Shown piece by piece: positions 1 to 38,478 of a stretch of DNA of 38,478 nucleotides (the first letter of the stretch is position 1; each line of letters opens with the position of its first letter). The notes under the pieces are model-generated. The model ran no database searches and was not told where the DNA came from. It worked only from the letters and a program-made list of their open reading frames with translations. This stretch comes from Bacteroidota bacterium. Its GTDB lineage: Bacteria; Bacteroidota; Ignavibacteria; UBA10030; SZUA-254. The translations under genes were made by a program, and so were the position numbers. The stretch is taken from NCBI GenBank assembly GCA_020056225.1, contig JAGVIE010000032.1, positions 1 to 38,478 on the forward strand. The letters are read 5' to 3'.

Positions 1-99
1 GCCGTTCTGCCAGCTCTCCATCCTATTTTTTCAATTTGTCCTTGCGGACGTCCCGTTCTTTTCTGAACGGGATGCAATAGCCGTTCTGCCAGCTCTCCA
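1..99. repeat. Partial 79-bp direct repeat with internal hairpin
   Basis: The 20-mer gccgttctgccagctctcca occurs at 1-20 and again at 80-99, giving a period of 79 bp. The unit between the copies holds a perfect 8-bp stem (51-58 with 65-72, six-base loop). Only one full unit and the start of the next are visible because the window begins inside it, so the array may continue to the left. On the minus strand the unit looks slightly like the 5' half of a long-variable-arm tRNA, but the 3' half is absent. No gene is visible here. The function is unknown; a REP-like or minisatellite element is the plain reading. Confidence 0.6.
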
Positions 100-168
100 A
101 CACCAACTACATCCGGTTATGTTCGGACTAAATATAGAAAAAAGACTATCTTAAATCAAGCATGCTGG

Positions 169-1029
169 TTAACTATATTGAGTTAACGCAACTCCGGTTA
201 AAGCTATACTTCCTCCGACGATAAATGTCGATGTTATTGTTTGATCAAGTAGCAATAATGCGAGCAAGGTTGTAAGAATTGGTTGGAGATTAGCAAAGAT
301 TGCTACTTTGGTGGCAGTAATTCGACTGAGTGCATAATACCATAAAAGATATGCAAAGATGGAGGTTCCTAAAGACAGGTACAACAATCCGCCCCAGTGA
401 TTGATTGTTAATATCGAATAATCATAATTGATTGTTTCGTATATCCCAATCGGGATGAACATTACAGTCCCGATAATCATCGTAGTCGAGCTTGTTGTAA
501 AGGCGCCATACCGCAAAACTAACACGCGCCCTTGTATAGTATAAAGTGACCACGCAAGCACGGCAATCAGCAGTAATAAATTCCCGATTGCATAATCTGA
601 CCGAAAATCTATACCATGTTCAAATACGATTGTGAATATTCCGCAAAAAGCTATCGCTACTCCAAGTCCTTTTTTCCAATTAACATGCTCTCTCCCCATG
701 ATGTGTGAGATTAACAGCACCACTGCCGGTGTACAGCCATATAATAGTGCGGCATTGGTAGGGGTTGTATATTTCATTGCAAGAAGAAAAAAAAACTGAT
801 TAACCGGAATTGCCAAAAAGCTTAGGAACACAATCATCCTATAATCATTTTTTTGAAATTTAAACTTTGTTTTTCTAACTACGGCTATTACCACAAGACC
901 CACAGCCGCCATCAACGATCTGAGCATAGTCAACGTGACCGGATCGATATCCTTCACAACAACCTTTGCAACGATGTGCGTGCCGCTTGCGATGAGCGAT
1001 TGGAACAACATTATAAAATAAACAAACAT
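169..1029 (-). CDS. EamA/DMT-family transporter
   Basis: A 286-residue integral membrane protein with about ten hydrophobic segments arranged as two EamA halves. The second half contains the family-typical stretch LSLGTSIFAYLLWYYAL and ends in a hydrophobic helix. Such proteins export or import small metabolites such as amino acids or nucleotide precursors; the substrate cannot be read from sequence. I chose the ATG at 1029 because it opens the first membrane helix. A longer frame begins at a TTG at 1110 but would add a polar leader and overlap the divergent MFS gene. The two transporters are divergent and share an intergenic stretch of about 80 bp, so their promoters probably overlap. Confidence 0.85.
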   Translation of the reverse strand: MFVYFIMLFQSLIASGTHIVAKVVVKDIDPVTLTMLRSLMAAVGLVVIAVVRKTKFKFQKNDYRMIVFLSFLAIPVNQFFFLLAMKYTTPTNAALLYGCTPAVVLLISHIMGREHVNWKKGLGVAIAFCGIFTIVFEHGIDFRSDYAIGNLLLLIAVLAWSLYTIQGRVLVLRYGAFTTSSTTMIIGTVMFIPIGIYETINYDYSILTINHWGGLLYLSLGTSIFAYLLWYYALSRITATKVAIFANLQPILTTLLALLLLDQTITSTFIVGGSIALTGVALTQYS

Positions 1030-1110
1030 GTATTGAATATAAGAAAAAAGCTTGACACCACAGTTATTGAAGCATGATTCTATAGTTTTTTGTATCTTAC
1101 CTCCTGTCAA

Positions 1111-2346
1111 ATGGAATACTGGAAAAAAAATCTATACGTATTATGGGGCACACAATTCCTTACCATGATTGGAATGAATCTTGTGGTTCCCTTCCTCCCT
1201 TTTTATATTCGCGATCTCGGAATATCCAATGAGAAGGAGCTGGCGCAGTGGAGCGGATTGGTATTTGCGGGTCCTTTCATTACTTCTTTCATCGCTACTC
1301 CATTATGGGGATCTTTGGGCGATAAGCACGGCAGAAAATTGATGGTTGTTCGTGCTATTTTCGGACTTGCCTTGTCTCAGGTTTTTATTGGCTTCTCACA
1401 GAACGTTTATCAACTATTTTTCTTCCGAATGGTGCAAGGCGCGATAAGCGGTTTTATACCTGCTGCACTAACACTTGTTTCCACATCGACACCTAAAGCG
1501 CGTATCGGTTACGCTCTTGGATTGCTGCAATCGGCAACTGCCGGAGGTATAATGGTAGGACCGGCTGTAGGCGGATTCCTTGCAGATATAATCGGCTACC
1601 GTGAAATATTTTTTATCACTGCCGGACTTTGCTTTATCGGCGGTGTCGTTGTCATTAAGCTAGTACATGAAGTTGAACAACCGCGTGTAACTTCAAATGC
1701 CCCATCAGTGCTTCAGAATTTCCGATTGATGCTCACCGACAAGCAACTTCGCATAGTAGCTATTGTAATTGTGGTCTCACAAGCAGCAGGTCTGATGATC
1801 GAACCGCTATTCGCTCTTTTCATAGAAACTTTCAAGACAAACACTAAATATATTTCAACACTTACAGGTCTAACCTTCGCAGTTGCCGGCATCTTCATGG
1901 TTATTTCGGCACCGTGGTGGGGACGAAGAAACGATAGATTGGGATACAAGCGAAATCTTATAATAGCGCTCACAGGAACCGGAATTGCTTACAGCCTTCA
2001 CATGATTGTTCCGAACTTGATATTGCTGAGTTTTCTTCGGGCAGGTCTTGGGTTTGCGCGCGGTGGAATTCTTCATGCGCTTTATTCAATGACGAGCTTA
2101 CTCGCTCCTTTAGATCGAAAAGGCGGAATGATGGGAATTGCTGCAAGTCTTACAGTCCTTGGAAATATGATCGGACCATTATCAGGAGGAATGATAGCCG
2201 GGCAAGCCGGTCTTACAATAGTTTTCGGAGTGAATAGTTTATTGCTACTGCTTTGCAGTTTGATTGTTTGGAAATATTATGTAGAAAAACCTATTCATGA
2301 CCATATCAATGAAGATGCAGAACAAGTAGCTACAATGGTAGAATAA
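1111..2346 (+). CDS. MFS transporter, multidrug-efflux-like
   Basis: A 411-residue major facilitator with about twelve hydrophobic segments. The loop between helices 2 and 3 carries GSLGDKHGRKLMVV, which matches MFS motif A (GxLaDrxGrkxxl). The helix 5 region AGGIMVGPAVGGFLAD fits the antiporter motif C pattern, so drug/proton antiport is the likely mechanism (MdtG/TetA type). The start at 1111 (MEYWKKN) gives the usual short cytoplasmic N-terminus. An in-frame start seven codons earlier is possible. No clear Shine-Dalgarno site precedes either. The gene is divergent from the DMT transporter, and the stop is followed by a T-rich stretch without a hairpin. Confidence 0.87.
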   Translation: MEYWKKNLYVLWGTQFLTMIGMNLVVPFLPFYIRDLGISNEKELAQWSGLVFAGPFITSFIATPLWGSLGDKHGRKLMVVRAIFGLALSQVFIGFSQNVYQLFFFRMVQGAISGFIPAALTLVSTSTPKARIGYALGLLQSATAGGIMVGPAVGGFLADIIGYREIFFITAGLCFIGGVVVIKLVHEVEQPRVTSNAPSVLQNFRLMLTDKQLRIVAIVIVVSQAAGLMIEPLFALFIETFKTNTKYISTLTGLTFAVAGIFMVISAPWWGRRNDRLGYKRNLIIALTGTGIAYSLHMIVPNLILLSFLRAGLGFARGGILHALYSMTSLLAPLDRKGGMMGIAASLTVLGNMIGPLSGGMIAGQAGLTIVFGVNSLLLLLCSLIVWKYYVEKPIHDHINEDAEQVATMVE

Positions 2347-2398
2347 AAAAGGGTGAGTATTTGTTTGCACTTTTTGTCTTTTTCTTTTTTACGTAGAA

Positions 2399-3067
2399 TC
2401 ATTTCACAAGCATCATCTTTTTCACACTCGTGAAACTTCCGGCATACACTTGGTAGTAGTAAACGCCACTCGGTACCGAACTTGCATCCCATACTGCCTC
2501 GTGATAACCTGCAAGTTGTTCTCCATCTACTAAAGTTACGACTTCTTCTCCAAGCACATTGTAAATCTTTAGTGTTACATAATTAGCCGCAGGCAATTGG
2601 TAATTGATAACCGTTGATGGGTTGAACGGGTTGGGATAGTTTTGGAATAGCTCAAATCTTTCCGGTGCAGCGATAGATATTTTGATCTGCTTCGTCCATC
2701 TCTCACCTGTTGGTGTTGAGATTGTGAAGGATATTGTTTGTTCCTTATTTACAGGCGCAATTTTATCGACTGAGAAAACAAACTCTACCGGACTTTCTTC
2801 ATTCGGTTTGATGTTTGATATGTTTTGGACTGATGGTGATATGTTCAGCCATTTGGGTAGGTTGACCGCTTCAATCTTTGTATTCGTTGTCGATCTTTCC
2901 GAAGCGTTCGCAACTGTCAGCTCGATCAGATTACCTGTTGAGGCAAAGGGTACCTGATATAATTGACTCGCATGAACCGGCTGCGGTTGAGATGTCTGTC
3001 CAAATACCGATTGACAATAAATCATACCGACAATTAGTATCATTCCGATCATCAATATTCTTTTCAT
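2399..3067 (-). CDS. Secreted protein with T9SS type A sorting domain
   Basis: A 222-residue exported protein. Residues 1-23 form a signal peptide (hydrophobic core, then VFGQ). The middle part (about 30-135) looks like a beta-sandwich domain and I do not recognise a specific family. From about residue 139 the C-terminus carries FELFQNYPNPFNPST followed by the beta-strand pattern VTLKIYNVLGEEV and the terminal SVKKMMLVK. This is the type A sorting domain of the type IX (Por) system, used to carry proteins across the outer membrane and anchor them there. The start is supported by GAAGGAGA nine bases before the ATG. The gene lies downstream of the InlB-repeat gene on the same strand. The role is unknown beyond surface display or secretion. 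Confidence 0.85.
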   Translation of the reverse strand: MKRILMIGMILIVGMIYCQSVFGQTSQPQPVHASQLYQVPFASTGNLIELTVANASERSTTNTKIEAVNLPKWLNISPSVQNISNIKPNEESPVEFVFSVDKIAPVNKEQTISFTISTPTGERWTKQIKISIAAPERFELFQNYPNPFNPSTVINYQLPAANYVTLKIYNVLGEEVVTLVDGEQLAGYHEAVWDASSVPSGVYYYQVYAGSFTSVKKMMLVK

Positions 3068-3158
3068 ATCTACTTTCTCCTTCGGCTAAACGTTGAAACC
3101 CTTGATAGAATTCTAATTCCCTTTACTAAAGATCGGGCTATTCGTCCCGGTTTTTATT

Positions 3159-6100
3159 TTAATTACCTTCTACAAACACTGCTTTCACTGTTTTATTCCC
3201 GTTCATGATTATCGTTTTCGGGTTCTGTGTTCCGGTTAAATCTATTTCCCAATGATCAAATTCCCACGATATTGGCGCGGGTATGTTTGGTGTTACGCCC
3301 TGCTGCGCGGCAAATTCACTTCCTATACCTGTAAGTGTTACGCTTGTACCTGGCGTATAATTAGTTTGATTAGGAGATTTTAACACCCTGCCGCTTCCAC
3401 TTATCTGGATTGTTAGTGTATAGCTGACTGTAATTGTGAATGCCGATGTACTCGTTCCTGTTCCCGCTGAGTTCGTCACACTGATTGTTCCCGTTGTTGT
3501 TCCGGTTGGTACTGTTGCTGTAATTTGCGTCGGGGAGTTTACTGTATATGATGCCGTTGTGCCATTGAACTTAACAGAGGTTATACCCACAAAGTTCGCT
3601 CCGGTTATCGTTACGCTCGTTCCTACAGGTCCGCTTGACGGTGTAAAACTTGATATTGTCGGTGCGGTAAGTGCAAAGTTGGCAGTCACTGTTTTGTTCG
3701 CGTTCATTGTGATGTTTGCCGGATTGGTCGTACCTGTTAAATCCCCTGTCCAGTTCACAAAATAGTATCCTGTTGCAGGTGTTGCTGTCAACTGCACAGA
3801 AGTACCATAATTATATGTTGATTGATTGGGATTCTTTGTCACCGTACCGTTTGTCGCGTTTACGGTTAAAGTGTAGGTGTTGATTGCAAAATTCGCCATC
3901 ACTGTTTTGTTGGCATTCATCGTGATTGTTACTGGATTCACTGATGACGTGGTATCACCTGTCCAATTGACAAAGTGATAACCCGTTATCGGTGTTGCTG
4001 TTAACTGCACAGAAGTACCATAATTATATGTTGATTGATTGGGATTCTTTGTAACAGTACCGTTAGTCGCGTTTACGGTTAGAGTGTATATGTTGATTGC
4101 GAACTTAGCAGTGATGGTATGATTTACTGTAACGTTATTAAAGGCATAGCTCGCAAGTGCACCCTGGTTTACTCCGTCCACGATTACGCTATCGACATGG
4201 TAACCGGTGTTGGGTGTAATTGTAAACGATTGATTCAAGCCGCAATTGAGATTCACTATACCGCTCGGACTGATCGTCCCGTTCACGCTTGCAGATGCTG
4301 TGATTGTGTTCTGATTGATTGCGTACACCGACCTGATTGTATGATTGGCAATGACATTCGTAAATGTGTAGGATGTAATTGTACCTTGATTCACTCCATC
4401 CACGAGGACGCTATCTACATGGTAGCAACTGTTTGGTGTAATGGTAAATGTTTGACTCCCGCCGTAATTAACCGTGGCAGGAGATGATGGACTGATTGCA
4501 CCGTTTACACCCGCTGTTGGCATGATTGTATATGTGTTGATTGCAAAACTTACCGATATTATGTGTGCTGTTGTTACGTTTGTAAATGTATAGCTTGTCG
4601 TAGAATCTACTTTTATTCCATCTACTATCACGCTATCCACATGGTAACCGGTTGATGGGCTGATAGTAAACGATTGATTCTCTCCGTATGTAACGCTCAC
4701 CTCGCCGCTTGGTACGATGGAGCCATTTGCGCCAGCAGTTGCAGTTATGACAAAAACGTTTTGTATAAACGTTGCCGTAATAGTATTATTACCACTCATG
4801 ACAACATTTACCGGGTTTGCCGTATCGCTCACATCTCCGCTCCAAGCAGAGAATTTGTAACCTGTTCCGGGGGTTGCCGTTAGCGTAACTGTGGTTGCGC
4901 TATCATACATTGCAAACTCCGGTGATTTTGTTACCGTACCATTACCAATTACATTGATGTTGAGGTTGTATTGGGGCGGGGGAATTTGCAAACGCTCCAA
5001 TATATACTGAGCATTGTAATACAAGAACTTCCATCCCTCGATTGTTACAGTTTTATTATCTCCATCCAATGAATCCCGATATTCCTCATCCACTTTTTGC
5101 TGGAAGAGTTTTATTTGGCGGGCGCAATTGTTGGAATCGCAGGCAATAATATAACTTCGCGCAACGGTGAGGTCGCTGTCGAGTAGAGCAATAAAGCTTC
5201 CATCAGATACCCATCCATATGTCCCAACTGTATCTTTAATCTCGATGAGACTATCAACCAGAGTAAGTACTGGTGTAGACGGTGATGGACTAAGCGGGAT
5301 AAACGGATTTAGAAAAAATGACCTTGCAGTGTATTTCACAATTATTGATTGTTCAGTACTTAACCAATCTAATGCAAATTTGACAAAAGATGGAGTTAGG
5401 TATTTTACAGTTGGTTTACCGTATTTAACTATCACTGAATAAGAAGGAAAATAGAGAGCCTTTAAGTACTCATCTGTTTCGCTGGTTATACCCTCTTTAG
5501 ATAACTCTGGTGAATTATCAGGATCGATATCACATAAATCACCGAATATTGACAACTTGATATCTCCTTGTGTTGAGCGAAATCTCGCCTCTAATAGATT
5601 AATTGCCCGCGGTTTATCAAATTCTGCTAATGATCTTGCGAAGGAACCGACGTTACCCACATCGGTTGACAAGCTTATTGTATCTGCTAATAAATTCCCC
5701 GCAGTAATTTTATATTGGCTGTTTTTTCCATACAATGCGAGTATTGGTACAACTAATATGTCCGGCAACCTGTTTCGTATAGCATCTTGTAGTGTATCAA
5801 AATAGTCAAACCTACCTGCTTCAGCTAATTGAAGTATTGCCATAAATTTGATAATACTCGTTTCTTGCATCCTGGCAAGAGTATCCATTCCCTGAATCGC
5901 ATCCTGATAACCGAAATAACCACGAAACAGTTGGTAGTCATAGTATTGAGACTCCCAAGATTTATATAGCGGTTGACCAACCGATGATATAAAAAAGTTA
6001 CTTAGGATAAAATCTTTTTCTGCCTCGCCGCAATTAACGGCAAGAATACGGGCAGCAGCATCCATTTTCATATGTTTATTTATAATGTATCCCCTTAGGT

Positions 6101-6233
6101 GTTCGACAGATGTATCTTGTTGAACAGCCCAGAAATCATCCCTCGATATTTCTATATCCCAAAGTCGCTGAGCTTGTGAAATATAAGGAGCATTTAACAA
6201 GAAAAGAATGAAAATTATTTTTATTTGGTTCAT
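3159..6233 (-). CDS. Large exported protein with InlB-type B-repeats and an IPT/TIG domain
   Basis: A 1024-residue protein beginning with a signal peptide (MNQIKIIFILFLLNA...ISQAQ). Residues of roughly 60-420 are mainly helical and reminiscent of HEAT-like repeats. Then come about six repeats of the divergent InlB B-repeat type (pattern NGTVTKNP...GTSVQLTATP...GYxFVNWTGD...NKTVxANFA), including three of a GYHVDSVIVDG subtype. One IPT/TIG domain follows (FTPSSGPVGTSVTITGANF) and then a last B-repeat. No T9SS sorting domain is present, so it differs from its exported neighbours; anchoring or substrate binding at the surface is likely. I chose the ATG at 6233, which opens the signal peptide; a longer frame to 6356 overlaps the upstream gene. 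It starts 14 bp after that gene and is probably cotranscribed with it. Confidence 0.82.
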   Translation of the reverse strand: MNQIKIIFILFLLNAPYISQAQRLWDIEISRDDFWAVQQDTSVEHLRGYIINKHMKMDAAARILAVNCGEAEKDFILSNFFISSVGQPLYKSWESQYYDYQLFRGYFGYQDAIQGMDTLARMQETSIIKFMAILQLAEAGRFDYFDTLQDAIRNRLPDILVVPILALYGKNSQYKITAGNLLADTISLSTDVGNVGSFARSLAEFDKPRAINLLEARFRSTQGDIKLSIFGDLCDIDPDNSPELSKEGITSETDEYLKALYFPSYSVIVKYGKPTVKYLTPSFVKFALDWLSTEQSIIVKYTARSFFLNPFIPLSPSPSTPVLTLVDSLIEIKDTVGTYGWVSDGSFIALLDSDLTVARSYIIACDSNNCARQIKLFQQKVDEEYRDSLDGDNKTVTIEGWKFLYYNAQYILERLQIPPPQYNLNINVIGNGTVTKSPEFAMYDSATTVTLTATPGTGYKFSAWSGDVSDTANPVNVVMSGNNTITATFIQNVFVITATAGANGSIVPSGEVSVTYGENQSFTISPSTGYHVDSVIVDGIKVDSTTSYTFTNVTTAHIISVSFAINTYTIMPTAGVNGAISPSSPATVNYGGSQTFTITPNSCYHVDSVLVDGVNQGTITSYTFTNVIANHTIRSVYAINQNTITASASVNGTISPSGIVNLNCGLNQSFTITPNTGYHVDSVIVDGVNQGALASYAFNNVTVNHTITAKFAINIYTLTVNATNGTVTKNPNQSTYNYGTSVQLTATPITGYHFVNWTGDTTSSVNPVTITMNANKTVMANFAINTYTLTVNATNGTVTKNPNQSTYNYGTSVQLTATPATGYYFVNWTGDLTGTTNPANITMNANKTVTANFALTAPTISSFTPSSGPVGTSVTITGANFVGITSVKFNGTTASYTVNSPTQITATVPTGTTTGTISVTNSAGTGTSTSAFTITVSYTLTIQISGSGRVLKSPNQTNYTPGTSVTLTGIGSEFAAQQGVTPNIPAPISWEFDHWEIDLTGTQNPKTIIMNGNKTVKAVFVEGN
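3673..4098 (-). repeat. Two near-identical 213-bp tandem units inside the InlB-repeat gene
   Basis: Each unit encodes 71 residues from the INxYTLTVNA segment to the NKTVxANFA segment. Landmarks recur exactly 213 bp apart (gcaaa at 3673 and 3886, the matching gcgaa at 4099). A 50-base stretch at 3790-3839 is repeated identically at 4003-4052. The other B-repeats in the gene are much more diverged, so this pair is a recent in-frame duplication or is kept alike by gene conversion. Confidence 0.85.
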
Positions 6234-6247
6234 AGATATTGCCTTTC

Positions 6248-7582
6248 TCAATTTACACAGTTTCCTAATGAATCGAACCAATCCGAGTGTGTGGTTATTG
6301 CCCAAAGCCTTATCTGTGTTTGAACATGTATATATGATATTATAGTTTGATCCCAAGCTTTTTGCTCTGAATAGTTTTTTATACCAGGATTGATTGTTAT
6401 ATCTGAATTTTTATACCCATCATCGAATCCTTTTTGTATATCAATTGTACCTCTATCAAACGCAGTATTTGCACATTCACCATTAACCTTTGGGATATCT
6501 ACTTTTGTTTTATAGACATTATCCATCATTATTTGCAGAAACTGTTTATAATGAGCAACGTGAACATCTTCATGTTGTCTTGATGCATAAGAGGAATAAT
6601 AACTTGAACAGTTTGAGATGCATGGTGTCTCACAAGGTTGCTTACCCTGAGTCCATTGGTTTAGTGCATCCATTATCCTATTATAATCAGTGCAATTAGT
6701 AATTAATTGTTGCAATAAAGAAAAATTGGTCCCATCTCCGACATCAGTCCAGTTTGAAGGAGGTGTACACACTGTTGAAATAATAGGTACGGATAAATTT
6801 GATATATTAAAATGCCAACTATTAGTCTGGTTATCCAAGCAAATATTAATACCGCCAAAAGTTGGCCTGAGTAAACATGAACTGAGCCTTGAATTATCTA
6901 ACCCTGTAACACCAAATGTATATTTACAATCAGTAGGCATAGAAATAGGACAAACCGTTACATCCACTTGGCAAGAATTCCTACAATCATCCATGCCTGT
7001 ATAAGTTTGTCCCTCAGATATTACTTGGATTGAATTTGGGTCAAATGTTTGTGGTTGAAGATCGCTGCCGCTACAACTTAAATCTCCCGTATATGTATAG
7101 CCAATTGAAGTAGCCCCCGGATCTGTTCGACTATATCCCAGTCCATCATTAACATACATCCAAGTTGAACGATCTCCTTGTGGGTAACAATTAAATGGGG
7201 GGAGTGTCGTCACACGCAACGTGTATACACCTGGATCGAAGGGTATAAATGTTATCTCTATTTGATTTGTTGTGAAATAATCAGATGCAACACCACCTGT
7301 CATGGTTTGATTATAAGAAGTTCCACAAGGTCCCTCAAATACACATTGAGGTGGAGCGCCTGGACCACATGAATGGTACTCATATTTCATATAGACCGTT
7401 GGTCGCACACCAGACGTTTGTAGAATTTTGGGGTTAATTTTTGCAACGCCGCTTGGTTGTATAACTACCTTCTCTTTAATCGTAACCTGCGCGGAGAGTG
7501 TTGCACTCAAGAGAAGAATTAAAACAAAAAGCAGTAAACTGCTATTTGGCAGAGAGAGAGAGATTTGCCTCAAGTATTTCAT
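6248..7582 (-). CDS. Exported zincin-like protein (HExxH), uncharacterised
   Basis: A 444-residue protein with a signal peptide (about 1-31, ending SATLSAQ) and a cysteine-rich body (for example YEYHSCGPGAPPQC, CETPCISNCSSYY). Near residue 328 there is HEDVHVAHY, a match to the HExxH zinc-protease motif. About 80 residues later NYSEQKAWDQ could supply the third ligand in an ExxAW arrangement seen in several zincin-like families. That reading is inference; I do not recognise the family. No T9SS sorting domain is present. It lies 14 bp upstream of the InlB-repeat gene on the same strand, which suggests the two products work together at the cell surface. A terminator hairpin from the preceding gene lies just upstream of its start. 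Confidence 0.75.
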   Translation of the reverse strand: MKYLRQISLSLPNSSLLLFVLILLLSATLSAQVTIKEKVVIQPSGVAKINPKILQTSGVRPTVYMKYEYHSCGPGAPPQCVFEGPCGTSYNQTMTGGVASDYFTTNQIEITFIPFDPGVYTLRVTTLPPFNCYPQGDRSTWMYVNDGLGYSRTDPGATSIGYTYTGDLSCSGSDLQPQTFDPNSIQVISEGQTYTGMDDCRNSCQVDVTVCPISMPTDCKYTFGVTGLDNSRLSSCLLRPTFGGINICLDNQTNSWHFNISNLSVPIISTVCTPPSNWTDVGDGTNFSLLQQLITNCTDYNRIMDALNQWTQGKQPCETPCISNCSSYYSSYASRQHEDVHVAHYKQFLQIMMDNVYKTKVDIPKVNGECANTAFDRGTIDIQKGFDDGYKNSDITINPGIKNYSEQKAWDQTIISYIHVQTQIRLWAITTHSDWFDSLGNCVN

Positions 7583-7691
7583 ATCGCATGTCCCGTTAGT
7601 GGTTCACCTGGTGCTTCGAAATCTTATGGCAAAAGATACAAAATATTTTTTGAGATGTCAAGGAAAAAGTGAAGGCAAGCAAATAATAAAA

Positions 7692-7717
7692 AAGGGTGAG
7701 CTGTTATACTCACCCTT
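7692..7717 (-). terminator. Rho-independent terminator of the M6 peptidase gene
   Basis: A perfect 9-bp stem (7692-7700 with 7709-7717, loop of eight bases). Read on the minus strand it is AAGGGTGAG, loop, CTCACCCTT followed by a run of T. It sits 27 bp after the stop of the M6 peptidase gene. Confidence 0.85.
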
Positions 7718-7744
7718 GAACCCAAACTTCTTACTTCAATGTTG

Positions 7745-10700
7745 TTATTTCAATAGCACCATCTTCTTAACACTAACATAGGTCTGTCCTGATAATCCTT
7801 CCTCGTCATCTGTTATGCTTTGTGCAACAACCCGGTAGAGATAAACTCCGGATGAAAGATTAGTTGCATCGACTTCGTATTCCTGTAAACCATCACTAAG
7901 GAATTCGTTATCCAGCAATGTCATTACTTCCTGACCAAGCATGTTGTAAACCTTCAACGTTACAAGCGCTTGTTCGGGAAGATCGAATTGAATTGATGTT
8001 GTCGGATTAAAAGGATTTGGATAATTCTGATACAACGCGAATGTTAATGGAACAGATGCAGTTTCGAATCCTCGCGACTTCACTATAACGGGTTCAATAC
8101 CCGGTGTGAATCGTAGGTAAGGAATGTCAATTAATTTAGATACACCCGGCAGTTTAGTGCCTGATGTGAATCTGATTGTATCTTTGAAGTTCGGCGCGTC
8201 GGCAAATGTACTATCTATTTTACGAACGACATCGTAAACTTCAGCCGTTGTTAACAGGTGACCTTCTAATCGGACATCCAGACAACTGATAACACTGTCG
8301 GCTATCTCTACCATATCATCAATCATCAAACCGTTGAATGGATCGGCAGGATTGGCTGGATCCTCATAAGTCAATTGTCCCAAACCGGATGGGAACATTT
8401 CATTTACAACGCTGGCGGCAATATTCAGCTTTAGAGCGAGAAGCTCAGCAAAAAGCTTGTTGCTTTGCTTATCGGGTGGGAGACTGATTTGCTGCTTATC
8501 AATGAGTTTCCCGGAAGTGAATTTATCGAGGCACTTCGGATCTCCGGTGTGAGTCAGATCGCCGGTTTTCTTATAGAATGATTTTTGTACTTCGGTATAT
8601 TTCTTATGCTTAACTGAATTGGCGCCCTTAATCCCCTGAGGAATTCCGACGACTAACGCATGTCCATCCCAGAAATATCCCTGACCAAATAATCTTGTTG
8701 TGAATAACTCTTCGCCTACATTTTGCAGGTTTGGTTTCGAAGGACGCGGGGTGTTATCATCATAAACCAACACATCTTGTCTTGTCTTTGTTGGTAATGT
8801 TTGCCACTCGAGTTTCACCTTGACCTTTTTACCTGATGCCCCCCAGCCGGTTATTGTAAGTGTATCATCTTTAGGAATTGCTGCAGTATAAATCTTATCC
8901 TTTATATGCACTATCGAGTCTGCAAGATGGCTGATGTCCGTATCATCCCATATCGCGCCGGTGAAGTACATTCCAAATTTTATCTTCACACTTGTTGCGG
9001 CATTTGGAGCGATGATATTGAACCTGACCGACACTCTATCGGCTTTCCTTGAAACAGGTTTCTTTGCATTTTTTTGATCGTATGCGGTCGCCCATTGTTC
9101 CGCTTTTGCCGTCCGGAATAATTTATTATAAATCGGCGGTGAGTTAACCATATCGATAGAAACCGTATCCAATTCAGTCAGCGTAATGCTCGCGTAATTA
9201 TTTGTGCTCGCTGTCGGAACGTCGTCAATCAGATACCCAAGATGAAGCCAGTCAACACTATCGGCTTCAACGGCATAATATGTACCGGCATCCAATCCGG
9301 TAGCTGTTAATGATGATGCATCTCCAGACGCTATTAGCGTTCCCGTTGGCGAATCTTTATGAATTTCAAGATGCCAGCTTTTGGGTGCTCGATCTTCGGT
9401 TGAGGAAAACCTCGCGTCCGAATCCTCATACTTACGTATTGTTAGTTCATTCCTCTTCAGATATGGTTCGACACGATACACAATAGATTGAGCAACATCG
9501 GTAATCCAGTAAGATTGGTTTTCAGGATCATATGCTATACCTCTGAGATTCGACCAGAACATATCGACTGAAGAATCGTAAATTCGATTGAAAGGAAATT
9601 TCCTGCCTGTGAAAGTTTCACTCGTCAAGCTAAATTCGTACACCCAGCATTGAGTGGGTGTAAGGCTGAAATTTGTTACTACATGAACCAGTGTATGATT
9701 ATATGGATCGTAAGCTAAACCACGCGGACCCGAAGACATACTTTGAACCTCACTTGGTTCTATGTATGTTCCCATCAATGCGCCTGTAGTAGCATTATAT
9801 TTCAACAGCCGATAATTGTCTCGATCAGTAACCCAGACATGTCCGTTCTCATATGCAACGCCGGTAATCAACGTTGACTTTACTCCATCAGGAACACTAA
9901 TCATTTGTTGAACAATTCCGTAAATATCTGTTTTATAGACTTTCTTAGCTGTCGCTGAACCGATCCATAGAAACTCGCCGTCCCAGGCAATACCTGTTGG
10001 CGAAGCCGGAGATGTAAATGAACTCAATACATTACCAGTCGATTTTTCAAGCTGATATACTTTTGATTCATTATACTCGGTAATCCAAATATCACCTCCA
10101 ATAACAGCCACACCATAAGTAAAAGGATTGGAAGAGGGACTGAAAATAAATGATCGGCAACTGCCAGGACCAACATCATATTGAGGATAACCCAGTACTT
10201 CAGGAGAGTAATCGCTTTCGCCGGCATCGGATATTGTTGTGAGAGCATAATAATATTTATTGCCATTTGTCAATCCGGTATTTTGATATGAAGTCGCAGT
10301 AAGATTCGACGCAATTTTTGTATATGGTCCACCAGTAGTCGACGATCTGTACACATTATATTTATAGGCTGCCGCTACTTTCGGATGCTCTTGAACTTTA
10401 GGAACAGTGTTCGCTGACTCAGTAGGATCATCACCAGTGATCGGCATTCTTTTCAACGCCGGGTAAGGTTCATTCCAGATTAGCGGTACTGATTGATGGA
10501 AAGCATCCAGCGCTAATACTACCGGCGGAGGTCCTGAACCGAGTGGGGTGTATGGAATCTGGAAGAAGTCAAGAATCTTGGCGGTAAGTTCTTGTTTAAT
10601 ACTTGGTGCCAATGCGTTCGTCAATCCGCTGAACTCGAACGATGTACCAATTGTTTTGTACGTTCCTTGATTGTACGCAATACCAATATAATACCCAAAA

Positions 10701-12694
10701 CTCAGATTAGTGAATATTGAATACGCCGTACCCTGTCCGACTAAATGATCGACACTGGAATTTTCACCTGAATAGGAAAACTCCATACCTTCCGATAATG
10801 TTCCCGAAATGCCGGTTACAGTCGAAAGATCGCTTGCGCCATTATCGGGTGCTTGAATTGAAAAATATGATCTGAGCGATGTTGATGGATCATTTCCCCA
10901 GGCATTTCCACCCTCAAGAAATAATTTTCCACTAGCGTTAAGATATGCGGCAAGAGGTGCCGCTTCACTTTCCTGAAGAACATGATTGTTCGGAGTCATA
11001 CCGAGGAATACGAAAATACCCTGATAGTTATTTAAGCTTGGAACGCTTGAAAGTGAGGTTGTATAATCGACCTTCTTCCCCATCATCTGAAGAAGTGCAG
11101 CCATATTTGTTCCGCTTGTAGGAGTTTGGTCGGGATTCCAGACCAAGAGATCACCATCCCATGTGGGTGTTCCTGGAAGCGTCACCGTAAACGAGATAGT
11201 ATTACCTAGCGTGTCAATGTTAGAAACATTCAAACCTCCAGCGGTTCCATTAGCCAGTATACTTGATGGATTAGTCCAATCATTAATCAACACTCTCCCG
11301 TTATTTTTACTGAATGCCGCATCCCATGGTCTGCCATTGACAGTGTTTGATCCATCAGGACGATAGACAAACAATTCATCCGGTGGACCGTTTCGATTTC
11401 CCTGGCTGACGGTAGTATTTATCCTATAAACTAACAAACCCTCGCCTGGTAAAGACGATTCAAATGTCCCCTCTTTTTTCCGATACTCAAGTACAAAATA
11501 TTGACTTGCAGAATTGGGTGAAGCAATTTTGTAACAATTATTAGTGGGATGTGTTAATGGCTCAAGTGTATATCTACCGCTCGTAGTGATGGTAGGAATA
11601 CTTGATATCCATGTACCATATTTCATTTTCATATAAGCAGTCATATGCTGTGGCGGACTGGCATTGGATTCCATAATATCCCATAAATATGCCGGCGCTA
11701 CGCCGTTATCGGTATAGTGATATAAGTCCGGGGCGCCAAGCGAGTGAAACATCTCGTGGCATAAAGTACTTGCGCCGCCGCCGGCAAGTTCCGTCTGTAA
11801 TTGAAAATTATAGTCGTAAACTCTCTTTCCATTGATACGTACATCGTATGTATATAGTGCCCACCTGTGGGGCCAGAGCAAAGTGCTCCAGGCAGTTGGA
11901 CCTCCATAGATGATAAAGCAAACGTTGTCAACATTTCCATCATTGTCCCCATCAATTACAAATTCAGGAGCGATCTCGGAACCAACTGCATTTGATGCAT
12001 CCATTAATAGCGTATGTTCCCTTGCCGTGCGGTCGTCTACATAGCCGATTGGATTTGTGGTTTGATTGAACGGCTGGAAGTAACCCCGTGCATGGTAATC
12101 CAGATATGATATTACAGTTGTTCCTTGTGGGATTGGATAAAATGTTGAAGTAACAGACAGCGTGTTATATGAAACATCCTTGAAATAATTATACATCGAT
12201 ACATCACCTTGCGCGGATGCATTAAACATATAATCATAAATTGATGATTGGTCTGTAAACTCAACTTCATCGCTGAAGCGAATAAAGATAACAATATTAT
12301 TGAGCTGACCGGTACGCGGGGCTGCAAGCATCGGCGGCGACATCTCTTGAATCGCCAAACGTTTCTTCAGCATTTTATCGGGTGAAATATTTGCGCCCTT
12401 CGGAATACCGGTACTCGCGGGATCTACTTTACCTGCTATGAACGGTGATGGTACTAAATCACCATTCTCCAATTTTGCAAAAACGTAATATCCATTGTTC
12501 GGGTCTTGGATGATGGTATACCCATTTGCATCATGAAGCCAATTATGGTATTCATCACCGGTTGCGAAGCATTGAAGTTTTTCTCCGTTAGGTTGAATTA
12601 AGGTCTGGGGAACATTCTTCAATCTCGCTGCAAATAATGTTGTCACTATGAAACAGCAGAGAAAGGCGGACAGTAAGAATCGTAACAATTTCAT
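7745..12694 (-). CDS. M6-family metallopeptidase with T9SS sorting domain
   Basis: A 1649-residue exported protease. A signal peptide (about 1-24) leads into an M6 (immune inhibitor A-like) peptidase domain with HEMFHSLGAPD near residue 312, matching HExxHxxGxxD, in which the two His and the Asp or a further residue bind zinc and Glu is the catalytic base. Nearby DGDNDGNVDN looks like a calcium-binding loop. Later regions are a flavodoxin/GATase-like segment (about 500-690), a fibronectin-III-like domain (about 740-830: YNVYRSSTTGGPY), a beta-propeller-like stretch (about 840-1080: GIAWDGEFLWIG, GVAYENGHVWVTD), then poorly defined domains. The C-terminus has YQNYPNPFNPTTS and ends SVKKMVLLK, the T9SS type A signal. 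The ATG at 12694 has AAGGAAA upstream. It probably degrades extracellular protein. Confidence 0.88.
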   Translation of the reverse strand: MKLLRFLLSAFLCCFIVTTLFAARLKNVPQTLIQPNGEKLQCFATGDEYHNWLHDANGYTIIQDPNNGYYVFAKLENGDLVPSPFIAGKVDPASTGIPKGANISPDKMLKKRLAIQEMSPPMLAAPRTGQLNNIVIFIRFSDEVEFTDQSSIYDYMFNASAQGDVSMYNYFKDVSYNTLSVTSTFYPIPQGTTVISYLDYHARGYFQPFNQTTNPIGYVDDRTAREHTLLMDASNAVGSEIAPEFVIDGDNDGNVDNVCFIIYGGPTAWSTLLWPHRWALYTYDVRINGKRVYDYNFQLQTELAGGGASTLCHEMFHSLGAPDLYHYTDNGVAPAYLWDIMESNASPPQHMTAYMKMKYGTWISSIPTITTSGRYTLEPLTHPTNNCYKIASPNSASQYFVLEYRKKEGTFESSLPGEGLLVYRINTTVSQGNRNGPPDELFVYRPDGSNTVNGRPWDAAFSKNNGRVLINDWTNPSSILANGTAGGLNVSNIDTLGNTISFTVTLPGTPTWDGDLLVWNPDQTPTSGTNMAALLQMMGKKVDYTTSLSSVPSLNNYQGIFVFLGMTPNNHVLQESEAAPLAAYLNASGKLFLEGGNAWGNDPSTSLRSYFSIQAPDNGASDLSTVTGISGTLSEGMEFSYSGENSSVDHLVGQGTAYSIFTNLSFGYYIGIAYNQGTYKTIGTSFEFSGLTNALAPSIKQELTAKILDFFQIPYTPLGSGPPPVVLALDAFHQSVPLIWNEPYPALKRMPITGDDPTESANTVPKVQEHPKVAAAYKYNVYRSSTTGGPYTKIASNLTATSYQNTGLTNGNKYYYALTTISDAGESDYSPEVLGYPQYDVGPGSCRSFIFSPSSNPFTYGVAVIGGDIWITEYNESKVYQLEKSTGNVLSSFTSPASPTGIAWDGEFLWIGSATAKKVYKTDIYGIVQQMISVPDGVKSTLITGVAYENGHVWVTDRDNYRLLKYNATTGALMGTYIEPSEVQSMSSGPRGLAYDPYNHTLVHVVTNFSLTPTQCWVYEFSLTSETFTGRKFPFNRIYDSSVDMFWSNLRGIAYDPENQSYWITDVAQSIVYRVEPYLKRNELTIRKYEDSDARFSSTEDRAPKSWHLEIHKDSPTGTLIASGDASSLTATGLDAGTYYAVEADSVDWLHLGYLIDDVPTASTNNYASITLTELDTVSIDMVNSPPIYNKLFRTAKAEQWATAYDQKNAKKPVSRKADRVSVRFNIIAPNAATSVKIKFGMYFTGAIWDDTDISHLADSIVHIKDKIYTAAIPKDDTLTITGWGASGKKVKVKLEWQTLPTKTRQDVLVYDDNTPRPSKPNLQNVGEELFTTRLFGQGYFWDGHALVVGIPQGIKGANSVKHKKYTEVQKSFYKKTGDLTHTGDPKCLDKFTSGKLIDKQQISLPPDKQSNKLFAELLALKLNIAASVVNEMFPSGLGQLTYEDPANPADPFNGLMIDDMVEIADSVISCLDVRLEGHLLTTAEVYDVVRKIDSTFADAPNFKDTIRFTSGTKLPGVSKLIDIPYLRFTPGIEPVIVKSRGFETASVPLTFALYQNYPNPFNPTTSIQFDLPEQALVTLKVYNMLGQEVMTLLDNEFLSDGLQEYEVDATNLSSGVYLYRVVAQSITDDEEGLSGQTYVSVKKMVLLK

Positions 12695-12862
12695 ACCCAA
12701 TTTCCTTTTGTGTGTTTATGGGATTATTTATGGAATATTTTCTTTTGGAATACGATGAATATTTGGCTGAGAGCAAGAAACTGCCTCAAATGAGTGTACA
12801 AAATACTGATTAGAATGTCAAGGAAAAATTCGTTATTATTGATAAATCAACAAAATTCCCAT

Positions 12863-15760
12863 ATGAAATCTGCAAATATCATTAAAAAATCCACTCAAGA
12901 ACGACTCTTCCTGTTAGACGGGATGGCACTTGCCTATCGCGCCTATTACTCATTTATAAGTCACCCCTTGATAAATACCAAGGGAGAAAACACAAGTGCA
13001 ATCTTCGGATTCGTCAATACATTGATGAAAATATTAAGTGATGAGAAGCCAGATCATATCGCAGTAGTTTTTGATACAAAGGCTCCTACTTTCCGGCATA
13101 AAATGTTTGAACCATATAAAGCAACCCGCCAGAAAATGCCTGAAGATATGGTATCACAACTTGATAAGTTAAAAGAAGTTGTAAGAGCATTTAACGTACC
13201 GAGTTTGGAATTGAACGGTTATGAAGCGGATGATATTATGGGAACTTTGGCTCGTAAAGCCGAGCGCCAAGGAATTGACACTTATCTTGTCACAGGCGAT
13301 AAAGATTTTATGCAGTTGCTGTCCCCCAATATCAAAATATTCAAACCAGGCAAGCGCGGCGATGAATGGGAGGTTGTTGACGAAAACGGTGTTATGGAAA
13401 AATTTGGCGTCAAACCTGATCATGTAATCGACGTTTTGGGTTTAACCGGTGATAAGTCTGACAATGTTCCCGGAGTTTTAGGCGTTGGCGAGAAAACGGC
13501 GATCCCGCTTGTACGACAATACGGAACAATTGAAAATATCTACGCCAACATCGATAAAATATCACAGAAAGGATTACACCTAAAACTCAAACAGAATAGA
13601 GAGAGCGCTTTCCTCTCTAAAAAATTAGTCACGATCGATGTTAACGTTCCAATAGATATCGATATTCATCACCTGATTGCCAAACCACACGATAAAGAAA
13701 AACTCACGAAACTTTTTCTCGAACTTGAATTCAAAAATCTTGTCAGAAAACTTAACCATGAAAACGCGCCGCTCGCCTACACCATAGAATCCTCAACGAA
13801 AGAGATAGAACTATCGGATATTACCACCGATGAACATTGTTATAATCTCATCACGAGCGATAAAGAATTAAAGGCACTTGCTAATAACCTGGCTCATTGC
13901 GCTCATTTTGTATTCGATACTGAGACGACATCGACTGAGCCTCTCCGAGCTGAATTAGTGGGACTTTCTTTTGCAATGAAAGCGGGAGAAGCCTGGTATG
14001 TTCCTGTAATATCAAACCATGATCCTTCGGCTGAAAACGATGATTGCGAAATAATCAATAGTCATCAGACCGATTTATTTTCAAGTCAGAATTCAAATAC
14101 TAAAGTCCGGAATACTGTTGAGAGCACATGCCCCATTAAACCCGGCACCAAGAACCCGATTGGTTATTCGTTAAACGCAATTAAAAAAAATCTCAGCGCG
14201 ATCTTTTCAGATCCTGAGATAAAAAAAATCGGACAGAACATTAAATACGATGCGCTCGTTCTCAACTCTATCGGTATTAATATTAACGGCAGCATGTTCG
14301 ATACAATGGTGGCAAATTACATCCTCCGCCCCGATGGACAACACAATCTCGATGCCATGGCGAAAGAACATCTAATCTACAAAATGATTTCATTCGATGA
14401 GCTTACCGGAACCGGAAAAGACCGAAAGGACATCCGTGATATTCCCGTAGAGAATGTCGCGGAGTATTCAAATCAGGATGCGGATATAACTTACCGGTTA
14501 TATGAATTATTGCATTCGAAACTGGAATCTCAACACCTTGCTTCACTGTGTGAAGAAGTTGAATTTCCGCTCATTGCGGTTCTCTCTGAGATGGAACTTA
14601 ACGGTGTGAAGCTCGATATAAATTTTCTAGGTAACTTATCGCAAGAACTTGAAGAGTTACTCGATAAATTAATCGGCGATATTTACGGTATGGCTGATGA
14701 AAAATTTAATATCAATTCAACCCAGCAGTTGAGTAATATCCTCTTTGAAAAACTAAAATTATCTGTCGGACGAAAAACAAAAACGGGTTATTCCACGGAT
14801 GTCGGCGTTCTTGAAACATTGCGGCATGAGCATCCAATCATTGAGAAATTACTCGAGTACAGGCAACTGCAAAAATTAAAGACCACGTATGTTGACGCGT
14901 TACCGATGTTAATCAATCCCCGAACAGGGAAAGTGCATACATCGTTCAATCAAACAATTACATCAACAGGACGATTGTCAAGCAGTAATCCGAATTTCCA
15001 GAATATTCCCATCCGGACTGAAATGGGAAGTCAAATACGAAGGGCGTTTGTTCCCAGCGAAAAAAATATGCTCATCGTCTCTGCCGATTATTCACAAATC
15101 GAGCTACGAATAATGGCGCATATATCGGGAGATGAAGGATTGCGCGAAGCTTTCAGAAACGGCGAGGACATCCACTCAACAACTGCCGCGAAGGTATTCG
15201 GTGTTAAATCTGATGAGGTAACAAAAGATATGCGCCGCAAAGCTAAAGAGGTCAACTTTGGTATTATGTACGGTATAGGCGCTTTCGGATTAGCGGCTCG
15301 TTTGGATATTTCTCAGATTGAAGCGAAGGGAATCATTACAAAATATTTCGAACGATTTCCGAAGGTCAATCAGTATATATTTGATACGATTGCTAAAGCT
15401 AAACACGATGGTTATGTAAGTACATTACTTGGCAGACGCCGATATTTACCGGATATAAACAGTCGAAACCTGAATATCCGGAGTAATGCCGAACGTCAGG
15501 CGATTAATATGCCGATTCAGGGAACAGCGGCAGATATGATAAAACTTGCCATGATAAAAATTCACAACAAATTAAAAGACACCAAAATTAATGCAAAAAT
15601 GCTGCTCCAGGTGCATGATGAACTCGTATTCGAATTTACCAAGCACGAAGAGCAGCAAACGTTAAATATCATTACGCAGGAGATGAAAAACGCTCTCCCA
15701 CTTTCCGTCCCTGTTGAAGTTGACATAGGAACAGGATTAAACTGGTTGGAAGCTCATTAG
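12863..15760 (+). CDS. polA: DNA polymerase I
   Basis: A 965-residue three-domain polymerase. The N-terminal 5'-3' exonuclease has FLLDGMALAYRAYYSF, YEADDIMGTLA and GLTGDKSDNVPGV. The proofreading domain looks active: DTETT supplies the Asp and Glu of motif Exo I, IGQNIKYD fits Exo II and YSNQDADITYRL fits Exo III. An extra loop of about 45 polar residues (around HQTDLFSSQNSN) interrupts this domain. The polymerase domain has motif A (DYSQIELRIMAHIS), motif B (RRKAKEVNFGIMYG) and motif C (QVHDELVFE). It fills gaps in repair and removes Okazaki primers. I chose the ATG at 12863 because it lies closest to the conserved N-terminus. Earlier in-frame starts at 12794 and 12815 exist but add non-conserved residues. 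It is divergent from the M6 peptidase gene. Confidence 0.95.
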   Translation: MKSANIIKKSTQERLFLLDGMALAYRAYYSFISHPLINTKGENTSAIFGFVNTLMKILSDEKPDHIAVVFDTKAPTFRHKMFEPYKATRQKMPEDMVSQLDKLKEVVRAFNVPSLELNGYEADDIMGTLARKAERQGIDTYLVTGDKDFMQLLSPNIKIFKPGKRGDEWEVVDENGVMEKFGVKPDHVIDVLGLTGDKSDNVPGVLGVGEKTAIPLVRQYGTIENIYANIDKISQKGLHLKLKQNRESAFLSKKLVTIDVNVPIDIDIHHLIAKPHDKEKLTKLFLELEFKNLVRKLNHENAPLAYTIESSTKEIELSDITTDEHCYNLITSDKELKALANNLAHCAHFVFDTETTSTEPLRAELVGLSFAMKAGEAWYVPVISNHDPSAENDDCEIINSHQTDLFSSQNSNTKVRNTVESTCPIKPGTKNPIGYSLNAIKKNLSAIFSDPEIKKIGQNIKYDALVLNSIGININGSMFDTMVANYILRPDGQHNLDAMAKEHLIYKMISFDELTGTGKDRKDIRDIPVENVAEYSNQDADITYRLYELLHSKLESQHLASLCEEVEFPLIAVLSEMELNGVKLDINFLGNLSQELEELLDKLIGDIYGMADEKFNINSTQQLSNILFEKLKLSVGRKTKTGYSTDVGVLETLRHEHPIIEKLLEYRQLQKLKTTYVDALPMLINPRTGKVHTSFNQTITSTGRLSSSNPNFQNIPIRTEMGSQIRRAFVPSEKNMLIVSADYSQIELRIMAHISGDEGLREAFRNGEDIHSTTAAKVFGVKSDEVTKDMRRKAKEVNFGIMYGIGAFGLAARLDISQIEAKGIITKYFERFPKVNQYIFDTIAKAKHDGYVSTLLGRRRYLPDINSRNLNIRSNAERQAINMPIQGTAADMIKLAMIKIHNKLKDTKINAKMLLQVHDELVFEFTKHEEQQTLNIITQEMKNALPLSVPVEVDIGTGLNWLEAH

Positions 15761-15798
15761 CGTAATAGTAATATTTTATCTCACAGGTCGATACAATT

Positions 15799-15825
15799 AA
15801 AGGTAAATGTAACTTCATTACCTTT
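15799..15825. terminator. Possible bidirectional terminator between polA and the RRM gene
   Basis: An 8-bp perfect but AT-rich stem (15799-15806 with 15818-15825, loop of 11) lies between two convergent genes. The stem reads AAAGGTAA/TTACCTTT. It is weak and no long T-run follows, so its activity is uncertain. Confidence 0.35.
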
Positions 15826-15895
15826 TACAGTTCCAACATGATAGATCCATCAAAAAAATAATGATTGGAAATATTCTATTATAATCGTTTGCAAT

Positions 15896-16255
15896 TTACC
15901 AATTCCGTTTACCGCCGCCGCCGCCACCACCGCCACTACGTCTACCGCCGCCGCCGCCGCCACCAAAACCACCTCTTCTTGGTCCGCCTCTACCGCCGCC
16001 GCCGCTTCGCTCGGTCTTCGGGCGCGCTTCGTTGACAACGATTGATTTCCCTTGAAGATTGGTACCATTCAATCCTCTAATCGCCGCTTCTCCTTCTTCT
16101 TTTTTTGGCATCTCAACAAATCCAAATCCTTTGGAATCGCCGCTAAATTTATCTTTAATCACGGATGCACTTGTAATCTCACCGTAGGTTAGGAAGGCTG
16201 TACGCAAATCGTCGTCGCTGACTTGCGGGGATAGATTACCAACATATATATTCAT
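15896..16255 (-). CDS. Glycine-rich RNA-binding protein (single RRM)
   Basis: A 119-residue protein with one RNA-recognition motif. RNP2 is IYVGNL (residues 3-8) and RNP1 is KGFGFVEM (residues 42-49), with the aromatic residues that stack on RNA bases present. From about residue 84 the tail is almost only Gly and Arg, encoded by GCC-rich repeats on the plus strand at about 15905-15990. This architecture is widespread in Bacteroidota, Chlorobi and cyanobacteria, where such proteins are often cold- or stress-induced; here the role is inferred as RNA chaperone or post-transcriptional regulator. A strong site, GAGGAG, precedes the ATG by about seven bases. A long upstream gap of about 510 bp may hold a long leader. 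Confidence 0.92.
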   Translation of the reverse strand: MNIYVGNLSPQVSDDDLRTAFLTYGEITSASVIKDKFSGDSKGFGFVEMPKKEEGEAAIRGLNGTNLQGKSIVVNEARPKTERSGGGGRGGPRRGGFGGGGGGGRRSGGGGGGGGKRNW

Positions 16256-16765
16256 TCTTTACTCCTCATGAAAATTTAGATTCACCCTGCCGCTTAGTGC
16301 GGGACGAAAATAGTAAACGTCTATCTTGCGGGCAAATCCTGGTATAATATATGAAAATCTGAAATGAAATCAATATTATCCCGAAGCATAAGTTATTTTC
16401 ATTATAAACCAACTATCTCTCAACCAGTTATATCATGCAAAATACGTTATTTTCTTTAGTTTTTATGCTATCTGGGAATATCCCTTATTCAATGGCTGCA
16501 ATACTTATTCTCTAACTATTTAGATTGTTGATATATAATTTTGATATATGTCTCATCGTAATACAGTTTGATATGAGATAAAGATATACCCGCTTTCTCT
16601 TAATTTCCCAGGTTGTTTCTACTCCAATTTTATATCTGACACAAATCGGTTAACAGTTTTAGTAATCCTGTTGCGCTAAAATCTTATAGCAGGAATTACA
16701 CTACTACTTTGAATTTCGCATACCTTATCCATATATTAACTAAATAAAATATTCCGGGATTATTA
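16256..16765. other. Intergenic region of 510 bp without a gene
   Basis: An AT-rich stretch between the divergent RRM and aminotransferase genes. It must hold both promoters. I see no open frame with protein-like sequence, no tRNA and no repeat. A short GC-rich hairpin (CCCGC...GCGG on the minus strand, about 16287-16303) lies in the presumed leader of the RRM gene. Confidence 0.5.
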
Positions 16766-17860
16766 GTGAAGCCTGATATTAGAGTAATGAGTTCAAGTTA
16801 CATGCAATGGGCAAAAATATTTGCCCGCGTGAAATACAACCTCGCTGTAAGTGGTGTGCCAAACTATCCTCTCTCTGCATTACCCGTGAGAATCGAGGAT
16901 CTAGAAATCACCGGTGACAGCTATTACGGATATGAACCTCTTCAGCAGGTTATCGCGCAGAAGCATAGTGTCAATGCAAGTCAGGTTTTCTTCACGCTCG
17001 GTACATCTATGGCAAACCATATTGCGATGGCAGTAACGACTCAACCCGGCGATGATATTCTAATTGAACAACCTACTTATGAGCTTCTTCTCGCAACGGC
17101 AAGATACTTAGAGGCAAATGTAAATCGTTTCCCCAGGCATTATGATAACGGATTTCAAATAAATCCGGACGATGTTCGAAAATCAATAACACCAAAAACA
17201 AAACTTATAGCCCTCACGAATCTGCATAATCCAAGCAGTGCTTACACTGATGAAAAAACACTGGGGGAAATCGGATCTATTGCAGAACGTATCGGCGCAC
17301 AAGTTCTTGTCGATGAGGTTTATCTTGATTCGGCGTTCGATCTCAATCCTCGATCATCCGCCCGCCTGGGTAATAATTTTATTGTTACGAATAGTTTGAC
17401 AAAAGTATATGGCTTAAGCGGCATTCGCTGCGGATGGGTTATCGCACAACCTGAACTAACTCAAAAAATGTGGCACTTAAACGATCTGTTTTACGTTAAT
17501 CATGTTCATCTTGCCGAGCGTTTGAGCCTGATTGCTTTTCAGAACCTTGATGAAATAAAAGCGTGGTCGTGTAACATACTCGATCAGAACCATAAACTGC
17601 TAAATGATTTCCTTAACTCAAGAGATGATCTTGAGGCATATCGCCCGGGTTTCGGAACGGTTGTATTTCCCCGTTTGAAAAATGGTAAAGTAGATGAACT
17701 CTCGGAGATTTTGATTAATAAGTACGAAACAGCTATTGTCCCCGGAAAATATTTTGAGATGCCAAACTATTTCCGCATTGGGTTAAGCTGCAAGCCGGAT
17801 ATATTTCAGGCTGGAATTGAGAATATCGATAAGGCGCTGAATGACTTAACGCATTCTTAA
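16766..17860 (+). CDS. PLP-dependent aminotransferase, class I/II
   Basis: A 364-residue fold-type I aminotransferase. NSLTKVYGLSGIRCGW holds the Schiff-base lysine in the class I/II pattern SLTKxxGLxGxRxGW. NLHNPSSAYTD corresponds to the conserved NPxNPTG region in a diverged form, and VLVDEVYLD supplies the PLP-binding Asp and Tyr. The C-terminal FRIGLSC supplies the arginine that binds the substrate carboxylate. The substrate is not clear; the diverged NP motif and the absence of an operon partner prevent a firm assignment. The gene starts at GTG (16766). It is followed by a strong hairpin that also faces the convergent LiaF-like gene. Confidence 0.87.
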   Translation: MKPDIRVMSSSYMQWAKIFARVKYNLAVSGVPNYPLSALPVRIEDLEITGDSYYGYEPLQQVIAQKHSVNASQVFFTLGTSMANHIAMAVTTQPGDDILIEQPTYELLLATARYLEANVNRFPRHYDNGFQINPDDVRKSITPKTKLIALTNLHNPSSAYTDEKTLGEIGSIAERIGAQVLVDEVYLDSAFDLNPRSSARLGNNFIVTNSLTKVYGLSGIRCGWVIAQPELTQKMWHLNDLFYVNHVHLAERLSLIAFQNLDEIKAWSCNILDQNHKLLNDFLNSRDDLEAYRPGFGTVVFPRLKNGKVDELSEILINKYETAIVPGKYFEMPNYFRIGLSCKPDIFQAGIENIDKALNDLTHS

Positions 17861-17905
17861 CCGGAGGTTGGAAAAAAGATTATTTTGGATTGATGGTAAA
17901 AGGCA

Positions 17906-17932
17906 AGCCTCCGGTGATATTTACCGGAGGCT
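17906..17932. terminator. Bidirectional terminator
   Basis: A perfect 10-bp stem, AGCCTCCGGT (17906-17915) with ACCGGAGGCT (17923-17932), loop of seven. It lies between the convergent ends of the aminotransferase gene (17860) and the LiaF-like gene (17944), so it can serve both. Confidence 0.75.
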
Positions 17933-17943
17933 CATTAATTTGA

Positions 17944-18474
17944 TCAGGGTTGCGGCGCCGGCGGTGATGAATTATACTTACGACGCAGAAGCATAGCCAA
18001 TCCGAACAGTATCAGTATCACGGGCCACCACAAACGGATGATATCCCAGACTTCCCAATTATAAAGAAAACCATACTCCGTTAGTATGAACATAGCTCCG
18101 ATAAAACAAAGAACAACGGAAGGGATAAGCAGGGGCCAATCTTTGAGATTAGTTAGATACATCATAAAGAAAGCGATGCCGAAAATTAAAAACGATGCCG
18201 GAAAGAATATGTACCCGTGAAGCTCAAAAGTATCAATCGAGCGCATCAGGAAAAATACGGAATACATGAAAAGAACCGTTCCCCAATAAATTTTACCCCG
18301 CTTATCTGAAGAAAATCCTTTCCCTACGATCATCAGACCTACGATCATCATCATGGGCCAGAAGATATTCGCAAAATCAATATTGATGACGTCCAGACGA
18401 TCCAACAGCATTGCCGCACCGAAAACAATCAGCAAAATTCCAAACCATGATGTTTTAAATCTATTATTGCTCAT
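17944..18474 (-). CDS. LiaI/LiaF-like membrane protein (DUF5668-type)
   Basis: A 176-residue membrane protein with about six hydrophobic segments. It contains two copies of the short pattern WxxILLIxFGxAMLL (near residues 10-24 and 148-163: FGILLIVFGAAMLLDRL and PVILILFGLAMLLRR), typical of the LiaI-LiaF-like transmembrane region. Related proteins act in cell-envelope stress sensing with PspC-type proteins. The start is supported by AAGGAAA seven bases upstream. It begins 10 bp after the stop of the tandem PspC gene, so the two form an operon, which supports a shared envelope-stress role (inference). The tail is proline-rich (SSPPAPQP). Confidence 0.8.
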   Translation of the reverse strand: MSNNRFKTSWFGILLIVFGAAMLLDRLDVINIDFANIFWPMMMIVGLMIVGKGFSSDKRGKIYWGTVLFMYSVFFLMRSIDTFELHGYIFFPASFLIFGIAFFMMYLTNLKDWPLLIPSVVLCFIGAMFILTEYGFLYNWEVWDIIRLWWPVILILFGLAMLLRRKYNSSPPAPQP

Positions 18475-18484
18475 AAATATTTCC

Positions 18485-19174
18485 TTACGAAGTTTGAGTG
18501 TTCAATTTCTCTTCCGGCATCACAATCCCGAGGATGATGTATATTAATAAACCCCAACCAAACGACATAAAAATAAGCGCGACGAAAATAAATCTCACGA
18601 GTGTAGGGTCTATATCGAAATACTTTGCAATCCCGCCGCAAACACCAAATAATTTTCTGTTAGATTTCGACCGGCGCAATTCTTTTACCGGCTCCGATTG
18701 CGGTGACATATTCTCTGTAGCCGCGCTTCCAGCCTGACTCTGTGATGCATTTCTTTTCGTGGTGTGGATATAAACCAACAATCCACCAAGTAAGATCAGC
18801 AACAATGGAAGCATAATCTTATGTGAAAATGACCACCATCCAAATCCCGCAATCCATCCGACATTCATAAACAAAATAAAAGCGCCTACCAATACTAGCA
18901 TGACGCCAAAAAACCTTCTGCGGTCTGTGCCGTTAGAGCCGCCGGACGAGGGTTGAGGCATCGCTACATGCTCAGGATTTGCAGGCATTATGATCATGGC
19001 AACAATATAAAGAATAAAGCCCGAGCCGCCCATTAATGTTATCAATATCCACAATATCCGGACGATAGTAGGATCGACATCGAAATATTCTGCAATACCT
19101 CCGCATACGCCATCGATTATCTTATTCCGGCGAGATTTGTACAACCTGCGTGATGTTTGTCCGTTTGTTTCCAT
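18485..19174 (-). CDS. Protein with two PspC domains
   Basis: A 229-residue membrane protein built from two PspC domains. The first (about residues 9-68) has NKIIDGVCGGIAEYFDVDPT and ends IVAMIIMPANPEH. The second (about 163-223) has NRKLFGVCGGIAKYFDIDPT and ends IILGIVMPEEKL. Between them are two more hydrophobic helices and a polar linker. PspC domains belong to the phage-shock/LiaF envelope-stress system; most proteins carry one copy, so the tandem arrangement is notable, although it is seen in some FCB genomes. It is first in a two-gene operon with the LiaF-like protein. The terminator of the preceding translation operon separates it from frr. Confidence 0.9.
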   Translation of the reverse strand: METNGQTSRRLYKSRRNKIIDGVCGGIAEYFDVDPTIVRILWILITLMGGSGFILYIVAMIIMPANPEHVAMPQPSSGGSNGTDRRRFFGVMLVLVGAFILFMNVGWIAGFGWWSFSHKIMLPLLLILLGGLLVYIHTTKRNASQSQAGSAATENMSPQSEPVKELRRSKSNRKLFGVCGGIAKYFDIDPTLVRFIFVALIFMSFGWGLLIYIILGIVMPEEKLNTQTS

Positions 19175-19284
19175 TTTATTCTCTTTCCACCTTTTCTACT
19201 ATTGCTTACGAATTGATACTGCTAAATGTTACGCGTAAAATTCATTCACACAAAATGCGTGATCTTTGCCCCCATAAATAAAAC

Positions 19285-19310
19285 GCCGATTCAACAAACA
19301 ATGAACCGGC
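19285..19310 (-). terminator. Terminator after frr
   Basis: Read on the minus strand: GCCGGTTCA, eight-base loop, TGAATCGGC, then GTTTTATTT. All nine positions pair, one as G-U. It lies 46 bp beyond the frr stop and closes the ribosomal operon. Confidence 0.8.
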
Positions 19311-19355
19311 ATATCAATCTTCATGTATATTTTTCGCTGGTATTTAGCTGTCTAT

Positions 19356-19913
19356 TCAAACTTCCATTATTTCTTTTTCCTTGTGTCCTACCAGAACGTC
19401 AACATCTTTGATGAATTTGTCGGTCATCTTTTGTATGTCCTGTTCTGCGCGTTTCCGCTCATCCTCAGAGAAATGTTCTTCCTTCTCGGATTTTTTTAGA
19501 TGTTCAATCGCATCTCTTCGGACATTTCGAATGGCAATCTTACCTTCTTCTGCAAATTTTTTCACTAACTTCACAAGCTCTCTTCGGCGTTCTTCGTTTA
19601 ACGGCGGGATGGGAACCCTGATACCGTTCGCATCGGTGATCGGATTCAATCCTAAATTTGCCGCGATGATCGCTTTCTCTATCGGCTGAATCATACTCTT
19701 ATCCCATGGAGCAACTGCTATCGTGTGGATATCCTTCACGCTAAGATTCGCTACCTGAGCGAGTAGGGTATGCGTACCGTAATAATCGACTTTCACGCCG
19801 TCGAGCAGAGCGGTCGTTGCTTTACCGGTACGGATTTTAATGAATTCTTGTCGCACAACTTCAACCGCTTTGTGCATTTTATCATCTGTCTGTTTGATGA
19901 TTTCTTTGATCAT
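19356..19913 (-). CDS. frr: Ribosome recycling factor
   Basis: A 185-residue protein of normal RRF length. The family hallmarks are present: a long three-helix-bundle pattern, RTGKATTALLDGVKVDYYG near residue 31, INPITD-type NLGLNPITDANGIRVPIPPLNEERR, and RNVRRDAIEHLKKSEKE in the last helices. With EF-G it splits post-termination ribosomes into subunits. AAAGGAAG lies seven bases before the ATG. It is the last gene of the rplM-rpsI-rpsB-tsf-pyrH-frr series, an order known from many bacteria, and is followed by a clear terminator. Confidence 0.97.
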   Translation of the reverse strand: MIKEIIKQTDDKMHKAVEVVRQEFIKIRTGKATTALLDGVKVDYYGTHTLLAQVANLSVKDIHTIAVAPWDKSMIQPIEKAIIAANLGLNPITDANGIRVPIPPLNEERRRELVKLVKKFAEEGKIAIRNVRRDAIEHLKKSEKEEHFSEDERKRAEQDIQKMTDKFIKDVDVLVGHKEKEIMEV

Positions 19914-19958
19914 ACTCTTCCTTTCGATTGTTCGCGAGGATAAAGATAATTAAGAATT

Positions 19959-20702
19959 TTACTTCCGCATATTCATATTCAATGTCGCTGAGACGATGGT
20001 GCCAACATTCTCACCTTGAACAAGACGTTTTAGATTTCCCTTTACATTCATGTTGAAAACAATGATCGGCATTTTATTCTCTTTGCAGAGTGTTATTGCC
20101 GTAAGGTCCATAACCTTCAAATCTTTTTCAAGAACATCTTTATAAGATATTTCCTGGAACCGGAAAGCTTTCGGATTTTTTTCCGGATCGGAATCGTATA
20201 CCCCATTCACACGCGTACCTTTGATTATTACATCGGCTTTAATCTCTACTGCCCGAAGCGCCGCGGCTGTATCGGTCGTGAAATATGGATTACCGGTTCC
20301 TGCACCGAAGATAACCACGCGCCCTTTTTCCAGATGGCGTATTGCGCGTCTGAGGATAAACGGTTCTGCAATTTCTTCCAGTTTGAGAGGACTTAAAAGC
20401 CGTGTGAAAATACCGCGATGTTCAAGAGCGCTCTGAAGAGCAAGACCGTTAATAATAGTTGCAAGCATGCCCATCTGGTCGCCGGTAACCTTCTCAACTC
20501 CATCCGACGAATTTACTACACCGCGATAAATATTACCGCCGCCGATGACTATACCAATCTCGACACCCGCACTTTGTAGCTCACCGATCTCTTCGGCATA
20601 ACGGCTTAGTACTTTTGAATCGATGCCATAATCCTTCTCGCCCATCAGCGCTTCACCGCTGACTTTCAGGAGGATTCGTTTATATTTCATCTTCGTTTTC
20701 AT
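19959..20702 (-). CDS. pyrH: UMP kinase
   Basis: A 247-residue amino-acid-kinase-fold enzyme that phosphorylates UMP to UDP with ATP. Motifs visible are [14 protein letters not shown] at the N-terminus, [10 protein letters not shown] near residue 54, the UMP-binding [20 protein letters not shown], and [17 protein letters not shown]. Length and motifs are typical of bacterial PyrH, which is hexameric and unrelated to eukaryotic UMP/CMP kinases. The first ATG (20702) has GGGGTC just upstream; a second ATG four codons later is also possible. It stands between tsf and frr, the usual place. Confidence 0.97.
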
Positions 20703-20720
20703 GCTGACCCCTAAATAGAA

Positions 20721-20744
20721 AAGGTCTCAACAATGTGAGACCTT
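20721..20744 (-). terminator. Hairpin between tsf and pyrH
   Basis: A perfect 9-bp stem, AAGGTCTCA with TGAGACCTT, loop of six, followed on the minus strand by TTCTATTT. It lies 13 bp beyond the tsf stop and inside the operon, so it is either a partial terminator that lowers pyrH-frr expression or an mRNA-stabilising end. Confidence 0.65.
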
Positions 20745-20756
20745 ATTTGATTTTAG

Positions 20757-21356
20757 TTATGCACTTTCTCCAAGATGGAAACGCTTGAAGCGCCGGATTG
20801 TTATCTTCTCGCCTGTCTTTGCCATCATTTCGAGAATCAGATCCTTGATCATCTTTCCGGAATCTTTAATGTATGTTTGTTCCGACAAACAAAATTCCTG
20901 ATAATACTTATCCATTTTTCCCGTTGCGATCCGCTCAACGACTTGCTCAGGTTTTTTCTCGTTTCGTGCCTGAGTTCGGTAAATCTCTAACTCGTGTTCG
21001 ATAGTTTCTTTAGTGACGTCTTCCTTTGAAATATAAAGTGGATTCATCGCGGCAACCTGCATTGCGATTTCCTTCGTAAGCATTTTAAAATCATTCGTCT
21101 TTGCGACAAAATCCGTCTCGCAGTTGACTTCCACCATCGAACCGATGCGACCGCCTGCATGGATGTACGCTTCGACCAATCCTTGATTGGTTGCACGGTC
21201 AGCGCGCTTTTCGGCTGTTGCCGCACCCTTCTTGCGTAAATAATCGATCGCCTTCTCCATATCGCCGTTCGTCTCAGCAAGCGCTTTCTTGCAGTCCATC
21301 ATACCGGCGCCGGTTTTCTCTCGCAATATTCTTACATTCTCAGCAGTAATTTCCAT
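20757..21356 (-). CDS. tsf: Elongation factor Ts, short form
   Basis: A 199-residue EF-Ts that recharges EF-Tu with GTP. The N-terminal UBA-like domain has VRILREKTGAGMMDCKKAL, with the conserved KxxTGAGMMDCKKAL block, and the core holds VEVNCETDFVAKTNDF. The protein is short compared with the roughly 280-residue E. coli form. It has a single core subdomain followed by the C-terminal helix segment, as in the compact Thermus-type proteins. It lies between rpsB and pyrH and is followed by a hairpin. Confidence 0.96.
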   Translation of the reverse strand: MEITAENVRILREKTGAGMMDCKKALAETNGDMEKAIDYLRKKGAATAEKRADRATNQGLVEAYIHAGGRIGSMVEVNCETDFVAKTNDFKMLTKEIAMQVAAMNPLYISKEDVTKETIEHELEIYRTQARNEKKPEQVVERIATGKMDKYYQEFCLSEQTYIKDSGKMIKDLILEMMAKTGEKITIRRFKRFHLGESA

Positions 21357-21385
21357 AATCTACTTCTCATCTTTCTTGGTGATAA

Positions 21386-22135
21386 TTATTGTCTGGTCTT
21401 CTCTTGTTTTTGTGCGATCATTTCACGGTCACTGCCTTCAAAATGAGCTGTAGCTTTTTCTGTTCCTTCAAGAATTGCATCGGCAATCAATTTTGTAATG
21501 ACCTGTATAGATTTAATCGCATCATCGTTCGCGGGGATCGGATAATCTACCGTCGTCGGGTCGCAGTTAGTGTCAACTATTGCGAACACGGGAATACCGA
21601 GCCGCTTTGCTTCCTTCACCGCAATCTCCTCCTTCTTGATATCGACGACAAAGAGAGCGCCCGGTGCGCGCGTCATCTCAACTACTCCAGAAAGTACATC
21701 TGATAATTTTTCTTTCTCACGATCGAGTACGAGCGTTTCTTTTTTCGTGATTTTATCGTACGTTCCATCGGTTTCCATTTTCTCGATGTTCGTTAAACGC
21801 TTCACGCTCTTGCGAATGGTTGAAAAATTCGTAAGCATTCCGCCGAGCCATCGTTGGCAAACAAAAAACTGTCCACAGCGTCTCGCTTCATCTTCTATCA
21901 CCTGCGAAGCCTGTTTCTTAGTTCCAACAAATAAAACTCGTTTTCCATCGCCAACAATTGTGGAAAGTGCATTGCAAGCACCTTCGAGCAATTCTCTGGT
22001 TTTCTTAAGGTCGATGATGTGAATACCGTTTCGTTCCATGAAAATAAACGGCTTCATCTTGGGATTCCAACGGCGTGTCAGGTGGCCGAAGTGTGCACCT
22101 GCGTCCAATAGGGTGGTTAATTCGATTTGCGGCAT
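21386..22135 (-). CDS. rpsB: 30S ribosomal protein S2
   Basis: A 249-residue S2 protein. The N-terminus [19 protein letters not shown] is the family signature, with the GxHxGH histidines. [36 protein letters not shown] and [19 protein letters not shown] are also characteristic. S2 joins the 30S subunit late and helps bind S1 or mRNA. ATAGGAGT lies seven bases before the ATG. It is separated from rpsI by 300 bp that carry an 8-bp tandem array, so it may have its own promoter. Confidence 0.98.
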
Positions 22136-22323
22136 TGTATTACTCCTATGTTAGTTAGTTCTACTACTCTCGTCATCTTCCGCCGGGATCCTGTTGTCAC
22201 CTGTCCTGCTGTCCTGCTCCAGAGAGCGGGATAGTTCAGCATATTCAGAAAGCCAACATGAACACTTCCGACAAAATCGGAGAGTATGATTGATTTATTA
22301 AGTACTAAAGTATTTGAGTAAAA

Positions 22324-22349
22324 AGTATATGAGATTTCTCTCATATACT
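22324..22349. repeat. 11-bp inverted repeat next to the tandem array
   Basis: A perfect 11-bp stem, agtatatgaga (22324-22334) with tctcatatact (22339-22349), loop tttc. The right arm is the first part of the 8-bp tandem array, so the array can fold back on this arm. Confidence 0.7.
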
Positions 22350-22435
22350 CATCTACTCATATACTCATCTACTCATATACTCATATACTCATCTACTCAT
22401 CTACTCATTTACTCAGATACTTTTCTACTCAAAGA
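22340..22435. repeat. 8-bp tandem array, 12 units, between rpsI and rpsB
   Basis: From 22340 the sequence reads in exact 8-base steps: ctcatata, ctcatcta, ctcatata, ctcatcta, ctcatata, ctcatata, ctcatcta, ctcatcta, ctcattta, ctcagata, cttttcta, ctcaaaga. The last three units are degenerate and the array abuts the rpsI stop codon at 22436. The rest of the 300-bp gap (22136-22339) holds no gene. Confidence 0.9.
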
Positions 22436-22828
22436 TTATCTCTTACTGAATTGGAATCTCTTTCGTGCTTTCTTCTGACCGTATTTCTTACGCTCAACCA
22501 TTCGCGAGTCGCGGGTTAAGAGGTCGTGCTCACGAAGCTTCGGGCGAAAATCGCTGTTGATCTCGACCAACGCACGCGAAATACCAAGTTTAACTGCGCC
22601 GGCTTGTCCTGTTGGACCGCCGCCGTCAACATTTGCTACTACATCGTACTTGCCCGTAGTTTCCGTTACTACGAAAGGCAGAAGCACATCGCTCATAAGC
22701 GTGTCGATAGGAAAGTACAGTTCCAATTTCTTATCGTTTATTTTCACTTCACCCGATCCGGGTTTCACTATCACGCGAGCGACTGATGTCTTTCTTCTTC
22801 CGACTGATATCTTTTGATGATGTACCAT
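22436..22828 (-). CDS. rpsI: 30S ribosomal protein S9
   Basis: A 130-residue S9 with the N-terminal GRRKTSVARVIVKPGSGEVKIN, the middle VDGGGPTGQAGAVKLGISRAL, and the usual C-terminal tail DSRMVERKKYGQKKARKRFQFSKR, whose terminal Lys-Arg residues reach the P-site tRNA. AGAAGGAAC precedes the ATG. It lies 63 bp downstream of rplM, the nearly universal L13-S9 pairing. Immediately after its stop codon begins an 8-bp tandem array. Confidence 0.98.
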   Translation of the reverse strand: MVHHQKISVGRRKTSVARVIVKPGSGEVKINDKKLELYFPIDTLMSDVLLPFVVTETTGKYDVVANVDGGGPTGQAGAVKLGISRALVEINSDFRPKLREHDLLTRDSRMVERKKYGQKKARKRFQFSKR

Positions 22829-22891
22829 TGTGTTCCTTCTATTAAATTCTAATCATAATTTCGAATTAGTTTAGAAATTATGATTTCGATA

Positions 22892-23341
22892 TTAGTATTT
22901 AATCTTGAGCAATTCGGGTTTTTGCGCCTTGTGCGGATGCTCGGTGCCGCGGTATACTTTGAGCTTCTTGATGATCTGAGCGCCAAGCCGGGTGTGAGGA
23001 ACCATTCCCTTCACTGCATGCATGAAGATTTTTTCCGGATTCGTTTTGATCAGTTCCTTGTACGATTCCACCGTTGCGCCACCGGGATATAATGTATGAT
23101 GGAAATAAGTTTTCAACTCAGCGCGCTTGCTTGCTATCTTCACCTTCTCGGCGTTCACAACAACAACGAAATCACCGCAATCGGTATTTGGTGTGAAGAT
23201 GGGTTTATGCTTTCCGCGAAGAATATGCGCGATACGGCTGGCAACTCTGCCCAGAGTTTGCCCGCTTGCATCCACGAGAAACCACTTTGGATTGACCTCT
23301 TCGTGCTTATAATGATACGTTAACCTTTGAGCTAATGCCAC
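22892..23341 (-). CDS. rplM: 50S ribosomal protein L13
   Basis: A 149-residue L13 when started at the GTG at 23341. That start has AAGGA seven bases upstream and gives the normal family length. A longer frame reaches a TTG at 23380 with no ribosome-binding site. Hallmarks are WFLVDASGQTLGRVASRIAHILRGKHKP, NTDCGDFVVVVNAEKV, YFHHTLYPGG and AVKGMVPHTRLG. L13 is an early 50S assembly protein. It heads the translation operon; a promoter-like pair and a leader hairpin lie just upstream. Confidence 0.95.
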   Translation of the reverse strand: MALAQRLTYHYKHEEVNPKWFLVDASGQTLGRVASRIAHILRGKHKPIFTPNTDCGDFVVVVNAEKVKIASKRAELKTYFHHTLYPGGATVESYKELIKTNPEKIFMHAVKGMVPHTRLGAQIIKKLKVYRGTEHPHKAQKPELLKIKY

Positions 23342-23385
23342 AGTAAATCCTTGAATTTGATTAAGAATGAAAGATTTCAAAAGAA

Positions 23386-23442
23386 TCCCGCTATAAAGCG
23401 GGAAAGTGTTATCAATTTAATGAAAATTTTGATGAGAGGCAA
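23386..23442 (-). promoter_or_regulatory. Putative promoter and leader hairpin of the rplM operon
   Basis: On the minus strand TTGCCT (23437-23442), a 17-base spacer and TAAATT (23414-23419) form a sigma-70-like pair. A perfect 7-bp hairpin follows (TCCCGCT/AGCGGGA, 23386-23392 with 23397-23403, four-base loop) and is followed by TTCTTTT. The hairpin would lie near the 5' end of the transcript. It could be a terminator for the genes upstream, an attenuator, or a stabilising leader. Confidence 0.4.
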
Positions 23443-23491
23443 GAGGCGTTTAGTTTATAGCAGCCATGTGCAAAATCTTGTGTTCTGTATC

Positions 23492-23611
23492 TTAGTTCCC
23501 ATTTTCATCCCAAATATCTTTCAATGTCCCCCTATGATTGTCTTCGTCAATTATATTTAGTGCATCCGAGATTGAAGTGATTTCCTCTTTGTTTTTAAGT
23601 TCTGTTCTCAT
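23492..23611 (-). CDS. Possible small protein of 39 residues
   Basis: An ATG at 23611 opens a 39-codon frame ending in TAA at 23492. The product starts MRTELKNKEEITSISDAL and ends LKDIWDENGN; it is acidic and protein-like in composition. It begins 13 bp after the stop of the YqfO-like gene on the same strand, consistent with cotranscription. No Shine-Dalgarno site and no family are recognised, so it may be a chance frame. Confidence 0.35.
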   Translation of the reverse strand: MRTELKNKEEITSISDALNIIDEDNHRGTLKDIWDENGN

Positions 23612-23624
23612 AGTAAAGCAGAAA

Positions 23625-23984
23625 TTATTTTTTACGTGTCTCCCATACTTCGGAAATAATTATCACAGGCTCTTCCCAGGGATGATTTTTCATAATACCT
23701 TCTTGAATAACCTTTTCTAGAATCTTATCGTTTTTATCAATAGAAAATTCTATTCTTACGGATTTACCTTTATATAGTTTATTTATTTCACCTTTGGTTG
23801 CATTAGAACCTTCAAGTGGAACAAATTGTTCAATACCTTCTTCTGATTGATAAGCAACTTTGCTATATTTTCCATATAAGAGTGGATTGACTTTTACGAC
23901 ACCCTGCAAAATGCTTTCAACATATTCTGGAGGCACGAGGGTTACTATCCGATACCGATCAACTTTCTTGAATGGCACCTTCAC
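23625..23984 (-). CDS. YqfO/NIF3-like (CutA1-fold) domain protein
   Basis: A 119-residue single-domain protein. It follows the YqfO-type pattern: an N-terminal strand that reads VTLVPPEYVESILQGV, a central FVPLEGSNATKGE (compare FRPLEGSNPxxGxxG in the family), and a C-terminal NHPWEEPVIIISEV that matches the HPYEEPAYDV motif. In NIF3/YbgI proteins this domain is inserted in a metal-dependent hydrolase; here it stands alone. Stand-alone copies are common and their role is not settled, although a regulatory ligand- or metal-sensing function is suspected. It is last but one in the minus-strand series that begins with metG, just before the ribosomal operon. Confidence 0.75.
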   Translation of the reverse strand: MKVPFKKVDRYRIVTLVPPEYVESILQGVVKVNPLLYGKYSKVAYQSEEGIEQFVPLEGSNATKGEINKLYKGKSVRIEFSIDKNDKILEKVIQEGIMKNHPWEEPVIIISEVWETRKK

Positions 23985-24026
23985 TTCCTTTTCTATATGA
24001 TGACTTTCTGCTGTATCTAATTTCAG

Positions 24027-25223
24027 TCAAGAACCCTCCCGGATTTTTTTATACTTAAAGACATGATCAAACCTTTCAGCGGCCCACTTGAAATATGTTT
24101 TATGAAATACCTCAATATCAAGTGTTCCATTGTAATTTGTATCTACCTTCCTTTGGAATGACTTGCGGTGCTCAAAGGACGGGATATCGTCATAAAATTG
24201 CTTGAATTGATCTTTCCACAAAACACTGAAATCTCTTCTGTATCCTTCTATTTCTGTTTGTTGTGCTACAGTATCACCAATTATTACTCTCTCCTGACAG
24301 GTTGTCTCATGCATGTCCATTAAAGAAATCGGCGAGTATACCACATCTTTCGTTCCACCTGTATCTTGTACCTTATATAGGCCGAAATCATAGTTTTGTG
24401 AGTACATAATCGTCGCCCGATCAACATAACGACATTCGATTACTATTTTGTATTGAAAACATACCTTGTGTATCCAAATCGTATCATAGACTGTCTTGAT
24501 CACTTTTCGAAGGTATCTCATTTCTGGATCCTCTTCCCTTTTTAGGTACGCTAATTGCCCTTCATCGTTCTTCTCAACATATGCCCCATCAAAGGCATGA
24601 CGTTTCTCGCTCAAATGAAAGAACAATTCAAATAATTCCTTATCCCAAAAAATAATTCTTCTCCCGGCATTGCTCCGTTTAGATTGAGCCTGTTTTCGCT
24701 CATTCAACTTTTGACCGAGAATTATCAGGTACCGTAACCATTGTTCATCAAGAGCTGTGTCCAGAATTAATTCATATTTGTCCTTAGGATCTTTTTTCTC
24801 GGATCCATGTCCATAGTCAAGAGGTGGCATCAAGAAACCAAGGAATTCATCTATTCGAATATTATGATCAATAAAATAATAGAATGTCGGTTGGCGGTTC
24901 TGTGATTGGGATCGGAAACCTCCTGATAGGTCCCTAAAATAATACTGAGTCGGGTCGCAAGCTGGTACATCAGTTGTGCTAATATGCTGAGTTGATGGAT
25001 ATTCTTGAAAACCTCTGCAGGTTAGTATCTTCCGTAGGTTTTCCGCTGGCTTAGTCCAATCTGGCTGAATGGCACCCATCTTGAACGATTCATTGAGATA
25101 CGCGTCGGGCTTAACTATAACGTTCACACCTTTTCGTCTATTCTCTTCCCTAATAAGGTTCTTCAGGTCTTTGTACCATTCAACCGGATTCATATGCAAA
25201 GAAAATATGGAAAAGATTCCCAT
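24027..25223 (-). CDS. Uncharacterised protein, paralogue A (PPLDYGHG family)
   Basis: A 398-residue protein that I do not recognise. It shares ordered blocks with the gene at 25665-26732: FLGFLMPPLDYGHG, LDEQWLRYL, RRIIFWDKELFELFF, VIKTVYDTIWIHKV, YVDRATIMYSQNYDFGLYKV and a YSPISLMDMHE segment. Unlike its paralogue it lacks a clear N-terminal membrane helix, having only the short hydrophobic MGIFSIFSLHM. The gene stands directly downstream (57 bp) of a duplicated fragment of the PLP enzyme's 3' end, just as paralogue B stands directly downstream of the intact enzyme. No catalytic motif is obvious; the conserved Asp/His/Tyr-rich blocks could be a binding site. Confidence 0.7.
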   Translation of the reverse strand: MGIFSIFSLHMNPVEWYKDLKNLIREENRRKGVNVIVKPDAYLNESFKMGAIQPDWTKPAENLRKILTCRGFQEYPSTQHISTTDVPACDPTQYYFRDLSGGFRSQSQNRQPTFYYFIDHNIRIDEFLGFLMPPLDYGHGSEKKDPKDKYELILDTALDEQWLRYLIILGQKLNERKQAQSKRSNAGRRIIFWDKELFELFFHLSEKRHAFDGAYVEKNDEGQLAYLKREEDPEMRYLRKVIKTVYDTIWIHKVCFQYKIVIECRYVDRATIMYSQNYDFGLYKVQDTGGTKDVVYSPISLMDMHETTCQERVIIGDTVAQQTEIEGYRRDFSVLWKDQFKQFYDDIPSFEHRKSFQRKVDTNYNGTLDIEVFHKTYFKWAAERFDHVFKYKKIREGS

Positions 25224-25280
25224 TGATGTTATCCTATTCGTTACAAACGGATGTTTCCGGTATGGGGTGAAGTACCTTAC

Positions 25281-25547
25281 TCATATCTTGCTCAAAGCTT
25301 GATCAAAGCCTAAACATAAATCATTCGGCTCTTCTAATACGAAAGAAAGCCTAACCGTCTGCGGACAGAAACCAGATTTACGCTTGTCTTCTTGAGCTAC
25401 ATCTGAGTGTGTGTAGACCCACAGATTTTCTGCTAAAGATTCTACACCACCCAATGAAACCACGACAGTAAATACTTTCAAATTATTTAGTATGGCATAC
25501 GATTCTGTTTTTCTGTCAATGGGGTCAAACGTTATCATTAAATACAT
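25281..25547 (-). pseudogene. Duplicated 3'-end fragment of the Cys/Met PLP enzyme gene
   Basis: The 88-codon frame matches the last 85 residues of the PLP enzyme at 26747-28012 without a gap and with the stop codon in the same place; by eye 56 of 85 residues agree. Shared runs include NLKVFT, SLGGVESLAEN and THSDV. Similarity begins abruptly at the MITFDP segment (25538 here, 27004 in the parent). The fragment lacks the cofactor-binding lysine domain, so it cannot be an enzyme. It has no internal stop, which suggests either a fairly recent origin or some retained use. Confidence 0.85.
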
Positions 25548-25664
25548 CTGGTGTTTTGTGAAAAAATATCTATTTTATATTTTGCAAAATTTATGAAAAA
25601 TTCAACTCATAACTACGAGGTAGTACAATTATCGAAAACGAAACATTTGATAACTCCACACTTG

Positions 25665-26732
25665 CTATACTACTAATTTATCCTTGAATATTTTATCAAG
25701 CTTATCATAATAATAATTATGAAATTCCTTAAATGAATATGCGTGATAGTCTTTCGATTCATCAGTATTATTTCTGAGTACAATTTGATTCAAATATATT
25801 TTCTTAACTTTAGCAAAATCGTCGATAAATTCCTTTACTAATTCAGTTTTACCGAAATAGAATTTTTCCTCTTTCATTACTTTATGTATGTCTTTTGAGT
25901 ATACTGGTACGTAAACTATCGGACGCCACTTACTGATCTGGAAAAAACCAAAATCATAATACTGATTCGACTGAACTGCTGCTTTATCTAAATAATAAGT
26001 CGTAATTAATTTATCACATCCATTTTTAACGTGAAAATCGTGTACCTTCCACGTATCAAGGGCTATTTTGATTATGACTCGTGCCATAGATACCAAATGT
26101 TGAGGTTGCTTTGATTCTTGAAATTGCCATTCAATCATTGCATTGGGAGAAGATGTAGCTTCATTCCGTACAAGCTTCCCAGCCGTTTCAAATACTTCAT
26201 TTTTTAATTTAAGAAATCCATCAAGAAAGAATTTATCAAAAAATACAATTCTTTCATTCTTTATTCCATTCGGGGTTTTCGAATGCTCCAACTCATACTT
26301 GAGACCTAAAAAGTAACGTCTCCATTTTTCGTCTAAATCTTTTGATAAAGTATCATCATGATTCGTTATCCCATGCCCATAATCTAATGGTGGTATCAAA
26401 AAACCTCTAAAACTTTCTATTTTGATACCCTTTCGTTCACCGACTAAAAGATGAAACGATGGCGATAGTTTTGTATTCGAATTAACTTCAACATTATGGT
26501 CTTTTCTCCTTGATAAATATTTACATGGTTTTATCTTTGACTTGGGGTGCCTTTCAAATCCATAATCACGTTGTAGTTCTTTCATGAGTTTCCTTACATC
26601 TCTCGGACGAAGAAAGAAAAAATACATCCGCCGGAAAATATCTGTATGATAATGAAGAGCTATTATAATGCCAAGTATTCCAATAACTCCCCCAAACGGA
26701 ATCATTGATAATATTTTCAAAAAATATTCCAT
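25665..26732 (-). CDS. Uncharacterised membrane-anchored protein, paralogue B (PPLDYGHG family)
   Basis: A 355-residue protein with an N-terminal membrane helix (about residues 9-27, IPFGGVIGILGIIIALHYH) and a cytoplasmic body. It shares FRGFLIPPLDYGHG, LDEKWRRYFLGL, ERIVFFDKFFLDGFL, YYLDKAAVQSNQYYDFGFF and VYVPVYSKDIHK with the gene at 24027-25223 in the same order. I know of no family with this signature, and no function can be assigned. It starts 14 bp after the stop of the Cys/Met PLP enzyme and is probably cotranscribed. After its stop lie 117 bp and then a fragment of that enzyme's 3' end, so it sits between two copies of that sequence. Confidence 0.72.
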   Translation of the reverse strand: MEYFLKILSMIPFGGVIGILGIIIALHYHTDIFRRMYFFFLRPRDVRKLMKELQRDYGFERHPKSKIKPCKYLSRRKDHNVEVNSNTKLSPSFHLLVGERKGIKIESFRGFLIPPLDYGHGITNHDDTLSKDLDEKWRRYFLGLKYELEHSKTPNGIKNERIVFFDKFFLDGFLKLKNEVFETAGKLVRNEATSSPNAMIEWQFQESKQPQHLVSMARVIIKIALDTWKVHDFHVKNGCDKLITTYYLDKAAVQSNQYYDFGFFQISKWRPIVYVPVYSKDIHKVMKEEKFYFGKTELVKEFIDDFAKVKKIYLNQIVLRNNTDESKDYHAYSFKEFHNYYYDKLDKIFKDKLVV

Positions 26733-26746
26733 ATATATTTGTAAAT

Positions 26747-28012
26747 TTAGATTCTTTTCAACGCTTCATCCAAATCAGCACACAAATTATCAGCATCTTC
26801 CAACCCTACCGAGAGACGAATGGTCTCAGGGCTAAATCCGGATTTCAATTTATCTTCGTCTGTTACGTCGGAGTGCGTATGGTACCAAGGATTTTCTGCT
26901 AAAGATTCTACACCACCCAATGAAACCGCCAACGTAAATACCTTCAAATTATCCAATACAGTGTACGATTCCGTTTTTCCACCAACCGGGTCAAACGTTA
27001 TCATCGATCCTGGACCATCACATTGCTTTTTGTAAATCTTCCATTGCTCAGACTTCTTGTCAAGCAGCTCAGGGAACACTACCCTTTTTACTTTAGGATG
27101 TTTCGATAAAAACGTCGCAACTTTCTTCGCATTCTCTTGTGCCTTCATCACACGTAATTCTAAAGTATCAAGCGAACGAAACAGAAGCCAAGCATCAAAT
27201 GCAGAGGGTGTTGGTCCCGTAATAACGCGAAACGAATTGATACGAGCCGCCCGTTCAACATTTCGGTCGATAACAAAACCGGAAATCAAATCTGAATGCC
27301 CGCCGATAGATTTTGTTCCAGAGTACACAATAATATCTGCGCCGTGCTCAAACGGATGTTGCAGAATGGGCGACATAAACGTATTATCCACAACCATAAT
27401 TCCCTGAGTAAGCCGATGAGTTAAGTCCGCAACCGCTTCCATATCCACCATCGCCAAATTCGGATTCGCCGGTGTTTCGATAAATACAATTTTTACTTTG
27501 CCAGCATTCTCTTTCAATACTTTTTCCACTTCATCAACCCGTGTAGCATTGACAGGAATTACGTTAACACCAAGTTTTGCCGGAATTAAGTGCCGGAACA
27601 TATGGTCAGTACCGCCATACACAGGGTAACCAAACACTAACACATCTCCAGCATTGCATTCAGAGAGGACGGTAGTAAAAATAGCAGATAAGCCGCTGGG
27701 GAAGTACACGGTTCTTGCATTTTCACTTCCACGCTCAAAAAATTGTAACCTGTCGTCGAGCATCAAAAAATTCGGATTAGAAACCCGCGTATATATGGGC
27801 CATTCTTCGTCGGGAGCTAATGGGCTTTCAAGTCCATATGCTCTTTTAAACATATGTTCAAGTTTATCTGCATTTTCAGTAGCAAACGTTGAACACGCAA
27901 AAATAGGAGGACGAACGGCTCCCATACTTAAGAAGGGGTCATATCCCGTATGTGCCGCTTTTGTTCTCCAATTCCACCATCGCGGAGGTGTTTTCCAGTA
28001 GGATTTCGACAT
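26747..28012 (-). CDS. Cys/Met metabolism PLP-dependent enzyme (trans-sulfuration family)
   Basis: A 421-residue fold-type I PLP enzyme of the cystathionine gamma-synthase/methionine gamma-lyase family. VYSGTKSIGGHSDLISG holds the PLP lysine, VVDNTFMSPILQHPFEHGAD the PLP-binding Asp, and TRVSNPN the phosphate-contact Arg and Tyr. The C-terminal IRLSVGLEDADNL has the substrate-carboxylate arginine. Whether it makes cystathionine or cleaves methionine cannot be settled by eye. An insertion of about ten residues (GLESPLAPDEEW) ahead of the TRVSNPN motif marks a subfamily. GAAAGGC precedes the ATG. It follows metK by 12 bp, in a methionine cluster with metG. Its last 258 bp are duplicated downstream at 25281-25538. 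Confidence 0.9.
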   Translation of the reverse strand: MSKSYWKTPPRWWNWRTKAAHTGYDPFLSMGAVRPPIFACSTFATENADKLEHMFKRAYGLESPLAPDEEWPIYTRVSNPNFLMLDDRLQFFERGSENARTVYFPSGLSAIFTTVLSECNAGDVLVFGYPVYGGTDHMFRHLIPAKLGVNVIPVNATRVDEVEKVLKENAGKVKIVFIETPANPNLAMVDMEAVADLTHRLTQGIMVVDNTFMSPILQHPFEHGADIIVYSGTKSIGGHSDLISGFVIDRNVERAARINSFRVITGPTPSAFDAWLLFRSLDTLELRVMKAQENAKKVATFLSKHPKVKRVVFPELLDKKSEQWKIYKKQCDGPGSMITFDPVGGKTESYTVLDNLKVFTLAVSLGGVESLAENPWYHTHSDVTDEDKLKSGFSPETIRLSVGLEDADNLCADLDEALKRI

Positions 28013-28024
28013 GATGTATGCCTT

Positions 28025-29164
28025 TCAATTTATTTTAGTTACTTTTTCCCAAGAAAAATTGGGATGTCCATAGAAACCAAACTTTGATGCTTCTTCATAT
28101 GACCAACCCCTTGGTTTTCTCAATTGCAAGTGATCAATCATTTCTGCAACGGTAACGGGAAAATTCTTCAAACACCATTCTTGTGGACTAATCTTTCCAC
28201 GCCAATCAGGTGCGTATACATTCATTAAATCTGGGGCAGGTTGCCCGATGGTAAAAGCAAATTGTACAAGCGCTTCATTCGCTAACTTGTTCGCAACAAT
28301 ACTTTTTGCAATGTGTCGAGCCATCAGCGCAGCAGTGATATCAACTTTTGTCGGGTCTTTACCGCACATCGTGCCTCCGCCAACGGGAACGTCTGGTCCC
28401 ATCTGGTCAACGACGATCTTTCTTCCTACTTCTGCGGAATCAGCCCAAATAGAACCCTTCACAAATTTGCCTGTTCCATTTACTTTCACACTGGGTACGT
28501 TGCCCGCAACTGGTTTGATTACATGTTTTATGATAGCATTTTTGAGTTTATCTAATTTCCACTTTTCATCGTGCTGAATTGCAATGGTTACGTGACTGAT
28601 TTTTCCATCTCTAATGATAACCTGGGTTTTCCCATCTGCGAACAAATCGGGAATAGTTTTTTCCATCGCTACATCAAACAATTTCATTGCAAGTTGTTGT
28701 GCGTACCAAAATGCCGCAGGCATATGTTCACGTTCAGGCGCGTACATTGCATAACCACACATAACACCTTGGTCACCGGCACCCACAACTTTGTTAGAGC
28801 GGTTAACTCCTTGCGCAATATCAGAAGATTGAGTATTAACGATGCTTCCAATTTTAAGAGAAAACTTGGCTCTTGTATAGCCCAATCCCTCAAATACTTC
28901 ACGCACAGTTTTTTCGATGTTTATTTTCCCAACTAAGTCCTTACTAATTTCACCACCGACCGTTACTATGCCATCACACGCAACCATTTCAATTGCAACA
29001 CGGGCATTAGGGTTTATTTTAATTGCCTGGTCAAGAATTCTACATGCGATCTGATCGCACGTTTTATCAGGATGCCCCGGCGTTACAAATTCCGCAGCCG
29101 AGTTCATGCCACCATACAGTGGCCTTCGCATGCTCATGTCTAATGAATCTTTTCCTTTGTTCAT
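28025..29164 (-). CDS. metK: S-adenosylmethionine synthetase, divergent
   Basis: A 379-residue methionine adenosyltransferase that makes SAM from methionine and ATP. Recognisable blocks are GHPDKTCDQIACRILD, GAGDQGVMCGYA, DGKTQVIIRDG, GRKIVVDQMGPDVPVGGG and CGKDPTKVDITAA. Several positions depart from the common bacterial form: the phosphate loop reads GGGTMCGKD instead of GGGAFSGKD and the usual GLTGRKI is AEVGRKI. The key Lys and Asp of the active site (GHPDK, GKDPTKVD) are kept, so it is probably active. GGAGT lies seven bases before the ATG. It is in an operon between metG and the PLP enzyme, consistent with a methionine/SAM unit. Confidence 0.93.
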   Translation of the reverse strand: MNKGKDSLDMSMRRPLYGGMNSAAEFVTPGHPDKTCDQIACRILDQAIKINPNARVAIEMVACDGIVTVGGEISKDLVGKINIEKTVREVFEGLGYTRAKFSLKIGSIVNTQSSDIAQGVNRSNKVVGAGDQGVMCGYAMYAPEREHMPAAFWYAQQLAMKLFDVAMEKTIPDLFADGKTQVIIRDGKISHVTIAIQHDEKWKLDKLKNAIIKHVIKPVAGNVPSVKVNGTGKFVKGSIWADSAEVGRKIVVDQMGPDVPVGGGTMCGKDPTKVDITAALMARHIAKSIVANKLANEALVQFAFTIGQPAPDLMNVYAPDWRGKISPQEWCLKNFPVTVAEMIDHLQLRKPRGWSYEEASKFGFYGHPNFSWEKVTKIN

Positions 29165-29220
29165 AGAAATTACTCCATTCTTTATTTGTTGTTTTTTGTT
29201 ATGAATATTTTATGGATAAA

Positions 29221-31266
29221 CTAAAGTACTTTCCAACCACACTCGGCTTCATTTGCTAACTCCAACAGAATAGCGTTTCCATCTGGTGAAGCCGCAGCAA
29301 GAAGCATTCCTTCACTGACACCTATTCCTTTGAATACTTTCGGCTCAAGGTTAGCCACCACAACGATTTTCTTTCCCTTCAGGGATTCCAAATTCGGGTA
29401 GCTCGTCTTGATCCCTGCAATCAACGTAATGATCTTTCCAATATCCACCTTCAAACGATAGAGGGTTTTGGAATTCGGTATTTCCTCTACTGACAATATC
29501 TGACCTACACATAAGTCTAACTTTGCAAACTCCTCAAATGATACGGTCTTCTGTTGTTTCTCTGCCACAACAGGAGCCACACTCTTTTTCGGTTCAGCCT
29601 TCCTTTGCAATTCTTCACGGCTCGACAAAATCATCTTGTCGATACTTTTCTTCTCTACTCTGCTCATAAGATGCTTAAACTCGTGGATCTTATGGTCATT
29701 GGGAAGTGTTATTTTTGCTTCATCCCATTTTTGATCGGGAATATCAAGCATTGTCTCCACCTCCGCCGCCATCTTCGGGAGAATCGGCTTGAGTATTGTA
29801 CAGATGAATTTGAAGACGTTCAATGAAAACGTACAAGTCTCGTGCGCCTGAGCTGGATTCTCACTGATGATCTTCCAGGGTTCATTGTCGGAAAAATACT
29901 TGTTCGTTCGATCGGAAATTTCAGTGACAGTACGTGTTACTTTTGAAAATTCTCTTTCCATGTAATGGGACTTAATGCTATCCATCTTATCGGTAAATTC
30001 CTTGAAAATAGAAGCGGTCTCGGAATTCATCGAACCAATTTTTCCATGAAAGTTATTTACAAGCATCGTCACTGATCTACTTCCGATATTGACGATGTTG
30101 TTGACTAGATCGGCGTTGACACGAAAACGGAAATCTTCCAAATTCATGTCTATATCATCGGAATTGCTTGATAGCTTTGTTGAATAATAATATCTCAGAT
30201 ATTGTGGGTCTAAGTTGTCCAGATATGTGCGGGCAGTAATGAAGGTCCCGCGTGTTTTGGACATCTTTTCGCCATTAACAGTAAGAAACCCATGTACGTA
30301 TACACTCCGAGGTACGTTATAGTCACTCCCCATCAACATCGCAGGCCAAAAAAGTGTGTGAAAATACACGATGTCTTTACCGATGAAATGATAAATTTCT
30401 GTTTCCGGGTTAAACCAATATTCATCAAAATCTTTTCCACTCACTTTACAGTAATGTTCCGTTGTTGCAACATACCCAATGGGTGCATCCAACCAAACAT
30501 AAAAAAATTTATCCGGCTCGTTGGGAATTCGAAATCCAAAATACGGTGCGTCCCTGCTGATATCCCAATCTTTCAATCCCTTATCCAACCATTCCTTGAT
30601 TGAATTGTATGTTTCAGGTTGAAGAGCACTCCCTCCTGAGAACCATGTCCTCAGTCTATCTTCAAAATCGATGAGACGGAAAAAATAGTGCCTCGATTTT
30701 CGCCGAACCGGCGTCTTCCCACATGTTGCACATCGGGGATCAAAGAGATCGGTTGGATCGTAGTGCATTCCACATACCTCACAAACATCACCGTATTGAT
30801 CTTTCGCCTTGCAATTGCCATTAGGACAAGTTCCCTTGATGAACCGGTCCGAGAGAAACATTGAGTCCTCCTCGCAATAGAACTGCTCAACATCAGCCGT
30901 AAAGATGTGCCCCCCCTTCGTCAATTTCTCAAAGATACGCTTAGAATGCTTTTCATTCTCTGGACTATGCGTTGTATAATAGTGGTCAAAGAGAATATGG
31001 AAATCACCGAAATCCTTCTGATGTTCTATATTGTATCTTGCTATTAGTTCTTCAGGGGTAATGTTGAGACTTCTCGCCTTCAGAAATATTGGAGTTCCGT
31101 GTGTGTCGTCAGCACACATGTAAATCGCATCTTCGCCAATGTGTCTCAAAAATCTTACAAAAATATCAGTCTGAATATACTCGACAAGATGACCGATGTG
31201 TATGCTGCCATTAGCATACGGCAAAGCACTGGTTACTAAAATTTTTCTTCTTCTATTATTCGTCAT
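29221..31266 (-). CDS. metG: Methionyl-tRNA synthetase
   Basis: A 681-residue class I synthetase of the long bacterial type. PYANGSIHIGHLVEYI carries the HIGH motif and GEKMSKTRGTF the KMSKS motif as KMSKT. A four-cysteine-pair zinc segment is present (CPNGNCKAKDQYGDVCEVCG and CATCG). The C-terminal 110 residues (FEEFAKLDLCVGQILSVEEI...) form the EMAP/Trbp111-type tRNA-binding domain. It charges tRNA-Met for initiation and elongation. It is the first gene of the methionine cluster, and a CAT-anticodon tRNA lies 67 bp upstream on the same strand. Confidence 0.97.
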   Translation of the reverse strand: MTNNRRRKILVTSALPYANGSIHIGHLVEYIQTDIFVRFLRHIGEDAIYMCADDTHGTPIFLKARSLNITPEELIARYNIEHQKDFGDFHILFDHYYTTHSPENEKHSKRIFEKLTKGGHIFTADVEQFYCEEDSMFLSDRFIKGTCPNGNCKAKDQYGDVCEVCGMHYDPTDLFDPRCATCGKTPVRRKSRHYFFRLIDFEDRLRTWFSGGSALQPETYNSIKEWLDKGLKDWDISRDAPYFGFRIPNEPDKFFYVWLDAPIGYVATTEHYCKVSGKDFDEYWFNPETEIYHFIGKDIVYFHTLFWPAMLMGSDYNVPRSVYVHGFLTVNGEKMSKTRGTFITARTYLDNLDPQYLRYYYSTKLSSNSDDIDMNLEDFRFRVNADLVNNIVNIGSRSVTMLVNNFHGKIGSMNSETASIFKEFTDKMDSIKSHYMEREFSKVTRTVTEISDRTNKYFSDNEPWKIISENPAQAHETCTFSLNVFKFICTILKPILPKMAAEVETMLDIPDQKWDEAKITLPNDHKIHEFKHLMSRVEKKSIDKMILSSREELQRKAEPKKSVAPVVAEKQQKTVSFEEFAKLDLCVGQILSVEEIPNSKTLYRLKVDIGKIITLIAGIKTSYPNLESLKGKKIVVVANLEPKVFKGIGVSEGMLLAAASPDGNAILLELANEAECGWKVL

Positions 31267-31332
31267 ATTAAATATAGTACAAAAAAGGTATCGTTATCAT
31301 TAAATTAAATTTCTACATAAATTAAATTTCAG

Positions 31333-31406
31333 TAGCGATGAGGGGACTCGAACCCCTAACCGCGCGATTATGAGCCGCGTGCTCTAGCCAGTTGAGCTAC
31401 ATCGCC
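31333..31406 (-). tRNA. tRNA-Met (anticodon CAT)
   Basis: A complete 74-nt cloverleaf on the minus strand. Acceptor GGCGATG pairs with CATCGCT (first pair G-U), the D stem is GCTC/GAGC, the anticodon stem CGCGG/TCGCG with loop CTCATAA, and the T arm AGGGG TTCGAGT CCCCT. The discriminator is A and no CCA is encoded. CAT could also be a lysidine-modified tRNA-Ile; the methionine reading fits the general look and the neighbouring metG but is not proven. Confidence 0.92.
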
Positions 31407-31740
31407 ATTCCACGTACTTACATACAACCTATATCTTTCGTGTATCTTTGTGATGTTTAATTTTAGAACAACTTATATCTCACCCGATACGTAACCTTTT
31501 ATCTTAACTGTCACGAAATGGTTTTATGTGATGAGAATTATTTTATTTTCGGAGTATTACTATATAATAGAAAGAAACCCTTGGCTTGTATCATCAAAAC
31601 AATCCCCAAACATTAGCCCAAAATCAATTCCAAGATTTTACGAAAATCCAAGAATAATAGCAAGAGAATTTTCACGTTTCTCTCAATTATTTTTATATCA
31701 GACTTATCTCTCTGAATCTCTCCCTCTTTTTCGTCTGTTT
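31407..31740. other. Intergenic region of 334 bp without a gene
   Basis: An AT-rich stretch between the tRNA and the patatin 3'-end fragment. A plus-strand frame at 31528-31791 is low-complexity and looks like a chance frame. I see no hairpin or repeat of note. Confidence 0.5.
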
Positions 31741-32061
31741 TCAACTATCGGTATTCTTATTCAAACTCCGAATCCTCTCAACCCACACTAATCCCTGAAA
31801 CGCTTTATCAGCCGCCTTGCATCCCTTATCTATTCGTAGCTGAACGCTTTGCCGAGAAAAATCAAGTGAGTCTCCTATGTAACCATACGACTGTATCTTT
31901 CTCTGGTATCTCACCATATTATCGTATAAAAAATCTGGATTATGCCAGAACTGATTAATTTCTTTCATATACTTCAACGAGAGAGATTCAGTTTTCTGGA
32001 TATACTCCATCCAATAGGTCCGCAGATAGCAGTTTATTTTATTGATAATGAAAAACTCCAT
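31741..32061 (-). pseudogene. Diverged copy of the patatin gene's 3' end fused to unrelated sequence
   Basis: The 106-codon frame has an N-terminal part I cannot match. It then has IGDSLDFSRQSVQLRIDKG and AADKAFQGLV, which align without a gap to the end of the patatin-like protein (IGDSLDFSQESIQRRIDKG, AADKAFQGFV). The DNA match covers 31790-31896 against 33814-33920, both 107 bp. By eye 25 of the last 36 residues agree. The original stop has been lost, so the frame runs on to 31741. Its first codons overlap the end of the DUF4411 gene by 28 bp. It has no catalytic region and is best read as a remnant. Confidence 0.75.
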
Positions 32062-32558
32062 CCATTATCTTCATAAAATTCAAAAAGATTCATATGCCTT
32101 TCGTTGTAATGCTTGCAAACAGCGGGAATTTTATTTGGACTTGATTCACTCTCAGTGCTAACAACAACAAATTCAGATTCTTTGCCGAATAGACTTGTCT
32201 CTTCCATTAACTCAACAACCATCGCGATAATCCAGGGATCGGCTTGATCTTTCTTACTTCGCGGATCAATTAGATGTGGAAAGAGAGAAAGAATTTCAGG
32301 GACAACTTGCGCTTGTTTTTTTGTGATTGCTTGAAAACAGACTTTATGCTTCGAAACAAGTTTTGCTAAATCATCTTTTGTTCCGGTTGACGGAACAATT
32401 TCATCGTACACAAATTCGTGGGAACGTACCCGGCGTTTCTTAAATAATTCTTCAAGATTGTTCCATAAATCAGGCAGGATTCGTGTAGGATAGTATCGGT
32501 GCATCGTTACCAAAGCGCTCGTATCAAAGCAATAGATATTTTGCGAACTATGCTTCAC
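32034..32558 (-). CDS. DUF4411-family PIN-like protein (probable toxin)
   Basis: A 174-residue protein of the DUF4411 type, a PIN-domain-like family. Acidic residues typical of the PIN metal site are visible: Asp12 in YCFDTSALV, Asp52/Glu53 in VYDEIV, Asp in KKDQADPWIIA near residue 106, and a late VSTESES segment. PIN-type toxins are Mg-dependent RNases. The GTG start at 32558 overlaps the end of the upstream HTH-ImmA/IrrE gene by 11 bp, so the two are translationally coupled, the layout of a toxin-antitoxin module. The toxin role is inference from family and context. Confidence 0.82.
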   Translation of the reverse strand: MKHSSQNIYCFDTSALVTMHRYYPTRILPDLWNNLEELFKKRRVRSHEFVYDEIVPSTGTKDDLAKLVSKHKVCFQAITKKQAQVVPEILSLFPHLIDPRSKKDQADPWIIAMVVELMEETSLFGKESEFVVVSTESESSPNKIPAVCKHYNERHMNLFEFYEDNGWSFSLSIK

Positions 32559-33651
32559 GCATTACCCGGCTGATATTCAGATCGAGCATTCCGGACGCTT
32601 GTGTGTAAGATATTCTATTTTGATTCAGAGCATCTAATACAAGAGTGTAAAATGTCTCTCCTCTGCTCGCCCTGCTTTTTACTTCAGGCTTAATTATTAT
32701 TTTCTTAGGTAGAATTGAGGGATATGATGCTTTTATTTGATCCAGAAGTGTAAAGAATTTTACGGAACTGACTTCCTTTTCTTCTTTTAATCTACGCAGA
32801 TATGCTTCCGGACTAATTTTAAACTTGTTGGCGAATGTCTGAATTTCTTTAAGATCGTCTGTGGATTGAAGGGTATTCTTTGGAACAAGGAAATTTCCTG
32901 CAATCGAATTGCATTCCCATTCTTCATTTTGGTTTTCCCTAATATCATCCCACAAACAAATGCCGGAAGTATGCTTTATGATATGAGTCAACTCGTGAAA
33001 GATTGTAAAAATACGACCGGTGTAAGAATGATTGGAATTAACAATGATTGCATAAGGATACACATCTGTAAAACAAAAACCCTGCACTTCTTTTAGCGGC
33101 ATCGGAAATTGGAAAATCAAAATTCCCAATTGGTTTTCTACTGCACTTCTCCACGTACGATACGCCTCACTCGGGGCTTTCCAATGGAATTGTTCTTCGA
33201 TACTTATGTTTAATTTCTCACGAAGCCATCCTGCAATCACATCGGATTTTTTATTGTTGGCGTCAACTTCAGCTATCCAACTGTAGCGATCTTTCCAGTA
33301 TCCTTCTCCTTTTATTTCAAGTGCGGTTTGACGAAAATAGGTAACATCGCGCATTACTAAAAGAACTTTTTTGGAGAGTTTACTCTTTGCAGTTATGACA
33401 TTCCGAAAATCTTTCGGCTTGGTGATTTTCTTTGGGACTTCAGGGAGGAAAAACACAGCTAATTGTCTTTTATAATAATTGGCAATATTTTTTAATTTCC
33501 CAAGAGGTACTTTTTCACCCTTCTGCTCCCACGTATTATATTTTTCAGTAGGGACTTCTACTTTTGCGGCAATTTCAGAAGGATCGTAACCGGCTTCTTC
33601 TCTTGCCCATTGTAACACGCTTGGGTTAATATTTACTTCTATGCGACTCAT
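32548..33651 (-). CDS. XRE-type HTH regulator with ImmA/IrrE metallopeptidase domain
   Basis: A 367-residue protein. The N-terminal 60 residues form an XRE-like helix-turn-helix (VLQWAREEAGYDPSEIAAKVEVPTEKYNTWEQ). The middle (about 130-250) is an ImmA/IrrE-type zinc peptidase with IFTIFHELTHIIKHTSG near residue 218, a clear HExxH. Such proteins often regulate toxin-antitoxin genes or cleave repressors. I chose the ATG at 33651; a GTG at 33678 would put the operator-like palindrome inside the gene. Its 3' end overlaps the DUF4411 gene by 11 bp. It probably represses its own promoter through the inverted repeat at 33677-33695 and acts as the antitoxin. Confidence 0.85.
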   Translation of the reverse strand: MSRIEVNINPSVLQWAREEAGYDPSEIAAKVEVPTEKYNTWEQKGEKVPLGKLKNIANYYKRQLAVFFLPEVPKKITKPKDFRNVITAKSKLSKKVLLVMRDVTYFRQTALEIKGEGYWKDRYSWIAEVDANNKKSDVIAGWLREKLNISIEEQFHWKAPSEAYRTWRSAVENQLGILIFQFPMPLKEVQGFCFTDVYPYAIIVNSNHSYTGRIFTIFHELTHIIKHTSGICLWDDIRENQNEEWECNSIAGNFLVPKNTLQSTDDLKEIQTFANKFKISPEAYLRRLKEEKEVSSVKFFTLLDQIKASYPSILPKKIIIKPEVKSRASRGETFYTLVLDALNQNRISYTQASGMLDLNISRVMREA

Positions 33652-33676
33652 TACAATTCGATTAATATTTCTATTC

Positions 33677-33695
33677 ACCCACTTTTCTAGTGGGT
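33677..33695. promoter_or_regulatory. Operator-like inverted repeat upstream of the HTH-ImmA/IrrE gene
   Basis: A perfect 7-bp palindrome with a 5-bp spacer, acccact-N5-agtgggt, centred about 35 bp before the ATG at 33651. Its place and the adjacent XRE regulator suggest an autoregulatory operator. The repeat also forms a small hairpin, so a transcript role is possible. Confidence 0.5.
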
Positions 33696-33800
33696 AAGTT
33701 TACAATTTATTTTCGTTAGAATCAACTCTCACAGCCAACGTCATTGCAAGGGACGATCCTGTGAAAATTCCCGTGAAGGACAATCCTGTAATCCAACCCA

Positions 33801-34742
33801 CTACGGACACACAAATCCCTGAAACGCTTTGTCTGCCGCGTTGTATCCTTTATCAATTCGTCGTTGAATGCTTTCCTGCGAGAAATCAAGTGAATCTCCA
33901 ATATCACCATCCGGCTGTATGATTATCGCGTTAAACGCCTTGTAAGGTTTGCCGTTTCCTTTCATTAAAGTGACCTGCTTTCTTTCCGCTTGTTGCACCA
34001 GGTCGTTGATTCGCAAGAACTCTTCTATATCCGAATTGAAAATTTCATTGATCGTGATATCGGTAAGAGACCGCTTCGATATTTCTAGAACATTATCTGC
34101 TGCGGATGAACTTGGCGATACATTCTTGGGACTGCAGTTGATAATGATAATGTGTGAAGGATCGTCACCGAGTACATCACCTAAAGGACTCACATTGCGC
34201 AGCCCGCCGTCAACCACTCCAACAATTTGCTCACCGCTCTTCAAAGTAATTCTCGGGATCGGTTCCCAAACAATCGGCATCACCGTCGATGCTAATACCG
34301 CGTTCTGGAAATCAACATCGCTGTTGAACTGTATCGGCCTCAATCCCCAATATAAACCGCTTTTCAACGAAACGATACCGAAGCGGAAATCATATTTCAC
34401 ATCATTCAGGTGATAAAGGTTCTGAACTTTTTTTCTCAACGGTTCGTTACTGTAAAACGATTTCGCTCCGCCAAACAGAATTCGCCAAGCAATCCGAAAA
34501 TAAGAATACTTTGTATATACACCATCATCCGAGATTGTTCCCCACATATCTTTTAAGGTCTGGTACTTCCCCATTGCCATCATCCCTCCGTTCAGCGTGC
34601 CAACCGAGACGCCGGCAATAATATCATATTCCAGATTTGGACATCTCTTCTTCAAATTTTCTTCAATGTATTTTATTGCGCCAAATTGAAACGCTCCTTT
34701 GGCTCCCCCTCCGCTCAATACCAACGCCACTTTTCTTCCCAT
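33801..34742 (-). CDS. Patatin-like phospholipase
   Basis: A 313-residue lipid acyl hydrolase. LVLSGGGAKGAFQFGA forms the oxyanion-hole glycine loop (residues 9-16), IIAGVSVGTLNGG holds the nucleophile Ser46 in GxSxG, and GVVDGGLRNVSP has the catalytic Asp near residue 178. The Ser-Asp dyad is intact, so it should cleave membrane or stored lipids. It is soluble with no signal peptide. AAAGGAAG lies seven bases before the ATG. The gene stands downstream of a four-gene operon after a 161-bp gap. Its last 107 bp are echoed at 31790-31896, beyond the toxin-antitoxin-type pair. Patatin effectors occur in anti-phage systems such as CBASS, but no nucleotide cyclase is here, so that role is not supported. 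Confidence 0.9.
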   Translation of the reverse strand: MGRKVALVLSGGGAKGAFQFGAIKYIEENLKKRCPNLEYDIIAGVSVGTLNGGMMAMGKYQTLKDMWGTISDDGVYTKYSYFRIAWRILFGGAKSFYSNEPLRKKVQNLYHLNDVKYDFRFGIVSLKSGLYWGLRPIQFNSDVDFQNAVLASTVMPIVWEPIPRITLKSGEQIVGVVDGGLRNVSPLGDVLGDDPSHIIIINCSPKNVSPSSSAADNVLEISKRSLTDITINEIFNSDIEEFLRINDLVQQAERKQVTLMKGNGKPYKAFNAIIIQPDGDIGDSLDFSQESIQRRIDKGYNAADKAFQGFVCP

Positions 34743-34903
34743 GATAATCTTCCTTTCGAAATGTTGAAAAATGATTTAATTTTAATCACAATACAATATA
34801 GTATTAAGATCCTCTATGTGTTTTGAACTCTTATAACCAACTATACAAGGAAGTATTTCGCTTTAGACTGAACCATTATCTCCCCTAATAGTTTATGTTC
34901 TGT

Positions 34904-36121
34904 TTAATCTTCAACGGTCGATTTATCAACTTCGCTATTGAGTGTAGCCCATAACTCACCTAGATATTTTAATTGTGGATTATCCTTCATCATTTGAATC
35001 AGATTACGAAGAGAGCCGACATTCTCCACTTTTAATACTTTCGCAATACCTGCCATCGGTTCTTCCATCTCCTTAGGTAAAGGTTCGTTTTGTTCTATAT
35101 ATCGATCCTCGTAAATTGATTTATCTTCCTTTGATGGAAAATGAATGTCCAGTTGTGTCATTAAATCAATTCCAGTACGTATTCCATATTGATTAAGCTC
35201 TTGTCGGATATTTTTGTCAGGTACATAAAGATACAGATTTGCTTGATCTACCATATCGAAACAGGTGACTAGATTCAGATCAGTTTGTACAAATAGCCTT
35301 AGAGGATTTTCGTAAGCTAATTCAAGTACCGACCGTACACCGATATATTCAAACTGTGATAGTATATTTCGATCACCATGTAGGATTTCTAACATAGTAT
35401 TTACCCTGTCTCCGTCATCACTCGCCTTATCTTCAAATATTTTCTTTTTCAATAACTCAATCGATGCGAGTGGTAATAACCCGCCTAGAAATGCTGTCGC
35501 TGTTTGTAATGTGGGATGTGCTACCGAAGCAGATACTACGCCTAAAATGATTGCCAGCCATAATCGTCCAAGCAATTCAAAAAGTACGGGTGGATTCAAA
35601 GAGTACGATGCATATTTCGTTACATAGTGTGGATATATATATAACAGTGCTCCCATCATTGAGTATATCAGTATTAGGTTGTCTGCAACAATCCTATACT
35701 TTGAATTTAGTGCAAGAATGTCGTAGCAAATAAATGCAATTGCTAATGTCGTGATAAATGTAAAAATAAACGGCAATAGATAATTCTGATAGTTGTTGTC
35801 ACCTCGAAATTGTTTATCAAAGATATCCTTAAATTTCTCTCTAAATTCTTCGGCTCTCTCTCCCTTGAGGTTTTTAAATCTTTCTTCTTCTTCTTTGCTC
35901 ATTTCTTTTTTTCCAGGCAGAGGTTTGATTTTAATCCCCCATATTTTATTCAAATCTCGCCACTCTACAAAGTGAAATACCCTAAGGTACTCCGGCTCAA
36001 GATGAAGCTCCTTTATTTTCACCATCAGGTTGTTCCTTCTTACCCTCAAACGCAATGCGTAATAGACTAGAATAATGAGCGGTAATGATAACGCTAAAAC
36101 GACACAAATAAATATTATCAT
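34904..36121 (-). CDS. Uncharacterised membrane protein with helical C-terminal domain
   Basis: A 405-residue protein I do not recognise. A first helix (about 2-24) is followed by a charged stretch rich in Lys and Glu (residues 70-105), then three to four helices (about 115-135, 148-166, 187-205, 210-225). The cytoplasmic C-terminus has two related segments, FEYIGVRSVLELAYENPLRL and LNQYGIRTGIDLMTQLD, that resemble short helix-hairpin-helix or SAM-like units. A ligand- or nucleic-acid-binding role is only speculation. It starts 21 bp after the SET-domain gene and GGGG precedes the ATG. It is the last gene of the operon. Confidence 0.7.
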   Translation of the reverse strand: MIIFICVVLALSLPLIILVYYALRLRVRRNNLMVKIKELHLEPEYLRVFHFVEWRDLNKIWGIKIKPLPGKKEMSKEEEERFKNLKGERAEEFREKFKDIFDKQFRGDNNYQNYLLPFIFTFITTLAIAFICYDILALNSKYRIVADNLILIYSMMGALLYIYPHYVTKYASYSLNPPVLFELLGRLWLAIILGVVSASVAHPTLQTATAFLGGLLPLASIELLKKKIFEDKASDDGDRVNTMLEILHGDRNILSQFEYIGVRSVLELAYENPLRLFVQTDLNLVTCFDMVDQANLYLYVPDKNIRQELNQYGIRTGIDLMTQLDIHFPSKEDKSIYEDRYIEQNEPLPKEMEEPMAGIAKVLKVENVGSLRNLIQMMKDNPQLKYLGELWATLNSEVDKSTVED

Positions 36122-36142
36122 TTCATTCCCCTTTCTTTTGAC

Positions 36143-36553
36143 TTACATAAAACCGCGGCAATCTTTCTGACCGCATTTACAAATTTCACGAACATCGTCG
36201 TCATAGTTATAATCAATTGTTATTTCTTCACCATTATCTATTGCCCTGAGCGCCACAATAAATGCTCTATCTCCAACCACATGTACCATACAATTAGGTT
36301 CGCATGAATGATTGATAAAACATAGCGGACTTTCCGTTCCTGCCCCGTCAATGAATAGATTATCTTGAACCTCAAGTATGTAATCGCTGTAGTATTCTGC
36401 TGATCTTGTGTTTCTTCTTATGGCTTCCTGAAGGTCTATATACTCTCCTGAATATTCTCCGATCATTTCTCCTTCGCCCACTCGTTCACTTGCAAAACAT
36501 CCATTCCCGTGTATCTCGGACAATATCACTCTTAGTTTGTTTTTTTTTATCAT
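36143..36553 (-). CDS. SET-domain protein with post-SET cysteine cluster
   Basis: A 136-residue SET-domain protein. The N-terminal GNGCFASERVGEGEMIGEYSGEYI is the SET-I like SAM-binding GxG region. FINHSCEPNC is the SET signature NHSCxPN, and GEEITIDYNYD holds the catalytic Tyr. The end CKCGQKDCRGFM is a post-SET zinc cluster (CxCGxxxCRG). SET proteins transfer methyl groups from SAM to lysines. Bacterial ones are scattered and substrates are mostly unknown. I chose the ATG at 36553, preceded by GGATAT; the earlier ATG at 36616 overlaps the upstream gene by 17 bp. It lies 21 bp from the membrane-protein gene downstream. Confidence 0.88.
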   Translation of the reverse strand: MIKKNKLRVILSEIHGNGCFASERVGEGEMIGEYSGEYIDLQEAIRRNTRSAEYYSDYILEVQDNLFIDGAGTESPLCFINHSCEPNCMVHVVGDRAFIVALRAIDNGEEITIDYNYDDDVREICKCGQKDCRGFM

Positions 36554-36599
36554 ATATTCATATCCAAAATCCAACTTCCGTCCACTACCATTAACTCTT

Positions 36600-37229
36600 T
36601 TATTCAAACTCCACATTCACCACAGGATGCAGTTCCCACGAGCTTCCGTATGTCTGCTTCCTTCCATGATCGTCCGGTTTATGCCAACCGTCATAGAAAC
36701 CCAATCCCTTCATCGTAACAGGGATTCCATCCTTAAACTCCCGCTTCATCTTATAACTCGTGATCGTGACATTCTCTTTCTCTTTCAGATATTCTTTGAT
36801 GTACTCAAACACTTGCCTCTGTTCACTGCAATAATCTTTCGTTAACTCAACCACCACGCGTGGGGAATCGGGATCCGATGGACCTATCTCAATATGATAA
36901 TCACAGTCATCCTGAAATTTTATATAATAAAGATAACCCTTCAGCGTATAAAGCGTGTCCTCCGGTGTGTTTTTTATTTTTTTCATCTTTCTCCCTTCAT
37001 TACTCCTATCCACATTCACTGTTTCTTCCTTATATATCTCCTCCCAGCTAATAATCGCTTCAGGTGGTATAATCTCTTTCGACTTCGGATATTTGGCGTA
37101 CGTTTTTCTGTGTTTTGTCTTCGTGCGGTATTGTGTTTTTACATCAGTTCCCTTGCAATCACACGGGTCATCCTGAGCTGTGCATTGCAATACGAACAAC
37201 ATCGAGCAAATTAAAATTATACTTTTCAT
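36600..37229 (-). CDS. Exported protein of unknown function
   Basis: A 209-residue protein with a signal peptide (MKSIILICSMLFVLQCTAQ; the Cys near residue 16 could make it a lipoprotein). A basic linker follows (TKTKHRKTYAKYPKSKE). The C-terminal 100 residues end in VTMKGLGFYDGWHKPDDHG and SSWELHPVVNVEFE. The GxGFxD...ELHPV pattern recurs in exported proteins of Bacteroidota whose role is unknown to me. A strong site, GGAGAGG, precedes the ATG. It is 24 bp after the peptidoglycan-hydrolase gene and 46 bp before the SET gene, so it belongs to the same operon. Confidence 0.75.
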   Translation of the reverse strand: MKSIILICSMLFVLQCTAQDDPCDCKGTDVKTQYRTKTKHRKTYAKYPKSKEIIPPEAIISWEEIYKEETVNVDRSNEGRKMKKIKNTPEDTLYTLKGYLYYIKFQDDCDYHIEIGPSDPDSPRVVVELTKDYCSEQRQVFEYIKEYLKEKENVTITSYKMKREFKDGIPVTMKGLGFYDGWHKPDDHGRKQTYGSSWELHPVVNVEFE

Positions 37230-37253
37230 AACCTCTCCTTTTTTAATTATTGA

Positions 37254-38039
37254 TTAAATTTTTATAAAATCTCTATTCCCGTAACTCCTCGTGCGTGCAC
37301 ACACCTCATATCCTTCCCTATCACCGCTGTCGTTAGTGTTCCCTTCTATCGTTTGAAATGTCTCCTCATCAAATTTCGTAACCAGACCTGTGTGTGTCCA
37401 GTCGGTACCGGTTTTACGAACTAAGAAAATATATCCCGTCATCAGGTCACTCTTTTTAACCGCTCCCGTAACGATATCATTTTCTCGTATGAATATTCCT
37501 TTCCCTTTCGCCTGTGCCGCAAGATCGTCGCATGAAAGTGTATACTTCAATGGTGGTGGTACGGCTAATGTATCTGCAGCTTGTCTCATTATAAAACTCA
37601 CAAACCCTGCACACCACGGATAGTCTTCTCCCTCATAACCTCTTGTATATAATCTCACCCACGGACCGCAATTCTGCCCCCCGATTTCCAGCGGCATTGT
37701 CTTCAAATGTTGCTTTGCATAAACAGTAACAAGCTGATTGAATGTCTTATTCTCAGATGGAATAATTTGAAGTGCACTCATCATCGGTGCTATCAGCTCA
37801 GGAAATGTTTTCTTACCTACTACCCCGTCATCATCCAATCCCTTCGACCGTTGAAATCGTATCACCGCCTTCTCTGTTGCCGCGCCAAAATCACCGTCGA
37901 CGCCGACTCCCTTACCATTCAGCGATAACCACTCCTGAACATTTTTTACTTTATCTCCCTGATCTCCCCTTTTACACTGACTACTGTACGTCAGTTCTTT
38001 CTCCATCCAATTGCATTGCAAAATCTTCTGCTTTGCCAT
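37254..38039 (-). CDS. Peptidoglycan hydrolase with PG-binding domain
   Basis: A 261-residue protein. The N-terminal part (about 23-83) is a PG_binding_1 domain: VKNVQEWLSLNGKGVGVDGDFG and AVIRFQRSKGLDDDGVVGKKT. The C-terminal part resembles the NlpC/P60-CHAP amidase fold with Cys in YPWCAGFVSFIM, His in WTHTGLVTKF, and Asn in IEGNTN as the Cys-His-Asn set. No signal peptide is visible, so it would need a holin-like route or act on other cells. This makes a phage-endolysin or effector ancestry possible. GGAGGG lies 11 bases before the ATG. It is the first gene of a four-gene operon. Confidence 0.85.
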   Translation of the reverse strand: MAKQKILQCNWMEKELTYSSQCKRGDQGDKVKNVQEWLSLNGKGVGVDGDFGAATEKAVIRFQRSKGLDDDGVVGKKTFPELIAPMMSALQIIPSENKTFNQLVTVYAKQHLKTMPLEIGGQNCGPWVRLYTRGYEGEDYPWCAGFVSFIMRQAADTLAVPPPLKYTLSCDDLAAQAKGKGIFIRENDIVTGAVKKSDLMTGYIFLVRKTGTDWTHTGLVTKFDEETFQTIEGNTNDSGDREGYEVCARTRSYGNRDFIKI

Positions 38040-38056
38040 TTTTATTTTTCCCTCCT

Positions 38057-38380
38057 TATTAATTGATAAAATTTATGCATACTAGTCACAATAATTATTT
38101 ACATTAGCCCTCAATCTCCCCATTAATAAGGGGGAGATTAAAGCTTGTCCCGTGCGAATGCACGGGAAGGGGGGCATAAAATCTCCGCATCTCCATCCCT
38201 CTCCACATAGGGGAGAGGCCTGCCCGCCGATTTCAGGCGGGGATTATAGGGTGAGGTTCTCAAAACCCCATCTTCCCCACAATCTTTATTTCCTACCACT
38301 TGAGTGCCTGGTCAAACATTTTTATCTATTCAGCAATTTCTCAGCAAACTTTGATAACTCCGGTATTGTATCATTCGTAT
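38057..38380. repeat. Hairpin-rich REP-like region
   Basis: This stretch of over 300 bp has no gene but several perfect inverted repeats. They are aatctcccc with ggggagatt (38113-38121 with 38131-38139), tcccgtgc with gcacggga (38148-38155 with 38160-38167), and cccgcc with ggcggg (38223-38228 with 38236-38241). Near 38195-38220 ctctcc pairs with ggagag. GC-rich palindromes of this style are common intergenic repeats in many genomes. Confidence 0.6.
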
Positions 38381-38478
38381 TGTGATCTTCCCCCTAATTT
38401 TCGGACAGAGAGAAAAGCCAGTATATTAGAGAAAAGGAGAAGTCCGAAATGGAAGCAGAACAAGTCAGAAGAAGAAGA
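38381..38478 (+). mobile_element. Left end of a probable IS3-family insertion sequence (truncated by the window)
   Basis: From 38381 the sequence reads tgtgatcttccccctaattt and then tcggacag, the pattern 5'-TG...CCCCxxxxTxxGGACA found at the ends of IS3-family elements. A short spacer, an AAAAGGAG ribosome site and an ATG follow. Only 98 bp are visible, so the family call is tentative. Confidence 0.5.
38449..38478 (+). CDS. Start of a probable transposase OrfA (partial)
   Basis: The ATG at 38449 is preceded by AAAAGGAGAAG at a good distance. Ten codons are visible (MEAEQVRRRR). A basic run like this is common ahead of the helix-turn-helix in IS3-family OrfA proteins. The frame runs off the window, so its product cannot be confirmed. 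Confidence 0.45.
   Translation, partial: MEAEQVRRRR

Follow-up and report, generated by a model that had tools for sequence, protein, structure and literature searches.

Displaced 3' ends of a PLP enzyme gene and other genes in a Bacteroidota genome: probable traces of additive recombination with diverged DNA

How does a gene come to have a second 3' end lying beyond another gene? The question is raised by a contig of a Bacteroidota bacterium (GenBank JAGVIE010000032.1, 38,478 bp; the whole stretch is called the window here). In it, a full-length gene for a Cys/Met-metabolism PLP enzyme is followed on the same strand by gene B, by a second copy of the enzyme's last 85 codons and by gene A (Table 1).

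Anatomy of the PLP locus

The preliminary description of this DNA had reported a gapless 258-bp duplicate of the enzyme 3' end with aligned stop codons and about two-thirds protein identity, a similarity that stops sharply at one edge, and gene B between the copies with gene A on the far side. All of this held. Over the 85 codons the proximal and distal copies agree at 182 of 255 nt (71%) and 56 of 85 residues, without gaps; neither has an in-frame stop, and the stop codons (TAA versus TGA) lie in register. A repeat search returned a single gapless pair (25292-25538 / 26758-27004, 72% identity, spacing 1,466 bp), which scored E = 4.7e-40 when the window was compared with itself by blastn. The distal fragment by itself matches Pfam Cys_Met_Meta_PP (3.9e-14); for the complete enzyme gene the top NCBIfam model is the cystathionine gamma-synthase family PRK07049, with a score below the model cut-off. 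Similarity ends at the stop codon on the 3' side and abruptly on the 5' side, where 17 exact bases are followed by none. Inside the pair lies a 38-nt exact run, comprising 12 codons with no silent difference, which exceeds the length expected given the synonymous divergence around it (p = 0.0002, 5,000 shuffles). Between this run and the edge of the remnant, each of four 15-nt blocks is identical at 10 or 11 positions.

TABLE 1 Features of the PLP and patatin loci, in window positions
Feature	Position	Strand	Evidence or value
PLP enzyme gene (Cys/Met metabolism), full length, 421 aa	26747..28012	-	PF01053, E 2.4e-106
Proximal 3'-end copy (last 85 codons + stop)	26747..27004	-	repeat search, alignment
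17-nt exact match at 5' similarity edge; partner 25522-25538	26988..27004	-	
38-nt exact run, candidate crossover or gene-conversion tract; partner 25424-25461	26890..26927	-	
Gene B, 355 aa; putative inserted cargo	25665..26732	-	G+C 0.317 vs window 0.405
126-bp spacer, gene B to remnant; non-homologous edge at 25538/25539	25539..25664	.	
Distal displaced 3'-end copy (remnant); open frame 25281-25547	25281..25538	-	56/85 aa vs proximal copy
Distal-copy partner of 38-nt run	25424..25461	-	
Gene A, 398 aa, paralogue of B; probably older resident downstream gene	24027..25223	-	
Patatin-like gene; proximal copy is its 3' part, 33808-33927	33801..34742	-	PF01734, E 1.2e-20
Cargo: ImmA/IrrE (Peptidase_M78) gene	32548..33678	-	PF06114, E 1.8e-17
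Cargo: DUF4411 gene	32034..32558	-	PF14367, E 7.4e-21
Displaced patatin 3' end	31784..31903	-	27/37 aa; 5/5/13 differences by codon position

The ORFs of at least 60 aa in the 1,466-bp unit are gene B and two short antisense ORFs; B is the sole gene-sized ORF, and the unit contains no integrase gene. A and B are paralogous (26% identity over 260 aa, E = 2e-22) and much more diverged than the enzyme ends. The G+C of gene A (0.392) is close to that of the remnant (0.388). Searches of both genes against Pfam, NCBIfam and PADLOC gave nothing above the cut-offs. No relatives of B were found in phage records or in 394 other genomes of the phylum sample, none of A in plasmids or, at E 0.001, in 59 other relatives (three short matches had values of 0.05 to 0.35), and none of either gene in viral contigs or among solved structures. 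An A/B profile run against 391 class genomes, their own included, gave one weak outside match (G392, E 0.005, profile positions 47-113). An AlphaFold2 model of B built on a two-row alignment had a mean pLDDT of 31.8 and was useless for the fold. The PLP, metK and metG genes here look foreign to the bacterial family. Enzyme relatives at least 60% identical were absent from plasmids, and metK of the PLP block is less than 60% identical to its best phage matches. Among the genomes searched, none had PLP-A alone or PLP-B alone.

Coding-type divergence and recurrence at other genes

The two enzyme 3' ends differ at 22, 10 and 41 sites in codon positions 1, 2 and 3, a departure from an even spread (p = 4e-5). 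Dating by synonymous change, as the preliminary description had proposed, gave a dS of 1.5 by NG86 and 7.3 (saturated) by maximum likelihood, with a dN of 0.21. Compared with the KSB1 gene, the full gene has 20/13/48 differences by codon position and the fragment 25/15/49, and the divergence between the two copies almost equals that between the enzyme and this KSB1 relative. The differences are mostly silent and the fragment is nearly as intact as the full gene, which indicates that each copy spent most of its history within a functional gene. Since the fragment's distance to the KSB1 gene hardly exceeds that of the full gene, it would have become inert only late.

The same layout, which we call the scar, recurs within the window, where a patatin-like gene is followed by an ImmA/DUF4411 pair and then by a diverged patatin 3' end (120 nt, 81% identical). 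The ImmA/IrrE gene has a weak HTH match (HTH_31, E 0.007, below cut-off), and the DUF4411 product is presumably PIN-like.

In the same genome (G000), two displaced serS 3' ends lie downstream of serS; the 4,112-bp gap between serS and an ABC transporter reads DUF559 gene, serS 3' end, ParE pair, serS 3' end, TIR gene, AMP-ligase gene. Of the 14 family loci fetched, 9 have the same transporter downstream of serS. In a genome of another genus (G001) the gap measures 965 bp and is filled by a DUF2283-type pair, made up of an 81-aa ORF and the DUF2283 gene itself, with a serS 3' end behind it; in G010 it is an empty site of 94 bp. The cargo families are ParE_toxin, TIR, DUF559 and DUF2283, and a scan of the nine serS-cargo ORFs turned up no integrase; the scar also occurs beside toxin-antitoxin and defence genes. 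The distal serS end of G001 matches serS of G000 at 131 of 150 positions and the proximal end at 113 of 150 (the phylogeny of these 150-nt ends is unresolved), and the two may come from different lineages. Displaced serS ends in two genera, differing cargo and an empty site point to repeated additive recombination.

The edges at serS vary. Counted back from the last base of the stop codon, the remnants start at 150, 63 and about 81 nt, and with such differing starting points there is no single att core; nor do the 3' edges of the serS units share a common exact core. In one serS pair, the edge of similarity is marked by 23 consecutive identical nt. In G000 the segment preceding the ABC transporter likewise occurs twice, on either side of the AMP-ligase gene; the scar is therefore not a feature of gene ends alone. 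Over six 3'-end pairs (four genes, two genera; three are serS pairs, two of those from one genome) the changes sum to 42/20/108 by codon position. A significantly long exact run occurs in one of the six, the PLP pair.

Additive recombination and its rivals

We think it fairly probable that the old enzyme 3' end was displaced by additive recombination, the incoming DNA being orthologous but diverged. The starting chromosome would have carried the PLP enzyme gene and then gene A. Another lineage would have supplied DNA in which gene B lay behind a diverged 3' end of the orthologous gene, and this DNA would have been added, not swapped in. Of its two junctions, one would have relied on homology within the enzyme gene, with the 38-nt identical run as a possible site, and the other, non-homologous, would coincide with the remnant's 5' edge. 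The product would be the observed order of complete enzyme gene, B, displaced 3' end and A. A unit of 1,466 bp would suit a ligated linear fragment or a circle that entered by a single crossover; alternatively, a linear fragment may have recombined homologously at one end and been joined illegitimately at its other end, the combination proposed for T6SS arrays of Vibrio cholerae, as far as the account in PMC5361080 goes. With homologous exchange at the 38-nt run and the joining at the remnant's edge, no differences would be expected in the intervening stretch; it is diverged, which a circular donor would explain more readily than a simple linear one. Gene conversion could also be the origin of the run. 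The observations are the anatomy, the coding-type divergence of both copies, the recurrence with other cargo and the empty serS site; the addition event at the PLP locus, together with the direction of transfer, the native copy, the crossover point and A as the earlier neighbour, is what we infer.

The preliminary description had offered two options, of which an insertion supplying a new 3' end fits and a tandem duplication of the unit fits badly. A recent tandem duplication sits poorly with the sequences. An old one within a single lineage, of the enzyme gene plus its downstream gene with later loss of the second enzyme's first 336 codons, is the best of the rivals, if still unlikely: it would explain why A and B are paralogous and hold the same relative position, and coding-type divergence at both enzyme ends is as it would predict. 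However, A and B are 26% identical whereas the enzyme ends keep 66% (56/85), so a single duplicated unit would need very uneven rates, and the serS parallels would require long-lived tandem serS genes, which we judge implausible. Two complete tandem PLP genes in relatives, named beforehand as the observation that would speak for a decayed second gene, were not seen; the comparison comprises one close relative, the only one found, with a single PLP copy and different neighbours.

When the e14 prophage enters icd of E. coli, the incoming version replaces the 3' end of the gene and the old end is left on the far side. The PLP locus shares that arrangement, and a tiny site-specific element carrying its own 3' end and moved in trans might also explain the sharp edges (the 17 exact bases at PLP, the 23-nt run at serS) and the stacking of several units at one gene end. 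We nevertheless give it little credence: unlike e14, the PLP unit has no integrase of its own, though one might act in trans, and serS shows no fixed junction, its remnants starting at three different points without a shared exact core, and a non-genic flank is duplicated likewise.

Near-identity of the flanking copies is a defining feature of long target duplication. Here 71% identity and coding-type differences make the copies resemble diverged orthologues, not a duplicated target. Insertion with such duplication has been described for restriction-modification genes by Nobusato et al. 2000, in the citations given by PMC1643837 and PMC3031569; as those citing passages have it, selfish or defence genes are bounded by long direct host repeats, as in our case, and the layout matches that of the Helicobacter genes in PMC1643837. 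An insertion of B that copied the enzyme's own 3' end, with the distal copy decaying since, commands even less of our belief. A neutral copy should change evenly over codon positions, unlike the spread found, and should gain stops and indels (118 of 1,000 simulated neutral copies with 73 changes stayed stop-free, indels ignored), and it should not lie barely further than the full gene from the KSB1 gene. Least plausible of all is that the 85 codons form a small functional gene, encoding for instance a separate C-terminal polypeptide: the piece has an ATG start, an open frame and coding-type change, but that last signature can come from a full-gene past, the remnant of a second PLP gene (L053) has an in-frame stop, and we know of no role for an isolated C-terminal part of a PLP enzyme.

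Additive recombination has partial precedents. The hallmark of displacement arrays, a displaced anchor 3' end downstream of the new module, is found here at PLP, patatin and serS. In the V. cholerae T6SS effector-immunity arrays, by the portion of PMC5361080 that concerns them, a module likewise arrives at a conserved gene, the old 3' end is shifted downstream and rounds stack; unlike there, the anchors here are metabolic or housekeeping genes (PLP enzyme, serS), the cargo is separate and the host gene stays whole. Remnants of displaced genes also pile up 5' to 3' after insertions in Acinetobacter orphan cdiA-CT/cdiI arrays, to the extent covered by PMC6336857, but there the 3' end varies, whereas here it is conserved and the gene behind it varies. 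In integrase-less hotspots, as PMC5635113 outlines them, content is swapped by double recombination in flanking core genes; the serS-ABC interval similarly has changing cargo and no integrase in the nine cargo ORFs examined, but the exchange here would be additive, leaving partial copies. On our best reading, displacement arrays having been proposed for T6SS and CDI, their occurrence at housekeeping genes is what differs.

A seemingly half-duplicated gene would then be a readable record of the stacking of genes without mobility of their own, and a displaced gene end can date and orient an addition. If this is general, recently added defence genes could be looked for by way of displaced ends, which would also help account for how integrase-less hotspots grow, beyond exchanging content. 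A and B are marked as a gene family deserving tests. More speculatively, and in our view improbably, housekeeping gene ends in this bacterial family may be docking sites for very small integrase-less units (each joining a host-gene 3' end to one or two genes of toxin-antitoxin, defence or uncharacterised type) that circulate as short circles, enter by single crossover and stack like integron cassettes, with A and B a fast-diversifying undescribed family using this route.

Frequency of displaced gene ends

Self-comparison yielded 87 pairs for this genome, spread over 43 sequences, and 23 for relatives, spread over 10, the majority inside large repetitive proteins or paralogues; both window pairs and the L053 and L091 pairs were chosen by eye, as cases in which a gene terminates with one copy while its partner is not within a comparable gene. 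A gene-end scan covered 609 ORFs of this genome and 281 of relatives, with full paralogues removed by hand, and showed no significant excess of displaced 3' ends over the controls. It missed L053, whose edge lies past the 20-nt limit. In this genome, 3' ends downstream gave 7 rows, reduced to 5 by paralogue removal, at four loci (PLP, patatin, serS and L088). The L088 copy, at a distance of only 60 bp, may simply be a tandem repeat. The controls went from 4 rows to 2 (5' ends upstream), 3 to 2 (3' ends upstream) and 6 to 3 (5' ends downstream). Among relatives, 7 downstream rows were reduced to 5 (L043, L049 twice, L100, which is serS of G001, and L110), against 1, 3 and 1 rows for the control combinations. 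A strict 60-nt scan, which missed the PLP pair, gave 4 downstream rows in this genome (patatin, L062, serS twice) versus 1 row upstream, none on the opposite strand and 2 among 5' ends, and in relatives 2 downstream versus 1, 0 and 0.

The PLP locus and its repeated enzyme end

The Cys/Met PLP enzyme lies in a run of genes that leads from tRNA-Met(CAT) to rplM; the names metG and rplM are our presumption from the sequences.

Features of the PLP locus, in reading order
Feature	Coordinates	Strand	Position
tRNA-Met(CAT)	31406-31332	minus	first in reading order
metG	31266-29221	minus	after tRNA-Met(CAT)
metK	29164-28025	minus	after metG
Cys/Met PLP enzyme	28012-26747	minus	after metK
gene B	26732-25665	minus	after PLP enzyme
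PLP enzyme fragment	25538-25281; open frame from 25547	minus	after gene B
gene A	25223-24027	minus	after fragment
119-aa ORF, no assigned role	23984-23625	minus	after gene A; then rplM

The preliminary description reported a gapless repeat of the last 85 codons of the enzyme, about two thirds identical as protein. The window DNA bears this out: the enzyme end and the fragment agree at 182 of 255 nucleotides and 56 of 85 residues, with no gaps (E = 4.7e-40). Genes A and B are homologues with 26% identity across 260 aa. Neither has an NCBIfam match (E up to 0.1) or a PADLOC match (E up to 1), and searches of Pfam and PHROGs gave weak matches alone (E 0.09 to 0.16). The G+C content of gene B (0.317), set against 0.392 for gene A and 0.388 for the fragment, weakly suggests that B is the newcomer. 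Farther along, an array of an 8-bp unit (CTCATATA/CTCATCTA) occupies 22324-22435, between the rpsI and rpsB genes.

The two enzyme ends differ at 22, 10 and 41 sites in codon positions 1, 2 and 3, respectively, with dN of 0.21. Dating the copies by synonymous change, as had been proposed, gives a dS of 1.5 by NG86, saturated by maximum likelihood. A neutral copy fits these data badly: the changes are spread unevenly over codon positions (p = 4e-5), and of 1,000 simulated neutral copies carrying 73 changes, 118 stayed stop-free, indels left uncounted. In a scan of the species-genome collection, which detects close relatives only, the only close relative of the enzyme comes from a candidate division KSB1 MAG (L033; 70% across the whole protein), and the remaining three matches are at 46% or less. 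Compared with the KSB1 gene, the end of the full gene shows 20/13/48 differences by codon position and 64 of 85 identical residues, and the fragment 25/15/49 and 56 of 85. Because this excess of change is only small, we infer that the fragment was in a working gene for nearly all the time since its split from the other copy.

The methionine block

The order rplM, rpsI, rpsB is the same in all 10 family loci, whose retrieved DNA ahead of rplM (6 to 14 kb) lacks metG, metK, the PLP enzyme, gene A, gene B and the 119-aa ORF alike. The enzyme, metK and metG also look foreign to the family. Among 59 other relatives, 58 match the enzyme, the best by E-value being 43% identical; no match at E 1e-110 occurs in the 394 other genomes of the phylum sample. 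Both metK and metG of the window are second copies, 41% identical to the other metK of the genome (at C51) and 34% identical to the other metG (at C27). For these reasons, the stretch from metG through the 119-aa ORF has the look of an acquired block. On the KSB1 contig the enzyme occurs once, with, by eye, a sugar kinase-like gene before it and a sensor kinase-like gene behind it on the opposite strand; no A- or B-like ORF adjoins it there. The interval 26747-31406, in which tRNA-Met(CAT), the second metG, the second metK and the PLP enzyme stand in a row, is foreign-looking and may represent an alternative methionine set or one for resistance.

Displaced ends elsewhere in the genome and family

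The same genome holds other displaced ends. A patatin-like gene of the window (34742-33801) precedes an ImmA/IrrE gene and a DUF4411 gene, behind which stands a 120-nt patatin 3' piece (31784-31903); the piece is 81% identical to the patatin 3' part (33808-33927), the match ending about two codons short of the patatin stop. The patatin-like protein (33801-34742) resembles CBASS phospholipase effectors, with a score below the curated cut-off. On contig 45 (L053:15736-18799), behind a second PLP enzyme come a cytochrome-like gene and a decayed 83-nt enzyme 3' piece, 80% identical and with an in-frame stop. On contig 34, serS leads into a DUF559 gene; next come a 63-nt serS 3' end, an antitoxin-like ORF and its ParE toxin neighbor, and then a second serS 3' end (about 81 nt) ahead of a pentapeptide-TIR gene. 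Summed over six 3'-end pairs, three of them serS pairs, the differences by codon position are 42/20/108, third positions making up more than half in every pair. In a sample of the genome (43 sequences, 800,725 bases; 609 ORFs scanned), displaced 3' ends lay downstream at 4 loci, no clear excess over the controls, which gave 2, 2 and 3 rows. A locus on contig 26 (L083:132-3183) that is Rhs-like by eye is followed by partial copies of its core, one of 96 nt at 83% and one of 165 nt at 61%, the classic kind of displaced 3' module. At L064:16924-18663 and L082:13810-14758, a diverged 5' gene part lies upstream of a gene, mirroring the 3' remnants.

A second serS scar is found in G001, a family genome of a different genus, which reads serS, an 81-aa ORF, a DUF2283 gene, a serS 3' end (49 codons plus stop) and an ABC transporter gene. 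The 81-aa ORF has no Pfam match; we take it to be DUF4258-like. When the other 13 of the 15 family genomes were searched with serS, none showed a second serS 3' end. Of 14 family loci retrieved, 9 have the ABC transporter behind serS on the retrieved DNA, which is short for some of the remaining loci. The gap between the two genes is 94 bp in G010, 279 in G012, 319 in G006, 599 in G002, 965 in G001, 1,623 in G008 (a 191-aa ORF and a DNA methyltransferase), 2,866 in G004 (a ThaI-type restriction enzyme and a methyltransferase-like ORF), 3,222 in G005 (a single reversed 930-aa ORF) and 4,112 in G000, the genome of the window; an empty site therefore exists, in one genome. In the family, toxin-antitoxin and restriction genes gather at a hotspot on the 3' side of serS (L091:4127-7673 on contig 34, L100:710-4719, L101, L102, L104).

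The distal serS end of G001 matches G000 serS at 131 of 150 positions; the end of the complete G001 serS gene matches G000 serS less closely, at 113 of 150. Over the serS body, G001 and G000 are 0.76 identical with no visible break; the ABC gene behind is 80% identical and the gene before 70%. Either the insert brought the distal end or serS arrived whole; a tree of the 150 nt gives no resolution. The serS remnants start 150, 63 and about 81 nt ahead of the end of the stop codon, a variation that speaks against a single att core. In G000, copies of a 55-nt stretch flank the AMP-ligase gene (L091:2401-2455, 4063-4117), and the counterpart of this stretch is single in G001, before the ABC gene (L100, about 2803-2848); a non-genic flank was thus duplicated in the same way.

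Proposed additive recombination and its precedents

The genomes with G labels are drafts, and assembly error is possible at any single scar; as a general cause it is unlikely, since the scars repeat in two genera. For T6SS effector-immunity arrays (PMC5361080) and for cdi orphans (PMC6336857), incoming modules are proposed to displace older gene parts through illegitimate joining. Restriction-modification genes flanked by long direct host-sequence repeats are described as insertion with long target duplication (cited in PMC1643837, PMC3031569), and integrase-free hotspots that change via recombination in flanking core genes are also on record (PMC5635113). Displacement of this general kind has precedents, and its molecular means are ordinary. 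A literature search, thin on subscription papers, gave no account of displaced housekeeping-gene ends as scars of added toxin-antitoxin or defence genes.

For the PLP layout we favor an additive recombination of two diverged orthologous loci. In this reading, an enzyme 3' end plus gene B would have come in, with the first junction made by homology within the enzyme gene and the second at the edge at 25538/25539. Two routes are reported for E. coli: integration of linear DNA that recombines homologously at one end and joins illegitimately at the other, and circularization followed by a single crossover (PMC3240628). The PLP repeat contains a 38-nt identical run (12 codons, p = 0.0002) near silent sites that approach saturation; none of the other five 3'-end pairs has a significantly long run (p 0.17 to 0.93). 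This run may be the crossover point or a later gene conversion. The stretch from the remnant edge to the run is diverged, unlike what a simple linear donor with a crossover at the run would leave and as a ligated circle predicts.
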